Position numbers and translations under genes: made by a program. Below are positions 1 to 64,000 of a stretch of 64,000 nucleotides of DNA, one piece after another. Source of the DNA: Pseudomonas cavernicola. GTDB taxonomy: Bacteria > Pseudomonadota > Gammaproteobacteria > Pseudomonadales > Pseudomonadaceae. The stretch covers positions 2,682,501 to 2,746,500 of the forward strand of contig NZ_QYUR01000002.1 in the NCBI RefSeq assembly GCF_003596405.1. The letters are read 5' to 3'. Every line of letters starts with the position of its first letter. Position 1 is the first letter of the stretch. Below the pieces are notes generated by a model. It saw only the letters and a list, made by a program, of their open reading frames with translations. It searched no databases and was not told where the DNA came from.

Positions 1-1
1 G

Positions 2-76
2 CCATACGACTCCCGCTTGGAAGAACTGGAAGCCCGCGTGGCCGCCTTGGAGGAACGCCTGGCCAGGCTGGAGTAG
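2..76 (+). CDS. C-terminal end of an unidentified coiled-coil protein (partial)
   Basis: The open frame enters from the left edge and stops at TAG 74-76, so only the last 24 residues are visible. They have a strong leucine heptad pattern with alternating Glu/Arg (ELEARVAALEERLARLE), typical of a short coiled coil at the end of a small membrane or scaffold protein. The product cannot be named from this tail. It ends about 245 bp before the convergent anti-sigma factor gene, so it belongs to a separate rightward unit. Reality of the frame is plausible from composition only. Confidence 0.45.
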   Translation, partial: PYDSRLEELEARVAALEERLARLE

Positions 77-131
77 GCCTAGTTGAGCAATGCTACCTGC
101 CCGCTAACTGTTGAGCCGGGCGGCAGCTCTT

Positions 132-196
132 CGTAGGAACGGCTGCCGCCTCGCGAAAGCCCCCAAGCATCGCGGGCATGGCCCACTCCTACGGGT
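132..196. repeat. REP-like intergenic palindrome
   Basis: A CGTAGGA...TCCTACG inverted repeat encloses a pattern resembling GCGGGCATGGCCC. Related strings recur near 34725 and 41158. Such 'taggagcgggccatgcccgcg' repeats are common between Pseudomonas genes. No gene is visible in 77-320 apart from this element. Confidence 0.5.
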
Positions 197-320
197 TTTG
201 CGCGTTTCCAATGCACGCCTTGCCTACGGAGTCAGGCACCGGCGGAAATAAATTGGCTATGTACCCGTTAGCAGCTTTGACTCGCGACCTTTTTCCACGG
301 CCTGCTAAATAGCCACCCGT

Positions 321-551
321 TCAGCGCGCCTTGCGCTGCTCGGCTAAACGCGCCGCCAACGGTTCCAGTTCAGGAATCGCAGCGTCCGGTAGCCTTCGCA
401 GCACCGCCTGGGTCAGCCGCATCTGGCGGATAAAGCGCCGGCATTTCCAGCAGATCGCCAGATGGGTGCGCACCGCTATCCGCTCGCGAAAGCTCAACTG
501 AGCATCGAGATAATCGCTGGAATGTGCCACCAATTCCTTACAACTCAGCAC
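321..551 (-). CDS. zinc-binding anti-sigma factor (zf-HC2 type)
   Basis: A 76-aa protein with the HxxxCxxC signature of zinc-binding anti-sigma domains (HLAICWKC, about residues 30-37). Such proteins bind and hold the cognate ECF sigma factor in the cytoplasm. There is no membrane segment, so it looks like a soluble anti-sigma rather than a transmembrane one. Its start overlaps the end of the ECF sigma gene by 7 nt, which implies translational coupling and a sigma/anti-sigma pair. What signal it senses is not visible. Family assignment rests on the motif plus the gene pairing. Confidence 0.8.
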   Translation of the reverse strand: MLSCKELVAHSSDYLDAQLSFRERIAVRTHLAICWKCRRFIRQMRLTQAVLRRLPDAAIPELEPLAARLAEQRKAR

Positions 552-1156
552 TGGCCTGTCTCCTCGAAATGTTCCAGGGTGGCAAACACCTTCAGCCGTG
601 CCCGGTGCAGCAATACCCGAACATTGGAGAGCGAGATCTCCAAAAGATTACAGATCTCTTCCAACTCAAGGCCCTGGCGCTCGCGCAGCAGCAACACGCT
701 GCCCTGCAACTCGGAGAGACTACTCAAGGTTTTTTCCAGGCATTCGCGCAGCTCGTCTTCGGTCAGCAAGGCTTCCGGCGAGTCCTGATGCCAGGCAAAA
801 GGCGCCGCCAGCCAGTGGCCGTCTTCGGCAAATCGCGATCCATCGATTGTGCCATGCGGTGCTGGCAGGTCATCCAGCAACACCTCGCGGCGGTTCTGCT
901 TGAGCCGGCTCTTGGCGGTATTGGCGGTGATGGTCAGCAGCCAGGTCTTCAGGCTGGAACGGCCCTGAAAGCCGTCCAGGCTACGGACTACGGCGAGCCA
1001 GGCGTCCTGCACCACCTCATCGGCGTTGCGGCTGCCGACGATGGCATAGGTCACCGCCCGCATGGCGCCCTGGTAGGCCGCGACCAGCTCACGGAACGCC
1101 TGCTGCTCGCCGGCCAACAGGCGAGGCAGCAGATCGGCGTCGAGCGGCTGGCTCAT
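545..1156 (-). CDS. ECF-family RNA polymerase sigma factor
   Basis: A 203-aa sigma-70 family ECF factor. Region 2 is at about residues 10-80 (FRELVAAYQGAMRAVTY, then DEVVQDAWLAVVRSL). Region 4 is the C-terminal helix-turn-helix (GLELEEICNLLEISLSNVRVLLHRAR). It would direct RNA polymerase to a small regulon. The gene starts at the stop codon of the upstream KAS III-like gene (ATG/TGA overlap at 1156) and overlaps the anti-sigma gene downstream, so the three form one leftward unit. In PAO1 the equivalent place, from memory, is PA3285 next to PA3286. The regulon is unknown. Confidence 0.9.
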   Translation of the reverse strand: MSQPLDADLLPRLLAGEQQAFRELVAAYQGAMRAVTYAIVGSRNADEVVQDAWLAVVRSLDGFQGRSSLKTWLLTITANTAKSRLKQNRREVLLDDLPAPHGTIDGSRFAEDGHWLAAPFAWHQDSPEALLTEDELRECLEKTLSSLSELQGSVLLLRERQGLELEEICNLLEISLSNVRVLLHRARLKVFATLEHFEETGQC

Positions 1157-2277
1157 CAGTGTTTACGAAGAATCACGCTGCCGATTGAATAACCGGCACC
1201 GAAGGAGCTGAGCACCCCCAACGCACCGCTCGGCAAATCATCCTGGTTCTTATGAAAAGCGATGACCGAGCCGGCCGAACTGGTATTGGCGTAGGTATCG
1301 AGAATCACCGGTGCCTCATGCGCCTCCGCCTCACGGCCAAGCAGCTTCTTGGTGATCAGCTGGTTCATGCTGAGGTTGGCCTGGTGCAGCCAGAAGCGTT
1401 TGACGTCGGATACGTTGATGCCATTCTCGCGCAGGTGCGTGCCGACCAATTCGGCGACCATCGGGCAGACGTCGCGGAACACCTTGCGGCCTTCCTGCAC
1501 GAACAGTTTGTCCGGCGCACCGATGCCCTCTTCCCCAGCGCGGTTGAGGAAGCCGAAGTTGTTGCGGATGTTGTTGGAGAACTGGGTCAGCAGCTTGGTA
1601 CTGACCACATCGAACTGGTGCTTGGAGGTGGCCAGATCGGCGCGCTCGAGTAGCACGGCGGTGGCCGCATCGCCGAAGATAAAATGGCTGTCGCGGTCAC
1701 GGAAGTTCAGGTGACCGGTGCAGATCTCCGGGCTGACCACCAGCACCGCGCGGGCTTGGCCGAGCTGCACGCTGTTGGTCGCCGCCTGGATCCCGAAAGT
1801 GGCGGATGAGCAGGCCACGTTCATGTCGTAAGCAAAGCCCTGGATACCCAGCGCGGCCTGTACTTCGATGGCCACCGCCGGGTAAGCGCGTTGCAGATTC
1901 GAACAGGCGACGATAACCCCGTCGACATCCGCCGCGGTTTTGCCGGCACGCGCCAACGCTTCTTCAGCCGCGCCGACCGCCATCTGGCAGAGAATGCCCC
2001 ACTCGTCGTTGGAACGTTCCGGGATCCGCGGCGTCATGCGCTGCGGGTCGAGGATGCCGGCCTTGTCCATCACGAAGCGGCTCTTGATGCCCGAGGCCTT
2101 TTCGATAAAGGCACTGCTGGACTCATTCAACGGCTCCAGCTCACCACGTTCGATGGCCGCCGCATTGTCGGCGTTGAATTGCCGAACATAGGTATTGAAG
2201 GATTCCACCAGCTCATCGTTAGAGATGCTGTTTGCCGGGGTATACAGGCCGGTACCGCTGATGACGACGTTATACAC
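1156..2277 (-). CDS. beta-ketoacyl-ACP synthase III family protein (PA3286-like)
   Basis: A 373-aa thiolase-fold condensing enzyme. The catalytic triad is complete: Cys156 in NVACSSATF, His298 in WLHQANLSMNQ and Asn331 in YANTSSAGS. The GTG start at 2277 is chosen because a GAGG ribosome site lies 7 nt upstream and because it gives MYNVVISGTGLYTP, the expected N terminus; a longer reading frame upstream adds non-homologous residues. The P. aeruginosa homologue PA3286 has been reported to condense medium-chain acyl-CoA from beta-oxidation with malonyl-ACP, shunting fatty acids back into synthesis. The nearby fadD and phaJ genes fit that theme. Substrate here is inferred. Confidence 0.88.
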   Translation of the reverse strand: MYNVVISGTGLYTPANSISNDELVESFNTYVRQFNADNAAAIERGELEPLNESSSAFIEKASGIKSRFVMDKAGILDPQRMTPRIPERSNDEWGILCQMAVGAAEEALARAGKTAADVDGVIVACSNLQRAYPAVAIEVQAALGIQGFAYDMNVACSSATFGIQAATNSVQLGQARAVLVVSPEICTGHLNFRDRDSHFIFGDAATAVLLERADLATSKHQFDVVSTKLLTQFSNNIRNNFGFLNRAGEEGIGAPDKLFVQEGRKVFRDVCPMVAELVGTHLRENGINVSDVKRFWLHQANLSMNQLITKKLLGREAEAHEAPVILDTYANTSSAGSVIAFHKNQDDLPSGALGVLSSFGAGYSIGSVILRKH

Positions 2278-2433
2278 GGTCGTTCCTCTTGCAGGCTTAT
2301 TGATCGGAATGGCGGCTATTGTGCCCGAAAACAGTGAAAAACCCCCAGCCTTCCAGGCTGACATTCGTCAGGGCATTATCGGCGGATGCTTTGGCTGAAC
2401 AGTCGTACCGAATGACGAAATGAGGAGAACATC

Positions 2434-2790
2434 ATGGGCTCCACAGTCCACATCAACGCAACTGACGGCAGCGGTCAATTCACGCCTACCTGGCCTTGCC
2501 GGAAGGCGGCAAAGGCCCGGGGATTGTCATAGGCCAGGAAATTTTTGGCGTAAACCCAAGCATGCGCGCGGTAGCCGATTTCTATGCCGAGGAAGGTTAT
2601 GTCGCCATCGTTCCCGATCTGTTCTGGCGCCTGGAACCGGGCATCGAGCTGGGCTAGCAAGGAGCGGACTCTCAACGGGCCTTCGAGCGGTACCAGCGTT
2701 TCGACGTGGACAAAGGCATCGACGACATCGCCGCGACTGCCGCCCTGCGTGCGCTGCCGGCTGTAGACGGCGCAGCCGGCGTCGGCTTCA
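2434..2790 (+). pseudogene. dienelactone hydrolase relic (N-terminal part only)
   Basis: Starts with a good ribosome site (AGGAG) and ATG at 2434, then reads in the family pattern only if a one-base deletion near 2482 is corrected. After the correction the frame gives YLALPEGGKGPG, IVIGQEIFGVNPSMRAVADF and YVAIVPDLFWRLEPG, typical of dienelactone hydrolases (carboxymethylenebutenolidase family). A TAG at about 2656 interrupts it again. The readable part ends at AAGVGF, just where the nucleophile-elbow Cys motif (GFCLGG) should follow. The catalytic core and C-terminal half are missing. It is clearly dead. Confidence 0.75.
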
Positions 2791-2796
2791 AAGGAG

Positions 2797-3175
2797 CTGA
2801 GCCGTTTCTATCAACACCATTTCGTCCACGGTAATCCGCCGGACACCATGCTGACGCCGATCTCGCGCACCGTGGGCGCCACCCAACTGGTCGACGAATT
2901 CCTGTTCAGCTTCACCCACACCACCGAAATCGACTGGATGCTCCCAGGCATCGCCCCCACTGGTAGATGCGTGGTGATCCCGATGGTCGGGGTGATCAAG
3001 TTTCGCGGCGCCAAGCTGTGCCACGAACACCTGTACTGGGATCAGGCCAGCGTGCTGGTACAAATCGGCCTGCTCGACCCGAAACTGCTGTGTGGGATCG
3101 GCACACAAGCTGCTGGACGAGTCGCTGCCGTCCAACACCCTGATGGCTCGCTGGAAGGAAAGCACGGGGAAGTGA
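2797..3175 (+). pseudogene. NTF2-like (SnoaL-type) protein relic
   Basis: Directly after the dienelactone hydrolase relic the frame reads LSRFYQHHFVHGNPPDT, then PISRTVGATQLVDEFLFSFTH and EIDWMLPGIAPTGR, with CHEHLYWDQASVLVQIGLLDP further on. This is an NTF2-like fold protein often found beside dienelactone hydrolases. A frameshift near 3105 is needed to reach its end (KLLDESLPSNTLMARWKESTG, stop TGA 3173-3175). The N terminus is absent because the joint to the preceding relic is a deletion. It is interpreted as the remains of a two-gene unit fused by internal deletion. Confidence 0.65.
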
Positions 3176-3216
3176 TCGACCTGCTCCATGGGCCAACGTA
3201 CGCGGCCCCGCAACCC

Positions 3217-3250
3217 GGTGGGTTACGGCCCGCGGCTTAACCCACCCTAC
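3217..3250. repeat. GTGGGTTA...TAACCCAC intergenic repeat, copy 1
   Basis: Contains the 9-bp inverted repeat GGTGGGTTA (3217-3225) / TAACCCACC (3238-3246) followed by CTAC. It matches the longer palindromic repeat at 28801-28902, showing a dispersed repeat family. Confidence 0.55.
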
Positions 3251-3262
3251 GGAATGGAGAGG

Positions 3263-3430
3263 CTATTCAGCTCTCCACCCTCCCCACTGTTTCGCCCGCC
3301 GCTTGTCCGAGAGCGGCGGCTTGGTTCCCAACTGCTGGGCGAACAGCGGCACGCGGTATTCCTCCAACATCCAGCGATAGAGCAGCAGTTGCGGATCGCG
3401 CTTACCTTTCTGCAAATGCTTAGCCGCACA
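3263..3430 (-). pseudogene. relic of the 3' end of an hrpA-like helicase gene
   Basis: On the minus strand this stretch reads [33 protein letters not shown] and TKPPLSDKRRAKQW before a TAG at 3263-3265. By eye about 39 of 47 residues match the C terminus of the intact HrpA encoded at 5650-9561, and the DNA matches strongly (3320-3429 against 5704-5813). Nothing upstream of residue AKH continues the homology. It is the tail of a second hrpA copy, left by duplication or deletion. The short frame is still open, so the event may be fairly young or came from a divergent paralogue. Confidence 0.75.
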
Positions 3431-3870
3431 CACCTGTCATCTATGTGTCCGGTCTATACCCCAGGCAAACCAAAACCCCATACGTCCCCGGATATTCGCA
3501 GCCGTTCGGGTCGTAAAAAATATTTAACCTCTCAATCTGTAAAATATTATGAAATACCTTATAAATCATTATGTTGGCCAAACTCAGAAATTTGTCCCAG
3601 ACAGTTTTCTGGTCGAATATCTTAACAAATCAACCTAATTCGTTTGACATATTTTACGGCCTTGGCAGACTGGCTCCATGGTTCTGGTTGTCGGGAAGCC
3701 GTCGTGAGTAGTTTCAACAGCCTGTCCGCACTCCCGGCGGGGGACACAGGAAACACCTACGCGACGGCAGTTGCACCCATCCAGAGTCCGCAACAAACAG
3801 GAAGCGCCGAGGCGATACAGGCTCTTTCTGCACAGTAATGGCAGGCACCCCGCCTGCCCCAAGGTGATAT
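3431..3870. promoter_or_regulatory. AT-rich leader region upstream of the glutamine amidotransferase gene
   Basis: No convincing gene. Bases 3510-3660 are much more AT-rich than the surroundings, with runs such as TAAAATATTATGAAAT, a TTGACA at 3644-3649 without a clear -10 partner, and a CCAGA/TCTGG inverted repeat at 3597-3612. This looks like the promoter/operator zone for the gene at 3871, which has a ribosome site AAGGTGAT. Exact promoter elements cannot be assigned from sequence alone. Confidence 0.35.
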
Positions 3871-4662
3871 ATGTCCAACAACAATACTGGCAACACCCAG
3901 AACGCCAAACGTAAACCTGTCGTCCTTATGCCCATGGGGGCCCAAGAGCGCAAAGGTCATGACTATCAGGTGATGACCAAGAAGTACATGAGCCCTCTGG
4001 TCGAGATCTCTGGTTGCGTGCCCCTGTTGGCACCCACCTGCTTCGGCACTGAAGACCTCGAGCAATACCTGTCCATGGTCGACGGCGTGTACCTCACCGG
4101 TGCCGGCAGCAACATCGACCCGGCTCTCTACGGCCAGGAGAACCTGACACCCGATAAGTCCCAGGACAGGGACCGCGACCTGTTCGACCTGCCGCTGATC
4201 CGCGCCGCACTGGACATGGGCCTGCCTCTCTTCGGCATCTGCCGCGGCATGCAGGAACTGAATGTGGCGCTCGGTGGTGACATGCATCAGAAGCTGTACC
4301 AGACCCCCGGCCTGAACGACCACCGCGAAGACACCACCACCCCGGTGGCCGAGCAGTACGCCGATATACACCCGGTGCGTCTGGTACCGAACACCTGGCT
4401 CGCCGAACTGATGCAGCAGGATGAAATTCCAGTGAACTCGCTGCACGGCCAGGGCATCAAGACCCTGGGCAAGGGCCTGCAGGCGCTGGCACACGCCGAG
4501 GACGGGCTGGTAGAAGCAGTTCACCTACCGGAACTGCCGCAATTCACCCTCGGCGTGCAGTGGCACCCGGAATGGCTGGCCGCGCAGAACCCCCACTCTG
4601 TGCGCCTGTTCCAGGCCTTCGGCGAGGCCTGCCGGAACCGCGCTGAGCAGCGCAGCCGCTAA
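3871..4662 (+). CDS. gamma-glutamyl-GABA hydrolase-type class I glutamine amidotransferase (PuuD/PauD-like)
   Basis: A 263-aa peptidase C26 protein. The nucleophile Cys124 lies in LFGICRGMQELNVALGG, and the His232/Glu234 pair in LGVQWHPEW, so the catalytic triad is intact. Family members (PuuD in E. coli, PauD and SpuA in Pseudomonas) hydrolyse gamma-glutamyl-GABA to glutamate and GABA in the gamma-glutamylated putrescine pathway. A charged Asn/Lys-rich leader of about 14 residues precedes the domain. It is a single gene with its own AT-rich upstream region. An agmatine-to-putrescine operon 6-10 kb away fits polyamine catabolism, but no pau ligase or oxidase is beside it, so the exact substrate is uncertain. 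Confidence 0.85.
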   Translation: MSNNNTGNTQNAKRKPVVLMPMGAQERKGHDYQVMTKKYMSPLVEISGCVPLLAPTCFGTEDLEQYLSMVDGVYLTGAGSNIDPALYGQENLTPDKSQDRDRDLFDLPLIRAALDMGLPLFGICRGMQELNVALGGDMHQKLYQTPGLNDHREDTTTPVAEQYADIHPVRLVPNTWLAELMQQDEIPVNSLHGQGIKTLGKGLQALAHAEDGLVEAVHLPELPQFTLGVQWHPEWLAAQNPHSVRLFQAFGEACRNRAEQRSR

Positions 4663-4838
4663 ACCGTCTGGCTACGACCGGCGCAGACCTCTCCCGTGAG
4701 GGGCGGCCTGCGCTGGCCCGCCGAGTGCATCTGCGGACGCCTACGCGCTGCGCAAGTTGCAAGGTAGCCTGGATATCGACTCGGCGGAAAACCGCTTCGC
4801 GGATTGTCCACCCTACGCAGGCGCATCTGACTTGATCG

Positions 4839-4859
4839 TTCCCACGCTCCGCGTGGGAA
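4839..4859. repeat. REP hairpin
   Basis: Perfect 9-bp stem TTCCCACGC / GCGTGGGAA with a 3-nt loop (TCC). GTTCCCACGCTCCGCGTGGG is a common Pseudomonas REP core, normally mobilised by a RAYT transposase encoded elsewhere; no such transposase is present in this window. Confidence 0.7.
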
Positions 4860-5187
4860 TGCAGCCCTCGACGCTCCAGCGTCCAGCCAGCTATTTCCAC
4901 AGCCCCCCTGGCGCTTGATTGCAGCCTGGCAGGACGGGGGATACCCGCGCCACCTACCCATCTACAACTAGATCATCGCCCTACATGACTTATGCGGCTC
5001 GCTCAGCCTCCGTGCCCCTTAGCCCCAAGGTGGTGCAGGTTCAAGGTTTTGACCAGATGGCCTGTAGCCCAGATTGCCAAGGCAACCACCAGGCACATGC
5101 TCGCGAACGCCAACCAGGCGTTTGGCCACAACAGAGGCATCCCAAACAAGATCAGACTGTCGAGCTAAAGGGGTCGGAGTGATTTAA

Positions 5188-5220
5188 AAATGAAAAAATG
5201 GGCAGATTTGTTTTCTGCCC
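5188..5220 (-). terminator. putative rho-independent terminator (minus strand)
   Basis: Stem GGGCAGA (5200-5206) / TCTGCCC (5214-5220) with a 7-nt loop. On the minus strand it is followed by ATTTTTTCATTTTTA, a good uridine tract. It could end leftward transcripts from hrpA, whose stop is 430 bp upstream, although that distance is long. Confidence 0.5.
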
Positions 5221-5592
5221 CTGACTTAAACGGTGCACGGCCTACGGCGAGTGCACTCTACGTTTCAGATGCCACCAATTAGCTCAATCCGATCATTGAA
5301 AGCCGGGCCGGGATAGCGCCCCTTCAGAAGGCCGAACGTAATCGTTGTGTAGGGGGTTGAGCGGCATGGATGCCGCGAAAGCTGCGATGGGCCAGGGATG
5401 GCCCTTCGCGGCGGACCCTCGGAGCGGCGATGGAGCGAGGGAACCCTGCGCGCAGCGCAGGGCCGGATGGCGGGGCAAGCCCTCTTGGTTACTTCTGGGG
5501 CGACTGCCAGAAGTGACCCGCCATAAGGGCGGAACCGAATCCAAGCGCCGATGAAAGTGCGGTGTTCGAACGCGAATGGTTAGGCCACAACT

Positions 5593-5633
5593 GCCCTCTC
5601 CCCCGCCCCTCTCCCATAAATGGGCGAGGGGAG
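5593..5633. repeat. CCCCTCTCCC palindromic repeat, copy 1
   Basis: An imperfect palindrome (CCCCTCTCCCA-TAA-ATGGGCGAGGGG) just downstream of hrpA. It is related to the copies at 47333-47371 and 47406-47447. Confidence 0.5.
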
Positions 5634-5649
5634 AAAAGCGTTCAGCGGC

Positions 5650-8600
5650 TTAGGCTTCGACCAAGCTCCACTGCTTGCTCACTCGCTTATCCGACACCGG
5701 CAGCTTGGTTCCCAACTGCTGGGCGAACAGCGAGACCCGGTACTCCTCCAACATCCAGCGATAGAGCACCAACTGCGGATCGCGCTTGCCTTCCTGCGCA
5801 TGCTTGGCCGCACGGGCCTGATACTGCGCCCATAACCCCGCCAGTTCGCCACTCCAGACCCGATCTTTCTGCAGCTGCGCGGAAAGCTTGTCGAAGCGCT
5901 GCTCGATGGCTTTCAGATAACGCGGCAACTCCTTCAGCCACTCCGCCGGCGTTTCGCGAACGAAACCCGGATAGACCAGATTGGCCAACTGCTGCTTGAT
6001 ATCGTTGAGCGCCACCGCCTGGGCCAGGTCGATCTTGCCTTTGAAGCGCTTTTGCAAGGCGTGCCAGAGCTTGAGAATCTCCAAGGTCAGCCGGGCCAGG
6101 CGCTCGGCATGCTCGGTCCAGGCACCGCGCTTCTGCTCGGCCAGCGCCGCCAAGCCGACGCCATCGCGCGGCAAGCTGGTTTCGCCATCGAGCACGCAGC
6201 TGTCCAGACTCGCCAGCAGGATGTCTTCGACCAGCGCCTCGACCCGACCCAACTCACGGTGCAACAGGCCCAGGTCGGTCAGCCCCGGCAACTTGCCGCG
6301 CAGGAACTTGGCCGGCTCGGCCAGCTGTTGCAGCAGCAAGCGCTGCAAGGCCCGGCGATGCTGGTACTCGGCTTCGGCCTGGGTCGGGAAGCGCCCCTCC
6401 TTGACCGTCCCGCCCTCTTCCACCAGCGCCGGATACACCGTCATCGACAGCCCGGCGATCTTCTGCTGGGTTTTCTCGGCCACCGCGGCGAACACCTTGG
6501 CCTCCACCGGGCGCTGCTCTTTCTCGGTACGCGGCACCGCCAAGGCCGCCTGACTGGCCTCGGCAAAACGGGCCGTTAGCTCAGCCAGATCGCGGCCTTC
6601 ACCAAGGAACTTGCCCTGGGCATCGACCACTTCCAGGTTCATCTTCAGGTGGCTGTCCAACTGCACCGCGGCCTCGACCCACGCCTCCTCGCTGACGCGC
6701 ACCCCTGTCATCCGTTGCAACTCGCGGCCGAGCGTCTCCGGCAGCGAGCTTTCGGCGAAGCTGATGCGTTGCAGCGCGGCCTTGACGAAGTCGGGTACCG
6801 GCACGAAGTTCTTGCGGATGGCTTTCGGCAGGTTGCGCACCAGGGCGATGCACTTGGCTTCCAGCACGCCCGGCACCAACCACTCCAGGCGCTCAGCCGG
6901 CAGTTGCGGCAACAACGGCGCCGGCACCCGCAGGGTCACGCCATCGCGCGGGTGATTGGGCTCGAAGTGGTAGGTCAACGGCAGTTCCAGCTCGCCCAGG
7001 CGCAATTTGTCTGGATAGTGCGCGGCGGTGACTTCGCTGGCATCGCGCGCCAGCACATCTTCCTCGTGCATGATCAACAATTGCGGGTTCTTCGCGCTCT
7101 CGATCTTGTACCAACTCTCGAAAGTCGCGGTCTGGTGAATCTCGGCCGGCAGGCGTGCTTCATAGAAGGCGAACAGCGTTTCCTCGTCGGCCAGAATGTC
7201 GCGACGGCGGGCCTTGGCTTCCAGCTCATCGAGCAGTTCCAGCAGCTCTTTATTGGCGCTCAAGCACTTGGCGCGGGATTGAATCTCGCCGCGCACCAGG
7301 CCTTCGCGAATAAACAGCTCGCGCGACACCACTGGGTCGATCGGCCCGTAATGTACCGGGCGCTTGCCGATGATGATCAGCCCGTAGAGAGTGATCTGCT
7401 CGTAGGCGACGACTTGCCCACGCTTCTTCTCCCAATGGGGTTCGAAGTGATTCTTCTTGATCAGGTGGCTGGCCAGGGGTTCGATCCAGTCCGGTTCGAT
7501 CTTCGCCACCTGGCGGGCAAACAGCTTGGTGGTTTCCACCAACTCGCCAGCCATCAGCCATTGCGGACGCTTCTTGCCCAGGCCGGATGAGGGGTGAATC
7601 CAGAAACGCCGCTGCCGCGCGCCGAGGTAATCGCCGTCTTCGGTTTTCTGCCCGATCTGACTGAGCAAACCCGACAGCACCGCCTTATGCAGCTTGGGAA
7701 AGTCCGCCGGCTCTTTGTTCAGGCTCAGCTGCAAGTCGCGGCAGATCAGGCTCAACTGACGATGGGAGTCGCGCCACTCGCGCAGCCGCAAATAGTTCAG
7801 GAAGTTCTTCCGGCACCAGCTACGCAGCGCACTGGAGCCGAGCGCCAGGCGTTGCTCTTCGAAACCGCGCCAAAGATTGACCAGCCCGGCGAAGTCGGAG
7901 TCCGCATCCTTCCACTGCGCGTGAGCCTGGTCGGCGGCTTGCTGACGTTCCGGTGGCCGCTCGCGCGGGTCTTGCACCGAGAGCGCGCTGGCGACCACCA
8001 GCACCTCTTGCAGGCTGCCCTGCTTGGCCGCCTCCAGCAGCATCCGGCCCAGACGCGGGTCCACCGGCAGGCGTGCCAGTTGGCGGCCCAGTGGCGTCAA
8101 CTGGCCTTCGCGGTTGACCGCCGACAGCTCCTGCAGCAGGTTGAAACCGTCACTGATGGCTTTGCCATCCGGCGGCTCGATAAAGGGGAACGCATCGATC
8201 TCGCCCAGACGCAGATGGAGCATCTGCAGGATCACCGCCGCCAGGTTGGTCCGCAGAATCTCCGGGTCGGTGAAAGCCGGGCGGCTGTTGAAATCCTCTT
8301 CGCTGTACAGACGCACGCAGAGCCCCGGCTCGACCCGGCCACAACGACCTTTGCGCTGATTGGCGCTGGCCTGGGACACCGCCTCGATCGGCAGGCGCTG
8401 GACCTTGGCGCGGTAACTGTAGCGGCTGATCCGCGCGGTACCGCTGTCGATCACATAACGAATACCCGGCACGGTCAGCGAGGTCTCGGCGACGTTGGTG
8501 GCCAACACCACGCGCCGGCCCGGATGCGACTGGAAAATCCGCTGCTGTTCGGCCGGCGACAGGCGCGCATACAGCGGCAGAATTTCGGTGTGCTTGAGCT

Positions 8601-9561
8601 GAGCTTTACGCAGCATCTCCGCCGCGTCGCGAATCTCCCGCTCGCCGGGCAGGAACACCAGTACATCGCCGGGGCGCTTGCCTTCGCTGCGCTCGAACGC
8701 GGCGATTTCATCCAGGGTCGCGAGGAGCGCCTGATCGACCGACAAATCCTCTTCGAGCCGATTACCCTCTTCGTCCTGCTCGGCAGTCAGCGGGCGATAC
8801 CAGGTGTCGACCGGGAAGGTGCGCCCGGAGACTTCGACAATCGGCGCATCGTTGAAGTGCTGGGAGAAGCGCGCAAGATCGATGGTCGCCGAGGTGATGA
8901 TGACTTTCAGGTCGGGTCGACGCGGCAGCAGGGTTTTCAGGTAGCCGAGGAGAAAGTCGATGTTCAGGCTGCGTTCGTGGGCTTCGTCGACGATGATCGT
9001 GTCGTAGCGTTCCAGGTAGCGGTCGTGCTGGGTTTCCGCCAGCAGGATGCCGTCGGTCATCAGCTTGATTAGGGTGTTGGCGTCACTCTGATCCTCGAAA
9101 CGCACCTGATAGCCGACCAAGGCGCCCAGCGGCGTCGCCAGCTCCTCGGCCACCCGCGTGGCCACACTGCGGGCGGCGATTCGGCGAGGCTGGGTGTGGC
9201 CAATCAGGCCGTGCTGACCACGGCCCAGCTCCAGGCAGATCTTCGGCAACTGGGTGGTTTTGCCTGAACCGGTTTCACCGGCGATCACCACCACTTGATG
9301 CTTTTCGATGGCCGCCTTGATCTCGTCGCGCTTGGCGGCAATCGGCAGGGCGTCGTCGTAGCGAATCGTCGGCACGCTCAGCCGCCGCGCCTCGACCTTG
9401 GCGCAGGACTGCTGGAAGCGCTCCAGCCATTGCGCCTGCTTGGCTTCGTCCGGCTGCTTGCGCAGTTCGTGCAACTGGCGACGCAGCCGATGCCGATCGG
9501 CCAGCAGGGTCTGCTCGAGGTTTTTCAGCAAGGAGTCGAAGGCGGGAATCGGGTCGGTCAT
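5650..9561 (-). CDS. hrpA: ATP-dependent RNA helicase HrpA
   Basis: A 1303-aa DEAH-box helicase, essentially the length of E. coli HrpA. Helicase motifs are intact: Walker [10 protein letters not shown] (95-103), DEAH (192-195), a SAT motif in ITSATIDL, motif V in [20 protein letters not shown] and motif [10 protein letters not shown]. The HA2/OB region and a long HrpA-specific C-terminal domain follow. The start at MTDPIPAF (9561) is chosen because upstream residues of the longer open frame show no family resemblance. HrpA acts on RNA in the cytoplasm and has been linked to mRNA processing and ribosome rescue. It appears monocistronic. A relic of a second 3' end lies 2.4 kb away. Confidence 0.95.
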
Positions 9562-9689
9562 CAGGCAGCCGTGAACGGTTTCGTTAAGGGCGCGATTGTC
9601 GCAGATTTCGCCGATAGGCGGCCAAACCGTCGCCCCCCCTGCCAACGCCCTGACGCCTTGCCCTGCGGGCGAATGCGCCCTACATCGCC

Positions 9690-9985
9690 TCAGAAGGCCG
9701 CGTCGCGGTAGACCTCCTCGCCGCCAAGCAGGGTCCAGAGCACCTTGGCTGTACCGATCTGCTTAGCCGGCAGCTCGAAGATGTTTTTGTCCAGCACCAC
9801 CAGATCGGCCTGCTTGCCGACTTCCAGCGAGCCGGTTTGATCCTCTTGGCGCAGGGTGTAAGCGGCATTCAGGGTGTAAGCCTGCACCGCCGCTTCCAGG
9901 TTCGGCAGGCTGCGCTTACCCAGACTCAGGGTGTTCTGCATGATGCCCAGCGGCGATAGCGGGTTCGCGACCCCGGCGTCCCTGT
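9690..9985 (-). pseudogene. YtcJ-type amidohydrolase relic (C terminus only)
   Basis: The minus strand reads ANPLSPLGIMQNTLSL, then AAVQAYTLNAAYTLRQEDQTG and LEVGKQADLVVLDKNIFELP before TGA at 9690-9692. This is the end of a metal-dependent amidohydrolase of the YtcJ/Amidohydro_3 group, with the characteristic 'G-x-D-ADLVVLD' strand. Upstream of about 9985 the match fades through frame changes, and the metal-binding N-terminal domain is missing. It lies immediately downstream of the Tat-exported deiminase gene, so it probably was the last gene of the polyamine operon. Confidence 0.7.
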
Positions 9986-10082
9986 TAGTTACGACACCAA
10001 CCCCTGGCTGGCACTTACCGCAGCCGACCCACTTGTATTGCAGGCCAGGCTGAGCACAGGGCCCATGCCTGGCCCGCAAACA

Positions 10083-11207
10083 TCAAACCAGCGGCATGTT
10101 CTTGGTCACGCAGTGGATACCGCCACCACCGGCGGCGATCGGGTCGATATTCACCTGGACGATGGCACGGCCCGGATACAGCTTGGTCAGCAGGTCCTTG
10201 CAATACTTGTCGGCCGCCGCATCGCCGAACTGCGGGGCGATGACCGCGCCATTGATCGGCAGGTAGTTGATATAGCCGGGGGCGAAATCCGGGTTGTTCT
10301 GGGTGTACTGGTTATTGCGCTTGGTCAGCGGTGGCGGCAGGGTGTGGATCTGCAGCTTGTTGCCATCGGCATCGGTAGCGGCCTTGAGGATCTCCAGATG
10401 GGTGCGGGTCACCGCGTAGTCATAGGACTTGGGGTCGTTGTCGAGGTTGGCCACCACCACTCCGCGGCTGGCGAAACGGGCATAGAAATCGATGTGGGCG
10501 TCGGTGATGTCCTTGCCCTTGATGCCCGGCAGCCAGATGATCTTGCGCAGGCCGAGGTTGGCCATCAGCTCGGCCTCGACCTGAGCCTTGCTCATGCCCG
10601 GGTTGCGGTTGCTATTGATCCAGCAGCTCTCGGTCATGATCGCGGTGCCGTGGCCATCCACCTCGATGCCACCGCCCTCGCCGGTCAGCTGGCTGGCGAT
10701 ATAGGTGGCATAGGTTTCATAGCTCAACGTATCGGCCACCTGGGTGTCGCTGGCATGCGCCTGCTTGTTGCCCCAGCCATTGAAGTTGAAATCCACCAGG
10801 CCGCGACCGCCCTGGTCGTCGACCACGAAGCAGCCGCCGAAGTCACGCATCCAGATGTCGTCCAGCGCCATGGTCAAGAAGCGGATATTGCTGGTGCCGC
10901 ACTTGCTCTTGGCCAGCGCCAGCTGGTTGGGCCGACACAGCACTGTGACCGGCTGATACTTGGCGATGGTTTTGGCCAGCAGGGCGACGCAGTTATTCAC
11001 CGGCGTGGCCCAGTCCGCCCAGATCGATGAGGAAGCGCCAAAAGACAGAAAGATGCGCTCCTGCTGGGCATTCTCGTCCGGCATGTACCAGCTGCCACTG
11101 AGGGCTGCTCGTACGCGCGGGGCATTCAGTCCCAGGCCCATACTGGCAACCGCGCCGAGACCGGCCACGGCGGAAAGCTGCTTGATAAAGTCACGACGCG
11201 TAGACAT
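10083..11207 (-). CDS. Tat-exported agmatine deiminase / peptidyl-arginine deiminase family protein
   Basis: A 374-aa PAD_porph-family protein. It begins with a twin-arginine signal (MSTRRDFIKQLSAVAGLG, cleavage likely after VRA near residue 34), so it should act in the periplasm. Catalytic elements of agmatine deiminases are all visible: WMRDFGG, EGGGIEVDG, the His in TDAHIDFY and Cys366 in GGGGIHCVTK. The start at 11207 has a GAGAGATAA ribosome site. It would convert agmatine to N-carbamoylputrescine outside the cytoplasm, or act on a related guanidine. It follows a polyamine-type binding protein and a cytoplasmic AguA/AguB pair, giving two deiminases in one operon. Substrate is inferred. 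Confidence 0.85.
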   Translation of the reverse strand: MSTRRDFIKQLSAVAGLGAVASMGLGLNAPRVRAALSGSWYMPDENAQQERIFLSFGASSSIWADWATPVNNCVALLAKTIAKYQPVTVLCRPNQLALAKSKCGTSNIRFLTMALDDIWMRDFGGCFVVDDQGGRGLVDFNFNGWGNKQAHASDTQVADTLSYETYATYIASQLTGEGGGIEVDGHGTAIMTESCWINSNRNPGMSKAQVEAELMANLGLRKIIWLPGIKGKDITDAHIDFYARFASRGVVVANLDNDPKSYDYAVTRTHLEILKAATDADGNKLQIHTLPPPLTKRNNQYTQNNPDFAPGYINYLPINGAVIAPQFGDAAADKYCKDLLTKLYPGRAIVQVNIDPIAAGGGGIHCVTKNMPLV

Positions 11208-11374
11208 GCGTTTATCTCTCTCAATTATTGTTGTTGCATTGTCGTGAGGCGCCGCGAGCTCCGGCGCCCGGCCCTTCCTTCCCTGGCTTGCGCGCAGCAA
11301 CAGTTGCCCCGCCTCGCCAGCTTTTGCCAAGACAACCCCTCAAGCCGGCCGCCGGAAAGACGGCCGGCTTACCG

Positions 11375-12478
11375 TCACTTTGCGGAGGCTGTCTTGAACT
11401 TGGTCCAGGCACGTATGCGCGCGCGCATGTCGCGCTGCGGGATGTCCTTGCCTGGGATCAGCCGCGCATAGGTGGCCTCATCCACGTAGATGTCCGGGTT
11501 GTTGCGCATGTCGGCATCGACCATAGGGCGTGCCTTGGCACTGGAGGTCGGGTAGCCGGTGAAGTTGGAGATGGCCGCCATGTTCTCCGGGCGCATGACG
11601 AAGTTGATGAAGGCGTAGGCGTATTCCGGATGCTGGGCATCGGCCGGAATCGCCATGGTGTCCATCCACACCGTGGTGCCTTCACGCGGGATGCGGTACT
11701 GGAAGTCGGCTTTTTTGCCAGCAGCATCCGCAGCGCGTTGCGCCTGGGTGACATCGCCGCTGTAGCCGAGCGACAGGCACAGGTTGCCATTGACCAGGTC
11801 GGTCACCGGCTGTGACTGGAACTTGCGGATGTAGGGCTTGATCGCCACCAGCAGCTCGGTGGCGGCCTGCAGATCTTCCGCCTTGGCGCTACGCGGCTCG
11901 CGGCCGAGGTAGTTGAGCACCACGGCCAGCACCTCGTCCGGCGAGTCGATCATGGAGATGCCGCAATCGGCGAACTTGGCCGCCAGCTCCGGCTTGAACA
12001 GCAGGTCCAGGCTGTTCACCGGGGCATCCGGCAGCCGCTTGCCGATCATCTCGGCGTTGTGGGTAATGCCGATGGAGCCCCAGGTGTAGGGCACGGTGGC
12101 ATGGCGCGAATAGGGAGAATGCGTGTGCAACTGCTGCAGCCCCGGCTCGATATCGGCCAGCGCGGTCAGCTTGGACTTATCCAGCCTCTGCAGGCTGCCG
12201 GCGCGCATCAGGCGCTCGGCCACGGTGTCGCCCGGAAAGATCAGGTCGTAACCGCTGTGCCCGGCCATCAACTTGGCCTCCAGCACTTCGCTGCTGTCCA
12301 TGGTGTCGTAGATCACCTTGATCCCGGTTTCGGCGGTGAACTTGGTGAGGGTGTCCTCGGCAAAGTAGTCCGCCCAGTTGAACAGCTTCAGGGTCTTTTC
12401 CTCGGCCTGCGCGGACGGCAGGGCACAGCCGAGCGCCAGGCCCAGCGAACAGAGCAACAGCTTAGGGTTAGCTTTCAT
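11375..12478 (-). CDS. polyamine (putrescine/spermidine-type) ABC transporter substrate-binding protein
   Basis: A 367-aa periplasmic binding protein of the PotF/SpuD/PotD family. The signal peptide is about MKANPKLLLCSLGLALGCALPSAQA, followed by the family opening LKLFNWADYFAEDTLTKF and later YDLIFPGDTVAERL, PYTWGSIGITHN and GYSGDVTQAQ. The second ATG (12478) is preferred because AAGGAG lies 7 nt upstream; the ATG at 12484 is too close to that site. The stop codon of aguB lies 2 nt upstream, so it is co-transcribed. No permease or ATPase gene is present, so it must borrow a transporter encoded elsewhere or act as a sensor protein. Agmatine or putrescine is the likely ligand. Confidence 0.88.
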   Translation of the reverse strand: MKANPKLLLCSLGLALGCALPSAQAEEKTLKLFNWADYFAEDTLTKFTAETGIKVIYDTMDSSEVLEAKLMAGHSGYDLIFPGDTVAERLMRAGSLQRLDKSKLTALADIEPGLQQLHTHSPYSRHATVPYTWGSIGITHNAEMIGKRLPDAPVNSLDLLFKPELAAKFADCGISMIDSPDEVLAVVLNYLGREPRSAKAEDLQAATELLVAIKPYIRKFQSQPVTDLVNGNLCLSLGYSGDVTQAQRAADAAGKKADFQYRIPREGTTVWMDTMAIPADAQHPEYAYAFINFVMRPENMAAISNFTGYPTSSAKARPMVDADMRNNPDIYVDEATYARLIPGKDIPQRDMRARIRAWTKFKTASAK

Positions 12479-12480
12479 GG

Positions 12481-13389
12481 TCATGCTCCTTGGGTGTTCC
12501 AACGTGCATTGGGTTGGCGGCCATCGAGTCCCAGCAGCGGCCCGTACATTTCCGGCCGGCGATCACGGTAGATGCCCCAGGTCAGGCGTTCTTCGCGCAT
12601 GGCGGCAAGATCCAGGCTCTGTACCAGTACGCCGGCGCTGTCGCGGTCGGCCTCGGCCAGCAGCTTGCCCTTGTGATTGCTGATAAAGGATGAGCCGTAG
12701 AAGCTCATCTGCAACGCCGGGTCGGTGCTCGCCACTTCGCGGCCGACACGGTTGGCGGCCACCACTGGGAGGATGTTGGCGGCGGCATGGCCGCGCATGG
12801 TCATCTGCCAGTGGTCGCGCGAATCCAGCGCCGCGGCGCCCGGTTCGGAGCCGATGGCAGTGGGAAACAGCAGCACTTCGGCGCCCATCAGCGCCAGGCA
12901 GCGGGCGGTTTCCGGAAACCACTGATCCCAGCAGATGCCTACTCCGAGGCGGCCATAGGCGGTGTCCCAGACGCGGAAGCCGGTATCGCCGGGGCTGAAG
13001 TATTCCTTCTCCTGGTAACCGATGGCGTTGGGGATGTGAGTCTTGCGGTACACCCCGAGCAGACGGCCATCGGCATCGGCCATGCTCAGCGAGTTGAAGT
13101 AGGCGTTGCCGGCCTTCTCGTACCAGCTCAGCGGCAGCACTACGCCCAACTCCTTGGCCAGCGCAGCGAAGCGTTTAAGCACGGCGCTCTGGGCGTATTC
13201 CTCGGCCAGCGCCAGGTGCTTGTGGTTCTGCTCGATGCAGAAGTACGGGGTGGCGAACAGCTCCTGCAACAGGATCACCTGGGCGCCCTTAGCCGCCGCC
13301 TCGCGTACCAGTTGCTCGGCCAGGTCAAGGTTCTGCTTCAGATCCCAGGTGCAGGGCATCTGGGTGGTGGCGATAGTCAGCATGCTCAT
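12481..13389 (-). CDS. aguB: N-carbamoylputrescine amidase AguB
   Basis: A 302-aa nitrilase-superfamily (carbon-nitrogen hydrolase) protein. The catalytic triad is Glu43 (LQELFATPYF), Lys116 (VYRKTHIPNAIG) and Cys153 (GICWDQWFPE). It hydrolyses N-carbamoylputrescine to putrescine, CO2 and ammonia, the second step of agmatine breakdown. It lies 4 nt after aguA. Two starts are possible, 13389 and 13383; the second is better spaced from the GAGG site. The family length (about 290-300 aa) and the neighbour make this assignment secure. Confidence 0.93.
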   Translation of the reverse strand: MSMLTIATTQMPCTWDLKQNLDLAEQLVREAAAKGAQVILLQELFATPYFCIEQNHKHLALAEEYAQSAVLKRFAALAKELGVVLPLSWYEKAGNAYFNSLSMADADGRLLGVYRKTHIPNAIGYQEKEYFSPGDTGFRVWDTAYGRLGVGICWDQWFPETARCLALMGAEVLLFPTAIGSEPGAAALDSRDHWQMTMRGHAAANILPVVAANRVGREVASTDPALQMSFYGSSFISNHKGKLLAEADRDSAGVLVQSLDLAAMREERLTWGIYRDRRPEMYGPLLGLDGRQPNARWNTQGA

Positions 13390-13393
13390 GACC

Positions 13394-14446
13394 TCACCCC
13401 TTCAGCGGCCAGGCCGGCTGTTGCTGGGTGATGCAGTGCACGCCACCGCCGCCATGGGCCAGGTGATTGATCTGCACCGGTACTATCTCGCGGCCCGGGA
13501 AGGCCATGCGCAGCACCTCGGCGGCCACCTGGTCGGCGGCGATACCGTAGGCCGGCATGATGATGGCGCCGTTGGCGATGTAGAAGTTCGTGTAAGAGGC
13601 GCAGAACACTTCGGCCTCGGTGTCCACCGCCTCGCTGGCCTCGTACAGCTCCAGCAGCTCGAATCTGCGGCCACGGGCATCGGTGGCCAACTCCAGGGCG
13701 CGACGGTTCTCGCGCACCACTTCGGCATAGACCGAGGTCTGGTCATGGGTGGCATCCACCAGCAGCGCGCCGGGGCGGGCGAAGGCGCAGACGCCATCGA
13801 CGTGGCCGTCGGTCATATCGCCGGTGACATGGTCGGGGTCGCCCGGCAGCCAGATGGTCTTCTTCACACCGAGCAGGCGGCTGAAGATTTCCTCCATCTC
13901 CGCCTTGTTCATACCCGGGTTGCGGTTGGGGTTGAGCAGCACCGACTCGGTGGTGATCAGGGTGCCGTCGCCATCCACGTGAATGGCGCCGCCTTCGTTG
14001 CTCAGCGGCGTGCCGAAGCACTCCAGGCCGAGGCCGTTGAGGATGCGCCGGGCCAGGCCCTCGTCCAGGTCGTGCTCCGACTTGCCACCCCAGGCATTGA
14101 AACGCCAGCTGACCCCGGCCAGGCCCAATTGCGGGTGGCAGACGAAGCTCGGGCCGGAGTCGCGGCACCAGCTGTCGTTGACCGCCAGCTCGATCAGTTC
14201 GATGTTGGCCCCGCACAATTCACGGGCACGGAACGTTGCAGAGCGATCGACCACCATCTTCACCGGCTCGAAGCGGGCGATGGCATTGGCCACGCGGGCG
14301 AAGTCGACCTGCACCTCGGCCAAGGTCACGCCCCAGCCGGACTCCCACAGTGGCTGATTGTGCGGCCAGACCATCCAGGTGGCGGCATGCGGAGCCCATT
14401 CGGCGGGCATGAACCAAGCGTTTTCTGCGACTGCGTTATGCTGCAT
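13394..14446 (-). CDS. aguA: agmatine deiminase AguA
   Basis: A 350-aa cytoplasmic agmatine deiminase (agmatine + water to N-carbamoylputrescine + ammonia). Signature segments are FMPAEWAPHAATWMVWP at the N terminus, SWCRDSGPSF, NEGGAIHVDGDG, a GHVDG segment carrying the catalytic His, and the nucleophile Cys338 in GGGGVHCITQQQP. The ATG at 14446 is chosen because AAGGC lies 6 nt upstream and the protein then opens like family members; the upstream open frame is non-homologous. It is the first gene of the leftward aguA-aguB-binding protein-exported deiminase operon and is divergent from a LysR gene. Confidence 0.93.
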   Translation of the reverse strand: MQHNAVAENAWFMPAEWAPHAATWMVWPHNQPLWESGWGVTLAEVQVDFARVANAIARFEPVKMVVDRSATFRARELCGANIELIELAVNDSWCRDSGPSFVCHPQLGLAGVSWRFNAWGGKSEHDLDEGLARRILNGLGLECFGTPLSNEGGAIHVDGDGTLITTESVLLNPNRNPGMNKAEMEEIFSRLLGVKKTIWLPGDPDHVTGDMTDGHVDGVCAFARPGALLVDATHDQTSVYAEVVRENRRALELATDARGRRFELLELYEASEAVDTEAEVFCASYTNFYIANGAIIMPAYGIAADQVAAEVLRMAFPGREIVPVQINHLAHGGGGVHCITQQQPAWPLKG

Positions 14447-14578
14447 ACAAGTGCCTTCAGTTAAGTCATTGTTATCACTGAAAACCGCGAATGCGGTGAT
14501 GGCATGCATGCTAAGCCTGTAAAAATGGCGCAACAAACGATAGATTTTGCCGACAAATGATTAGCGGAGCTTATCAAT
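14447..14578. promoter_or_regulatory. divergent promoter region between aguA and the LysR gene
   Basis: A 132-bp gap between the divergent starts. It is AT-richer than its flanks, includes GTTATCACTGAAAACC and ends at the LysR ribosome site GCGGAG. LysR regulators normally bind such gaps at T-N11-A sites to control both directions; no single site stands out by eye. Confidence 0.4.
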
Positions 14579-15448
14579 ATGCTCAAACACTGGCCGCCCC
14601 TGAACGCCCTGCGCGGCTTCGAAGCCGCCGCCCGCCTGGGCAGCTTCCACAAGGCGGCAACGGAGCTGCACCTCACCCAGTCGGCCATCAGCCAGCAGAT
14701 CCGCAGCCTCGAGGCCTACCTCGAACAACCGCTGTTCTATCGCAGCGGACGCAGCGTCAGCCTGACCGATGCCGGCTTCGATCTGCTCAGCACCACCCAG
14801 TCGCTGCTGCAGCAGTTGGCGGTGGGTATTCGCCGCCTGGAGCAGTACCACAAGCCCAATCAGCTGGTGCTCAACACCACCCCGGCCTTCGCCCGCCACT
14901 GGCTGCTGCCGCGCCTGGGGGATTTCCGCCGCCAGCATCCGGAGGTCGATCTGTGGCTGTTCAGCACCGACGAAGCCCCGGACATGGCCAGTCAGACCAT
15001 CGACCTGGCCGTGCGGGATGACCTCAGCGCGCAGGCCGAATGCAGCTTCAAGGTGCTGCACGCCGACCGCCTCTACCCGGCCTGCCATCCCAGCCTGCTG
15101 GCAGTACCCGACGAGCAGCGCACCACCCTGCACGGCGAGCGGGAAATGGACTGGAGTCACTGGGCGGTGGAAGCCGGCATCGATGTCGGCCAGCACAGCC
15201 ACGGGCTGAACTTCTCCGACCCCGGCCTGCTGCTGGATGCCGTCTGCGCCGGACTCGGCATCGGCCTGGTCAGCCAGTTGCTGAGCCAGCAGGCGCGCGC
15301 CGGCGGCCTGTTGCAGCCGCTGAATGAGCGCAGCATCCGCGGCCCGAACTGGGCCTGGCTGATTCACCGGGACAGCGAAAACAGCCCGCTGACCCGCAGT
15401 TTCTGCGACTGGCTACAGGCCCGTCTGGAGGAAAAAACCACCGCATGA
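14579..15448 (+). CDS. LysR-family transcriptional regulator (GcvA-like)
   Basis: A 289-aa LysR-type regulator. The winged helix-turn-helix is at residues 1-65 (ALRGFEAAARLGSFHKAA, LTQSAISQQIRSLE, SLTDAGFDLL), followed by a periplasmic-binding-like effector domain. The opening 'LNALRGFEAAARLGSF' and the C-terminal 'DAVCAGLGIGLV' resemble the GcvA/AmpR-type branch. It is transcribed divergently from aguA with 132 bp between, so it is the obvious candidate to regulate the agmatine operon in response to agmatine or N-carbamoylputrescine. In P. aeruginosa the agu operon is instead controlled by the TetR-type AguR, so the regulatory wiring would differ here. Function is inferred from position. Confidence 0.88.
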   Translation: MLKHWPPLNALRGFEAAARLGSFHKAATELHLTQSAISQQIRSLEAYLEQPLFYRSGRSVSLTDAGFDLLSTTQSLLQQLAVGIRRLEQYHKPNQLVLNTTPAFARHWLLPRLGDFRRQHPEVDLWLFSTDEAPDMASQTIDLAVRDDLSAQAECSFKVLHADRLYPACHPSLLAVPDEQRTTLHGEREMDWSHWAVEAGIDVGQHSHGLNFSDPGLLLDAVCAGLGIGLVSQLLSQQARAGGLLQPLNERSIRGPNWAWLIHRDSENSPLTRSFCDWLQARLEEKTTA

Positions 15449-15475
15449 AAAACGCCACCCGGAGGTGGCGTTTTT
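15449..15475. terminator. bidirectional rho-independent terminator
   Basis: Stem AACGCCACC (15451-15459) / GGTGGCGTT (15464-15472) with loop CGGA, flanked by AAAA and TTTTT. It can stop the LysR transcript rightward and the fadD1 transcript leftward. Confidence 0.85.
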
Positions 15476-15502
15476 GTCGTCAGCGCAGAGGCGGATTCGA
15501 GC

Positions 15503-17191
15503 TTATTTCTTGCCCATTTTCTTCAGCTCTTCGTCACGCAGTTCGCGACGCAGTATCTTACCGACGTTGGTGGTTGGCAGCGCCTCGCGGAACTCTACGG
15601 CCCTGGGCACCTTGTAGCCGGTGACGTTGGCGCGCATGTGCTCCATCACCTGCTCCTTGGTCAGCGTAGCGCCGGGCTTGGAGACCACGAAGAGCTTGAT
15701 CGCTTCGCCGGATTTCTCGTCCGGCACGCCGATAGCCGCGCACTGCAGCACGCCCGGCAGGGTCGCCAGCACGTCTTCCAGCTCGTTCGGGTAGACGTTG
15801 AAGCCGGACACCAGAATCATGTCCTTCTTGCGGTCGACGATGCGCATGTAGCCGTCGTCCTGAATCACGGCGATGTCGCCGGTCTTCAGCCAGCCAGCGG
15901 CGTCGAGGATCTCGTCGGTGGCGTCCTGGCGCTGCCAGTAGCCCTTCATCACCTGCGGGCCCTTGACGCACAATTCGCCACGCTCGCCCATGGACAAGTC
16001 GTTGCCGGTATCGTCGATGACCTTGCACTGGGTCGACGGCACCGGAATGCCGATAGTGCCGATCTGGATGTTCTGCAGCGGGTTCACCGACACCACCGGG
16101 CTGGTCTCGGTCATGCCGTAACCTTCACAGATGGCGCAGCCGGTGACTTCCTTCCAGCGCTCGGCGGTGGCCAGTTGCAGCGCCATGCCGCCGGAGAGGG
16201 TGGCCTTCAGCGCGGAGAAGTCCAGCTTGCGAAACTCCTCGTTGTTGCACAGGGCGACGAACAGGGTGTTCAAGCCGACGAAGCCGCTGAACTTCCACCG
16301 CGACAGCTCCTTGATCATGGCCGGCAGGTCGCGCGGGTTGGTGATCAAGATATTGTGGCTGCCGATCAGCATCATCGCCATGCAATGGAAGGTGAAGGCA
16401 TAGATATGGTAGAGCGGCAGCGGGGTGACCAGGATCTCGCAACCGTCATTCAGGTTGGCGCCCATCAGCGCCTTGGATTGCAGCATGTTGGCCACCAGGT
16501 TGCGGTGAGTCAGCATGGCGCCCTTGGCCACCCCGGTGGTGCCTCCGGTGTATTGCAGCACGGCGATCTCGCCGCTGCTCGGGTTGGCTTCCTTGACCGG
16601 CTGGCCGCGGCCCTTGGCCAAGACCTGATTGAATTTGACGGCGCTCGGCAGATTGAACGCCGGCACCATCTTCTTCACGTACTTGACCACGCTATTGACC
16701 AGCAGGCGCTTGAGCGGCGGCAGCAGGTCGCCCACTTCGGTGATGATGACGCGCTTGATCCCGGTTTTCGGCAGCACGGCTTCGGCCAGGTGAGCCATGT
16801 TCGCCAGGCACACCAGCGCCTTGGCGCCGGAGTCATTGAATTGGTGTTCCATCTCCCGCGCGGTGTACAGCGGGTTGGTGTTGACCACGATCAGCCCGGC
16901 GCGCATGGCGCCGAATACGGCAATCGGGTATTGCAACAGGTTCGGCAACTGCACGGCGATACGGTCGCCCGGTTGCAGGTCGGTGTGTTGCTGCAGGTAG
17001 GCCGCAAAGGCTCCGGACAGTTCATACAACTCACCATAGGTGAGCGACTTGCCCATGTTGCTGAAGGCCAGCTTGTTGGCGAAGCGTTCGCAAGACTGTT
17101 TCAGTACCGCCTGAATATTCGGGTACTGATCGGGATTGATTTCGGCAGCAACCCCAACAGGGTACTTATCCTTCCAGAAGTTTTCGGTCAT
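15503..17191 (-). CDS. fadD1: long-chain fatty acid--CoA ligase FadD1
   Basis: A 562-aa AMP-forming acyl-CoA synthetase. The ATP/AMP P-loop is YTGGTTGVAKGAML, the adenylation core is GYGMTETSPVVS, and the FACS motif is GWLKTGDIAVIQDDG followed by IVDRKKDMILVSGFNVYPNE. It activates exogenous fatty acids at the inner membrane for beta-oxidation. A second, very similar ligase lies directly upstream with its own terminator. Two tandem fadD genes of 562 residues match PAO1 PA3299/PA3300, and by that order this is the fadD1 position. The start has AGGAG about 10 nt upstream. Confidence 0.92.
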   Translation of the reverse strand: MTENFWKDKYPVGVAAEINPDQYPNIQAVLKQSCERFANKLAFSNMGKSLTYGELYELSGAFAAYLQQHTDLQPGDRIAVQLPNLLQYPIAVFGAMRAGLIVVNTNPLYTAREMEHQFNDSGAKALVCLANMAHLAEAVLPKTGIKRVIITEVGDLLPPLKRLLVNSVVKYVKKMVPAFNLPSAVKFNQVLAKGRGQPVKEANPSSGEIAVLQYTGGTTGVAKGAMLTHRNLVANMLQSKALMGANLNDGCEILVTPLPLYHIYAFTFHCMAMMLIGSHNILITNPRDLPAMIKELSRWKFSGFVGLNTLFVALCNNEEFRKLDFSALKATLSGGMALQLATAERWKEVTGCAICEGYGMTETSPVVSVNPLQNIQIGTIGIPVPSTQCKVIDDTGNDLSMGERGELCVKGPQVMKGYWQRQDATDEILDAAGWLKTGDIAVIQDDGYMRIVDRKKDMILVSGFNVYPNELEDVLATLPGVLQCAAIGVPDEKSGEAIKLFVVSKPGATLTKEQVMEHMRANVTGYKVPRAVEFREALPTTNVGKILRRELRDEELKKMGKK

Positions 17192-17344
17192 GGAAGCCCA
17201 CTCCTAAGCAACAGCTAATCTTCACCGCGCAATGGCGGTTGTTTATTGTGTTTTATCCGCTTTTTGCCGGCTGGCAGGCCAAAAAGCGGGCCGAGAGTAG
17301 CAGCTTTGCCAGAGAGCGCCTAGCACCAAACACGGCCTTACCAG

Positions 17345-17381
17345 TCAAAAAAATGACCGAAAGATAGGCTTCCGGTCATTT
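17345..17381 (-). terminator. rho-independent terminator after fadD2
   Basis: Stem AAATGACCG (17351-17359) / CGGTCATTT (17373-17381). On the minus strand it is followed by a TTTT tract. It separates fadD2 from fadD1, so the two can be expressed independently. Confidence 0.75.
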
Positions 17382-17430
17382 ATTAAACAAACCCTCTCGC
17401 AAGCCGATGGACGGCCATACGTCGCCGTTT

Positions 17431-19119
17431 TCAAGCGATATCGCGCAGCTCGCGACGAAGGATTTTGCCTACCGGCGTCATCGGCAGAGCGTCCTTGAAG
17501 ACGATGTGCTTGGGCACTTTGTAGCCGGTGAAGTTTTCCTTGCAGTAAGCCTTCAGCTCTTCCACGGTCAGCCCCGCCTCGCGCGCCACCACGAACAACT
17601 TGACCGCCTCGCCGGACTTCTCGTCCGCCACGCCGATCGCCGCGCAGCTCGCCACCTTGGGGTGGGCCATGACCACATCTTCGATCTCGTTCGGGTAGAC
17701 ATTGAAGCCGGAGACGATGATCAGGTCTTTCTTGCGGTCGACAATACGCACGAAGCCGTCCGGGTCGATCACCGCGATGTCGCCGGTCTTCAGCCAGCCC
17801 TCGGCATCCAGCACTTCGGCGGTGGCGTCCGGGCGCTGCCAGTAGCCTTTCATCACCTGCGGACCTTTGACGCACAGCTCGCCGCGCTCGCCGATGGCGA
17901 GTTCCAGACCGTCATCGTCGATCACCTTGAACGCGGTGCCCGGCACCGGCATACCGACCGTGCCCAGCCGGGCCTTATCGCCATAGGGGTTGGTACTGGC
18001 CACCGGTGAGGTCTCGGTCAAGCCATAACCTTCCACCACCGAGCAACCGGTGATGGCCTGCCAGCGCTCGGCAGTAGCTTTGACCAACGCGGTACCGCCG
18101 GAGTTGGTGACTTTGAGGTTGGAAAAGTCCAGGTTCTTGAACTCTGGATGCTCCATCAAAGCGACGAACAGCGTGTTGAGGCCGAGCAGCGCAGAGAAGC
18201 GCCACTTCTGCAGCACTTTAATAAAGCCGGCAATGTCCCGCGGGTTACTGATCAGCACGTTGTGATTGCCGTTGACCATCATGCACATGCAATTCGCGGT
18301 GAAGGCATAGATGTGATAGAGCGGCAGCGGCGCGATCATCACTTCCTGCCCTTCTTTCATCAGCGGCCGACCATCCGCGCCGTGCTGCGACAGGCAAGCA
18401 TCAACCTGCTGCATATTGGCGACCAGATTGCCGTGGGTCAGCATCGCGCCTTTGGCTACGCCGGTGGTGCCACCGGTGTATTGCAGCACCGCGATGTCGT
18501 CCAACGTCACTTTGATCGGCTTCAGCGGTTGACCCTGGCCCTGCTTCAGCGCGTCCTTGAACGCCACTGCCTGCGGTAACTGGTAATCCGGCACCAGTTT
18601 CTTGACCTTTTTCACCACGGTGTTGACCAGCCAGCCTTTCAGTGCCGGCTGCAGGTCGCCCATCTTGGCTTCGATCAAAAATTCGATTTCGGTGTCCGCC
18701 AGCACCTCTTGCACCAGCTTGCCGAACATATTCAGGTACACCAGCGCACGCACCCCGGCGTCCTTGAACTGGTGACGCATCTCGCGGGCGGTGTACAGCG
18801 GGTTGGTGTTGACCACGATCAGCCCGGCGCGCATCGCGCCAAATACGGCAATCGGGTATTGCAGAATATTTGGCATTTGCACGGCGATGCGGTCGCCGGG
18901 CTTGAGATCCGTCTGTTTTTGCAGATAACCGGCGAAGGCGCCGGACAGACGATCCAACTCGGCGTAGGTCAGCGTCACGCCCATATTGCTGAACGCTGGG
19001 CGGTCGGCGAATTTCTTGCACGAGCGCTCGAATACCTCGATCACCGACTTATAGGCACCAAAGTCGATCTCATTGGGTACGCCGGCCGGGCGTTTGTCGC
19101 TCCAGAAATCAGGTTGCAT
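17431..19119 (-). CDS. fadD2: long-chain fatty acid--CoA ligase FadD2
   Basis: A 562-aa paralogue of the neighbouring ligase, with P-loop YTGGTTGVAKGAML, EGYGLTETSPVAS and the FACS motif GWLKTGDIAVIDPDGF plus VDRKKDLIIVSGFNVYPNE. The start MQPDFW (19119) gives the same length as FadD1; an ATG five codons upstream is possible but has a poor ribosome site. In P. aeruginosa FadD1 and FadD2 differ in chain-length and culture-condition preference, as reported for PA3299 and PA3300. A terminator follows the gene. The 271-bp gap on its other side separates it from a divergent hydrolase/phaJ1 pair. Confidence 0.92.
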   Translation of the reverse strand: MQPDFWSDKRPAGVPNEIDFGAYKSVIEVFERSCKKFADRPAFSNMGVTLTYAELDRLSGAFAGYLQKQTDLKPGDRIAVQMPNILQYPIAVFGAMRAGLIVVNTNPLYTAREMRHQFKDAGVRALVYLNMFGKLVQEVLADTEIEFLIEAKMGDLQPALKGWLVNTVVKKVKKLVPDYQLPQAVAFKDALKQGQGQPLKPIKVTLDDIAVLQYTGGTTGVAKGAMLTHGNLVANMQQVDACLSQHGADGRPLMKEGQEVMIAPLPLYHIYAFTANCMCMMVNGNHNVLISNPRDIAGFIKVLQKWRFSALLGLNTLFVALMEHPEFKNLDFSNLKVTNSGGTALVKATAERWQAITGCSVVEGYGLTETSPVASTNPYGDKARLGTVGMPVPGTAFKVIDDDGLELAIGERGELCVKGPQVMKGYWQRPDATAEVLDAEGWLKTGDIAVIDPDGFVRIVDRKKDLIIVSGFNVYPNEIEDVVMAHPKVASCAAIGVADEKSGEAVKLFVVAREAGLTVEELKAYCKENFTGYKVPKHIVFKDALPMTPVGKILRRELRDIA

Positions 19120-19390
19120 TGTTCTTATCCCCATTACCTGAAAATGTCTGGCCCGCGCGGACGGGGCTGACGGGAACTTAGCAGTTCTGGGCGTTAGCGC
19201 AAATACTTAGGGGAGCGTCATTGACCGCGTGAATCTTGGTTCAAGCGGCGTAGCCAGACTAAGAGCCCGTTCACGATCTCGCGACCTAAGGTCAACAGCA
19301 GATAATGAACCGACTCTAACGCTGGACAAACTGGGACAACGCCCGGTGCTGGCTCTACAATGCCAAACCCTCCGGGCATAAGGATCCGCC

Positions 19391-20350
19391 ATGCTTCACG
19401 ATGACTTTTGGCTAACCGCCAGCGATGCCGCGCCGCTGTACGTCAATCGCTGGTTCGCCGAACAACCACCAAAAGCGGTGGTGATGGTCGCCCACGGCAT
19501 GGCCGAACACAGCGGTCGTTATGCACGCTTGGGCGAAGCCTTGGTGCACGCCGGCTATGAGCTGTACGCGCACGATCAACGCGGCCACGGCAAGACGGCC
19601 CAACGCGGCGTGCTGGGGATGTATGCCGAACAGATGGGTTGGCAACGGGTGGTCAGTGACCTGGCCAACCTCAACCACCACATCCGCCAGCAGCACCCGC
19701 ACGTGCCGATCTTTTTACTCGGCCACAGCATGGGCAGCTATATCGGCCAGGCTTACTTGATGCAGCACAGTTGCAGCTTGCAGGGGGCGATCCTGTCCGG
19801 CTCGAACTACCAACCGGTTGGGCTGTACCGCGCGGCCTCCGTCATTGCCCGTTTAGAGCGCTGGCGCCAAGGCGCGACGGGGCGCAGCGCGCTGCTTGAG
19901 TTTCTCTCCTTCGGTTCGTTCAACAAGCCCTTCAAGCCCAACCGCACCAATTTCGACTGGCTGAGCCGCGACCCGGCCGAGGTCGACAAGTACGTCAACG
20001 ACCCGCTGTGCGGCTTTCGCTGTACCAATCAACTGTGGCTGGACCTGCTCGGCGGCTTGCAGCAGATCACCCCGGTGAAGCGTCTGGCACAGATCGACGC
20101 CGACCTGCCACTACTGGTGATCGGCGGTGCGCGTGACCCGGTCAGCGAGGGTAAACGTCTGGAAGACTTGGCCAATGCCTTGGGCCAGGCGGGCCATCAG
20201 AATGTGCGACTGAAAATTTACCCGGAGGCCCGCCATGAGCTGCTCAATGAGAGCAACCGTGACGAGGTGACCGCCGACCTTATCGACTGGCTAAACGAGG
20301 CTCTGACCCATAGCCGACGCCGCCAACCACAAGCCAAGGAGACCGTATGA
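19391..20350 (+). CDS. alpha/beta hydrolase (lysophospholipase / monoacylglycerol lipase type)
   Basis: A 319-aa Hydrolase_4-type alpha/beta hydrolase. HGMAEHSGRY forms the oxyanion-side motif, HDQRGHGKT follows, and the nucleophile Ser113 sits in LLGHSMGSYIGQ. The acid is likely the Asp in GGARDPVSEG and the base the His in EARHELLNE. No signal peptide is evident. Such enzymes release fatty acids from monoacylglycerols or lysophospholipids. The 3' end overlaps phaJ1 by 4 nt (ATGA), and two fatty acyl-CoA ligases are divergent. This arrangement suggests supply of fatty acids into beta-oxidation. It corresponds to PAO1 PA3301 by order. Confidence 0.85.
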   Translation: MLHDDFWLTASDAAPLYVNRWFAEQPPKAVVMVAHGMAEHSGRYARLGEALVHAGYELYAHDQRGHGKTAQRGVLGMYAEQMGWQRVVSDLANLNHHIRQQHPHVPIFLLGHSMGSYIGQAYLMQHSCSLQGAILSGSNYQPVGLYRAASVIARLERWRQGATGRSALLEFLSFGSFNKPFKPNRTNFDWLSRDPAEVDKYVNDPLCGFRCTNQLWLDLLGGLQQITPVKRLAQIDADLPLLVIGGARDPVSEGKRLEDLANALGQAGHQNVRLKIYPEARHELLNESNRDEVTADLIDWLNEALTHSRRRQPQAKETV

Positions 20351-20817
20351 CACAGGTCACGAACTTCCCCTATGACGCCCTCGAAGTGGGCCAGCAAGCC
20401 AGCTTCAGCAAGACCGTCGAGGAGCGCGACATCCAACTGTTCGCCGCCATGTCGGGGGACCGCAACCCGGTCCACCTGGATGCCGAATTCGCCGCCGGTA
20501 CCCTGTTCAAAGAGCGCATCGCCCACGGCATGCTCAGTGGCGCCCTGATCAGCGCCGCCATCGCCTGCGAACTGCCTGGCCCAGGCAGCATCTACCTCGG
20601 GCAAAACCTGCGCTTCACCCGCCCGGTAAAACTCGGCGATACCCTGCGGGTCGAGCTGGAAGTGCTGGAAAAGTTGCCGAAGAATCGCGTCAAGCTGGCC
20701 ACACGGGTGTTCAACCAGAACGCAGAACAAGTGGTCGATGGCGAAGCTGAAGTCTTGGCCCCACGCACCCAACAGACGGTTGAACTGCCGGAGCTGCCGC
20801 CGATCACCATCGGCTGA
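20347..20817 (+). CDS. phaJ1: (R)-specific enoyl-CoA hydratase PhaJ1 (MaoC-like)
   Basis: A 156-aa MaoC/hotdog-fold hydratase with the hydratase-2 motif: Asp38 and His43 in GDRNPVHLDAEFA, then RIAHGML. It hydrates trans-2-enoyl-CoA from beta-oxidation to (R)-3-hydroxyacyl-CoA, the precursor for polyhydroxyalkanoate synthesis. AAGGAG is 5 nt upstream of the ATG, and the gene is translationally coupled to the hydrolase. Length and place match PAO1 PA3302 (PhaJ1), which prefers short to medium chains. Specificity here is inferred from that match. Confidence 0.88.
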   Translation: MTQVTNFPYDALEVGQQASFSKTVEERDIQLFAAMSGDRNPVHLDAEFAAGTLFKERIAHGMLSGALISAAIACELPGPGSIYLGQNLRFTRPVKLGDTLRVELEVLEKLPKNRVKLATRVFNQNAEQVVDGEAEVLAPRTQQTVELPELPPITIG

Positions 20818-20935
20818 TATTGCTGTTGAGCTTTTTAAACATGAACGCCCTCGCCCTTTGGGGCGGGCGGCGGCAATAGCGAAACATGCCCCGCCCGTCC
20901 CTGCGGGGCACCTCCTCCCGGTGGATGAAGGGAGT

Positions 20936-21823
20936 TTATTTCCCCTGCGACTCTGCCCCGCCCTGCCCGCCTTCACTGACCTGCACACTCGCGGTCATCC
21001 CTGCACTCAATTGCATGCCCTCGGGCAGTTGATCGAGCTTGATCCGCACCGGAATCCGCTGCGCCAGGCGCACCCAGTTAAAAGTCGGCTCAACATTCGC
21101 CAACAACTGCGTATCCGGGCTGGCGTTGCGGTCGGTGATGCCGCGACTGATGCTTTCCACGCTGCCGCTCAAGGCTTCACCCGCGCCCATTAGCCAAACC
21201 TTGACCGGCGCCCCGACCTGGATGCGTGACAGTTTGGTTTCCTCAAAGTAGGCCTGTAGATAAAACGACTTGTCATCGACCAAGGCCATCACCGGCTGCC
21301 CGGCCGTGACGTAGTTGCCTTGCGCCAGGCGCAGGTTGGTGATCTGCCCGGCACGCGACGCGCGCAGCTCACTGCGGGCAAGGTTAAGCTCGGCAACCTT
21401 CACATCGGCCTGCGCTTCACGGTAGGCACCGCGGGCGATATCCGCGGTGATCTGCGCGTTCTCCTTCAGCTCGGCGCTGATCGCCTGCGGCCCGAGATGA
21501 GCGCGACGCGAAGCCTCGTGCTCACGCAGGCGCAGTTGTTGCTTGCGAGTTTGCGCGATTGCTCGGGCCTTCTCCAAGGCGACCTGAAAACGCTCGCGAT
21601 CGAGACTCAGAAGCAGATCACCGACCTTGACCTGCTGGTTGTCATGCACCCTCAAGTCCACCACCCAGCCCGACACGTCGGGAGCGATCACCACTACATC
21701 GGCACGGATCCGTGCGTCGCGCGTCCAGGGCGACAACATGTAGTACTGCCAGAGGCCGTAACCGGCCACCAGTGCCGCAGCGACCAGGCAGAGGGTAATG
21801 ACAACACGTAAAGCGAAACGCAT
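20936..21823 (-). CDS. HlyD-family membrane fusion protein (AaeA/EmrA-like)
   Basis: A 295-aa periplasmic adaptor. It has one N-terminal membrane anchor (VVITLCLVAAALVAGYGLWQ), a biotinyl-lipoyl half (VVVIAPDVSGWVVDLRVHDN, QQVKVGDLLLSLD), an alpha-hairpin and a beta-barrel with NVEPTFNWVRLAQRIPVRI, a segment typical of AaeA. The start MRFALRV (21823) has GAGAG a few bases upstream; the longer frame upstream overlaps the preceding gene. It is the last gene of a FUSC-DUF1656-HlyD operon. With an outer membrane channel encoded elsewhere, it would export aromatic acids or related toxic compounds. Confidence 0.9.
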   Translation of the reverse strand: MRFALRVVITLCLVAAALVAGYGLWQYYMLSPWTRDARIRADVVVIAPDVSGWVVDLRVHDNQQVKVGDLLLSLDRERFQVALEKARAIAQTRKQQLRLREHEASRRAHLGPQAISAELKENAQITADIARGAYREAQADVKVAELNLARSELRASRAGQITNLRLAQGNYVTAGQPVMALVDDKSFYLQAYFEETKLSRIQVGAPVKVWLMGAGEALSGSVESISRGITDRNASPDTQLLANVEPTFNWVRLAQRIPVRIKLDQLPEGMQLSAGMTASVQVSEGGQGGAESQGK

Positions 21824-21834
21824 ATTTCTCTCCT

Positions 21835-22041
21835 TCACCAGTGGCCCAGCACAGCGGTAAGCGCCGCCAGGACACAGACATACAAGGCACAATCGAACAA
21901 GGCTTCGTGCCAGATCCAGCGCGCCAGCCCGACCCGTTGCAAACCGAAGCGCAACAGTCCGGTGAGCAGCAGCGCCAGCAGTGCATAAATCAGAAACGGG
22001 CTGAGCAAGACTCCGCCCAAAGACCACTCACGCAAGCCCAT
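21835..22041 (-). CDS. DUF1656 small membrane protein (AaeX-like)
   Basis: A 68-aa protein with two predicted membrane segments (LLSPFLIYALLALLLTGLL and ALYVCVLAALTAVLGHW). It is typical of the DUF1656/AaeX proteins that sit between FUSC and HlyD genes in aromatic acid efflux operons. The start at 22041 has a strong AGGAGG and lies inside the end of the FUSC gene (14-nt overlap). The HlyD gene begins 11 nt after its stop. Its exact role in the pump is not established for the family. Confidence 0.82.
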   Translation of the reverse strand: MGLREWSLGGVLLSPFLIYALLALLLTGLLRFGLQRVGLARWIWHEALFDCALYVCVLAALTAVLGHW

Positions 22042-24073
22042 GGCTCGCCTCCTGTTGTTCACACCAATCCCGCCAGCTGTACTGCAGCTGCAACAGCGCC
22101 GCCCGGGCCAGACGCCGGTCGATGCTCGAGCCGGCGTCACGCAAGGCCGTCAGCAGGTCGGCCACCGGCGCATCCAACGCCGCAGCCCACTGAGGCTGCG
22201 GCCCTTGCAGCAGGATGGGTTCCAGCCGGCGCAAAAATCGCTCCTCTGCCCCTCCCAAGGGTGAGTCAGCCGCCGCCAGGCAGCGGCGTAAGTGCAGTAG
22301 CTCGTCGCCCAGATCGAGGCTGGCGAGACCATCATCCCAACGGTTGCGCGCTTGTGCCGGCAGCAGCGGGTAGTGCCTTGCTAGCTGCAACAAGCGATCG
22401 GCCATACGGCCACCAAACCAGTTCTCGGCACCGAGCAGGGCGCGACGAGTCAGGCGGCCAAGGTCGGCGAGCGTGGCCTCGAGCAGACGTCGAGCATGCC
22501 AGACCGGGTTGCGCAGGACGATCAGACGGAACGCCAGCACGGCAAAACCAACGCCGATCAATATCGCAATCGCCTGGTTAAGAAAGGAGGCAACGTCATA
22601 GCGCATGGCATTCTGCGGCGCGCACAGGACGATGAAGTGCAGGCAGAACGAGGTGGCCGTCGCCCCCAGCGCCGGCTTAGCCATACCCAGCGCGGCGAAG
22701 AACAGCGGCACGCCGAGGGCCAGGCAAAGCGTGGGGAAACCACTCAGCTGCGGCAACAGCAGTTGACCAACGAAGAACGCCACCGGCAGCGCGTAGAGAA
22801 TCCCACGCAGAAAGCTGAAACCGATCTGCTCGGCATTCTCACGACTAGCGAACAGGCAGCAGACTACACACGTCAGGGTTAGCGCGCCGACGGCGGCAGT
22901 CCAGCCGGTGGCCAGCCAAAAACTTGCCAGGGCGAGAAACGCCAGGGCGCTGCGCAATCCGTAAATTGCCGCCGTCTGTACATCGCGGTGCCAGGACATT
23001 GCCGGTGGCGCATCGACCGGCGCCTCGCCCTTTTCCACCGCCGTGAGCGCATCGGCAGCCGACTGGGCCTGACGCAGCAGCACGGCCATGCGGGCCAAGC
23101 AGTATTGCTGCACCGCGGGCAAATCTTCAGCTTCGGATGCGCTGAGCAAACGCTCACGCAGGGCCTCCAGCACCTCCTGCCGAGGCTCGACCAGAGCCTG
23201 CTGCACTTCGTCCAGCCACGGCACCAACTGGTGCGCTTCGCTTTCCGTCAACTGCCGCCATTGCCGTGCCACGCCACGCGCCAGCCGCAACAGGCTGAGC
23301 AGGTCACGGCTCAATACGCGCAGGGCTATCGCCCGCTGGCGACCGCGATTGCCCTCGAACCAGGCATGCTCGCGCTGGGCATCCACCGCAACGATACGTC
23401 CGAGCACGCCGAGCAGGCCTTGACGCTCCTTCCGCTCACCCGTCAGCGCCGCGCTCGCCGCTTGAATACCGGCCAGCCAGGCATCCCGCGCCTGCTTCGC
23501 CAGGCGCAACTCGACACGCTGCGGCCAGAGCAGCGCGTTGACTACCGTGGCACAGATGATACCGAGGGAAATCTCGGTACAGCGGGATACGGCCTGGTCA
23601 AACACCGTCAACGGATGGCCGATCGCAGGCAGGCCAATGATCGCCACGGTGTAACCGGCCAACACGAATGAATAAGACCAGGCGCTGCGCAACAGGGTCG
23701 AAGCCGCCGTACACAGCCCCAGCCAGCCCGCCAACGCCAGCAGGAACAGCCAGGGCGTCTGGGCGAACAGCGCCATGATCAGCACCGCCATGGCAGTGCC
23801 AATCAGCGTCCCGAGCAGCCGGGCCAGACCTTTCTGCACCACCATGCCAGAGAGCGGCTGCGCGACGATAACAGCCGTCATCAGCGCCCACTGCGGCTGC
23901 TCCAAGCCAAAACGAATCGCGCACCAGAGCGCCAGGCCAGCGCCCAGCAGGGTCTTGATAGCGAACTGGACTGCCTGAGTATCGGGCGCACACAACGCCT
24001 GCAGAGTGTCACGCACGGGCGAAACCTGTGGGGAGTTCGAATGAAAGATAGTCGCCAGTGCTTGAGATAACAC
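22028..24073 (-). CDS. FUSC-family inner membrane transporter (AaeB-like)
   Basis: A 681-aa fusaric acid resistance protein family member with two repeats of hydrophobic segments (about residues 35-190 and 370-530) and a cytoplasmic region between and after them. The conserved start of the domain reads WALMTAVIVAQPLSGMVVQK. The first codon appears to be GTG at 24073 and lacks a strong ribosome site, so the start is uncertain by a few codons. It is the first gene of a three-gene efflux operon. A palindromic operator-like site lies about 20 bp upstream, consistent with local repression, though no regulator gene is adjacent. Confidence 0.88.
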   Translation of the reverse strand: MLSQALATIFHSNSPQVSPVRDTLQALCAPDTQAVQFAIKTLLGAGLALWCAIRFGLEQPQWALMTAVIVAQPLSGMVVQKGLARLLGTLIGTAMAVLIMALFAQTPWLFLLALAGWLGLCTAASTLLRSAWSYSFVLAGYTVAIIGLPAIGHPLTVFDQAVSRCTEISLGIICATVVNALLWPQRVELRLAKQARDAWLAGIQAASAALTGERKERQGLLGVLGRIVAVDAQREHAWFEGNRGRQRAIALRVLSRDLLSLLRLARGVARQWRQLTESEAHQLVPWLDEVQQALVEPRQEVLEALRERLLSASEAEDLPAVQQYCLARMAVLLRQAQSAADALTAVEKGEAPVDAPPAMSWHRDVQTAAIYGLRSALAFLALASFWLATGWTAAVGALTLTCVVCCLFASRENAEQIGFSFLRGILYALPVAFFVGQLLLPQLSGFPTLCLALGVPLFFAALGMAKPALGATATSFCLHFIVLCAPQNAMRYDVASFLNQAIAILIGVGFAVLAFRLIVLRNPVWHARRLLEATLADLGRLTRRALLGAENWFGGRMADRLLQLARHYPLLPAQARNRWDDGLASLDLGDELLHLRRCLAAADSPLGGAEERFLRRLEPILLQGPQPQWAAALDAPVADLLTALRDAGSSIDRRLARAALLQLQYSWRDWCEQQEASHGLA

Positions 24074-24091
24074 AGACGCAAGCTAATTATT

Positions 24092-24103
24092 AGTCAGCTA
24101 ACT
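24092..24103. promoter_or_regulatory. possible operator of the FUSC efflux operon
   Basis: AGTCAGCTAACT is a 12-bp palindrome apart from one symmetric mismatch pair (AGTnAGCTnACT) and sits in an AT-rich patch just before the operon. MarR-type repressors of efflux operons often bind such sites. The call rests on symmetry and position only. Confidence 0.35.
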
Positions 24104-24203
24104 ATATGTCGTCTAGTGGATTTGCCCAGATGCAGCACTTACCCCCAGCAACCACAACGCCGAGCGGCGCACCTGAGGCACACGGCCCAAGCCAGTCAGT
24201 AGA

Positions 24204-24232
24204 AATAAAAAAATGGGCGACCGAAGTCGCCC
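24204..24232 (-). terminator. rho-independent terminator after the ccoM-like gene
   Basis: Stem GGGCGAC (24215-24221) / GTCGCCC (24226-24232) with loop CGAA. On the minus strand it is followed by ATTTTTTTATTTC. It lies about 30 bp downstream of the ccoM-like stop codon. Confidence 0.85.
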
Positions 24233-24263
24233 AAAAGCCTTGCGTGCATGAGGTCTGGAACGA

Positions 24264-24380
24264 CTAGCGCGATTTGCGCTTGTGCGAGTCTTTCCAGATG
24301 AAATAAGAAAAACCACCGATGAAGGCGAGCATCAGGCCGACGGTGCCGATACCTGCGAGTACCACTACATCAACAAACAT
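24264..24380 (-). CDS. ccoM: CcoM-like small subunit of cbb3 cytochrome oxidase
   Basis: A 38-aa single-span membrane protein: MFVDVVVLAGIGTVGLM, then AFIGGFSYFIWKDSHK and a basic tail. It strongly resembles CcoM, the small assembly/stability subunit found with the cbb3-type oxidase of Pseudomonas stutzeri, as I remember that sequence. GGAGG lies 5 nt before the ATG, and a clear terminator follows, so it is a complete one-gene transcription unit. Two FNR/ANR boxes lie upstream, as expected for a low-oxygen respiration gene. The ccoNOPQ genes are not in this window, as usual for ccoM. The gene is easily missed because of its size. Confidence 0.82.
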   Translation of the reverse strand: MFVDVVVLAGIGTVGLMLAFIGGFSYFIWKDSHKRKSR

Positions 24381-24448
24381 GACGGCCTCCTGCGCTGTAA
24401 CCCCTGAGAGGAATAGCTGCAGGGTACGCAGATACGCGGGCGGGAAAA

Positions 24449-24462
24449 TTGATCGAGATCAA
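24449..24462. promoter_or_regulatory. FNR/ANR box (proximal) of the ccoM-like gene
   Basis: TTGATCGAGATCAA is a perfect match to the TTGAT-N4-ATCAA consensus. Its centre is about 75 bp from the ATG of the ccoM-like gene. A class II position (-41.5) would put the transcript start near 24414. It is expected to bind ANR (or Dnr) under low oxygen. Confidence 0.85.
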
Positions 24463-24498
24463 TACTGCCCAGGGCTGGGCAGTGGCACTGAGGAAAAA

Positions 24499-24512
24499 CT
24501 GATCTGGATCAA
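24499..24512. promoter_or_regulatory. FNR/ANR box (distal) of the ccoM-like gene
   Basis: CTGATCTGGATCAA matches TTGAT-N4-ATCAA with one mismatch. Its centre lies exactly 50 bp upstream of the proximal box, close to five helical turns, so two ANR dimers could sit on the same face of the DNA. Confidence 0.7.
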
Positions 24513-24641
24513 CAGATCAGCCTTTCGCACATACAGAACGTAGCAGTAGGGCGAGTCGAACCCGCGCGGTAATTCCACAGAGGCTAGCCACGCGGGTTTC
24601 ACCCGCCCTACTAGGCTGCGAGCTGCGAGCTGTGAGCCGGA

Positions 24642-24803
24642 TCAGCGCTTTTTCGGTTTGCCCTTAGGCTTTTTCTTCGCCTTGGATAACGGCAGCGCCT
24701 GTTCGAAAGCCTGGCGCACTTCGTTCAGGCGCTTTTCGTTGAGATCATGGATGCGCTTGTCGCGCTCGGCGCTGAAGTCGATCAGCTTGTCATCGTGGCT
24801 CAT
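24642..24803 (-). CDS. small conserved basic protein of unknown function
   Basis: A 53-aa protein opening MSHDDKLIDFSAERDKRIHDL and ending in a very basic tail (SKAKKKPKGKPKKR). The middle is a charged helix. The ATG at 24803 begins 2 nt after the stop codon of the AlkB-like gene, so the two are co-transcribed. A longer frame upstream would run into the dioxygenase gene and is rejected. The basic tail suggests nucleic acid binding, but nothing more specific can be said. Homologues occupy the same place in other pseudomonads, as far as I recall. Confidence 0.65.
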   Translation of the reverse strand: MSHDDKLIDFSAERDKRIHDLNEKRLNEVRQAFEQALPLSKAKKKPKGKPKKR

Positions 24804-24805
24804 AT

Positions 24806-25402
24806 CTACGACCGGATCAGGCGGAAAGTCAGATTCAGGCGCGGCGCACAGGCTTTGCGCGTCTTCGCGACTTGATGCTGCCAATAATGCTGTGTCGCGC
24901 CGGCCATGACCAGCAGAGATCCATGGCCCAGCTCCAGCGAGTGTTCGATGCGCGTCTGGCCGTTGCGACGCAGATCGAAACGCCGCGTGCCGCCGAGGTT
25001 AAGCGAGGCAATCAACGGGTTTGCCCCTAACTCCGGCTCGTCATCGCTATGCCAGCCCATGGAGTCCTGGCCATCCCGGTAATAGTTGAGTAGCACGCCA
25101 TTCAGGCGCTGGCCGACAGCGGCCTGCACCTGTAAGCGGATTTCCGCCAGCAACGGCGTCCAGGGCAGCGGTTGATGAATCAGGCCGGAATAGCGGTAGC
25201 CCGCCTCGGCATCGCCATACCAGGCGAGCAGACGCGGCACCGGATGATAGCGGCCATGCAAGAACACCTGCGGCTGCCGCCATGGGGTTTCGGCCAGTAA
25301 CCCAGCGAGCCAGCGATCTGCCGTGGCTACATCCAGCCAATCCGGTATGAAGCGCAGCTCGGCATTGGGCAAAACGACGGGAGTATCGGCAAACAAATCC
25401 AC
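24806..25402 (-). CDS. AlkB-like 2-oxoglutarate/Fe(II) dioxygenase
   Basis: A 198-aa AlkB-superfamily protein. The iron ligands are His118 and Asp120 (GWHSDDEPEL) and His176 (QHYWQHQV); the 2-oxoglutarate-binding arginine is in PRLNLTFR, and the substrate-lid NYYRDGQDSMGWH is conserved. Such enzymes oxidatively remove alkyl groups from DNA or RNA bases. The length fits the short bacterial AlkB-like (ALKBH2/3-like) group rather than classical Ada-linked AlkB. The start is GTG 25402 with a weak purine-rich site upstream. It is followed at once by a small basic protein. Its position next to rapA matches PAO1 PA3306. Confidence 0.88.
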   Translation of the reverse strand: MDLFADTPVVLPNAELRFIPDWLDVATADRWLAGLLAETPWRQPQVFLHGRYHPVPRLLAWYGDAEAGYRYSGLIHQPLPWTPLLAEIRLQVQAAVGQRLNGVLLNYYRDGQDSMGWHSDDEPELGANPLIASLNLGGTRRFDLRRNGQTRIEHSLELGHGSLLVMAGATQHYWQHQVAKTRKACAPRLNLTFRLIRS

Positions 25403-25461
25403 ACAGACTCACTCACACTGCCGCGATAACAATGCAGCGACACCGACCGAGTGTGCGCCGC

Positions 25462-25761
25462 CTAGACCTCGATATCCACCCACAGGCCCTGGCGGGGCAA
25501 CTCTTCGAACAGCGCTTGATCCTCGGCCGCCACTTCGCCTTCGGCCAATTCTTCGGCAGTGTAACCACGCCGCTGGCGACGCCGACGCTGTTCCTCTCGC
25601 TGCGAGGCTTCAGCCTCCTGCGGATGGCGTTTATCCAGGGCGACCGCGCTTTCATTGGCGCTGCCTTGCAGCGGCGTCACCGGGGGAATGTCTGGCCGCG
25701 GCTTGACCGGATCTTGCTGCGCGGTCACCGGCATCATGCTGTGGGGAATGGGTGGCAACAT
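25462..25761 (-). CDS. conserved hypothetical Pseudomonas protein
   Basis: A 99-aa protein with no recognised domain. It opens MLPPIPHSMMPVTAQQDPVKP (Pro-rich) and continues with a charged segment containing QREEQRRRRQRRGY, then an acidic end with GLWVDIEV. The low-complexity character suggests disorder in the middle, with conserved ends. GGAGG is 9 nt upstream of the ATG. It lies between the AlkB-like gene and the divergent rapA, where similar proteins are found in other pseudomonads. Function unknown. Confidence 0.7.
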   Translation of the reverse strand: MLPPIPHSMMPVTAQQDPVKPRPDIPPVTPLQGSANESAVALDKRHPQEAEASQREEQRRRRQRRGYTAEELAEGEVAAEDQALFEELPRQGLWVDIEV

Positions 25762-25925
25762 ATTTCCAGCCCTCCTTTGGTCAGACTGTCGGCCGTTCGG
25801 ACGCCGACTTGAGGTTGCGCTCGCTACACTTTTGACTCAAGTCTCGCCGGCAAGTGCTATAGCGCCTTTGGCCTGGGCGCAGCGTTCCGTTACCATAGCC
25901 GGCTTTTTCATCGCGGGAGACAGGC

Positions 25926-28772
25926 ATGGCGCAGCAGTATGAACCGGGGCAACGCTGGATTAGTGACAGCGAAGCGGAGTTGGGCTTGGGAACCATCCTG
26001 GTACAGGACGGCCGCATGCTCACCGTGCTCTACCCGGCCACTGGCGAGACCCGCCAATATGCGACGCGCAATGCTCCGCTGACCCGTGTGCGCTTCTCCC
26101 CGGGCGATGAGATCACCCACTTCGAAGGCTGGAAGCTGACGGTTCAGGAAGTCGATGACATCGACGGCCTGCTGGTCTATCACGGCCTCAACGGACAGCA
26201 CACAACCGTCAGCCTGCCGGAAACCCAGCTGTCCAACTTTATTCAATTCCGTCTGGCCAGCGACCGCCTGTTCGCCGGCCAGATCGACCCGCTGCCCTGG
26301 TTCGCCCTGCGCTACCACACCCTCGAACACACCAGTCGCCAGTTGCAATCATCGCTCTGGGGCCTGGGTGGCGTGCGTGCCCAACCGATTGCGCATCAGT
26401 TGCATATCGCTCGCGAAGTGGCCGACCGCATCGCCCCGCGGGTATTGCTGGCTGACGAAGTCGGCCTGGGCAAAACCATCGAAGCCGGTTTCGTTATCCA
26501 CCGCCAATTGCTCTCCGGACGTGCCAGCCGGGTGTTGATCCTGGTGCCGGAAAACCTCCAGCACCAGTGGCTGGTGGAGATGCGCCGGCGTTTCAACCTG
26601 GAAGTCGCCCTGTTCGACGCCGAACGGTTCATCGAAAGCGATGCCGACAACCCCTTCGAAGATTGCCAGTTGGCCCTGGTGGCCCTGGAATGGCTGTGCG
26701 AAGACGAGCGCGCGCAAGACGCACTGTTCGCCGCCGGCTGGGACCTGTTGGTAGTCGACGAAGCGCACCACCTGGTCTGGCACCCTGACCAAGCCAGCCC
26801 GCAATACGCACTGGTCGAGCAACTGGCCGAAGTCATCCCTGGTGTGCTGCTGCTCACCGCTACACCTGAACAACTCGGTCAAGACAGCCACTTCGCCCGC
26901 CTGCGTCTGCTCGACCCGAACCGCTTCCACAACCTCGACGCCTTCCGTGCCGAAAGCGCCAACTACCGGCCGGTCGCCGAAGCGGTGCAGGAATTGCTCG
27001 ATAAGGGACGCCTCTCACCTGAGGCGCACCAGACCATTCACAACTTCCTCGGCGCCGAAGGCGAGACGTTGCTCGCCGCCGTCAACGCTGGCGACAGCGA
27101 AGCTTCGCCCCGCCTGGTTCGCGAACTGCTCGATCGCCACGGCACCGGCCGCCTGTTGTTCCGCAATACGCGCGCCGCCGTACAAGGCTTCCCCGAGCGC
27201 GAGCTGCACCCCTACCCGCTGGAAAACCCGGACCAGTACTTGGAACTACCGCTCGGTGAGCACGCCGACCTCTATCCGGAAGTCAGCTATCAGGCGCAGC
27301 CGGAGACCAGCGAGGAAGAGCGCTGGTGGCGCTTCGACCCGCGCGTCGACTGGCTGATCGACACCCTGAAGATGCTCAAACGGGTCAAAGTGCTGGTGAT
27401 CTGCGCCCACGCGGAAACCGCAATGGATCTGGAAGACGCCCTGCGCGTGCGCTCCGGCATTCCAGCCACGGTGTTCCATGAAGGCATGAACATCCTTGAA
27501 CGCGACCGCGCCGCTGCCTACTTCGCCGACGAGGAGTTCGGAGCCCAAGTGCTGATCTGCTCCGAAATCGGCAGTGAGGGTCGCAACTTCCAGTTCTCCC
27601 ACCATCTGGTGTTGTTCGACCTGCCATCGCACCCGGACCTGCTCGAACAGCGCATCGGCCGTCTCGACCGGATCGGCCAGAAACACACCATTCAGTTGCA
27701 CGTGCCCTATCTGGAAAGCAGTCCGCAAGAGCGCCTGTTCCAGTGGTACCACCAGGCGCTGAACGCGTTCCAGGCGACCTGCCCGACCGGCAACGCCCTG
27801 CAGCACCAGTTCGGCCCACGCCTGCTGCCGCTGCTGGAAAGTGGCGATGACGACGAGTGGCAAGCCCTGGTCGATGAAGCCAAAGCCGAGCGCGAACGCC
27901 TTGAAGGCGAGCTGCACGCTGGGCGTGACCGTCTGCTCGAACTCAATTCCGGCGGCGCCGGTGAAGGCGAAACGCTGGTCGAAGCGATTCACGAGCAAGA
28001 CGACGAATTTGCCCTGCCGATCTATATGGAAGAGTTGTTCGAGGCCTTCGGCATCGACAGCGAAGACCATTCGGAAAACGCCCTGATACTGCGCCCCAGC
28101 GAGAAAATGCTCGACGCCAGCTTCCCGCTTGGCGACGACGAAGGCGTGACCATCACCTACGACCGTAATCAGGCGCTATCGCGCGAGGACATGCAGTTCC
28201 TCACCTGGGAACACCCGATGGTGCAAGGCGGCATGGATCTGGTGCGCTCCGGTTCGATGGGTAACACCGCAGTGGCGCTGATCAAGAACAAGGCGCTGAA
28301 ACCCGGCACCGTGCTGCTCGAACTGCTCTACGTCAGCGAAGTGGTCGCCCCGCGCGCCCTGCAACTGGGGCGCTACCTGCCGCCAGCGGCGCTCCGCTGC
28401 CTGCTGGACAGCAGCGGCAACGACCTGGCGAGCAAGGTGTCGTTTGAAAAGCTCAACGAGCAACTGGAGACTGTGCCCCGCGCCAGCGCCAACAAGTTCG
28501 TGCAGGCGCAGCGCGATTCGCTGAACCCGCAAATCAATGCCGCTGAAGCGAAGATCAGCCCACGGCATGCCGAACGTGTCGCCGAAGCCAAGCGTCGTCT
28601 GGCTGCGGATACTGAGGAAGAGTTGGCCCGCTTGACCGCGCTGCAAGCCGTCAACCCGAGCGTGCGTGACAGCGAGCTGGAAACCCTGCGCAAGCAGCGC
28701 GAGCAAGGCCTGGCCATGCTCGACAAAGCCGCCCTGCGCCTGGAGGCCATTCGCGTGTTGGTGGCGGGCTAA
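25926..28772 (+). CDS. rapA: RNA polymerase-associated ATPase RapA
   Basis: A 948-aa Swi2/Snf2-type ATPase, the full size of E. coli RapA (968 aa). The N-terminal tandem Tudor-like domain is at about 1-110 ([19 protein letters not shown]). Walker A DEVGLGKT is at 177-184, the DEAHH box starts at Asp278, and motif VI reads [14 protein letters not shown] RapA-specific C-terminal region follows, ending in a coiled-coil. RapA binds core RNA polymerase and helps it recycle after termination, especially at high salt. GGGAGA lies before the ATG. The gene is monocistronic, followed by a repeat and a strong terminator. Confidence 0.96.
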
Positions 28773-28800
28773 ACGCGTTTTTGCAGGGCGCACGTTAACG

Positions 28801-28902
28801 GTAGGGTGGGTTAGCCGCAGGCGTAACCCACCGCCCAGCCGGTAAACGGCGAGGCCTGGCCCCCTTGGCGGGTTACGCCGCTACGCGGCTAACCCACCCT
28901 AC
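28801..28902. repeat. large palindromic intergenic repeat (18-bp inverted ends)
   Basis: GTAGGGTGGGTTAGCCGC (28801-28818) returns as its exact reverse complement at 28885-28902. Inner arms GCGTAACCCACC and GGCGGGTTACGCC can pair as well. A shorter relative lies at 3217-3250. It looks like a mobile palindromic repeat inserted between rapA and the terminator. Confidence 0.8.
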
Positions 28903-28936
28903 AACGACCAGGCCCGCAGATGCGGGCCTGGTCGTT
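28903..28936. terminator. bidirectional terminator between rapA and the MFS gene
   Basis: Near-perfect hairpin AACGACCAGGCCCGCA (28903-28918) / TGCGGGCCTGGTCGTT (28921-28936), flanked by short A and T tracts. It serves convergent rapA and MFS transcripts. Confidence 0.75.
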
Positions 28937-28949
28937 TCTGGCGAGTAGC

Positions 28950-30275
28950 TCAGGCCACGGTCTCGGCCATCGCCTGACGCATGTTTGCCGCATCGCGACT
29001 GAAACAGCGGGAGGCCTGGAACAACGAGAGCATGGTGAGGAACAACGCCACCGGGATCAGGTACATCGCGTCGTGCAAACCAACCGCCTTGAACGCCTCG
29101 CTCATCTCGGTCGCGCCGGCGGCATACATCGCCGAATGGGCAAAATGATCGGATAGCAGTCCAACCACCACTGGTCCCAGGCCACCACCGAGCAGGTACA
29201 AACCGGCAAAGAAAAGTGCCATGGCAGTCGCACGCAAACGCGGCTCCACCACATCCTGAATCGCTGTATAGACACAGGTGTAAAAGTTGTAAGCGAACAA
29301 CCAGCCGATGCTGAACACGGCAACAAACACACCAATGGTGGTCTGCCCCATCAGCAAGGCGTAAGCCGTGGCCAACGCCGCGACGAGCATCGACCCGGCG
29401 CCGAACATCAGCCGACCTCGTTCGGACCGCTGGTGTAAATGATCGGCAATCCAGCCGCCCAACGTCAGGCCAACTAGACCAGTCAGGCCGACAATCACCC
29501 CAGTCGCCACCGCCGCCTGTCCCAACGGCAGCAGGAAGTAGCGCTGCAACATCGGCACCATGAACGAGTTACAGGCGTAGGTGGCGAAGTTAAAGGTCAG
29601 CCCGGCGACCACCAGCCACCAAAAGGTGCGGATTGTCAGCACCCGCCGCAGTGGCCGATCGACCGCTGCTACCGCCACCTGCACCGTCTCCGCCGCACCC
29701 CGTTGCGGCTCGCGGATAAAGAACATAAACAGCGCGAGAGTCACACCGGGCACCGCAGCGATAAAAAACGGCGCGCGCCAACTGCCAAAGGCTTCAACCA
29801 TCGCCCCAATAGTGAAGTAAGCCAGCAGCAGGCCGATCGGTAAGCCAAGCATGAAAATGCCCATCGCCCGCGCCCGCTTGTGCGCCGGGAAGAGATCGCC
29901 AATCAGCGAATTGGCCGCTGGTGCGTAGCTGGCTTCACCAATGCCAACGCCCATGCGCACCAGCAGAAAGCTCCAGAAGTTCCAGGCCAGACCATTCACC
30001 GCGGTCAACCCGCTCCACGCCACCAAACCCCAGCCCATGATTTTGCGCCGCGCGCCAGTATCGGCCAGACGCCCCAACGGTACGCCGGCTATGGCATACA
30101 CAATGGTGAAGGCAGTGCCGATCAGACCGATTTGGAAATCGCTGAGGCTCCACTCCAGACGGATCGGTTCAATGATGATGGCCGGGATGGTGCGGTCGAA
30201 GAAGTTGAACAGGTTGGCGAGAAATAGCAGGAACAAAATGCGCCAGGCATTGGCTGCTTGCGGGGCTTGCTGCAT
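28950..30275 (-). CDS. MFS transporter (Spinster-like)
   Basis: A 441-aa major facilitator protein with twelve predicted helices. The A-loop motif GVPLGRLADTGARRKI, the helix-4/5 LVRMGVGIGEASYAPAANSLI and the N-terminal NLFNFFDRTIPAIIIEPI are typical of the Spinster-related MFS carriers (YnfM/Spns group), several of which are annotated in Proteobacteria without known substrate. The start at 30275 has GAGAG about 8 nt upstream; the open frame continues upstream with non-hydrophobic sequence and is rejected. It is divergent from the MHYT-GGDEF-EAL gene and convergent with rapA. Substrate unknown. Confidence 0.85.
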   Translation of the reverse strand: MQQAPQAANAWRILFLLFLANLFNFFDRTIPAIIIEPIRLEWSLSDFQIGLIGTAFTIVYAIAGVPLGRLADTGARRKIMGWGLVAWSGLTAVNGLAWNFWSFLLVRMGVGIGEASYAPAANSLIGDLFPAHKRARAMGIFMLGLPIGLLLAYFTIGAMVEAFGSWRAPFFIAAVPGVTLALFMFFIREPQRGAAETVQVAVAAVDRPLRRVLTIRTFWWLVVAGLTFNFATYACNSFMVPMLQRYFLLPLGQAAVATGVIVGLTGLVGLTLGGWIADHLHQRSERGRLMFGAGSMLVAALATAYALLMGQTTIGVFVAVFSIGWLFAYNFYTCVYTAIQDVVEPRLRATAMALFFAGLYLLGGGLGPVVVGLLSDHFAHSAMYAAGATEMSEAFKAVGLHDAMYLIPVALFLTMLSLFQASRCFSRDAANMRQAMAETVA

Positions 30276-30665
30276 GGATCGGGCTCTCTTGTTGTTCTTA
30301 ACTGGCTCTCTACACCGCAGAACTACCTGGGTAGCCGTTGGAGCAAACCGTTGAGTCTGCAATCTAGAGCCTTCGCCGCGGTCTGTCTGCGACCATTCGC
30401 CACATCTATGTAAGAGCATGCTACAGCGCAGGCAAAGCCCCCCGACCGTTTGACGGCTAAGCTAATGCCCCAGCGCCTTTACCGATGCCGAATGGCTGCC
30501 GAGAACGCGTTAGATCGACTGGGAATTGTCACAATCGCCAGTTGTTTGGCGCCACCAGCCCGTCAAAACTTGCAAAATCTGCGCACCCTCTATACTGATG
30601 CCAAATTGCCACAATCCCTGCCGCCAGGAAGGTGCTGGCCGCAACACTTCAGGAGCATGCGTGCT
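30276..30665. promoter_or_regulatory. divergent upstream region of the MFS and NbdA-like genes
   Basis: A 390-bp gap. The frame of the NbdA-like gene stays open through part of it, but its composition and lack of similarity argue against coding. It includes repeats of the form TTGTCACAATCG and ATTGCCACAATCC near 30525 and 30604. No perfect FNR-type box is visible. It should hold both divergent promoters. Confidence 0.35.
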
Positions 30666-32834
30666 ATGGATTGGCTGGGCTTGAATTTTATCTCTGAACT
30701 GCCAGCTGGCGGGCAGCTCATCCTCCAGTGCAGCTACAGCCCCTTGCTGGTGCTCCTGGCCTACGTGGTCGCCTCGGCCGCCAGCTTTACCGCCCTTAAC
30801 CTAGCGGAACGCGTGGGCCACGCCGAACGCCGCGGTGCACGACTGATGTGGCGCTGGGTCGGCGCTTTCTGCCTAGCCGGCGGTATCTGGTCCATGCACT
30901 TCATTGGCATGCTGGCCTTCCAGGCTCCGGTCCCGATCCACTACGACCTCCCGACCACCGCCGCCTCGCTGTTGATCGTCTTCATCGCCGCGTTGCTGGC
31001 TATGCACACACTTGGCCACGAGCACTTGCGTCCGTCTCAGTACTTGCTCGCAGCCCTGTGCATCGGCCTCGGCATTGCCGCCATGCACTACAGCGGCATG
31101 GCTGCAATACGCTCCCCCGCCAGCCAGTATTACCAGCCCTGGCTGTTCGCCCTGTCGATCCTGATTGCCATCTCCACCAGCCTTATTGCCCTGCTGCTGG
31201 CCCTGTACTTCCGCAATGGCGATGGTTTTTTCCACCAGATGCTGAAATACCTGGCCAGCCTAGTGATGGGCGCAGCCATCGTCTCCATGCACTTCACCGG
31301 CATGTGGTCACTGAATCTGGTGGCTCCACTTGGCACCCCTTTACAGCTACAACCCGCCGAAAACAGCCTACAACTGGGTCTGACCATCGGCCTGATCGCG
31401 CTGCTGATCATCGCTAGCGGCCTCAGCGCGGCCTGGGCGGACAGAAAGCTGGAGAGCAAGGAGCGCGACTTGGTCCGAGTTAACGCCCTGCTCAGCCAAC
31501 TCGACCACGCCCGCGCATCACTGCAGCAAGCCGCCCACTATGATGCGCTGACCGACCTCCTCAATCGCCGCGGCTTCAACCAGGTTTTCGCGGAAAAGCT
31601 GCAAGAGCATATCCAGTGCAACGAGGCTCTGGCGGTGATGTTTCTCGATATCGATCACTTCAAACGGATCAACGACAGCCTCGGTCACGATGCCGGAGAC
31701 GAAATGCTCAAGGTGGTCGCCGAACGTATCCGCAGCACCGTGCGCGATCACGATGTAATCGCCCGCCTCGGTGGCGATGAGTTCTGCATCCTGGTCAGCC
31801 TGCGCAGTGGCGATGAGGCACGGCAACTGGCGCACAGGGTGATGGAGAAGATGAAAGACCCGATTGCGCTGTTTGGACGCAGCTTGGTGATGACCACCAG
31901 CATCGGCATCAGCCTACTCCCGGAAGACGGACAAACCTGCGAGGAACTGCTAAAACATGCGGATCTGGCGCTCTATCAGTCCAAAGGCAGCGGGCGCAAC
32001 AATCTGCACTTCTTCAGTGCGCACCTGAAATCCAAGGTTTCCCTCGAGCTGCAACTGGAAGAGGAACTGCATGACGCGCTGCTGAAAGACAATGGCCTGC
32101 AACTCTACTACCAGCCGATTCTCGACCTGCACAGCGGCCAGCTCAGCAAGCTGGAAGCCCTGGTGCGCTGGCACCATCCGCAGCATGGCCTGCTATCGCC
32201 GGATCGCTTTATTGGCATCGCCGAAGCCAACGGCTTCATCGCCGAGCTGGATGCCTGGGTACTACGCCGCGCCTGCCACGACCTCAAGCTGCTGGGTGAA
32301 ACAGGTTTTGCCGAGCTGAAAATCGCGGTGAACTGCTCGGCGCTCAACCTCGGCCGCGATGAGCTCGTTCAGGAGGTACAGGACGCCCTACTGAGCACCG
32401 GCGTACAGCCCCGACGACTGGAGCTGGAGGTCACTGAGAACGCCCTAATGGGCAACATCAACCGCGCTGCGGAGCTGCTACAGCAGCTCCGCAGCCTTGG
32501 CGTATCGCTCTCGATCGACGATTTTGGCACTGGTTACTCATCGCTGGCCTATTTGCGGCGCCTGCCGCTGGACACTCTGAAGATCGACCGATCTTTCGTC
32601 CAAGACATCCCGGAATTCCAGCAGGGCATGGACATCGTTCAGGCAATTATCGGCATGGCCCACACTTTGAAACTCAAGGTGGTCGCCGAAGGCGTGGAAA
32701 CACCGCAACAGCTGGAGTTTTTACGTGAGCATGGCTGCGACTTCATTCAGGGCTATCTGCTTAGCCGGCCGCTGCCACTGCCGGTGCTACGCGACTTGCT
32801 ACACCGTTTCAGCACGACGCCAATGAGTGCCTGA
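30666..32834 (+). CDS. nbdA: membrane c-di-GMP enzyme with MHYT, GGDEF and EAL domains (NbdA-like)
   Basis: A 722-aa protein. The N-terminal MHYT sensor (about residues 20-240) shows the repeats MHFIGM, MHYSGM and MHFTGM on seven helices and is thought to bind copper or sense gases. The GGDEF motif (369-373) is intact, with the inhibitory I-site RDHD at 360-363. The EAL motif is at 497-499, with the conserved NCSALNL, EVTENALMG, DDFGTGYSSL and EGVET. The start at 30666 is preferred because AGGAG is 10 nt upstream; an ATG at 30657 is too close. By gene order it matches P. aeruginosa PA3311 (NbdA, nitric-oxide-induced biofilm dispersion). Both activities may be functional here. Confidence 0.88.
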   Translation: MDWLGLNFISELPAGGQLILQCSYSPLLVLLAYVVASAASFTALNLAERVGHAERRGARLMWRWVGAFCLAGGIWSMHFIGMLAFQAPVPIHYDLPTTAASLLIVFIAALLAMHTLGHEHLRPSQYLLAALCIGLGIAAMHYSGMAAIRSPASQYYQPWLFALSILIAISTSLIALLLALYFRNGDGFFHQMLKYLASLVMGAAIVSMHFTGMWSLNLVAPLGTPLQLQPAENSLQLGLTIGLIALLIIASGLSAAWADRKLESKERDLVRVNALLSQLDHARASLQQAAHYDALTDLLNRRGFNQVFAEKLQEHIQCNEALAVMFLDIDHFKRINDSLGHDAGDEMLKVVAERIRSTVRDHDVIARLGGDEFCILVSLRSGDEARQLAHRVMEKMKDPIALFGRSLVMTTSIGISLLPEDGQTCEELLKHADLALYQSKGSGRNNLHFFSAHLKSKVSLELQLEEELHDALLKDNGLQLYYQPILDLHSGQLSKLEALVRWHHPQHGLLSPDRFIGIAEANGFIAELDAWVLRRACHDLKLLGETGFAELKIAVNCSALNLGRDELVQEVQDALLSTGVQPRRLELEVTENALMGNINRAAELLQQLRSLGVSLSIDDFGTGYSSLAYLRRLPLDTLKIDRSFVQDIPEFQQGMDIVQAIIGMAHTLKLKVVAEGVETPQQLEFLREHGCDFIQGYLLSRPLPLPVLRDLLHRFSTTPMSA

Positions 32835-32920
32835 ACCGGCACACGCTAGCAACTGACCCAGGGCCATCCTCGACGATCACGGCAAAATGCCGTCCCTAGA
32901 CTTCAGCGCACCGCATGCCC

Positions 32921-33697
32921 CTACCGCCGCCAGAGCGCTAGCCAGCCAAGCGAGTCCTGACTGGTGCTACTCGGCCGATACTCTGCCGCCAGCCAACCGC
33001 TATAGCCTATCGCCGCCAGCGCCCTCTGTACCGCACTGAAATCCAGCTGCCCGCTACCCGGCTCAGCACGACCCGGACAATCGGCGAACTGCACATGGCC
33101 TATCCGCCCCGCCAACAGCTGAATACCCGCAGTCAGATCCAGCCCTTGCCGGGCCATATGGTAGAGATCGAACTGCGCCGCACAATTGGGGTGATCGACC
33201 GCACGCAACAGCTCATCCAGTTGCTGTGGCGTATTGATCAGAAATCCCGGCATATCCAGCGGATTAATTGCCTCACACAGTACGCGGACACCCGACGACT
33301 GAAACGCCTCGGCGGCGCAGCGTAGATTGTCGACCAGGGTAGCCATTGCCTGTTCGCGCCCGCAGCCCTCGACCAGCCGCCCAGGCAGTACGTTGACGCA
33401 TGCAGGGCGCACCACGGCGGCATAGGCCATCGCTTGCTCCAGTGCGGCCTTGAACTCGGCCTGGCGCGAAGGCACAGCGGCCAGCCCAGCGCCACCGTCC
33501 AGCAAATCCCCCGCAGGCAGGTTGATTAGCACCAGCGGCATACTCGCTGCCGCCAAGGCCGCGCTCAGCTCGGCAGCCTGCACCTCGTAGGGAAACTGGA
33601 CTTCCACCCCATCAAAGCCCGCCTCAGCCGCCGCGGCGACCCGCTGCAGCAACGGCAGCTCGGTAAACAGTAGGGACAGATTGGCGGCAATCTTCAC
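32921..33697 (-). CDS. hydroxypyruvate isomerase family TIM-barrel protein
   Basis: A 258-aa xylose-isomerase-like TIM barrel of the hydroxypyruvate isomerase/OtnI type. It opens MKIAANLSLLFTELPLLQRV with GFDGVEVQFPYE, and later has the metal-site segments CEAINPLDMPGF, FDLYHMARQG and HVQFADCPGRAEPGSG. It would interconvert hydroxypyruvate and tartronate semialdehyde or isomerise a related 2-keto acid. Its ATG overlaps the stop codon of the upstream dehydrogenase gene (ATGA), so the two enzymes work in one pathway, most simply glyoxylate/tartronate semialdehyde metabolism. No glyoxylate carboligase is adjacent, so OtnI-like 2-oxo-tetronate isomerase is an alternative. Confidence 0.82.
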   Translation of the reverse strand: MKIAANLSLLFTELPLLQRVAAAAEAGFDGVEVQFPYEVQAAELSAALAAASMPLVLINLPAGDLLDGGAGLAAVPSRQAEFKAALEQAMAYAAVVRPACVNVLPGRLVEGCGREQAMATLVDNLRCAAEAFQSSGVRVLCEAINPLDMPGFLINTPQQLDELLRAVDHPNCAAQFDLYHMARQGLDLTAGIQLLAGRIGHVQFADCPGRAEPGSGQLDFSAVQRALAAIGYSGWLAAEYRPSSTSQDSLGWLALWRR

Positions 33698-34587
33698 GAT
33701 TTCTCCTCTCGATACAGCTCTACCAGCGTCGCCGGATCGCGTTCGAGGTTGCCTTGGCTAGTGCCGTGCAGGCGCATCAACTGCGCCGCCAGGGCGCTCA
33801 GCGGCGTGGCCGAATCATGCTCGCGGGCGAGCTTTACGGCGGTATCGAGATCCTTCAGCAGCGTGCGGACGTGCCACTTGATCGGCTCAAAGCGACTTTC
33901 CGCCATCTGCGGGGCGAGAATCTGCAACGGTTTGGAGTCGGCAAAACCGCCAGCCAAGGCAGGTGCAAGCAAGCTGGCATCGACCCCGGACTTTTCTGCC
34001 AAAGCCATTACTTCTGCGATCACCAGCGCATTGCAGGCGACGATCATCTGGTTGCAGACCTTAGTGACCTGGCCCGCACCGACCGCCCCCATGCGCGTCA
34101 GGCGTTGGCCCAGGTTCAACAAAATCGGCCGCACCCGCTCCACGTCTTGCACGCGGCCGCCGGCCATGATCGTCAGCGTACCGGCCTCGGCGCCCAGGGT
34201 GCCGCCCGACACCGGCGCGTCCAACCAGTGCATGCCGGTGCGGCTTTCCAACTCAGCCGCCATCTCACGCGTGGCCGCCGGCTCCAGACTGGAGAAGTCC
34301 ACCAGCAGCTGCCCTGGTTTGGCGCCCTCGACCACCCCATCGGCACCGAACACGACCTTCTTTACCACCCGGGTATCGGCCAGGCAGAGCATCACCACAT
34401 CAGCCGCCTGACACAGTTCAGCCGGGCTGAACGCTTGCCGTGCACCGGCGGCAACCAGCGCCACGCATTTGTCTGGCGAACGGTTCCAGACTGTCAGCGG
34501 ATAACCGGCGGCGAGCAGGCGCTGGCACATCGGCAGGCCCATCAGACCAATGCCGGCAAAGGCGAGAGAGGGTAAAGCGGCGCTCAT
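33694..34587 (-). CDS. 3-hydroxyisobutyrate/tartronate semialdehyde reductase family protein
   Basis: A 297-aa beta-hydroxyacid dehydrogenase. The NAD(P)-binding Rossmann motif is FAGIGLMGLPMCQRLLAAGY, the substrate-binding stretch is DAPVSGGTLGAEAGTLTIM, and the catalytic Lys is in GQVTKVCNQMIV. The start MSAALPS (34587) has GGAG 6 nt upstream. With the coupled hydroxypyruvate isomerase-like gene, reduction of tartronate semialdehyde to glycerate (GarR/GlxR role) is the best guess; 3-hydroxyisobutyrate oxidation is the annotation usually given to the PAO1 homologue PA3312. The sequence does not separate the two. Confidence 0.83.
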   Translation of the reverse strand: MSAALPSLAFAGIGLMGLPMCQRLLAAGYPLTVWNRSPDKCVALVAAGARQAFSPAELCQAADVVMLCLADTRVVKKVVFGADGVVEGAKPGQLLVDFSSLEPAATREMAAELESRTGMHWLDAPVSGGTLGAEAGTLTIMAGGRVQDVERVRPILLNLGQRLTRMGAVGAGQVTKVCNQMIVACNALVIAEVMALAEKSGVDASLLAPALAGGFADSKPLQILAPQMAESRFEPIKWHVRTLLKDLDTAVKLAREHDSATPLSALAAQLMRLHGTSQGNLERDPATLVELYREEKS

Positions 34588-34629
34588 GCAAGTCTCCAGT
34601 ACCGGTGGCAAAGCTGCCATCTTAACGTT

Positions 34630-34700
34630 GTAGGCTGGGTAGAACCCGGCGAAACCCAGCTCATACACCGCTGGGTTTCACGTCGTTCCACCCAGCCTAC
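34630..34700. repeat. intergenic palindrome (GTAGGCTGGGT ends)
   Basis: GTAGGCTGGGT (34630-34640) returns as ACCCAGCCTAC (34690-34700), with GAAACCCAGC / GCTGGGTTTC pairing inside. A REP-type GCGGGCATGGCCCGCTCCTACG follows near 34727-34748. A related string occurs around 41250-41290. Confidence 0.65.
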
Positions 34701-34791
34701 GGTCTTCATTTACTCGTAAGGCTTTCGCGGGCATGGCCCGCTCCTACGAAGAGCAGTGGTCCGACTCGACACAAACCTTGCAGGCCGCCCT

Positions 34792-35157
34792 TCAATCGCC
34801 CCTCAGCAGACGATCAAGATCCACCGGTTCGCCAGAGTGGGCATGCAGCTTCGCGCGGATATCCTCGAACATCTCATCGAACTCTTTATGGTCACGCAGA
34901 ATCGGCCCAAAGCTCGGGTGCAGACCATGTTTGGCTGCGATACGCGTCGCTACGCTGGCGAAGTTGAAGGCGAAGTCACGGTGCAACTCAAACTCTTCTT
35001 CGAACGCCTTCCCCGCCACCTCACCGAGCATCCGGAAGTGCAGCAGCGCACCCTCTTTAGGGTCGTTGCGCACCTCGTAGTAGAGGTCGATGGAAAACTC
35101 CGGCTGCCCGGCCAAGCCAGGCAAACCCGCGCGATGCAGATGACCAGGTTCAAACAT
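34792..35157 (-). CDS. DUF5064 family protein
   Basis: A 121-aa soluble protein opening MFEPGHLHRAGLPG, with FSIDLYYEVRNDPKEGALLHFR, ELHRDFAFNFASVATRIAAKHG and an acidic/basic C-terminal helix. This is the DUF5064 pattern seen across Pseudomonas. AGGAG lies 7 nt before the ATG at 35157, which decides against the slightly longer frame. The function of the family is unknown. It stands alone, 145 bp from the DUF2288 gene on the same strand. Confidence 0.75.
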   Translation of the reverse strand: MFEPGHLHRAGLPGLAGQPEFSIDLYYEVRNDPKEGALLHFRMLGEVAGKAFEEEFELHRDFAFNFASVATRIAAKHGLHPSFGPILRDHKEFDEMFEDIRAKLHAHSGEPVDLDRLLRGD

Positions 35158-35302
35158 AACGGTGCTCCTAGGAATCAAGGAATCTCGGGGCTGTGCAGAA
35201 CTGAGCGGTTCGCGGCACAGGGCTGCTTCGCTGGCAGATTGAAGGTATCGGCAGACAGGCTCGTTCAGTCTAGCCTGCCCTTGTGCAACCGGGATGCCCT
35301 GG

Positions 35303-35620
35303 TCAGTGCAGCGACGGCCCTTCAGCTCGCTCCTGAATCAACACCCAGGGCGCCACCACCACCGCCCACAGCTTGGGGTCGCGTGCCAACAAGTCTTCGG
35401 CACGCCGCTCTTCGACCTTACTGACCTGCTCCGCCGCAAGCCAGGCCGCGACTTGCGCCTGGTCGTTCTGCGCCACAGCCAGTGCGACTTCGACCAAATC
35501 CATAGTCGCACTGACCCATAGCAAAGCACCGCGGGCGAAGAACGGTTGCAGTTCCTGCCAGCTAATCGGTGCCGTTTCTCCAAGCAGCTTGGCATAGAGG
35601 GTGCTAGGTTGTTCAGTCAT
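35303..35620 (-). CDS. DUF2288 family protein
   Basis: A 105-aa soluble protein: LYAKLLGETAPISWQELQPFF, ALLWVSATMDLVEVALAVAQND and a C-terminal LARDPKLWAVVVAPWVLIQER. This matches the DUF2288 pattern, a small helical family of unknown function common in Gammaproteobacteria. The ribosome site is weak. It is divergent from braC, with about 300 bp between. Confidence 0.75.
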   Translation of the reverse strand: MTEQPSTLYAKLLGETAPISWQELQPFFARGALLWVSATMDLVEVALAVAQNDQAQVAAWLAAEQVSKVEERRAEDLLARDPKLWAVVVAPWVLIQERAEGPSLH

Positions 35621-35919
35621 GGCATGCTCTGTTGTGAATGGCTATGTTGCAGACGGGCGCAATGATAGCTTCAGTCATCTTGCAGGCAAGCCGGCCTGAC
35701 GCCGATAGTCGGCTACAAGGCACGCCGTTTTTCTATACGTTTATTGCATTTAAGCGACATCGACCCTTTCATCCCTCCAGTAGCGGCTTTTCAAGGCACA
35801 AATCGGCGCTCTACACTGCACCGGTACAGTTGCCGGGGGTATGACCGGGCTTTTTTACCCGGTTCTGCAGCTTAGGCCGTCAGGACTAACAACAACGAAA
35901 ATCATAAGAGTGGAGCACT
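35621..35919 (+). promoter_or_regulatory. upstream region and leader of braC
   Basis: No gene. The region becomes AT-rich near 35720-35760 (TTTTTCTATACGTTTATTGC). A hairpin ACCGGG (35844-35849) / CCCGGT (35858-35863) with an A/T-rich loop precedes braC by about 55 bp, probably within the transcript leader. The braC ribosome site is GAGTGGAG. Confidence 0.4.
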
Positions 35920-37047
35920 ATGAACAAGGCTACTAAGCAGATTTCCAAACTGTTTGCCGCCATGGCTATGGCCGGCGTCGCCAGCTATTCACTAGCAGCT
36001 GACACCATCAAGATTGGTTTGGCAGGCCCGGTTACCGGTGCAGTGGCCCAGTACGGCGAGATGCAGTTCGTCGGCGCCAAGATGGCCATCGAGCAAATCA
36101 ACAAGGCCGGCGGTGTTAACGGCCAGCAGCTCGAAGGCGTGGTTTACGACGACGCTTGCGATCCGAAACAAGCCGTTGCCGTAGCCAACAAAATCGTCAA
36201 CGACGAAGTCAAATTCGTGGTTGGCCACCTCTGCTCCAGCTCCACTCAGCCGGCGTCCGACATTTACGAAGACGAAGGCATCCTGATGATTACCGCGGCC
36301 TCCACCAGCCCGGACATTACCGCCCGTGGCTACCAGCTGGTGTTCCGCACCATCGGTCTGGACAGCCTGCAAGGCCCAACCGCCGGCAACTTCATCGCTG
36401 ACCATGTCAAGCCGAAGAAAGTCGCAGTTCTCCACGACAAGCAGCAGTACGGCGAAGGTATTGCCACTTCGGTGAAACAGACGCTGGAAAGCAAAGGCGT
36501 CAAAGTGGCACTGTTCGAAGGCATCAATGCCGGCGACAAGGACTTCTCCGCGATGGTCGCCAAGCTGAAACAAGCTGGCGTGGACTTCGTCTACTACGGC
36601 GGCTACCACCCGGAACTCGGCCTGCTGCTGCGCCAGACCAAGGAGAAGGGTCTGGACGTTCGCTTCATGGGCCCGGAAGGGGTGGGTAACAAAGAGCTTT
36701 CCGCAATTGCCGGCGACGCCTCTGAAGGCTTGCTGGTGACCTTGCCGAAATCCTTCGACCAGGACCCGAAAAACCAGGCGCTGGTCGCCGCCTTCAAAGC
36801 CAAGAACGAAGACCCGAGCGGTCCGTTCGTGTTCCCGGCTTACTCTGCGGTAGAACTGATCGCAGAAGGCATCAAGAAAGCCGGCGACACCGACACCGCC
36901 AAGGTAGCCGCCGCATTGCGCGCCAACACCTTTGCCACGCCGACCGGCAACCTCAGCTTCGACGCCAAGGGTGACCTGAAGGACTTCAGCTTCGTGGTCT
37001 ATGACTGGCACGCCGACGGCACCAAGACCGAAGCGCCTCTTAAGTAA
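35920..37047 (+). CDS. braC: branched-chain amino acid ABC transporter binding protein BraC
   Basis: A 375-aa LivJ/BraC-type periplasmic binding protein. The signal peptide is MNKATKQISKLFAAMAMAGV plus ASYSLA, and the mature protein begins ADTIKIGLAGPVTGAVAQYG. The conserved Cys pair is visible (YDDACDPKQAV and VVGHLCSSSTQ), as is the ligand-loop TAASTSPDIT. It binds leucine, isoleucine, valine and probably alanine or threonine, as in P. aeruginosa. A strong terminator hairpin after it, then a 385-bp gap before braD, lets the binding protein be made in excess over the membrane parts. Confidence 0.95.
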   Translation: MNKATKQISKLFAAMAMAGVASYSLAADTIKIGLAGPVTGAVAQYGEMQFVGAKMAIEQINKAGGVNGQQLEGVVYDDACDPKQAVAVANKIVNDEVKFVVGHLCSSSTQPASDIYEDEGILMITAASTSPDITARGYQLVFRTIGLDSLQGPTAGNFIADHVKPKKVAVLHDKQQYGEGIATSVKQTLESKGVKVALFEGINAGDKDFSAMVAKLKQAGVDFVYYGGYHPELGLLLRQTKEKGLDVRFMGPEGVGNKELSAIAGDASEGLLVTLPKSFDQDPKNQALVAAFKAKNEDPSGPFVFPAYSAVELIAEGIKKAGDTDTAKVAAALRANTFATPTGNLSFDAKGDLKDFSFVVYDWHADGTKTEAPLK

Positions 37048-37071
37048 CAAGAGGGCGTCCCGCCTGAACCC

Positions 37072-37104
37072 AAAGCCCACTGCATCTGCAGTGGGCTTTG
37101 TTTT
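37072..37104 (+). terminator. terminator/attenuator after braC
   Basis: Stem AAAGCCCACTGCA (37072-37084) / TGCAGTGGGCTTT (37087-37099), followed by GTTTTA. It should end most braC transcripts, with partial read-through into braDEFG. Confidence 0.85.
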
Positions 37105-37432
37105 ACTCGAGGTAACCGGGCGCAAGCTCAGCCACAAGCAATGAGCCAAAGCCCACGCGAAAGCCTGCAAAACCCCACACGCAAGCTGGATAGCAAGGCA
37201 GATTCGCCCAGGCGAATTTGAACGGCGCAAGCCGGCCCCGAGAGGGGCGAAGCAAAGGATGTGCTTCGTGAAGGAGCCGAGTAACAACCGAAGCTCGCCT
37301 GCGTTACCACGCAAACGACATTTCCCACCACCCGGTGGGTCGCAGTACAGAATGTACCGCGCGGTTTGAACGAGGGCCTGACGCCGCTATCGAGTCGCGC
37401 AACAGGTTTTGTAGGTTTTCAGGAGAGTTGTG
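37105..37432 (+). other. long braC-braD intercistronic region
   Basis: About 330 bp without a gene. It contains many short GC palindromes (GGCCCCGAGAGGGGC, CACCCGGTGGGT). The end holds the braD ribosome site AGGAG. The length and the terminator at its start are consistent with a separate internal promoter or an RNA-stability spacer; no promoter could be fixed by eye. Confidence 0.45.
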
Positions 37433-38352
<920 letters not shown>

Positions 38353-38356
<4 letters not shown>

Positions 38357-39609
38357 AGCAGAATCTCAAGACCGCATTTTTCAGCGCCCTGCTGGTGCTC
38401 GCCGTCGCCTATCCGGTACTCGGCCTGAAGCTGACCATCGTCGGCATCGGCCTGGAAGTGCATGGTGCCAGCGCCATGACCCTGGCGGCCGTCGGCGTCG
38501 GTGCGGTGATGATGTTCTTCTGGCAGCTGTTCCGTGCGCAGATTGGCGCGGCCTGGGACAGCACGCCCAAGCTGCCGAGCGTACCGAGCAGCATCAGCAA
38601 TCGCCTGATCCTGCCCTCGACCCAACGCTGGGCGGTCCTCGCGGTGATCCTGCTCGGTCTGGTCTGGCCGTTCTTCGGCTCGCGAGGCGCGGTGGACATC
38701 GCCACGCTGATCCTGATCTACGTGCTGCTCGGCCTCGGCCTGAACATCGTCGTCGGTCTGGCCGGCCTACTGGACCTGGGTTACGTCGGCTTCTACGCCG
38801 TCGGCGCCTACAGCTATGCGCTGCTCTCGCACTACTACGGTCTGGGTTTCTGGGTCTGCCTGCCGATCGCCGGTGGCATGGCCGCGCTCTTCGGTTTCCT
38901 GCTCGGCTTCCCAGTGCTGCGCTTACGCGGGGATTATCTGGCCATCGTCACCCTCGGCTTCGGTGAGATGATTCGCCTCCTCTTGCGCAACCTGACCTGG
39001 CTGACCGGTGGCCCCAACGGCATCAGCAACATCGACAAGCCGACCCTGTTCGGTCTGAGCTTTGAGCGAAAAGCCGCCGAAGGCCTGCAAACCTTCCACG
39101 AGTATTTCGGCATTGCCTACAACTCGATCAACAAGGTGATCTTCCTTTACCTGGTGGCCCTGCTCCTGGCCCTGCTCGCCCTGTTCGTGATCAACCGCCT
39201 GCTGCGCATGCCGCTGGGGCGGGCCTGGGAAGCGCTGCGCGAGGATGAAATCGCCTGCCGCGCACTCGGTCTCAACCCGACCGTGATCAAGCTCTCGGCC
39301 TTCACCCTGGGCGCGTGCTTCGCCGGTTTCGCCGGCAGCTTCTTCGCCGCGCGGCAGGGCTTGGTGACCCCGGAGTCGTTCACCTTCCTCGAATCGGCGA
39401 CCATCCTCGCCATCGTCGTGCTCGGTGGGCTCGGCTCGCAGCTGGGGGTAATTCTGGCGGCAATCGTGATGATCCTGTTGCCTGAGCTGATGCGTGAATT
39501 CAGCGAGTACCGCATGTTGATGTTCGGCGCCTTGATGGTACTGATGATGATCTGGCGTCCGCAGGGCCTGCTGCCCATGCAACGCCCCCACCTGGAGCTG
39601 CGCCAATGA
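38353..39609 (+). CDS. braE: branched-chain amino acid ABC transporter permease BraE (LivM)
   Basis: A 418-aa LivM-type permease. An extra N-terminal region of about 110 residues with two or three helices precedes the core, as in Pseudomonas BraE. The core has [29 protein letters not shown] (split here only for description), [22 protein letters not shown] and the coupling loop [21 protein letters not shown]. It overlaps braD and braF by 4 nt each, showing tight translational coupling in the operon. Confidence 0.95.
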
Positions 39610-40373
39610 GCCGCCCGATTCTCGAGGTAAGCGGCCTCACCATGCGCTTCGGCGGCCTGCTGGCCGTCAACGGGGTGGGCCTGACGGTAAAAGAAAAGCA
39701 GGTGGTCTCGATGATCGGCCCGAACGGCGCCGGCAAGACCACCGTGTTCAATTGCCTGACCGGTTTCTACCAGCCCACTTCCGGCAGCGTCCTGCTCGAC
39801 GGTGAGGCGATCCAGGGCCTGCCTGGCCACAAGATCGCCCTCAAGGGCGTGGTGCGGACTTTCCAGAACGTGCGTTTGTTCAAGGAAATGACCGCGGTGG
39901 AGAACCTGCTGATCGCTCAGCATCGGCACCTCAACACCAATTTCCTCGCTGGTTTGTTCAAGACTCCGGGGTTTCGCAAGAGCGAGCGCGCGGCGATGGA
40001 GTTCGCCGAGCACTGGCTCGAGCAGGTCAACCTGACCGAGGTGGCCAACCGCCCGGCCGGCACGCTGGCTTATGGTCAGCAACGCCGCCTGGAAATCGCC
40101 CGCTGCATGATGACCCGCCCGCGCCTGTTGATGCTCGACGAGCCGGCTGCCGGCCTCAACCCCCACGAGACGGAAAACCTCAAGGCGCTGATCGCGATGT
40201 TGCGCGATCAGCACAACGTCACCGTGCTGCTGATCGAGCACGACATGAAGTTGGTCATGAGCATTTCCGACCACATCGTGGTGATCAACCAGGGCACGCC
40301 CCTGGCCGACGGTACACCGGAGCAGATTCGCGGCAATCCGGACGTGATCAAAGCCTATCTGGGGGAGGCGTAA
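39606..40373 (+). CDS. braF: branched-chain amino acid ABC transporter ATPase BraF (LivG)
   Basis: A 255-aa ABC ATPase. Walker A is GPNGAGKTT, the signature is the LivG-type variant [13 protein letters not shown], Walker B is [13 protein letters not shown], and the H-loop is LIEHDMKLV. The LivG subfamily feature [16 protein letters not shown] is present. It pairs with BraG to energise uptake at the cytoplasmic face. The gap to braG is 3 nt. Confidence 0.95.
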
Positions 40374-40376
40374 CCT

Positions 40377-41078
40377 ATGTTGTATTTCGATAACGTTTCC
40401 ACCTTCTACGGCAAGATCCAGGCGCTGCATGGCGTCAGCGTGGAAGTGCAGAAAGGCGAGATCGTCACCCTGATCGGCGCCAACGGTGCCGGCAAGTCGA
40501 CCCTGCTGATGACCCTCTGCGGTTCGCCGCAGGCGGCCAGCGGCAGCATTCGCTACCAGGGCGAGGAGCTGATCGGCCTGGACACCTGCGACATCATGCG
40601 TAAAAGCATTGCCGTGGTACCGGAGGGCCGACGCATCTTCGCCCGCCTGACGGTGGAAGAGAACCTGGTGATGGGCGGCTTCTTTACCGACAAAGCCGAC
40701 TATCAGCAGCAGTTGGACAAGGTGCTGCAGCTGTTCCCGCGCCTGAAAGAACGCTTCAACCAGCGTGGTGGCACCATGTCCGGCGGTGAACAGCAGATGC
40801 TCGCCATCGCTCGTGCGTTGATGAGCAAGCCGCAGCTGTTGCTGCTCGACGAGCCCTCCCTGGGCCTGGCACCGCTCATCATCCAGCAGATTTTCGAGAT
40901 CATCGAACAGCTGCGCAAGGAGGGTGTGACGGTGTTCCTGGTCGAGCAGAACGCCAACCAGGCGCTGAAACTAGCCGATCGCGCTTATGTGCTGGAGAAC
41001 GGTCGGATCGTCATGCAGGGCAGCGGTGAAGCCCTACTCAACGACCCGAAGGTGCGCGACGCCTACCTCGGCGGCTAA
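40377..41078 (+). CDS. braG: branched-chain amino acid ABC transporter ATPase BraG (LivF)
   Basis: A 233-aa ABC ATPase. Walker A is GANGAGKST, the signature is MSGGEQQMLAIAR, Walker B is LLLLDEPSLGLAP and the H-region is VFLVEQNANQAL, the LivF variant with Gln instead of His. It is the last gene of the bra operon and is followed by a strong terminator. Confidence 0.95.
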   Translation: MLYFDNVSTFYGKIQALHGVSVEVQKGEIVTLIGANGAGKSTLLMTLCGSPQAASGSIRYQGEELIGLDTCDIMRKSIAVVPEGRRIFARLTVEENLVMGGFFTDKADYQQQLDKVLQLFPRLKERFNQRGGTMSGGEQQMLAIARALMSKPQLLLLDEPSLGLAPLIIQQIFEIIEQLRKEGVTVFLVEQNANQALKLADRAYVLENGRIVMQGSGEALLNDPKVRDAYLGG

Positions 41079-41092
41079 GCGTACAGCAGGAT

Positions 41093-41118
41093 AAAAACGG
41101 CCCTTCGGGGCCGTTTCT
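41093..41118 (+). terminator. rho-independent terminator of the bra operon
   Basis: Stem AAACGGCCC (41095-41103) / GGGCCGTTT (41108-41116) with a stable TTCG tetraloop, followed by CTTG. It lies 17 bp after the braG stop. Confidence 0.88.
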
Positions 41119-41461
41119 TGTCGTACTTCTTATGGCCTGACGCTGGGCTGAAGCCTTGTAGGAGCGGGCCATGCCCGCGAAAGCTGGCATACAACAACTT
41201 CGCGCCCCCTCGGAGCACTGCGCGTTGAAGGAGTCGCGCAAAATCGGGTTTATTGCTGGGTTTCGCTGCGCTCTACGCCAGCCTACGTTTCGCTCGCTTC
41301 GCGCGCCGCCGGCCTGCAGGCAAGGAATGAACGGCCAGCGCCCCCTGAGTTCACCAAATAAGCACGCGCCAGGCCACCCGGAAAACTCTAAAATAGCCGC
41401 CACCCGCTTGTTCGGCGCTTTCGCCCCCCCTCAATAGAATCGCTCGCTCGAGGCCTCCTTC
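41119..41461. other. gene-free gap with REP-type repeats
   Basis: About 340 bp with no credible gene. TGTAGGAGCGGGCCATGCCC (41158-41177) followed by GCGAAAG is the REP pattern also seen near 34727 and 160. GCTGGGTTTCGCTGCGCTC at about 41255 continuing to CAGCCTACG relates to the repeat at 34630-34700. The ribosome site for the next gene (GAGG) is at the end. Confidence 0.55.
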
Positions 41462-42673
41462 ATGTCAGTCGACTCCTTGTCCGCCCCGCCTGCGGCCGAT
41501 CATCGTGCGCAGTTTCTGGCGCGGCTGGACACCAGCCTCGCCCAGAACACCTTCGTCAAACTGGTGCTCTCGAAATACCGTGGCGATGAGGTGGATCTGC
41601 AGCGCGTAGTCGCTCGCCTGGTCACGGTTCGCGAGCAGCCTTGCCTGTCGTTTGTGTACAGCTACAAGACCCGCGACATCACCAAGAACCTACCCGTGGC
41701 CGAGGCCATTGCCTGCATTGCCGACTTGCTGCCTGCGGCGTTCAAAAACGCCCACCTGCTGTCGCTGACCGATGAGATCCAGTTGGTGTTCGGCAAGAAG
41801 GACAAGAGCAGCCTGTTTGTCGGCCAGGCCGTGCAGCGCGAGACGCCCAGCGTCGAACACAACCGTGAGAAGAAGCGCTTCCTCGAATTGAGCCGGCCGT
41901 TTCTGGCGGATCTGGGGGTGACCACCGCCAAGCATGAGTTGATCCCGGCGATGGCGCGCAAATGGAAGCAGATCAACAAGTTCATCGAAGTCTTTTCCCA
42001 CGCCCTGAGCGCCTCGCCGTTGCGTGAGGACCAAGCCATCCATGCCGCCGATTTCGGCTCCGGCAAAGGCTATTTGACCTTCGCCATGCACGACTACCTG
42101 CGCAGCAGCCTGGGGCTGAACGCGACGGTTACCGGGGTGGAGTTGCGCGAGGACATGGTCACGCTGTGCAACCGCGCCGCCGCGCGCCTGGAGCAGCCGG
42201 GGCTGTCCTTTCAGCACGGCGATGTGCGCACCTATTCGCCCGCGGCCATCGATATCATGATCGCCCTGCACGCCTGCGATGTGGCCACCGATTACGCGAT
42301 CCATCTGGGCATCCGCAGCGGCGCCGCCATCATCATGTGTTCGCCCTGCTGCCATAAGCAGATACGTCCACAGATGCACAGCCCGGCGCTGCTGCGGCCC
42401 ATGCTGCAATACGGCGTACACCTGGGGCAGGAAGCGGAGATGGTCACCGACAGCCTGCGCGCCTTGTTGCTGGAGGCCTGCGGTTATGACACCAAGGTGT
42501 TCGAGTTCGTGTCACTGGAGCACACCAACAAGAACAAGATGATCCTCGCGGTGAAACGCACCGAGCCGGTTAACCCGACTGAGCTACTGGAGAAAATCCA
42601 GGGGATCAAGAGCTTCTACGGCATCGACGAGCATTGCCTGGAAACGCTGTTGAAGGCGGACGGTCATCTTTAA
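41462..42673 (+). CDS. class I SAM-dependent methyltransferase (Methyltransf_32-like)
   Basis: A 403-aa protein. An N-terminal domain of about 190 residues is followed by a Rossmann methyltransferase core: motif I ADFGSGKGYLTFAMHDYL, the acidic end of strand 2 in VTGVELREDMV, and a later IALHACDVATDYAI. A distinctive SPCCHKQI segment resembles the METTL25/Methyltransf_32 group, whose bacterial members are uncharacterised; an RNA substrate is possible. It stands alone between the bra operon and the buf operon, and I see no evidence that it belongs to either. Substrate unknown. Confidence 0.8.
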   Translation: MSVDSLSAPPAADHRAQFLARLDTSLAQNTFVKLVLSKYRGDEVDLQRVVARLVTVREQPCLSFVYSYKTRDITKNLPVAEAIACIADLLPAAFKNAHLLSLTDEIQLVFGKKDKSSLFVGQAVQRETPSVEHNREKKRFLELSRPFLADLGVTTAKHELIPAMARKWKQINKFIEVFSHALSASPLREDQAIHAADFGSGKGYLTFAMHDYLRSSLGLNATVTGVELREDMVTLCNRAAARLEQPGLSFQHGDVRTYSPAAIDIMIALHACDVATDYAIHLGIRSGAAIIMCSPCCHKQIRPQMHSPALLRPMLQYGVHLGQEAEMVTDSLRALLLEACGYDTKVFEFVSLEHTNKNKMILAVKRTEPVNPTELLEKIQGIKSFYGIDEHCLETLLKADGHL

Positions 42674-43086
42674 AACAGGCCGAGAGTAGTCGTGCTTCGG
42701 TTGCAGACCACAAGCCGTCTATTGTCTTTTACCCGCTCACCGAGCCAGCTTATCCCGCACCTGGGGGCGCCTGGACAGCCCGCTCAGGCGGCAGTCAGGT
42801 ATGAGCGTGCGAAGTCGAGAGGTTGTTACAGAATCGTCCACTCATGACTGGGCAGACCAGCGCGTGCCGGCCGCCCATGCCGAAACTGGCCGATTTTCTG
42901 GTCATTTTTTGAAATTGCGCTGTAACAAACCCGACGGGGCTTTCTCTACATGGATAGGCGAGCGACATAGCCTCTCGGTACGAGCAGCGCAGCATGGCAT
43001 CCATTGCGGTCTAGGCTGCGTAGAAGTACCCGGCGCGTTCGACATAAGCCTGAACTCCACCACCCTCGTCTCTGACAGGAGCACAC
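42674..43086 (+). promoter_or_regulatory. upstream region of the bufferin operon
   Basis: A 413-bp gap. The 9-bp sequence TTGTTACAG (42823-42831) recurs as its exact reverse complement CTGTAACAA (42920-42928). GTAAC-type -35 elements are known for the ECF sigma factor that controls buf genes in Caulobacter, so either copy could be a promoter part. Downstream spacing to a -10 is not obvious. A frame open through this region and into bufA is out of phase with it and is not considered coding. The bufA ribosome site AGGAG is at 43077-43081. Confidence 0.45.
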
Positions 43087-43395
43087 ATGATGAAAACCAC
43101 CCCCTCCAGCACCCTCCAAGCGGCAGCCCTGGCACTTGCACTGGGCAGTGCGCTGACCATCGCTGCCGCGCCGCTCACCGCTCAGGCCGCCGACACCGAG
43201 AAATGTTTCGGTGTAGCGCTCAAAGGCAAGAACGATTGCGCCTCGGGCGCCGGCACCACCTGCGCCGGCACCGCGAAAAAGGACCATCAGGGCAACGCCT
43301 GGAAGCTGGTGCCCAAGGGCACTTGCGAAAAGACCGCCTCGCCGACTTCGCCGACCGGTTTCGGCCAGCCCCAGGCCTACAAGGAAAAGGCCTGA
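43087..43395 (+). CDS. bufA: bufferin precursor peptide BufA (DUF2282)
   Basis: A 102-aa DUF2282 protein: a Sec-type signal peptide to about residue 35 ([15 protein letters not shown]), then a core with four cysteines at 40, 51, 59 and 80 ([34 protein letters not shown]). This is the pattern of type 1 bufferins, RiPPs in which the two central Cys are converted to thiooxazole groups by a DUF692 enzyme and which bind copper in the periplasm. A Thr/Ser/Pro/Gly tail (residues 83-102) follows the last Cys. It is the first gene of a four-gene operon and has AGGAG 5 nt upstream. Metal binding is inferred from the family. Confidence 0.88.
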
Positions 43396-43419
43396 TCACC
43401 CCAGGCCGGTGTGCTAACG

Positions 43420-44328
43420 ATGAAGCCTGATACGCCTTCCTTCGCCGTGCACAGCGGCACTCCCGCGTGCGCGGCAAGCCTGCCCGCACGCGCCGGGCTG
43501 GGGCTCAAGCCTCAGCATTTTCGGGAAATACTCGAGACTGCGGCCGACATCGGCTTCTTTGAGATACATGCGGAGAATTACATGGTGGAAGGCGGCCCCT
43601 TCCACCACTTCCTCGGCCTGATCCGCGCACGCTACCCGCTGTCTTTGCACGGTGTAGGCCTGTCCATCGGCGCCGAAGGGCCACTCGATGAAACTCATCT
43701 GGATCGTCTCGCCGAGCTGATCGAGCGCTATGAGCCGCAAGCGTTTTCCGAGCATCTGGCCTGGTCCAGCCATGGTGAGCTGTTTCTCAACGATCTGCTG
43801 CCCGTCGCTTACGATGACGCCACGCTGACCCGCGTCTGCGAGCATATCGACCGGCTTCAGACACGATTGCAACGCCGCATGCTGCTGGAGAACCCGGCCA
43901 CCTACGTCGAGTTCACCTGCTCGACCATGGATGAGGCGGCCTTTATCGCCGAGATAGTCCGGCGCACCGGTTGTGGCCTGCTGCTCGATGTCAACAACGC
44001 CTATGTGTCCAGTATCAATCACCATCGCGATGCTTTCGCTTACATCCGCGCCCTGCCCTTGAGCGCCGTAGCCGAGATTCATTTGGCGGGTTTCTCCGAG
44101 GATATTGATGGCGCAGGTGACCGCCTCTTGATCGATAGCCACGGAGCCGCGGTCGATGACGCAGTGTGGACGCTCTATGCGCAGGTTCTGCAACTGATCG
44201 GCCCAACCCCCACACTGATCGAACGCGACAACCAGGTGCCAGCCCTGGGCGTCCTGCTCGCCGAGGCGCGACATGCCGAGCACCTGTTGAACGGTCGGTT
44301 GGCGAACCCGGTTGAGGCTCTGGCATGA
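43420..44328 (+). CDS. bufB: bufferin-modifying MNIO enzyme BufB (DUF692)
   Basis: A 302-aa DUF692 protein, a multinuclear non-heme iron-dependent oxidase on a TIM barrel. Metal-site and family motifs are all present: [71 protein letters not shown] and DSHGAAVDD. It is expected to oxidise core cysteines of BufA. ATG 43420 is preferred; a GTG at 43411 in frame is an alternative. It lies 24 bp after bufA, and its stop overlaps bufC by 4 nt. The related MbnB acts in methanobactin synthesis. Confidence 0.9.
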
Positions 44329-45113
44329 ACACCCAGCCCGCCTTCGTCGCCGCGCTGCTTGACCCTGACCGGCCCTGCCCGCGTGGTCTGAAAACCTGGA
44401 ACGGCTCGGACCCAGCCAGCCGCTTCGCGGTCTACCGCAACAATCTGTTCAACTCGCTGATCGACGCGTTGGCGGACAGCTATCCGGTGGTCAGCGAACT
44501 AGTAGGTGAGACGTTCTTTCGCGCCATGGCCCATGCCTACGTGCAGGCCTACCCGCCCCGCTCGCGCCTCCTCGTTCGCTACGGCGAACACTTTGCGCCC
44601 TTCATCGAGAGTTTCGAGCCCGCCCGCAGCCTGCCCTACCTTGCCGATGTGGCGCGCCTCGAAGCGCTGCGCGTCCAGGCCTACCATGCCGCCGACCTCG
44701 CACCGCTGGCAGCGCAGGAGATTGCTGTCGTGTTGGCTAGGCCGGAGTGTCTGAGCAACCTGGTGTTCCACTTGCACCCCTCGCTCGGCGTGCTCGGCTC
44801 GCCCTTTGCGGTGGTCTCACTGTGGGCGGCCCATCAGGGCGAACTGGCGCTCGAGACAGTCGACCCACTGCAACCGGAAAACGCCCTGGTGCTGCGCAGC
44901 GACCTGCAGGTTGCAGTCATCGCCGTGCCGACCGGCAGCGTGCAGTTCATCCGCCGCCTGCAACAAGGCATGGCTTTGGGGCTCGCCGCCGAGCAGGCGC
45001 ACACCGCCGACGCGGATTTCGACCTGAGCGCCTGCCTGGCCCTGCTGATCCGCGGGGGCGCCATCACCCATTTGCATCAGCCACACCAGACCACTACAAG
45101 GCCACCGCTATGA
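44325..45113 (+). CDS. bufC: bufferin MNIO partner protein BufC (DUF2063)
   Basis: A 262-aa protein with the N-terminal DUF2063 (HvfC/BufC) domain: [40 protein letters not shown] and [20 protein letters not shown] are the conserved helical part (residues 5-95). The C-terminal half has a RiPP recognition element-like fold in this family and presents the precursor to the DUF692 enzyme. It is translationally coupled to both bufB and bufD by ATGA overlaps. Its only expected role is with BufB. Confidence 0.88.
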
Positions 45114-45619
45114 ACGCTCCTGCACGGCTCGAAAGCGCTGCATTTCCCGCTCGCCTGATCGCCCGGCTCATCGATCTGTGCCAGCGTATCCCGCACAGCC
45201 TGATCGCTTTCATCGGGCGCTTTTCCATCGCCGCGGTGTTCTGGAAATCCGGACAGACCAAGATCGAAGGCCTCGCCATCGATCTGGTTTCCGGGACCTT
45301 CGAACTGGGCATGCCGCGACTGGCCGACTCAACCATTCCGTTGTTTACCAGTGAGTACCACTTGCCCTTGGTCTCAGCCGAACTGGCGGCGCACCTCGCG
45401 GCGTTCAGCGAGCACCTATTCCCTGTGCTGATCCTGCTCGGCTTCGCCACACGCTTCTCGGCGCTGGCCCTGTTCGGTATGACGCTGACAATCCAGCTCT
45501 TCGTCTATCCAGACGCCTACCCGACCCACGGCACCTGGGCCGCCGTACTCCTCTATCTGGTCGCCCGCGGGCCCGGGGTCCTGTCTATCGACCACCTGAT
45601 CGCCAAGCACTACCGCTAG
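45110..45619 (+). CDS. bufD: DoxX-family membrane protein BufD
   Basis: A 169-aa DoxX protein with four predicted helices. It opens [20 protein letters not shown], then FIGRFSIAAVFWKSGQTKIEG, LFPVLILLGFATRFSALAL and a final YLVARGPGVLSIDHLI, all typical of DoxX proteins in buf/hvf (DUF2282-DUF692-DUF2063-DoxX) operons. It overlaps bufC by 4 nt and ends the operon. It is an inner membrane partner, perhaps acting in redox or export; its role is not settled in the family. Confidence 0.85.
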   Translation: MNAPARLESAAFPARLIARLIDLCQRIPHSLIAFIGRFSIAAVFWKSGQTKIEGLAIDLVSGTFELGMPRLADSTIPLFTSEYHLPLVSAELAAHLAAFSEHLFPVLILLGFATRFSALALFGMTLTIQLFVYPDAYPTHGTWAAVLLYLVARGPGVLSIDHLIAKHYR

Positions 45620-45676
45620 CCTGCTGTCGCTCCTACAAGAGCAAAGGCGCTGTATGCAGGCCGTTATAGGACGCTC

Positions 45677-46576
45677 CTACAGGCCATCCAACGCCCGGCG
45701 GCTCTGCTCGAACCAGGCCAGCAGATAATCCACCAGTACCTGCGTACGCTTGGGTAGCCCGCCCTGGTAGGGATGCACCAGAAATACCGGGGTGCTGCGC
45801 GTCTGATAATCGCGCAGCAACCAGACCAGGCTGCCGTCAGCCAACTCGTTGTGGAGCATGTAGGACGGCAGGCGGGCGATACCGGCGCCAGCCAGTGCCG
45901 CCTTCTTCAGCAGGGTGTAGTGATTGCTCGCCAAGGGCCCCGTCACCCGTACCCGCGACAGTTCGTGCTGGCGGTGGTAAAGCCACTCCTCGGGGCCGCT
46001 GTAATGACTGTTCAACAAACAGACGTGGGTGCTCAGCTCCTCTGGCTGCACAGGCTCGGTGTGTTGCTGCAGATAGCCTGGGCTGGCGCAGGTCAGCTCC
46101 TGCATGGAGAACAACGGCCTCGCCACCAACCGATCATCCTTCTGCACACCGGAGCGAATCGCCAGATCGAAGCCATCGGCCACCAGATCGCGATAACCAT
46201 TGTTCAGCTCCAGCTCGATCCGCACTTGGGGATAGCGCTGGGAGAAGTCCAGCAGCAACGCATCGAAGAAGGTCTCACCGAGGGACACCGGCACCGTGAT
46301 CCGCACCGTGCCGGCCGCCTCATCCTTGAGCCGCGCCAGGGTCTGCCGTGCGCGCGTCGCCTGGGCAGTCAGCGCCTGGGCTTCCGGCAGCAGCGCAGCA
46401 CCGGCGGCGGTCAGGGAAAGCCGGCGCGTGGTGCGGTGCAGCAGGGTCATGCCCAGCACTTGCTCCAACAGGCGAATACGCTTGGACAGCTGCCCCTTGC
46501 TGCATCCCAGACGCTCGGCGGCGCGGGTAAAGCTGCCGACCTCAATTAGCGTGGCAAAGGCTGCCAGATCATCCAT
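45677..46576 (-). CDS. LysR-family transcriptional regulator
   Basis: A 299-aa LysR regulator of the CrgA/PtxR-like branch. The HTH is at residues 1-60 (FATLIEVGSFTRAAERLGCSKGQLSKRIRLLE, HRTTRRLSLT), followed by the effector domain with VRITVPVSLGETFFDALL and GYRDLVADGFDLAIRSG. ATG 46576 is used; a TTG at 46585 with AGGA 7 nt upstream is equally possible. It is divergent from a short-chain dehydrogenase gene with about 115 bp between, the usual arrangement for a regulator and its target. Effector unknown. Confidence 0.88.
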   Translation of the reverse strand: MDDLAAFATLIEVGSFTRAAERLGCSKGQLSKRIRLLEQVLGMTLLHRTTRRLSLTAAGAALLPEAQALTAQATRARQTLARLKDEAAGTVRITVPVSLGETFFDALLLDFSQRYPQVRIELELNNGYRDLVADGFDLAIRSGVQKDDRLVARPLFSMQELTCASPGYLQQHTEPVQPEELSTHVCLLNSHYSGPEEWLYHRQHELSRVRVTGPLASNHYTLLKKAALAGAGIARLPSYMLHNELADGSLVWLLRDYQTRSTPVFLVHPYQGGLPKRTQVLVDYLLAWFEQSRRALDGL

Positions 46577-46692
46577 CTCGCTCAAGATTGTTTCCTATTG
46601 AGAACCAAATGTTTCTGATTGGCCGGATTATCAGCGACAAATCGCACTCTACACTAAACGCTGTGGTAATCACTTCATCCAGGAGCACCTCC

Positions 46693-47292
46693 ATGAAAGT
46701 CCTTTTGATCGGCGCCAGCGGCACCATCGGTCGAGCTATCGACCACGAACTTAAAGACCGCCACGAAATCGTTCGGGTCGGCCACTCCAGCGGCGACTAC
46801 CAAGTGAATATCACCGACAACCAGTCCATCCGCGCTCTCTTCGAGGAAGTCGGAAACGTCGATGCCCTCGTCAGCGCCGTCGGCAAGCTGCACTTCGGCG
46901 CGCTGGCAGAGATGACCGAGCACGAATATGCCATCGGTCTCAAAGACAAGCTGATGGGCCAGGTCAACCTGCTGCTGATCGGCCGTGAGTTCATCAATGA
47001 TGGCGGCTCCTTCACCCTGACCTCCGGCATCCTCAGCGACGACCCGATCCGCTGCGGCAGTTCGGCGAGCATGGTCAACGCCGCCGTCAACGGCTTCGTC
47101 CGTGGCGCCGCAATCGAGCTGCCGCGCGGCCTGCGGGTCAACGCGGTGAGCCCGAATGTGCTGGTCGAATCGATGGGCAGCTATGCGCCATTCTTCCGTG
47201 GCTTCAAACCGGTGCCCGCAGCGGAAGTGGCGCTGGCTTACGCGAAAAGCGTGGAAGGTGCCCAGACCGGACAGGTCTACCGCGTCGGCTGA
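46693..47292 (+). CDS. short-chain dehydrogenase/reductase
   Basis: A 199-aa compact SDR. The nucleotide-binding motif is LLIGASGTIGRAI, a second NAG-like motif is LVSAVGKLHFG, and the C-terminal part has RVNAVSPNVLVES. The active-site region reads SFTLTSGILSDDPIRCGSSASMV, and the classical YxxxK is not present in standard form, so catalysis may be changed; this is a feature of the short YwnB/TfdR-neighbour SDR group. AGGAG lies 7 nt upstream of the ATG. It is divergent from the LysR gene and probably its target. Substrate unknown. Confidence 0.83.
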   Translation: MKVLLIGASGTIGRAIDHELKDRHEIVRVGHSSGDYQVNITDNQSIRALFEEVGNVDALVSAVGKLHFGALAEMTEHEYAIGLKDKLMGQVNLLLIGREFINDGGSFTLTSGILSDDPIRCGSSASMVNAAVNGFVRGAAIELPRGLRVNAVSPNVLVESMGSYAPFFRGFKPVPAAEVALAYAKSVEGAQTGQVYRVG

Positions 47293-47332
47293 TCAGCTCA
47301 TACGCTCGCTGGCATAACAGGCCGGCGAGTTA

Positions 47333-47371
47333 TCCCCTCGCCCCTCTGGGGAGAGGGTTAGGGAGAGGGGT
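47333..47371. repeat. CCCCTCTCCC-type repeat, copy 2
   Basis: ATCCCCTCGCCCCTCTGGGG followed by AGAGGGTTAGGGAGAGGGG is a degenerate palindrome of the same family as 47406-47447 and lies inverted relative to it, about 35 bp away. Confidence 0.55.
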
Positions 47372-47399
47372 GCATGCCAGATGAATTCACTTTTGCCCG

Positions 47400-47804
47400 C
47401 TATTTACCCTCTCCCCCAGCCCCTCTCCCGTAAACGGGAGAGGGGAGCTCAGGCGCACATCGCTTAAGTGAACAGCATTGCGCCAATACCCGGGCATTGT
47501 TCTGTTGCTCATCGCGGGCGGCGAACAACAAGGTCAGCGTGCCTTGCTCGGCTTTCTCCAGCAGCCCCCACCAGTGTTGCGGTTGGGCCGTCAACTCGGC
47601 CCGGTAGAGCACTCGGAATTCGTCGAAACGCTCGGCCTCGTGACAGAAGCTTTTGCGTAACTCGGTTGAAGGCGCCAACTCACGCAACCAAGCATCCAGC
47701 GCCAACGACTCCTTCATGCAGCCACGCGGCCACAGCCGATCGACCAGCACGCGAAAGCCATCTTCGCTCGCCGGCGCCGTATAGACACGTTTGCACTGGA
47801 TCAT
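47400..47804 (-). CDS. DUF488 family protein with a repeat-derived C terminus
   Basis: A 134-aa DUF488 protein: MIQCKRVYTAPASEDGFRVL, VDRLWPRGCMKESLALDAWL, ELAPSTELRKSF, FDEFRVLYRAEL and LTLLFAARDEQQNNARVLAQ are the complete family core. Function of the family is unknown. The start at 47804 has GGAG upstream; four codons further upstream is another ATG. After ARVLAQCC the frame runs into the palindromic repeat 47406-47447, which supplies the last residues (LPSPVYGRGAGGEGK). Normal members end shortly after ARVLAE-W-L, so insertion of the repeat replaced the natural end. Confidence 0.82.
   Translation of the reverse strand: MIQCKRVYTAPASEDGFRVLVDRLWPRGCMKESLALDAWLRELAPSTELRKSFCHEAERFDEFRVLYRAELTAQPQHWWGLLEKAEQGTLTLLFAARDEQQNNARVLAQCCSLKRCAPELPSPVYGRGAGGEGK
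47406..47447. repeat. CCCCTCTCCC palindromic repeat, copy 3
   Basis: Perfect 11-bp stem CCCCTCTCCCG (47420-47430) / CGGGAGAGGGG (47435-47445) with loop TAAA, preceded by TACCCTCTCCCCCAG. It overlaps the 3' end of the DUF488 gene. Confidence 0.75.
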
Positions 47805-47872
47805 CTGCCGCTCCACCCTTGTGATCGTCTATCCGCGTGGGTAACGTGGCCGCACTTGTCAGGAGACCCCCG

Positions 47873-48544
47873 ATGCGCGCTGCCCGCCCCTTATTGTTTG
47901 CCCTACTACCGCTGTTCGCCAGCTGCCAAATGTTCGACGAGCAACCGATCACACCACCGGCCAGCCCGGTCCGTCTGCAAGGTGAGCTGAGTGTTAGCGC
48001 CGGCCAGCTACTCTTCCGTCCCTGTCAGGAACAACGCCGTTTCGTGGTCAACGACAGCGGCCACACCGGCCTGCTGCAAGAAGCGGCGGCGCTGCTGGAC
48101 GGCGGCAAGGGCCCACTGTTTGCCGACCTGCGCGGCAGCCTTGGCACCAGTCAGGTGGCCGGAGCCGATGGCCAACTGAACCTCAGCCAACTGTATCGCG
48201 TGCAACGCGAAGGGCATGGTTGCGACGATCCCAACTTTAAACGCCTGACCCTGCGCGCCAACGGCCATGAACCCGACTGGAGCGTGAGCGTCAGCGGCAA
48301 AGGCCTGGTGCTCGAACGCCCCGGCCAAGAAGCGCAGGCCCTGCCCTACCTGGAAGAGCAGCTGCCGGATGGCCGTTTCAACTTGACCAGCGAAGCCAAT
48401 GGCCAACGCCTGGAGCTCTGGGTTGCCCCTCAGCGCTGCACTGACGGCATGAGCGGTGCAGTGCAGTACCTGTTTGCCGAACTGCGTCTGAATGGCAAAA
48501 CTCAACGTGGCTGTGCTTACTTCGGCGGCGCACGCAACGACTGA
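47873..48544 (+). CDS. predicted lipoprotein of unknown function (COG3650-like)
   Basis: A 223-aa exported protein. The N terminus MRAARPLLFALLPLFASCQMF is a lipoprotein-type signal with the lipid-anchor Cys in FASC. The mature part has RLQGELSVSAGQLLFRPCQE, a second domain with LRANGHEPDWSVSVSG, and CTDGMSGAVQYLFAELRLNG, which resembles the COG3650 and heat-shock/META-like lipoproteins that carry a 'GNEPFW' type motif (here GHEPDW). AGGAG lies 8 nt before the ATG at 47873. It would sit in the outer or inner membrane. Function unknown. Confidence 0.75.
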   Translation: MRAARPLLFALLPLFASCQMFDEQPITPPASPVRLQGELSVSAGQLLFRPCQEQRRFVVNDSGHTGLLQEAAALLDGGKGPLFADLRGSLGTSQVAGADGQLNLSQLYRVQREGHGCDDPNFKRLTLRANGHEPDWSVSVSGKGLVLERPGQEAQALPYLEEQLPDGRFNLTSEANGQRLELWVAPQRCTDGMSGAVQYLFAELRLNGKTQRGCAYFGGARND

Positions 48545-48781
48545 GGTTGGACTGGAGCTCGCAGAGCGGGTGAGGCTCAGGGTGGGCAAGAGATAGTCTC
48601 GTACGGCTTTGCGTATTTCCAATGCATACCTTGCAACAGCCGATTCAGGCATGACTCATAAATTCGCCCCTGCAAAAAGCCGCGAAACCCGACGCAGCGA
48701 GATCTTTTGCCACAGCTTGCCAAGCGCAGCCTGGCGCTGGGCCACCTAAGCTGAAAGCAATACCACCGCAGGAGGCACCTT

Positions 48782-49780
48782 ATGCTGCGTATTGCTCTCA
48801 ATGGTTATGGCCGTATCGGTCGCGCGGTCTTACGCGCCCTGTTCGAGCGCGGCCTGGAACATAAAATCCGCATCGAGGCGATCAACGATCTGGGCGATCA
48901 CCAGACCCTCGCCCACCTGACCCGTTTCGACTCCACCTTCGGCCGTTTCCCCGGCCATCTCAGCCTGCTCGGCGAACAATTGTTGGTGAACGGCCAACCG
49001 ATCAAGCTGCTGCAGGAGCGCGATCCGGTCAATCTGCCCTGGGCCCAGCTCGGCGTGGACCTGGTGCTGGAATGCTCCGGCAAGCTGAAAAAACGCGCCC
49101 AGGTGGAACACCATCTCACCGCCGGCGCCTCACGGGTATTGCTCTCGCATCCACTGGAGAGCGCCGATCTCACCGTGGTCTACGGGGTCAATCATGAGCT
49201 GCTGGGCAGCCAGCAAATCGTCTCCAACGCCTCCTGCACCACCAACTGCCTGGCGCCGCTGGCCAAGGTGCTGCACCAGGCAGTAGGCATTCGCCAGGGC
49301 CTGATCAATACGATGCACGCTTACACCAACGACCAGAACCTGCTGGATAAGGCGCATGGCGACCTCTATCGTGCTCGCGCCGCAACGCTGTCGATGATCC
49401 CCACCAGCACCGGCGCGGCCAAGACCATCGGCCTGGTCTTGCCGGAGCTGGCGGGGCGTCTCGATGGCCTGTCGATCCGTGTGCCGACGCCAAACGTCTC
49501 GCTGCTCGACCTGACCTTCACCGCCGAACGGCCAACGACCCGCGAAGCGATCAATGCCGCGCTGCAACAGGGCGCGGCGCAACTGCCCAGCGGCGTGATG
49601 GAGTGCAACGCGCTACCGTTGGTGTCCAGCGATTTCAGCGGTTATCCGGTCTCCTGCGTGGTCGACCTCAGCCACACCCACGTGCAGGGCGAGTTGGTCA
49701 AGGTGCTTGCCTGGTACGACAACGAGTGGGCCTTCGCCAACCGTATGCTCGATGTGTTGCTGGCCTGGCTGAAGCCTTAA
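48782..49780 (+). CDS. gap: type I glyceraldehyde-3-phosphate dehydrogenase
   Basis: A 332-aa GAPDH. The NAD-binding motif is ALNGYGRIGRAVLRAL with Asp36 for NAD preference, the catalytic Cys152 lies in SNASCTTNCLAPL, and the motifs MHAYTNDQNLLDKAHGDL, SMIPTSTGAAKTIGLVLPEL and WYDNEWAFANRML are standard. It interconverts glyceraldehyde 3-phosphate and 1,3-bisphosphoglycerate. Erythrose-4-phosphate dehydrogenase (Epd) is the alternative, but the MHAYTNDQ segment favours GAPDH. AGGAGG precedes the ATG. The stop codon lies at the edge of a MITE-like element. Confidence 0.88.
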   Translation: MLRIALNGYGRIGRAVLRALFERGLEHKIRIEAINDLGDHQTLAHLTRFDSTFGRFPGHLSLLGEQLLVNGQPIKLLQERDPVNLPWAQLGVDLVLECSGKLKKRAQVEHHLTAGASRVLLSHPLESADLTVVYGVNHELLGSQQIVSNASCTTNCLAPLAKVLHQAVGIRQGLINTMHAYTNDQNLLDKAHGDLYRARAATLSMIPTSTGAAKTIGLVLPELAGRLDGLSIRVPTPNVSLLDLTFTAERPTTREAINAALQQGAAQLPSGVMECNALPLVSSDFSGYPVSCVVDLSHTHVQGELVKVLAWYDNEWAFANRMLDVLLAWLKP

Positions 49781-50091
49781 CAAGCCGTTGAAAAACTACT
49801 GCTCTAGGCTATGCGGCGTTGAAATCAGGCCGAGGCACGGCGCCTCAGACTGCTCATGTACAACTCGTACACTCGGCTCGGGCATCCTGCTTTGCCCTAA
49901 CTCCTGCATCCATGCAGTCGTCCGCGTCCTCGCCTGATTGACTCGCTGCGCCTTGTGACCCACATGGATGTGGGGAATGCCGCTACCCGTAGGCGACCCC
50001 ATGGATGGGGGAGGTAGGAAAAATGCCGGGAGCATTTTCGAGAACGGGTGCGGCCCTAGCCGTCGCTCGCTACATTTCTCAACGGCCTGTT
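49779..50091. mobile_element. MITE-like element with inverted ends
   Basis: The left end AACAAGCCGTTGAAAAA (49779-49795) and right end TTTCTCAACGGCCTGTT (50075-50091) are inverted repeats matching at 15 of 17 positions. The 313-bp interior has no gene but includes palindromes ACCCACATGGATGTGGGG-like and ACCCCATGGATGGGG. 'GTTGAAAAACTGC...' elements are multi-copy in Pseudomonas. It fills the gap between gap and the COG2509 gene. Confidence 0.6.
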
Positions 50092-50190
50092 AGCCGACAG
50101 CCTGGGCCAGACTCGAGATCAATCACGCGTATAATCGCCGCTTCGCAAAAAGCTGCCGGGTTGCCTCCGGCCCTGATATTGGATTGCCTC

Positions 50191-51804
50191 ATGCTACGAA
50201 TCACCGAACTCAAGCTGCCGATCGATCACCCCGAAGAGGTCTTGCGCCCCGCCATCGTGGAGCGCCTCGGCATCGCCGACGACGAGCTGCTGGGCTTTAC
50301 CCTGTTCAAGCGCAGCTACGACGCTCGCAAGAAATCCGCCGAACTGTGCTTCATCTACACCATCGACCTGTCGGTGCGCGATGAAGCCGCGTTGCTGGCC
50401 AAGTTCAGTGATGACCGGCATATCAACGTCGCCCCAGACACCGGCTACAAACCCGTCGGCCAGGCGCCGGCAGTATTAGCCAATCGGCCTTTAGTGGTCG
50501 GTTTCGGCCCTTGCGGGATTTTTGCCGGGCTGGTGCTGGCGCAGATGGGTTTTCGTCCGATCATCCTTGAGCGTGGCAAAGAGGTGCGCCAGCGCACCAA
50601 AGACACCTGGGGCCTGTGGCGCAAGAGCGTGCTGAACCCGGAATCGAATGTGCAGTTTGGCGAAGGCGGTGCTGGCACCTTCTCCGATGGCAAGCTCTAC
50701 AGCCAGATCAAAGACCCGAAGCACCTCGGCCGTAAGGTGCTGCACGAGTTCGTCAAAGCCGGCGCGCCGGAAGAGATTCTCTACGTCAACAAACCGCACA
50801 TCGGCACCTTCCGCCTGACCGGCGTGGTCGAGAACATGCGCCAGCAGATCGAAGTGCTGGGCGGCGAAATCCGCTTCGAGCAGCGGGTCACCGACGTGCT
50901 GATCGAAGACGGTCAGCTACGCGGCGTGGAGTTGGCCAGCGGCGAGCAGATTCGTAGCGAGCATGTGGTTCTCGCCCTTGGCCATAGCGCCCGCGACACC
51001 TTCCGCATGCTGCACAGCCGTGACGTGTACATGGAGGCCAAACCCTTCTCGGTGGGCTTCCGTATCGAACACCCGCAATCGCTGATCGATCGTGCGCGCC
51101 TGGGCAAGTTCGCCGGCCACCCGAAACTCGGCGCCGCCGACTACAAGCTGGTGCATCACGCGAAGAACGGTCGCTCGGTCTATAGCTTCTGCATGTGCCC
51201 GGGCGGCACGGTGGTGGCGGCCACCTCGGAACCGAATCGAGTGGTCACCAACGGCATGAGTCAGTACTCGCGCAATGAGCGCAACGCCAACGCCGGCATT
51301 GTCGTCGGCATCACCCCGGAAGTGGATTATCCCGGCGGCCCTTTGGCTGGGGTTGAGTTGCAGGAGCGTCTGGAGTCCCACGCTTTTGTCCTTGGCGGCA
51401 GCACCTATGCGGCGCCTGGGCAGTTGGTCGGCGACTTTATTGCCGGCAAAGCGACCACCGCACTGGGCAGCGTCGAGCCTTCATACAAGCCCGGCGTACA
51501 CCTGGTCGACCTGGCCACGGCACTGCCGAGCTTTGCCATCGAAGCGATCCGCGAGGCACTACCGGCGTTCGACAAACAGATCAAAGGCTTCGCCATGCAC
51601 GACGCGGTGCTGACCGGCATCGAGACCCGCACGTCTTCACCGCTGCGCATTACGCGTGGCGAAGATTTGCAGAGCCTCAACGTCAAAGGCCTATTCCCCG
51701 CTGGGGAAGGCGCTGGCTATGCCGGTGGGATTCTCTCGGCCGGAGTCGACGGGATTCGCGTAGCCGAGGCGCTGGCGCGGAACATGCTCGGTATCGAGGC
51801 ATAA
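50191..51804 (+). CDS. FAD-dependent dehydrogenase (COG2509 family)
   Basis: A 537-aa flavoprotein. An N-terminal domain of about 90 residues (MLRITELKLPIDHPEEVLRP, FKRSYDARKKSAELCFIYTI) precedes the dinucleotide-binding fold (PLVVGFGPCGIFAGLVLAQM), the VQFGEGGAGTFSDGKLYSQI segment, and a C-terminal FAD contact (LKGLFPAGEGAGYAGGI-like, here VKGLFPAGEGAGYAGGILSA). These enzymes are widely conserved and uncharacterised. ATG 50191 is chosen because the open frame upstream lies in the MITE-like element. No strong ribosome site is visible. Monocistronic. Confidence 0.85.
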   Translation: MLRITELKLPIDHPEEVLRPAIVERLGIADDELLGFTLFKRSYDARKKSAELCFIYTIDLSVRDEAALLAKFSDDRHINVAPDTGYKPVGQAPAVLANRPLVVGFGPCGIFAGLVLAQMGFRPIILERGKEVRQRTKDTWGLWRKSVLNPESNVQFGEGGAGTFSDGKLYSQIKDPKHLGRKVLHEFVKAGAPEEILYVNKPHIGTFRLTGVVENMRQQIEVLGGEIRFEQRVTDVLIEDGQLRGVELASGEQIRSEHVVLALGHSARDTFRMLHSRDVYMEAKPFSVGFRIEHPQSLIDRARLGKFAGHPKLGAADYKLVHHAKNGRSVYSFCMCPGGTVVAATSEPNRVVTNGMSQYSRNERNANAGIVVGITPEVDYPGGPLAGVELQERLESHAFVLGGSTYAAPGQLVGDFIAGKATTALGSVEPSYKPGVHLVDLATALPSFAIEAIREALPAFDKQIKGFAMHDAVLTGIETRTSSPLRITRGEDLQSLNVKGLFPAGEGAGYAGGILSAGVDGIRVAEALARNMLGIEA

Positions 51805-51830
51805 GCACGCTTAGGCTAGAGCAATGGCCT

Positions 51831-51850
51831 TGTAGGAGCGAGCTCCTACA
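51831..51850. repeat. TGTAGGAGC palindrome
   Basis: TGTAGGAGC (51831-51839) and GCTCCTACA (51842-51850) form a perfect 9-bp hairpin with a 2-nt loop. It is related to the 'TGTAGGAGC' heads of the REP elements elsewhere in the window and may act as a weak terminator. Confidence 0.6.
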
Positions 51851-51926
51851 TTCATGTCCAGGCGCTGCAAACGGTCTGCTACAAGGCCAATGAGCTGTAG
51901 CTCGAGCGCATAGGGAAAAGAGAGCT

Positions 51927-52439
51927 TCATTCGGTCAGCCGCAAATAACAGAGTGTCGTGCGCCTCGAACCATTGGGGCGCCGCTCGGGGTCTTCATAGG
52001 TCTCGATCTCGACAAACCCCGCCTTGCGCATCATCCCTGCTGAGGCGGCGTTTTCCTCGTGACGGTCGATATAAATATCGACCACACCCAGCTCGGCCAA
52101 ACGTGCCACCGCCTTGCCAAGCAAGCGCGAACCCAACCCCTGCCCCGCCATCTCTCGGCGAATAACCGCCTCGCAGATATAACCCTGCACCCACTCGCTG
52201 CGCTCCGCCGCTTGATAGCCAGCAAAGTACCTGGTCACCTGAAAGCTGACGAAGCCAAGCAACTCGCCAGCTCGCTCGGCCAACACGGCCTCAACCGAAC
52301 TATCGCTAATATTCTGCAAATGCGCGGTCACCTCTGCGCGGGGCAGATGATTCCAAGGGTTTTCCCCATGCTCGAAGATCAAGGCGCACATACCAGTGAT
52401 GTCATCTGCGCGAGCCATGCGGATTTGCAACTCGTTCAT
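51927..52439 (-). CDS. GNAT-family N-acetyltransferase
   Basis: A 170-aa GNAT protein. It opens MNELQIRMARADDITGMCAL; the beta-4 strand and acetyl-CoA loop are YICEAVIRREMAGQGLGSRLL, where the Q/RxxGxG/A motif is REMAGQGLG; the later DIYIDRHEENAASAGMMRKAG holds the typical C-terminal helix. Substrate not predictable. The ATG at 52439 lies 10 nt after the stop of the PLP enzyme gene, so it is co-transcribed with it. Longer upstream frames overlap that gene and are rejected. Confidence 0.82.
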   Translation of the reverse strand: MNELQIRMARADDITGMCALIFEHGENPWNHLPRAEVTAHLQNISDSSVEAVLAERAGELLGFVSFQVTRYFAGYQAAERSEWVQGYICEAVIRREMAGQGLGSRLLGKAVARLAELGVVDIYIDRHEENAASAGMMRKAGFVEIETYEDPERRPNGSRRTTLCYLRLTE

Positions 52440-52449
52440 GCCTGCCTCG

Positions 52450-53544
52450 CTAGAACCCAGCCGTGGGTACATCAACCAGCAATGGCTCGCCACGTTCCGC
52501 ACAAGCGGCCACAGCATCGATCAACGCTGCCAATTGAAACCCCTGCGCAAGCAGCCAGGACTGGTCGTAGTAAGTGGTGGCATAGCGCTCACCACCATCG
52601 CAGAGAATCGCCACCACCGAACCCTTCTCTCCCGCCGCGAGCATGCGCCGGGCGACCAGCAGTGCGCCAATCAGATTGGTTCCGCTGGAGCCGCCAACCC
52701 GCCGCCCCAGACGTTGCGCCAGATAGTGCATGGCCGCTAGCGACAGCGCGTCCGGCACCTTGCACATGGCATCGATCACCTGCGGCAGGAACGACGCCTC
52801 GACCCGGGGCCGGCCGATGCCTTCGATCCGCGAGCCGCACTCCAGGCGCAAACTGGCGTCGCCGCTCTGGTAGTAATCGAAGAACACCGAACGCTCGGCA
52901 TCGGCGCAGAGCACCTTGGTGCAATGCTGGCGGTAGCGCACATAGCGGCCCAGCGTGGCGATGGTACCGCCGGTGCCGGGGCTGGAAACCAGCCAGCTCG
53001 GTTCGGGGAAACGCTCGAAGCGCAACTGCTGGAAGATCGACTCGGCGATGTTGTTATTGGCCCGCCAGTCGGTCGCCCGCTCGGCATAGGTGAACTGATC
53101 CATAAAGTGTCCACCACTCTCCCGCGCCAGCCGCTCGGACTCGGCGTAGATCTGCGTCGGATCGTCGACCAGGTGGCTCTGGCCGCCATAAAAGGCGATC
53201 TGGGCGATCTTTTCCTTGGAGGTCGTCGCGGGCATAACCGCAATAAACGGCAGGCCCAGCAGGCGCGCAAAATAGGCCTCGGAGATCGCCGTCGAGCCGC
53301 TGGACGCCTCGATCACCGGCGCACCGGGTTTCAGCCAGCCATTACACAAGGCATACAGGAACAACGAGCGTGCCAGGCGGTGCTTGAGGCTGCCGGTCGG
53401 GTGGCTGGACTCGTCCTTGAAATACAGCTCGATGCCCGGCAAACCGGGCAGATCGAGGGGAATCAAATGGGTATCGGCGCTGCGCTGAAAATCCGCCTCG
53501 ATGATCCGAATCGCCTCACGTGCCCATTGCCGTGCATCACTCAT
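52450..53544 (-). CDS. PLP-dependent cysteine synthase family protein
   Basis: A 364-aa fold-type II PLP enzyme. The PLP lysine is Lys54 in SSHPTGSLKHRLARSLF, the Asn/Ser loop is EASSGSTAISEAYFA, and the phosphate-binding glycine loop is SSPGTGGTIATLGRY. Length and the extra C-terminal part separate it from CysK/CysM; related proteins are annotated as cysteine synthase-like or D-cysteine desulfhydrase-like, and the reaction cannot be assigned. The start at 53544 follows a GAGGTAGG purine stretch; a GTG one codon earlier is possible. It lies 10 nt after the DMT transporter gene, which may export its product. Confidence 0.82.
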   Translation of the reverse strand: MSDARQWAREAIRIIEADFQRSADTHLIPLDLPGLPGIELYFKDESSHPTGSLKHRLARSLFLYALCNGWLKPGAPVIEASSGSTAISEAYFARLLGLPFIAVMPATTSKEKIAQIAFYGGQSHLVDDPTQIYAESERLARESGGHFMDQFTYAERATDWRANNNIAESIFQQLRFERFPEPSWLVSSPGTGGTIATLGRYVRYRQHCTKVLCADAERSVFFDYYQSGDASLRLECGSRIEGIGRPRVEASFLPQVIDAMCKVPDALSLAAMHYLAQRLGRRVGGSSGTNLIGALLVARRMLAAGEKGSVVAILCDGGERYATTYYDQSWLLAQGFQLAALIDAVAACAERGEPLLVDVPTAGF

Positions 53545-53554
53545 CACCTACCTC

Positions 53555-54463
53555 TTAATCAAGAATGCCGACGGGCGCCGGCGGCGTACTGCGCCACTGG
53601 CTAAGCGCCACACCAACGAATACCAAGCCGGCCGCCAGCATTTGGCCGTGACTCAGACGCTCACCGAGAAATACCGTGGCGAATAGCAGAGTGAACACCG
53701 GAATCAGGTTGATAAAGCCGGATGCCTGATTCGCTGGCAGACGGCTGACACCGAAGTTGTACAGGCCATAAGCGCCGACCGTGACGACCACGCCCAGGTA
53801 AATCACTGCACCCCAGCCGAGGCGGCTGATCTCCCCCGGAACAGCGGCGCTTACGGCCGCCAGCAGCAAGAAGAACAGTGCACCGATAAAAGCTTGCATG
53901 GCGGTCAGGAAGAAGGCCGAGTACCGCGCCGACAGGTGCTTGAGTAACAAGGTGTAGCCGGTGGCGCAAAGCATGGCCAGAACTTCAAAGAAGTTGCCCA
54001 ACAGAGGCGCCGGAGCGTGCTCATCCGCCTCGCCGGCCAAACTCAGCCAGACGGCCCCAAGCACGGCCAGGAGAAAGCCGGCCAAGGTGGTACGGCTGAT
54101 CCGCTCCCGCAGCAACAAGAAGGCGCCCACCGCCACCAGCAACGGTAGCAGCGCAGTGATCATCCCCGCCTGCGAGGCACTGGTGCGCTGCAACGCCAAG
54201 GCCTCGAAGATGAAGTACAGGCACGGCTCGCAAGCAGCCAGGCCGAGCAGGTACTTCCAATCCCCTGCGCGGTAGTCGATCTGCCCGCGCCAACGCCAGG
54301 CCAGGAGGAACACCACGCTGCCGAGTGCCATGCGGCCAAAAATCACCCACATGGGCGATAACTCCTGAAAGGCCAGCTTCAACGCAATGAATGAGCTACC
54401 CCACAAGGCCACGGCCAAAACCAAACATCCCCGGGCCAGAGCCTGACCTTCGCGCTGCTGCAC
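53555..54463 (-). CDS. EamA/DMT-family transporter
   Basis: A 302-aa drug/metabolite transporter with ten predicted helices in two EamA repeats (about 12-140 and 158-290). The N-terminal repeat has LAVALWGSSFIALKLAF and the C-terminal repeat YLGVVVTVGAYGLYNFGVSRL. The GTG start at 54463 is preferred because GGAGG lies 6 nt before it; the ORF could begin at a TTG at 54478 without a ribosome site. It is the first gene of a three-gene leftward unit with a PLP enzyme and a GNAT protein. Export of an amino acid is plausible but unproven. Confidence 0.83.
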   Translation of the reverse strand: MQQREGQALARGCLVLAVALWGSSFIALKLAFQELSPMWVIFGRMALGSVVFLLAWRWRGQIDYRAGDWKYLLGLAACEPCLYFIFEALALQRTSASQAGMITALLPLLVAVGAFLLLRERISRTTLAGFLLAVLGAVWLSLAGEADEHAPAPLLGNFFEVLAMLCATGYTLLLKHLSARYSAFFLTAMQAFIGALFFLLLAAVSAAVPGEISRLGWGAVIYLGVVVTVGAYGLYNFGVSRLPANQASGFINLIPVFTLLFATVFLGERLSHGQMLAAGLVFVGVALSQWRSTPPAPVGILD

Positions 54464-54592
54464 GGCACACCTCCGCAATAAGGCCGCCAGTATAGGAAGC
54501 GCCTCAGCACCCGCACAGTTACAGTGAAGCAGCTATCCTCCCTGCAACTGTTAAGTTGCTGGCTGAACCTTGGCTGAAGGAGGTCTGAACAT

Positions 54593-54621
54593 CTCACGTA
54601 TATAGCTTAAAAGAATATAAT
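54593..54621 (+). promoter_or_regulatory. possible promoter of nhaA
   Basis: An AT-rich patch carries a perfect -10 hexamer TATAAT (54616-54621) with a weak -35 region around 54593. It lies about 65 bp upstream of the nhaA start in an otherwise GC-rich gap. Confidence 0.35.
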
Positions 54622-54688
54622 TTTTGTTTTATGAAACAGCTTAGCAGGGTAGGGTAAGTCTCCCCAGACCTACACCAGGAGACTGACT

Positions 54689-55864
54689 TTGTCTTTGCGT
54701 AGCGCCCTCACCCGCTTCTTACAGCTGGAAGCTGCCAGCGGCCTGCTGTTGATCGCTGCCGCCGTGCTGGCTCTGACCATCAACAACTCGCCCTTGGCAT
54801 TCCTCTATAACGGCCTGCTCGACACGCCCGTAATCGCCCAAGTCGGCGCGCTGAAAATCGCCAAGCCACTGCTGCTGTGGATCAACGATGGCCTGATGGC
54901 ACTGTTCTTCCTGGTCATTGGCCTGGAGGTCAAACGCGAGGTGCTGGAAGGCCACCTGGCGCAGCCTTCGCAGATAGTCTTGCCGGGTGCCGCCGCGATC
55001 GGCGGGATGGTCGTTCCAGCGCTGATCTACTGGGCACTGAATTATGAAAACCCCGCGGCTATCAGTGGCTGGGCGATTCCGATGGCCACCGATATCGCCT
55101 TCGCCCTCGGCGTACTGGCCTTGCTCGGCAAACGCGTACCGGTCTCGCTGAAACTGTTTCTGATGACCCTGGCAATCATCGATGACCTCGGCGCCATCAT
55201 CGTCATCGCGCTGTTCTACTCCAACGAGTTGTCGAGCCTGTCACTGATCCTCGCCGCCACCTTCCTGGCCATCCTGATTCTGATGAATCGGCTGGGGGTG
55301 AGCACACTCGGGCCCTATCTCGTGATCGGCCTGTTCCTCTGGATCTGCGTACTGAAAAGCGGCGTGCATGCCACGCTGGCCGGGGTGGCGCTGGCCTTTA
55401 CCATTCCACTGCGCCCCAGCAAGGGCGGACATTCACCGCTGCTGGCCTTGGAACATGGGCTGCATCCGTGGGTGGCGTTCGGCATTTTGCCGCTGTTCGC
55501 CTTTGCCAACGCCGGCGTGCCGCTGGCCGGGCTGAGCCTCGACAGCTTCATGCACCCAGTACCCCTGGGGATTGCGGCCGGCTTGCTGCTGGGCAAAACC
55601 GTTGGCGTGTTCGGCCTGAGCTGGCTGGCGATTAAACTCCGCATCGCCAAGCTGCCCACGGGGGCCAACTGGGGTCAGGTGCTCGGCGTCGCGGTTCTCT
55701 GCGGCATAGGATTCACCATGAGCTTGTTCGTCGGCTCGTTAGCCTTTGCGCCAGGCGTCAGCGAATACGTCGGGATGGATCGGGTCGGCATCCTGACCGG
55801 TTCATTCCTGGCAGCCGCGCTCGGCTACGCCATCACCGCCATGGCCAGCCGCAAGCCCCACTAA
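54689..55864 (+). CDS. nhaA: Na+/H+ antiporter NhaA
   Basis: A 391-aa NhaA antiporter with twelve helices. The ion-binding aspartates Asp165-Asp166 lie in [15 protein letters not shown] (equivalent to E. coli Asp163-Asp164). The early [16 protein letters not shown] loop and the pH-sensor region of helix IX are conserved. It exchanges two protons for one sodium ion. The start is an unusual TTG at 54689 with AGGAG 6 nt upstream; the protein then opens [20 protein letters not shown] as in homologues. A strong terminator follows. Confidence 0.93.
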
Positions 55865-55875
55865 ACCGCAGGCAG

Positions 55876-55919
55876 AAAAAAGCCGGCCCCCTCCATCGGT
55901 GAAAAGGGCCGGCTTTTTC
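55876..55919. terminator. bidirectional terminator between nhaA and the SlyB-like gene
   Basis: Stem AGCCGGCCC (55881-55889) / GGGCCGGCT (55906-55914), flanked by AAAAAA on the left and TTTTT on the right. It ends convergent transcripts of nhaA and the glycine-zipper lipoprotein gene. Confidence 0.88.
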
Positions 55920-55934
55920 GCTTATAGCGAACGC

Positions 55935-56399
55935 TTAGTGAGAAACGCGACTGGTGCCGTTGACGCTCATGATGCGTACTCGCTCGCCGACGCGGAAGAT
56001 TTCATTCTCTTGCACGCCCTGCACATAAGCACGCATGGTGCCGTCATCTTCACGCACGGTGATTTCCACGCCCTGGGTGCGAGTGAAACCCTCTTCGGTC
56101 GCGGCGCCCAGCAAACCGCCCGCCACCGCCCCAATCACCGCCGCCACCGCGCTGCCACGGCCATGGCCAATGGTACTACCGCCGATACCGCCAACCACAG
56201 CGCCGGCGCCGGCGCCGATGGGAGTTTTCGAGCCTTCGATCTTCACCGGGCGCAGGGACTCGATGGTGCCCATGCGCACGGTTTGCACGGTGCGCGCTTC
56301 GTCACGTGAGTAAGAGTCGCCAGTCAGGCTGGACTGGCAACCACCCAAGGCCAGCGCCATTGCGGTGAACGAAGCAGTCAACAGAACAGACTTACGCAT
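55935..56399 (-). CDS. glycine-zipper outer membrane lipoprotein (SlyB/Pcp-like)
   Basis: A 154-aa lipoprotein. The signal is MRKSVLLTASFTAMALALGGC with lipobox ALGGC. The mature part carries a glycine-zipper two-helix membrane motif (PIGAGAGAVVGGIGGSTIG and VAAVIGAVAGGLLGAAT) followed by a beta-rich domain with VEITVREDDGTMRAYVQGV. SlyB-type proteins sit in the outer membrane and help envelope integrity, in some species under PhoPQ control. The start at 56399 has GGAGAG upstream. Its transcript ends at the shared terminator. Confidence 0.88.
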   Translation of the reverse strand: MRKSVLLTASFTAMALALGGCQSSLTGDSYSRDEARTVQTVRMGTIESLRPVKIEGSKTPIGAGAGAVVGGIGGSTIGHGRGSAVAAVIGAVAGGLLGAATEEGFTRTQGVEITVREDDGTMRAYVQGVQENEIFRVGERVRIMSVNGTSRVSH

Positions 56400-56615
56400 A
56401 GCATCTCTCCAGAAAGAACTGTTACCCATTAGACTCCGCAGCGCCCTGCACTGTCACGACAGATGTAACAAAAACCTATTTCATTCAGCCTTCGGACAGC
56501 CGACCCAAGAACAGCGAAAACTTCTTGAGCGCCTCCTCTACAACAGCACCGCAGCCGCTTGGAAGCTCTCGCCAGAGTTCGGCTCTGTCGACGCCCAGCG
56601 CAGCAGGAACCCGCC

Positions 56616-56858
56616 ATGGGCTACTTCATTATCATAGTCACCACCGCCGCCGATTTGTATTTTCACTGGTGGTTATACGTGCGCATCAAGCGCTGGATGG
56701 ATCGTGACCTGGCCCTGTCACTGGCTGGCGCGGATGTTGGTAAGCGGGCATTTATGCTGCAACGCCTCAGCGAGGCTCAGGCCAGCGGGGTCAAGCGTCG
56801 TGATCTGCCGCACTGGCTGGAGCACGCGGCAACCGACTACCGCATCAGCAAAGACTGA
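56616..56858 (+). CDS. small membrane-anchored protein of unknown function
   Basis: An 80-aa protein. It starts MGYFIIIVTTAADLYFHWWLY, one N-terminal membrane segment, followed by a charged soluble part with VRIKRWMDRDLALSLAGADV and DLPHWLEHAATDYRISKD. No family recognised. The ATG at 56616 is used because the upstream residues of the longer frame are Arg/Ala-rich and lack any pattern, and because AGGAAC lies 8 nt upstream. It is a single gene convergent with pdxH. Confidence 0.6.
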   Translation: MGYFIIIVTTAADLYFHWWLYVRIKRWMDRDLALSLAGADVGKRAFMLQRLSEAQASGVKRRDLPHWLEHAATDYRISKD

Positions 56859-56881
56859 CAGCTAGCTCGCCAGAGCGCCGA

Positions 56882-57529
56882 TCACGGCGCCAGGCGCTCA
56901 CGTAGCCAAGCTGCGCCTTGTAACCGGTAATTCAGACGATCATGCAGCCGGCTCGCGCGGCCCTGCCAAAACTCGATACGCTCGGGCAGCAGACGATACC
57001 CACCCCAATGCTCCGGGCAATGCGGCGCCTGGTCGAGAAAACGCTGCTCGGTTTCCGCCAACAAGCTCTCCAGCTCCGCGCGATCTGCGATCACCCGGCT
57101 CTGCGGCGAAGCCCAGGCGCCCAGACGGCTGCCCAACGGACGAACCTGGAAGTAAGCATCGGACTCCGCCGGGCTGACCCTTTCCACCGCCCCTTCGATG
57201 CGCACCTGGCGCTCCAAGGTCGGCCAGAAGAAGGTCATGGCGGCAAACGGCCTGGCCGCCAACTGCTGCCCCTTGGCGCTCTCGTAGTTGCTGAAGAAGG
57301 TGAAACCGCGCTCATCCAGTCCCTTGAGCAACAGCACCCGGCAATGCGGACGGCCTTCGCTATCGACGGTCGCCAAGCTCATGGCATTCGGTTCGACCGG
57401 CAGTCGCTCGGTTTTCAGAGCGTCCGCAAACCATTGATGGAACAGTACAAACGGCTCAGCGGGCGCCTGCGCCTCGGTGAGGCCATCACGGGTATAGTCG
57501 CGGCGCATATCGGCCAGGGTCCGGGTCAT
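56882..57529 (-). CDS. pdxH: pyridoxamine 5'-phosphate oxidase PdxH
   Basis: A 215-aa FMN enzyme of the PNPOx family. It has [24 protein letters not shown] and [20 protein letters not shown] (FMN and PLP contacts), the [17 protein letters not shown] segment, the [17 protein letters not shown] region, and the C-terminal [10 protein letters not shown](Q)GAAW near the end. It makes pyridoxal 5'-phosphate from pyridoxamine or pyridoxine phosphate. AGGA lies 8 nt upstream of the ATG. Upstream lies a MITE-like element. Confidence 0.95.
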
Positions 57530-57557
57530 GACGCAGTTCCTGAGACTGAAGTTCTTA

Positions 57558-57815
57558 GAACCTGTTCAAGATCTAGTCGAGCGCCGCGCGGGCAAGGCGA
57601 AAACGGACGCAACGTAGCGCAGCGGAGTAACAGCCGAAGGCTGGCCCGCAGGGCGAGCGTAGCGAGTCAAAAGCGCAGTTTACGCGTGGTAAATGAGCAT
57701 TTTATTCGCTTCGCTCACCCCTTCTGGGCCGCGCTAAAGCGCGTTCAACGCTTCGCTTTTGTGAGTTCGTTTTCAACGCAGCATGAGCCAGCGCAGGCAG
57801 ATATTGAACAGGTTC
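57558..57815. mobile_element. MITE-like element with 12-bp inverted ends
   Basis: GAACCTGTTCAA (57558-57569) and TTGAACAGGTTC (57804-57815) are perfect inverted repeats bounding a 258-bp, gene-free, GC-rich segment. TA-containing flanks on both sides (TTA, CTAG) suggest target-site copies of a TA-type insertion. The interior has 'GCGCGGGCAAGGCGAAAACGG'-like text that I recall as multi-copy in Pseudomonas. It separates pdxH from the ompA-like gene. Confidence 0.6.
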
Positions 57816-57821
57816 CTAGGG

Positions 57822-58694
57822 CTATTGCTTCTTGGCCGGCTCTACAACGGCCACTTCTTTATCTTTAACTGACTTTTGCACAGCTGGCTTGGCTTTGGCG
57901 ACCTTGACTGGAGCTACTTTGGCTTTGGCTGCCACAGCAGGCTTGCTCTTGGCCGGGGCCGGCTTGGCTTTGACCGGGGCGCTTGGCTTCGGCGCGCTCT
58001 GCACCAAGGCTTCGGTAACAGGCTGGGCCTTGGCTGGCTGATTGTACTTCGCCAACAGGGCGGACATGGTGGCCTGGGAGGTCAGCATAATCTCGACCCG
58101 GCGGTTCAGCGCACGCCCTTCCAGGCTGTCGTTGGCGGCACGGGGCAAATCCGAACCAAAGCCTCTGACCATCAAACGATTATTCTTCAAACCACTGAGA
58201 CGAAAAATCGCCGTCACTGACCTCGCCCGCTCCAGGCTGATTTCACGGTTACGCAACTCATTGCCCGTGCTGTCGGCATGACCCAGGATCAGCACCGCGA
58301 CCTCTTTATCACCTTCGACAATCTTGGCTACCCGACTGAACGGCCCGAGGGTCACGGGCATCAGCATGCTCGGGCGATCCGGATTGAACGTGGAGTCTAC
58401 CGGCGCAGTGACCACCAGCAGATTCTCGCGGCGCTCCAGCTCGAATTTGCTGCCTTTCAGCGCTTCACGCAGACGCGGCTCGTATTCGTCCAACCAAGCC
58501 TGGGTGATCTTGGGGTCTGGCATGGCGACGCTTTTCTTGGCTTCTTGCTTTTTGCCACCGAACGGCCACCAATGCGTGGCTTGGGCCTTGCTTTCGCTCT
58601 TGGCGACGGCTTGGGCTTCAGTGTTTTGCCCTGAATGAGCACAACCGGCGAGAGCGACACATACGGCGAGAGCGATAGGCTTGGTAGAAAACAT
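57822..58694 (-). CDS. OmpA-family lipoprotein with an Ala/Lys/Pro tail
   Basis: A 290-aa lipoprotein. The signal MFSTKPIALAVCVALAGCAH has lipobox ALAGC. The OmpA/MotB peptidoglycan-binding domain (about 110-215) has VAVLILGHADSTGNELRNRE, ISLERARSVTAIFRLSGL and GFGSDLPRAANDSLEGRALN, then RRVEIML. The last 60 residues are AKPAPAKSKPAVAAKAK-type low-complexity. It should tether the outer membrane to peptidoglycan; the basic tail may contact the wall or nucleic acid/LPS. GAGG precedes the ATG at 58694. Confidence 0.88.
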   Translation of the reverse strand: MFSTKPIALAVCVALAGCAHSGQNTEAQAVAKSESKAQATHWWPFGGKKQEAKKSVAMPDPKITQAWLDEYEPRLREALKGSKFELERRENLLVVTAPVDSTFNPDRPSMLMPVTLGPFSRVAKIVEGDKEVAVLILGHADSTGNELRNREISLERARSVTAIFRLSGLKNNRLMVRGFGSDLPRAANDSLEGRALNRRVEIMLTSQATMSALLAKYNQPAKAQPVTEALVQSAPKPSAPVKAKPAPAKSKPAVAAKAKVAPVKVAKAKPAVQKSVKDKEVAVVEPAKKQ

Positions 58695-58819
58695 TGGACC
58701 CTCAAACGAAAATAATAAAAAACGGGTCAGCGGACCCATACGAACAGGTGTTGGCGGCTGGCGATGCAAGCCAACTCCCCACAACCAATCCCTGTCGATG
58801 ACACTACAGATCGCAAACC

Positions 58820-59965
58820 TTACAGACACTCGCCCAGCACGCGTGCCAGCTTCTGTGCACGCGGATCCATCAATACGTAGGGGCCAAGGGTGTTGGTGAC
58901 AAACCCGAAGGCAACCTTACACTCAGGGTCGGCAAAACCGATAGAGCCGCCGGCACCCGGGTGACCAAAGGCTTGCGGCCCGAGGCCATAGGTGGCGTTC
59001 GGCACAGCCGGCTGATCGAGCATGCAGCCGAGGCCGAAACGGGTTTGCGTCAGCAGGGTTTTATCCTCGCCTACGCTGTGCTCGCGAGTCAGTTCGGCGA
59101 GCAATTCGCGGTCCAGCAAACGCCCTGCGAGCAAACCGCTGTAGAAGCCGGCAAGGCTGCGGGCGTTGCCGTGGCCATTTGCTGCAGGCTGCTGCATACG
59201 CCGCCATTCAGGCTTGTTGGTGCTGGTCATGATCGACGGCGGATTGGCAAAAGCCCGCGTGGTCATCGAGGTCGGCTCATTCATCATGGTTTTCAGCAGG
59301 CGCTGCGCCGCGGCATCGCCGAGATTGCCCTTGGCCCGGGAGATTTCAGCGACCCGATAAAACTCCTCGTCCGCCAGCCCCAGGTGAAAATCCAGCCCCA
59401 GCGGCTGTGCGGTGCGGGCCACGATGGAGTCACCCGGCCCGCGCCCATCGGCCCGCCGCAGCAGCTCACCAACCAGCCAGCCATAGGTGATCGCGGCATA
59501 GCCGTGGCCTTCGCCGGGCGTCCACCACGGCTGCTCGGCGGCCAGCGCCGCGGTCATGGTGTCCCAGTCATACAGTGCTTCCGGCGCCAGCAACTCACGC
59601 AAGGCTGGTAGCCCCGCGCGATGACTGAGTAACTGGCGCAGGGTGATCCGCTCCTTGCCCGCCGCGGCGAACTCCGGCCAGACTGTAGCCACCGGCGCAT
59701 CCAGTGCCAGCTTGCCCTCAGCGACCAATTGCAAAGCCGCGACCGCGGTGAAGGTTTTGGTGCAGGAGAACAGATTGAGGATGGTGTCCCTGTGCCAGGG
59801 CTGCTCAGCGGCTTTATCCGCGCTACCGGCCCACAGGTCGATAACCGTCTCACCCTCGATTTGAATGCACAGCGCTGAACCGCGTTCCTGCGGGTCGTCG
59901 AAGAGCGCAGCGAAGGCGTCCTTCACTGCTTCGAAGTTAAGGTCGAAATAGCCCTGAATCTGCAC
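58820..59965 (-). CDS. serine hydrolase (beta-lactamase/EstB family)
   Basis: A 381-aa class C beta-lactamase-like esterase. The catalytic Ser67-x-x-Lys70 is in LFSCTKTFTAV, the Tyr motif is YAAITYGWLVGEL (YxY/N region), and the C-terminal HPGAGGSIGFAD corresponds to the KTG-box position. There is no signal peptide, so it is a cytoplasmic esterase of the EstB/PBP-like group rather than a true beta-lactamase. The GTG start at 59965 has AAGGAG 6 nt upstream; a TTG at 60007 is less likely. Substrate unknown. Confidence 0.85.
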   Translation of the reverse strand: MQIQGYFDLNFEAVKDAFAALFDDPQERGSALCIQIEGETVIDLWAGSADKAAEQPWHRDTILNLFSCTKTFTAVAALQLVAEGKLALDAPVATVWPEFAAAGKERITLRQLLSHRAGLPALRELLAPEALYDWDTMTAALAAEQPWWTPGEGHGYAAITYGWLVGELLRRADGRGPGDSIVARTAQPLGLDFHLGLADEEFYRVAEISRAKGNLGDAAAQRLLKTMMNEPTSMTTRAFANPPSIMTSTNKPEWRRMQQPAANGHGNARSLAGFYSGLLAGRLLDRELLAELTREHSVGEDKTLLTQTRFGLGCMLDQPAVPNATYGLGPQAFGHPGAGGSIGFADPECKVAFGFVTNTLGPYVLMDPRAQKLARVLGECL

Positions 59966-60100
59966 GCGCGGCTCCTTGAGCGAATGGTTCGACGCCGAGA
60001 TGTTCAACGATAAGAGCGTCAGCGAAGTGGTCGCATTGTTCCAGCCAGCGACGCCGTTGTGAACCCGCCCAAAGGCAGGCTCGGCGTCGCGAATGGAGAC

Positions 60101-62542
60101 CTATGGCTTAGCCGGTTGTGGCTCGGGATTGTTCTCGGGCTGGGCCGGTGCGGGCTTTTCTACCGGCTTTGCCGCCGCTGCAGGCTTGGCGAGTGCAGCA
60201 GTCGCTTCAGGCGCTTTGGCTGGCGGCGCCAACAGGGTCTTGCCGACTTGCAGGTTGGCCTTGCGTACCGCCTCGACAAAGCCCTGGAACGGCCGGTCGG
60301 TAATTCCGACCAAGCCCAAGTGGCCATTTTCACCGTCGAGCAGGCGGCCGGTTACCGGCTGATCGAGATACTGGAACCAGTGCAAACCGACAATGGAAGG
60401 CTCAGCCAACGCCCGCTGCAGGAAATGCGCATAGGCCGGGCCGCGCTCTTCCTCTTTGTAGACCTCAGCCACCCCGCCCCAGAACGGCCCACGATCGCGC
60501 GAGCCGAAGTGGAACTCAGCCACCAGCAGCGGCTTATCCAGCTCTCGTAAGGCGGCGAAGTCATACCCCTGCTGCGGCTCGCGGGTGTAGAAGTTGAAGC
60601 TCAACACATCGCAATACTGCGCGCAGGAAGCCACTGCCTCCGGGGTGCTGGCGGCAAAACGCCCACCGAGCAACAGGTGGTTAGGCGCGTGCCAGTTGAG
60701 TGCATCGGCGATGGTCTTGAAGTAGGTGTCGGCAAACAGGCGCTGGAAACGCTGGAAGTCCTGCTCGATAGCCGGGTGCTCGGGGTTCGGCAGGGGTGCC
60801 TCGAAACCCGGATCCTCCATCAATTCCCACGCCGCCAGTTCGATACCCCAGGCTTTAGACAGGCCCTGCTGGTTTCGGTATTTATCGCGCAGTAGTTTGA
60901 GGAAGGCCCGTTTCGCCGGCACGTCGGTGGTCAACCGCAACGTGCCATAGGCCAGCGCATAGCGCGCCTTGGGGTCGTCACCAGGGCCGGCCCAACCCAA
61001 TTCATTGTCGGCGAAAAAGCCCAGCAGCCAGGGATCGTCGCGATGGTCGCGGGCAGCAATCGCCACCGCGCGCTCAGTGGCCATGGCAAAGCGCGGGTCG
61101 AAGGGGTCGGGCATGCCGCCCCACCAGTCCAGGCCGGTGCTGATGGTTTTGTAATCGCCGCTGATCGACAGGGGAACGGTATAGGGCACACGCTTCTCGT
61201 CGCGCAGCGCCGGCTCGCTCCAGTTGCCGATGGTATTGAAACCCCAGGCCTGCAGACGATCCAGCGAATGGCTGGTCCAGCGTTCGAGATCGAAGCTCTT
61301 GGTCAGGCACGGCGCGGCTTTGGCTGCCACAGCAGGTGCGAGCGCAGCTGGCTCCGGAGCTACTGGGGATTGCTCGGTGATGACATCTTCAACCGCAGCG
61401 GCGACTGGAGCAGTCGGCGTCGTGGCCTCTTCGGCGCATTTCTGTTCGGAGTAGGTGCGCTGCAGGTTAGCGCTATAGAAGTCGAACCAACGGCCGTGAT
61501 CGAAGTTGCGCCCTTTGGCCGCACCGGTATCGCTATGGTGATTGCTGTTGCCGTAATACGCGGCCAGCAGCTCACCGTCCTTTGGTAACGCACTGAACAT
61601 AGCCTCGCGGCCTTCCACGTACGTTGCGCTGTGCTCGGTACTCACCGCGTTGACGCCGAGGGAATAGAACGGATGGCCCTCAGGGGTGACCAAATACCAG
61701 CGGTCGTCACGCTTTTCAGTACGGAAGAAGCCCTTGGCCTCGAACTCCGGGCCGCCTAGCAGCCCCCCGAACTGATCCTGTTTCGGTCGTTTGGCCAGCC
61801 AACCTTGCAGTTGGGTCTTTTCCTTCGCCGCAGCGGCGTTCAGCTGCGCATCGCTGCTGACCTTTTCCGGCCACTGGCCGCGGCTGTACTGACCATAGGC
61901 ATCGACGATGCCGGTAAATAACACCTGCTCCGTATCGTCGCCTGTACGCACGCCAAAACGCCCCAACAGGATGCTTTGCGCGGCATCCGGATGGCTCAGA
62001 GAGAGGCTGACGGCGGTGACCTTGCTGGCGTCCAGCTCACCTTCGACGGTACTGGCCAGCAATAGGCGCTGGCCATTATTCGTCCATGGCATCGGTGGAC
62101 CGGCACGCATGCCCTGGGCTCTAGGCGAAGTGGCGTGCAGCGGCACCAGCAAGGTCTGCGCCGGCCCGGCTGGCAGCGCGATACGGCTGGTCAGGGTCTT
62201 GCCGTCACTGCTCTCGATACGCACGTCGAGGGTCAGCGCCCAGTCCATCGCACTCTGGATGCGCAAACTCATGACATCCGCTTGCGACCAATCCCACTGG
62301 CCATTCTGCGGCGTCAGCCGCAGGCTCGGGTTGTCGCTCGGGTTGAAGGTGACCCGCCGCAGAGGCTCGCTGTCGGCCCCGAGTTCGGCGGTCAAGGCCG
62401 GCAAGTTGGCATTTTGCGTCGTCACCTGCACCACATCGGTAGGGCTAACAAAGTTGAACAGCGTCTGTTGCTCGGCCGGCGCGGCAAACGACGGCGTGGC
62501 AAACAACAGCGCGAAAACAGTAGGCAGTGAACGGCGAATCAT
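60101..62542 (-). CDS. exported agarase-like glycoside hydrolase (GH-A clan)
   Basis: An 813-aa secreted protein with signal peptide MIRRSLPTVFALLFATPSFA. An N-terminal beta-sandwich (to about 280) is followed by a GH-A TIM barrel. GWLAKRPKQDQFGG and DDRWYLVTPEGHPFYSLGVN start the catalytic part; the acid/base is Glu514 in GFFADNELGWAG and the nucleophile Glu676 in LLVAEFHFGSRDRGPF, as in GH50-type agarases. An Ala/Pro-rich insert of about 45 residues (TTPTAPVAAAVEDVITEQSP and on, between two Cys) splits the barrel near residue 420, and the C terminus is an Ala/Pro/Lys tail. The true substrate may be another galactan or exopolysaccharide. Confidence 0.82.
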   Translation of the reverse strand: MIRRSLPTVFALLFATPSFAAPAEQQTLFNFVSPTDVVQVTTQNANLPALTAELGADSEPLRRVTFNPSDNPSLRLTPQNGQWDWSQADVMSLRIQSAMDWALTLDVRIESSDGKTLTSRIALPAGPAQTLLVPLHATSPRAQGMRAGPPMPWTNNGQRLLLASTVEGELDASKVTAVSLSLSHPDAAQSILLGRFGVRTGDDTEQVLFTGIVDAYGQYSRGQWPEKVSSDAQLNAAAAKEKTQLQGWLAKRPKQDQFGGLLGGPEFEAKGFFRTEKRDDRWYLVTPEGHPFYSLGVNAVSTEHSATYVEGREAMFSALPKDGELLAAYYGNSNHHSDTGAAKGRNFDHGRWFDFYSANLQRTYSEQKCAEEATTPTAPVAAAVEDVITEQSPVAPEPAALAPAVAAKAAPCLTKSFDLERWTSHSLDRLQAWGFNTIGNWSEPALRDEKRVPYTVPLSISGDYKTISTGLDWWGGMPDPFDPRFAMATERAVAIAARDHRDDPWLLGFFADNELGWAGPGDDPKARYALAYGTLRLTTDVPAKRAFLKLLRDKYRNQQGLSKAWGIELAAWELMEDPGFEAPLPNPEHPAIEQDFQRFQRLFADTYFKTIADALNWHAPNHLLLGGRFAASTPEAVASCAQYCDVLSFNFYTREPQQGYDFAALRELDKPLLVAEFHFGSRDRGPFWGGVAEVYKEEERGPAYAHFLQRALAEPSIVGLHWFQYLDQPVTGRLLDGENGHLGLVGITDRPFQGFVEAVRKANLQVGKTLLAPPAKAPEATAALAKPAAAAKPVEKPAPAQPENNPEPQPAKP

Positions 62543-62613
62543 GTGACAGGCTCTCCTAAACAACCAGCCAATAGACAACGGGCTTGCGAAATGATGCCAA
62601 GCAGGCCCGTGCC

Positions 62614-64000
62614 TTATGCAATTTCCCGGCGAAACGGCGGCAAGGCATTCAGAATCGCCTTGCCGTAACGTTGCGTGACCACCCGCCGATCCAACAGAGT
62701 AATGGTGCCGCGATCTTCTTCGGTGCGCAGCAGACGACCGCAGGCCTGGACCAGACGCAGCGACGCATCCGGTACGGCGATTTCCATAAAGGGGTTGCCG
62801 CCGCGTGCCTCGATCCATTCGGAGAGGGCCGCTTCCACCGGATCATCCGGCACGGCAAAGGGAATTTTAGCGATGACCACGTGCTCGCAGTAGGCACCGG
62901 GCAAATCGACCCCTTCGGCGAAGCTGGCCAGGCCGAACAGCACGCTGGACTCGCCGCCGTCGACTCGCGCCTTGTGCTTGTTCAGGGTCTCCTGCTTGGA
63001 CAGGTTGCCCTGGATGAACACCCGTTTGCGCCAATCGCGCTCCAGGCCATCGAAGACTTCCTGCATCTGTTTGCGCGAGGAGAACAGCACCAGGGTGCCG
63101 CGCGAGCCTTCGACCAACTGCGGCAGCTCGCGGATGATCGCCGCGGTGTGGGCGGCGGCATCCCGTGGGTCGGCCTTCAGGTCCGGGACCCGCAACACCC
63201 CGGCATCGGCGTGATGGAAGGGGCTCGGCACCACGGCAGTGACCGCCACTTTCGGCAGACCGGCGCGCATCCGGTAACGATCGAAGGTGCCCAGCGCGGT
63301 CAGGGTCGCGGAAGTCACCAGGGCGCCGTAGGCGACATTCCACAGATTACGCCGTAGGGTTTCCGCCGCCAGGATCGGGCTGGCGTTAACCTCGATATCG
63401 AACAGCGCGCCGCTCTCGGCCAGGGTCAGCCAACGGGCCATCGGCGGGCTGTCCTCCGGGTCCTCGACGCAGAAGGCGGTCCACAGCTCCCAGTTGCCCT
63501 GGGCGCGCGCCAGCAGGCTGCCGAACAGCGGATACCATTCTTCCGCCTGGTGACTGGCGATGCCGATGGCAGCCTCGCCATCCATGGCTTCCTTGAGCAA
63601 TTCGGTGAGGCGGGTGAAGACGTCGGTCAGGCGTGAAAAGCCCTTCTTCAGCTCGATACCCATCTCCCACAAGTGCTCCGGCACCAAGCCACCGACGAAG
63701 CGATGACGCGGGCGCTCGCGGCCTTCCATGTCTTCGCCGGCCTTGAAATCGGCCAGTTGCTCACAAGCGTTGAACATGAATTGCTGCTGCGTGCGCACTT
63801 CGCGCGCCAGCTCAGGCACCTGCTCGATCAAACGACCGAGATCGCCTGGCAGCGGGTGCTGCGCCAGCAGTTTGCTGAGATTCTTCGCGGTCTGCTCCAG
63901 CCAGTCGGCGGTCGCGCGCAGACGCGTGTAGTGGGCGAAGTGGCCGATGGCTTTGTCCGGCAGGTGGTGGCCCTCGTCGAACACATACAGCGTCTCGCGC
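62614..64000 (-). CDS. dinG: ATP-dependent DNA helicase DinG (partial, N terminus outside the window)
   Basis: The C-terminal 462 residues of a superfamily 2 XPD/DinG helicase; the gene continues beyond 64000. The visible part begins RETLYVFDEGHHLPDKAIGH (DEGH box), with LVTSATLTALGTFDRYRMRAG (motif III), LVLFSSRKQMQEVF, LFGLASFAEGVDLPG (motif V) and VQACGRLLRTEEDRGTI (motif VI). DinG unwinds DNA 5'-3', resolves R-loops and G4 structures, and uses a [4Fe-4S] cluster that lies in the missing N-terminal half. Lower residue identity to UvsW-like proteins argues against alternatives. Confidence 0.9.
   Translation of the reverse strand, partial: RETLYVFDEGHHLPDKAIGHFAHYTRLRATADWLEQTAKNLSKLLAQHPLPGDLGRLIEQVPELAREVRTQQQFMFNACEQLADFKAGEDMEGRERPRHRFVGGLVPEHLWEMGIELKKGFSRLTDVFTRLTELLKEAMDGEAAIGIASHQAEEWYPLFGSLLARAQGNWELWTAFCVEDPEDSPPMARWLTLAESGALFDIEVNASPILAAETLRRNLWNVAYGALVTSATLTALGTFDRYRMRAGLPKVAVTAVVPSPFHHADAGVLRVPDLKADPRDAAAHTAAIIRELPQLVEGSRGTLVLFSSRKQMQEVFDGLERDWRKRVFIQGNLSKQETLNKHKARVDGGESSVLFGLASFAEGVDLPGAYCEHVVIAKIPFAVPDDPVEAALSEWIEARGGNPFMEIAVPDASLRLVQACGRLLRTEEDRGTITLLDRRVVTQRYGKAILNALPPFRREIA

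Follow-up and report, generated by a model that had tools for sequence, protein, structure and literature searches.

A complete Buf1-class bufferin operon of Pseudomonas cavernicola behind a conserved ECF-type promoter element, and a candidate sigma factor for its control

We analysed a 64,000-nucleotide stretch of the Pseudomonas cavernicola genome (the window), in which positions 43087-45619 hold a complete bufA1-bufB-bufC-doxX operon of Pseudomonas (Table 1). The four genes of the types DUF2282, DUF692, DUF2063 and DoxX, which a preliminary description had reported as a complete set, are all in place and score above the cut-offs of their family models. The MNIO enzyme, described there as intact, is indeed so: besides its family match, bufB scored 378.3 bits with the NCBIfam model NF050167 (MNIO_BufB, cut-off 310), which places it in the bufferin-maturase group, and the motifs HGVGLS, EHLAW, LENPA, LDVNN, IHLAG, DSHG and IERD are preserved, within which we take the iron ligands of the enzyme to lie. 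An alternative GTG start of bufB is possible at 43411. The start/stop overlaps noted earlier among the last three genes are 4-base ATGA overlaps at both the bufB/bufC and the bufC/doxX junction. In sequence searches of PDB, bufB matched 3bww (E 4.6e-34) and bufC had no match to solved structures; bufC with the HvfC model (44.6 bits, threshold 142) and the DoxX protein with the HvfX model (37.3 bits, threshold 80) stayed below threshold, and a PHROGs search with bufB and a methyltransferase gene upstream of the operon gave no match for either.

Table 1. Features of the bufferin operon, its upstream element and the candidate regulatory genes in the window.
Feature	Position	Strand	Evidence or remark
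ECF sigma factor of 203 aa, candidate for control of the operon in trans	545..1156	-	PF04542 and PF08281 matches above cut-off
Anti-sigma factor, 76 aa, GTG start, zf-HC2 type (HLAICWKC)	321..551	-	NF052368 antisigmaE, PF13490
Presumed ketoacyl-ACP-synthase-III-like gene, adjoining the sigma gene on its upstream side	1156..2364	-	Gene neighbourhood
ECF-sigma-type promoter element, TGTAAC-N16-TCTCTA	42921..42948	+	138 bases upstream of the bufA start codon
bufA1, DUF2282 bufferin precursor, 102 aa	43087..43395	+	PF10048, 84.6 bits (cut-off 22.4)
bufB, MNIO enzyme (MbnB/TglH/ChrH family), 302 aa from ATG	43420..44328	+	PF05114, 342 bits
bufC, DUF2063 partner protein, 262 aa	44325..45113	+	PF09836, 97.4 bits (cut-off 27.2)
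doxX, DoxX-family membrane protein, 169 aa	45110..45619	+	PF07681, 53 bits (cut-off 23.6)
LysR-family regulator gene, convergent with doxX	45677..46585	-	PF03466 and PF00126 over cut-off

The precursor had 5175 homologues at E <= 0.001, and the gene order of the operon was kept in 15 of 15 window-type relatives; therefore, the operon is not a chance arrangement. Close relatives of the precursor are annotated as 'BufA1 family periplasmic bufferin-type metallophore', and the bufABC order with a bufferin-group MNIO enzyme and a DUF2063 partner, by which a Buf1 cluster is recognised, was found here. Family models and relatives thus support a Buf1-class bufferin operon, in agreement with the bufferin-type RiPP operon proposed earlier. 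As a cluster, the operon is of a known kind with thousands of homologues and adds nothing new.

The cysteines of the precursor were confirmed at positions 40, 51, 59 and 80, and all four, the hallmark of Buf1 precursors, were invariant in an alignment of 26 precursors (16 window-type, 7 other Pseudomonas BufA1 and 3 from other families). By inspection and alignment, a signal peptide is predicted from a hydrophobic stretch and A-Q-A before residue 35, with cleavage near 34/35. The preliminary description had recommended comparing the Ser/Thr/Pro/Gly tail with other bufferins; in that comparison, the tail proved to be a conserved motif and not free low-complexity sequence, reading SPTGFGQ in 16/16 window-type precursors and TP[NK]G[MF]G in all 7 other Pseudomonas BufA1 precursors, and being absent from the 3 aligned precursors of other families.

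Upstream of bufA1 lies a two-box element of the ECF promoter form, which was found once in the window against 0.02 matches expected. It precedes bufA in 16 aligned window-type loci, with both boxes exact in 14 of them and deviations in L038 (CTCAA) and L053 (TGTAAT in place of the consensus). Between 42600 and 45760, no sigma-70-like promoter was found by the scan, and 5 terminator-like sites were present against 2.4 expected, one of them (42887-42904) just upstream of the element; between doxX and lysR, there was neither a terminator-like site nor a strong hairpin. A scan of 59 genomes of the genus with the strict pattern TGTAACN{15,17}TCTCTAG gave 25 matches, of which 24 were located directly upstream of a bufferin precursor gene (19 BufA1, 5 BufA2), the spacer being 16 in 23 of these 24. 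The bufferin-linked matches lie 52-67 bases from the ATG, from which the window element differs with its 138 bases. The reversed control pattern gave 18 matches in the same genomes, none of which was within 1 kb of one of the MNIO sites listed for them (compared by eye). The number of matches alone (25 vs 18) is not striking, whereas their placement is. Matches inside fimV (L066), at L212 and in genome G012 (L087) were judged to be due to chance. No published description of this wiring was found in our searches, and the shared promoter signature, which suggests a common switch for both bufferin operons and oxidative-damage repair genes, looks new.

At 7 sites, the P. cavernicola genome matches the element in its CTCTA or GTCTA form, and 5 of them sit 29-138 bases upstream of a start codon. 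Behind these five lie bufA1, bufA2, two msr loci (a periplasmic msrBA operon and a further msrB gene) and an arsS-like gene; the bufA2 locus (L058) carries a precursor of the 6-Cys (Buf2) class.

Near the start of the window, an ECF sigma gene is overlapped at its end by a small zinc-finger anti-sigma gene (NF052368 antisigmaE 60.1 bits, cut-off 50; PF13490 30.7 bits, cut-off 22.2; positions 6322-6552 in the fetched locus L210), which is the arrangement of sigma-E/RpoE2, ECF293-like pairs. In 25 of 80 relatives' loci, an MNIO gene follows the sigma gene, with the ketoacyl-ACP-synthase-III-like gene in the same position in all 25, and each of these MNIO genes has a TGTAACG element 286-427 bases upstream; in genome G012, too, there is an MNIO gene at a distance of about 3 kb. 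The TCTA of the -10 box is present in just 9 of the 25 sigma-linked elements (7 with GTCTAGTG, 2 with CTCTATTG), the remaining ones having GTCCATT (10) or GTCAATTG (6). Moreover, an orthologue of the sigma factor occurs in 23 of 24 genomes with the bufferin element and in 10 of 35 others, kinship between genomes being ignored in this comparison; those 10 genomes have the sigma factor and lack the element as strictly written. In genome G035, the element and a window-type operon occur although neither the sigma factor nor its neighbour gene has an orthologue there; the assembly is in 530 contigs, so the absence is either true or an assembly gap. Taken together, this suggests that the ECF sigma factor of the window is the best candidate reader of the element. 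From its gene neighbourhood, we take the window sigma gene to be the orthologue of P. aeruginosa PA3285. PA3285 has been placed in ECF293 (PMC8999054), and it is listed as lacking an anti-sigma factor, with PvdS as its predicted regulator (PMC3832394, PMC8999054). Such a listing is unlike the pair in the window and counts against the sigma proposal, as do the deviating -10 boxes of the sigma-linked elements, genome G035, the 10 genomes with the sigma factor but not the strict element, the deviations in L038 and L053, and the 138-base distance in the window.

The same Buf1 operon might instead answer to a copper regulator of the classical kind, such as CopRS or CueR, or to a different DNA-binding protein that recognises the element, with the sigma linkage elsewhere being unrelated. 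The copper peptide proposed as the product, the element without a sigma orthologue in G035 and the mostly deviating -10 boxes of the sigma-linked elements would fit such control, but two boxes with a fixed 16-base spacer are the form of an ECF promoter, the -35 is common to the Caulobacter SigF consensus, and the same -35 stands before the MNIO genes behind the sigma gene and before the msrB genes; we consider a classical copper regulator unlikely. It is more improbable still that the element is read by AlgU, SigX or one of the remaining ECF factors that this genome encodes. In favour of such a reader, the genome has genes that we take to be AlgU-like and SigX-like and two further ECF genes, L101 and L102 being among its other ECF loci; the SigX consensus 'remains not precisely defined' (PMC7641640), and in B. 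subtilis the -35 of SigX is TGTAAC (PMC12153292). Against it, the AlgU consensus GAACTT-N16/17-TCTNN (PMC7641640) has a different -35, and an AlgU-like match is listed in genomes without the bufferin element as well. AlgU and SigX were rated less likely readers of the element than the window sigma factor.

The preliminary description had placed no regulator beside the operon, which was wrong, since a LysR gene lies immediately downstream; it had also overlooked the regulation suggested by the conserved ECF-type element and the candidate sigma/anti-sigma pair at 321-1156. Of 15 window-type relatives, 14 have the LysR gene next to the operon, a conservation that would favour control of the operon by the LysR protein, but the gene is convergent with doxX and lies at a long distance from the bufA promoter, and these 14 loci all keep a divergent short-chain-dehydrogenase-like gene (named by inspection) with it. 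The usual target of a LysR protein is the divergent gene, and the LysR gene is probably paired with this dehydrogenase-like gene, which makes its control of the bufferin operon very unlikely.

For the window sigma factor as reader, we propose that transcription of bufA1 would start at the ECF-type promoter, read in trans by the sigma factor once the anti-sigma factor has released it upon what may be thiol-oxidising or metal stress, and the sigma factor would also switch on the BufA2 operon and the methionine sulfoxide reductase genes. The BufB-BufC complex would modify the precursor in the cytoplasm, where Cys51 and Cys59 may become copper-binding thiooxazoles; the modified precursor would be exported by Sec, carrying a Cys40-Cys80 disulfide, and the mature peptide would buffer a metal, presumably copper, in the periplasm. 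We regard this whole proposal, a Buf1 copper bufferin with the ECF sigma factor of the window switching bufA1, bufA2 and msr genes, as likely. Copper buffering by thiooxazoles can fairly be inferred by homology from the Caulobacter Buf1 bufferin, a chelator of both Cu(I) and Cu(II) that aids growth in copper excess (PMC12452194). The peptide may nevertheless serve against gold, mercury or arsenic, or against a stress other than metal such as hypochlorite, as could be expected from the gold-induced 'gig' operons, which are bufferin clusters, from the existence of MerC fusions (PMC12452194) and from the element type shared by msr and arsS-like genes; against the copper chelation in Caulobacter, we hold this possible though doubtful.

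Because a conserved ECF-type element and a sigma/anti-sigma pair are present in the window, a thiol/oxidative-stress input is suggested as much as a classical copper-sensor input. Further, we lean slightly towards a broader reading, in which one Pseudomonas ECF sigma factor with a thiol/zinc anti-sigma factor would control several unrelated MNIO peptide operons (those of the DUF2282 and the 6-Cys bufferin, joined in some species by that of a linked EGKCG-repeat precursor) and periplasmic and cytoplasmic msr genes in trans, bufferins being an arm of an oxidative protein-damage regulon that is copper-triggered too and not part of the CopRS/CueR regulon. If true, the promoter and sigma link would give bufferins a concrete regulator, and one that is easy to test, where bacteria lack a sigF-nrsF pair. 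It would also account for bufferin operons without a neighbouring sigma gene and connect the copper-chelating peptides of Pseudomonas with the repair of methionine and thiols, as in Neisseria.

The operon shares with Buf1 of Caulobacter vibrioides (PMC12452194) the 4-Cys precursor with its predicted signal peptide, the MNIO enzyme, the DUF2063 partner, the DoxX core and the bufABC order. However, the window element does not conform to the Caulobacter SigF promoter GTAACC-N16-CGAA, with which it has the -35 in common, its -10 being CTCTA instead of CGAA. SigF/NrsF-type control was rejected here: an NrsF search of the P. cavernicola genome gave no match, no sigF/nrsF genes stand beside the operon, and the sigma matches nearest to it lie some 42 kb upstream, at window 590-748, and some 68 kb downstream. 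A further probable difference is the Pseudomonas tail motif SPTGFGQ, as judged from the alignment of the 23 Pseudomonas precursors and 3 of other families. Within the genus, the CGAA-form promoter was found at 5 of 7 other fetched bufA1 loci; the sigma-linked Buf1 operons L033, L034, L035, L044 and L048 likewise have BufA1, MNIO, DUF2063 and DoxX, but differ in that a divergent ECF sigma gene adjoins the operon and that their TGTAACC-N16-CGAA is the Caulobacter SigF consensus. According to passages of PMC8719888, 'Pep1' of P. fluorescens (DUF2282, DUF692, DUF2063, DoxX) is the same cluster as that in the window, and 'Pep2' (short peptide, DUF692, DUF2063, methyltransferase, cardiolipin synthase) resembles the P. 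cavernicola BufA2 locus, whose methyltransferase and cardiolipin synthase were named by inspection; both were correlated with pathogen suppression, and those passages give no regulation for either.

The proposed regulation is similar to that of Neisseria sigma-E/MseR and Haemophilus RpoE2/HrsE, where a small anti-sigma protein of the cytoplasm partners the ECF sigma factor and msrAB are targets. According to PMC3240639 and PMC2893595, loss of mseR in Neisseria raised a doxX gene and three hypothetical genes of the sigma-E operon 12-36 fold and msrA 80 fold, and the sigma-E -10 is CGTCTAAH; PMC7907618 states that RpoE2 drives msrAB in H. influenzae. NGO1945, within the gene range of the gonococcal sigma-E operon, is a DUF2063 protein in passages of PMC2954202, and we therefore infer that this operon is an MNIO cluster. 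The Neisseria -10 CGTCTA resembles 7 of the 25 sigma-linked Pseudomonas elements, while its -35 GTMAGBWTT and 12-13 base spacer are different. The proposed Pseudomonas targets also differ from those of Neisseria and Haemophilus in being unlinked to the sigma gene and in including DUF2282 (Buf1) and 6-Cys (Buf2) precursors.

The operon of the window agrees with its preliminary description: bufA1, bufB, bufC and doxX lie at the positions assigned to them and match PF10048, PF05114, PF09836 and PF07681 above cut-offs in the family search, the start/stop overlaps are present (ATGA, found twice), and the precursor cysteines are indeed residues 40, 51, 59 and 80. The MNIO enzyme scored 378.3 bits against the NCBI bufferin-maturase model (cut-off 310) and fell below the cut-off of each of the HvfB, ApyH, MbnB and ChrH models. 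With E <= 0.001 as the limit, the precursor had 5175 homologues, and several of those nearest to it already carry the name BufA1 metallophore. In the accessible text of previous studies, Buf1 clusters with these same core genes are described, the precursor being modified on the two central Cys with a disulfide between the outer Cys, and the Caulobacter member is reported to protect against copper (PMC12452194); the name "captophorins" has been put forward (PMC13097082); and P. fluorescens Pep1 is the same cluster as the window operon, while the Pep2 cluster resembles the second (BufA2) cluster of the own genome (PMC8719888), which is 5.6 Mb, holds the window at G000:C2:2682501-2746500 and belongs to Pseudomonas judging from its protein relatives. 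Given these Buf1, captophorin and Pep1/Pep2 descriptions and the relatives already named BufA1, the operon is a known kind of cluster that was recognised correctly, and the part deserving bench attention is its regulation.

DUF2282 genes were present in 28 of 57 genomes searched, counting the own genome. Among the 28 stretches fetched, bufA1 loci of the window type numbered 15 and other Pseudomonas bufA1 loci 7; three came from other families, one was the own BufA2 locus (L058), and L059 and L060 gave no bufB match. The DUF2282 domain of L059 lies within a 495-aa open frame, which may be a bufferin fusion protein of the kind already described, and two rearranged clusters (L037, L046) have bufA, doxX, a gap of ~1.2 kb and then the MNIO and DUF2063 genes. 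All 15 window-type loci keep the gene order A-B-C-doxX, the four Cys are invariant in 26/26 aligned precursors (25 relatives plus the window), and the tail SPTGFGQ is found in 16/16 window-type sequences of the alignment. A LysR gene adjoins the operon in 14 of the 15 window-type loci, and a divergent short-chain-dehydrogenase-like gene is present every time. The methyltransferase-like gene upstream of the window operon had no match at E <= 1e-5 across the 28 stretches.

One feature was conserved in 16 aligned upstream regions, TGTAAC followed ~16 bases on by TCTCTAG, with TGTAAC and CTCTA both exact in 14 of them (exceptions: L053, TGTAAT; L038, CTCAA). The window holds one match, against 0.02 expected. 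The strict pattern TGTAACN{15,17}TCTCTAG gave 25 matches in 22 of the 59 genus genomes searched, of which 24 immediately preceded the gene for a bufferin precursor (BufA1 in 19, BufA2 in 5), 52-67 bases from the start codon and with a 16-base spacer in 23/24. The reversed control gave 18 matches in 15 genomes, none within 1 kb of an MNIO place (places compared by eye). The window leader is longer, at 138 bases, than in these 24 relatives. A terminator-like hairpin with a T run stands just before the element, an arrangement to be expected of an operon with a promoter of its own.

Across the own genome, the looser CTCTA form had 4 matches in total, the window element included, and the GTCTA form 3, compared with 10 for the reversed control of the latter (Table; msr, peroxidase and fimV are names given by inspection). 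The arsS-like locus, where an arsenite-methyltransferase-like gene lies behind the arsS-like gene, is a possible further regulon member. The L058 operon encodes a 6-Cys BufA2 precursor (NF050166, 100.1 bits, cut-off 60; DUF2282, 18.2, under the 22.4 cut-off), MNIO, DUF2063 and a cyclopropane-fatty-acid-synthase-like protein, with a convergent cardiolipin-synthase-like gene (last two named by inspection).

Table. Features of the window and element matches in the own genome and relatives
Feature	Location	Strand	Remarks
Anti-sigma gene	window 321-551	-	76 aa, zinc finger
Candidate ECF sigma gene	window 545-1156	-	followed by anti-sigma gene
Methyltransferase-like gene	window 41462-42673		PF13679; between ABC transporter genes and bufA
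Hairpin	window 42887-42904
Element (CTCTA match)	window 42921-42948	+	138 bases before bufA1
Leader	window 42949-43086		element to bufA
bufA1; bufB; bufC; doxX	window 43087-43395; 43420-44328; 44325-45113; 45110-45619	+
LysR gene	window 45677-46585	-	convergent with doxX
Second MNIO operon	L058 6661-8610		G000:C2 about 1136902-1138851
CTCTA match	L058		64 bases before bufA2
TGTAAC-N17-CTCTA match	L065 1592-3793 (also L061)		30 bases before start of arsS-like radical SAM gene (TIGR04167, 450 bits, cut-off 300)
CTCTA match	L066		inside fimV
TGTAAC-N17-GTCTA match	L211 1501-2762		29 bases before Tat-signal msrB, then exported msrA (periplasmic msrBA operon)
TGTAAC-N17-GTCTA match	L213 1501-2001		77 bases before second msrB, without signal peptide, then glutathione-peroxidase-like gene
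GTCTA match	L212		no obvious target
DUF2282 open frame	L059 4824-6308 (G010)		495 aa

PF08281 had 23 matches in the own genome, 16 over cut-off; 11 of these loci were inspected, and several were not sigma factors. One candidate is the window ECF gene, which we take to be the PA3285 orthologue from its PA3286-PA3285 neighbourhood. Among the best 80 of 339 sigma-gene loci (named genomes, 6 kb flanks, some shorter), the sigma gene was followed on its own strand by an MNIO gene in 25, at 0.6-1.1 kb from the sigma end in 15 and at 2.5-5.0 kb in 10. In G012, too, the two genes are ~3 kb apart on one strand. EGKCG-repeat precursors were found in 15/25, and the open-frame filter showed none in the other 10. 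A TGTAACG element lies 286-427 bases before the MNIO gene in 25/25. Its -10 region reads GTCTAGTG in 7, CTCTATTG in 2, GTCCATT in 10 and GTCAATTG in 6, so that the -35 is common to all 25 and TCTA to only 9. The sigma orthologue occurs in 33/59 genus genomes (E < 1e-99): 23/24 with the bufferin element versus 10/35 without (Fisher p 1.3e-7, uncorrected for relatedness), and, among MNIO-bearing genomes only, 23/24 versus 9/23 (p 2.8e-5, relatedness ignored). The 24 element genomes were assigned by hand: in 21 of them a precursor gene is preceded by a strict match, and the remaining three are G000, G004 and G031, for which alone near-matches in the alignment were counted, the other 35 being scored without them. 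The exception, G035, lacks the neighbour gene of sigma too.

Most likely, oxidative thiol stress, or copper able to cause it, would free the sigma factor from the zinc-finger anti-sigma protein, and the freed factor would transcribe bufA1-bufB-bufC-doxX, bufA2 with its partners, and the msr genes. The bufferin peptide would be modified, exported and bind copper, Msr meanwhile repairing methionines. Comparative sequence evidence is the basis of the proposed sigma step, and published work on relatives that of the peptide modification and copper steps.

In the literature searched, seen in part and with subscription papers mostly outside it, we found no report linking bufferin operons to this ECF sigma factor. 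According to the available text, ECF293 includes Neisseria RpoE and P. aeruginosa PA3285, the latter, unlike the window gene, listed without an anti-sigma factor and with predicted PvdS regulation (PMC8999054); in 2013 it was likewise described as lacking an associated anti-sigma factor and as being of unassigned function (PMC3832394). As a precedent, Neisseria sigma-E, with anti-sigma MseR, is described as governing msrA/msrB and its own operon, which has a doxX gene and three genes hypothetical at that time, from promoters with -35 GTMAGBWTT, -10 CGTCTAAH and a 12-13 spacer (PMC2893595, PMC3240639), and H. influenzae RpoE2/HrsE as hypochlorite-responsive and controlling msrAB, its MNIO operon going unmentioned in the available text (PMC7907618). 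Another type of Buf1 operon in Pseudomonas, with TGTAACC-N16-CGAA and a divergent ECF sigma gene (confirmed by family models in L034), accounted for 5/7 other Pseudomonas bufA1 loci (L033, L034, L035, L044, L048). NrsF had no match anywhere in the own genome. The promoters of these five loci match the Caulobacter SigF consensus, reported as GTAACC-N16-CGAA (PMC3511200, available text); compared with them, the window type has the -35 in common but differs at the -10 and lacks a linked sigma gene.
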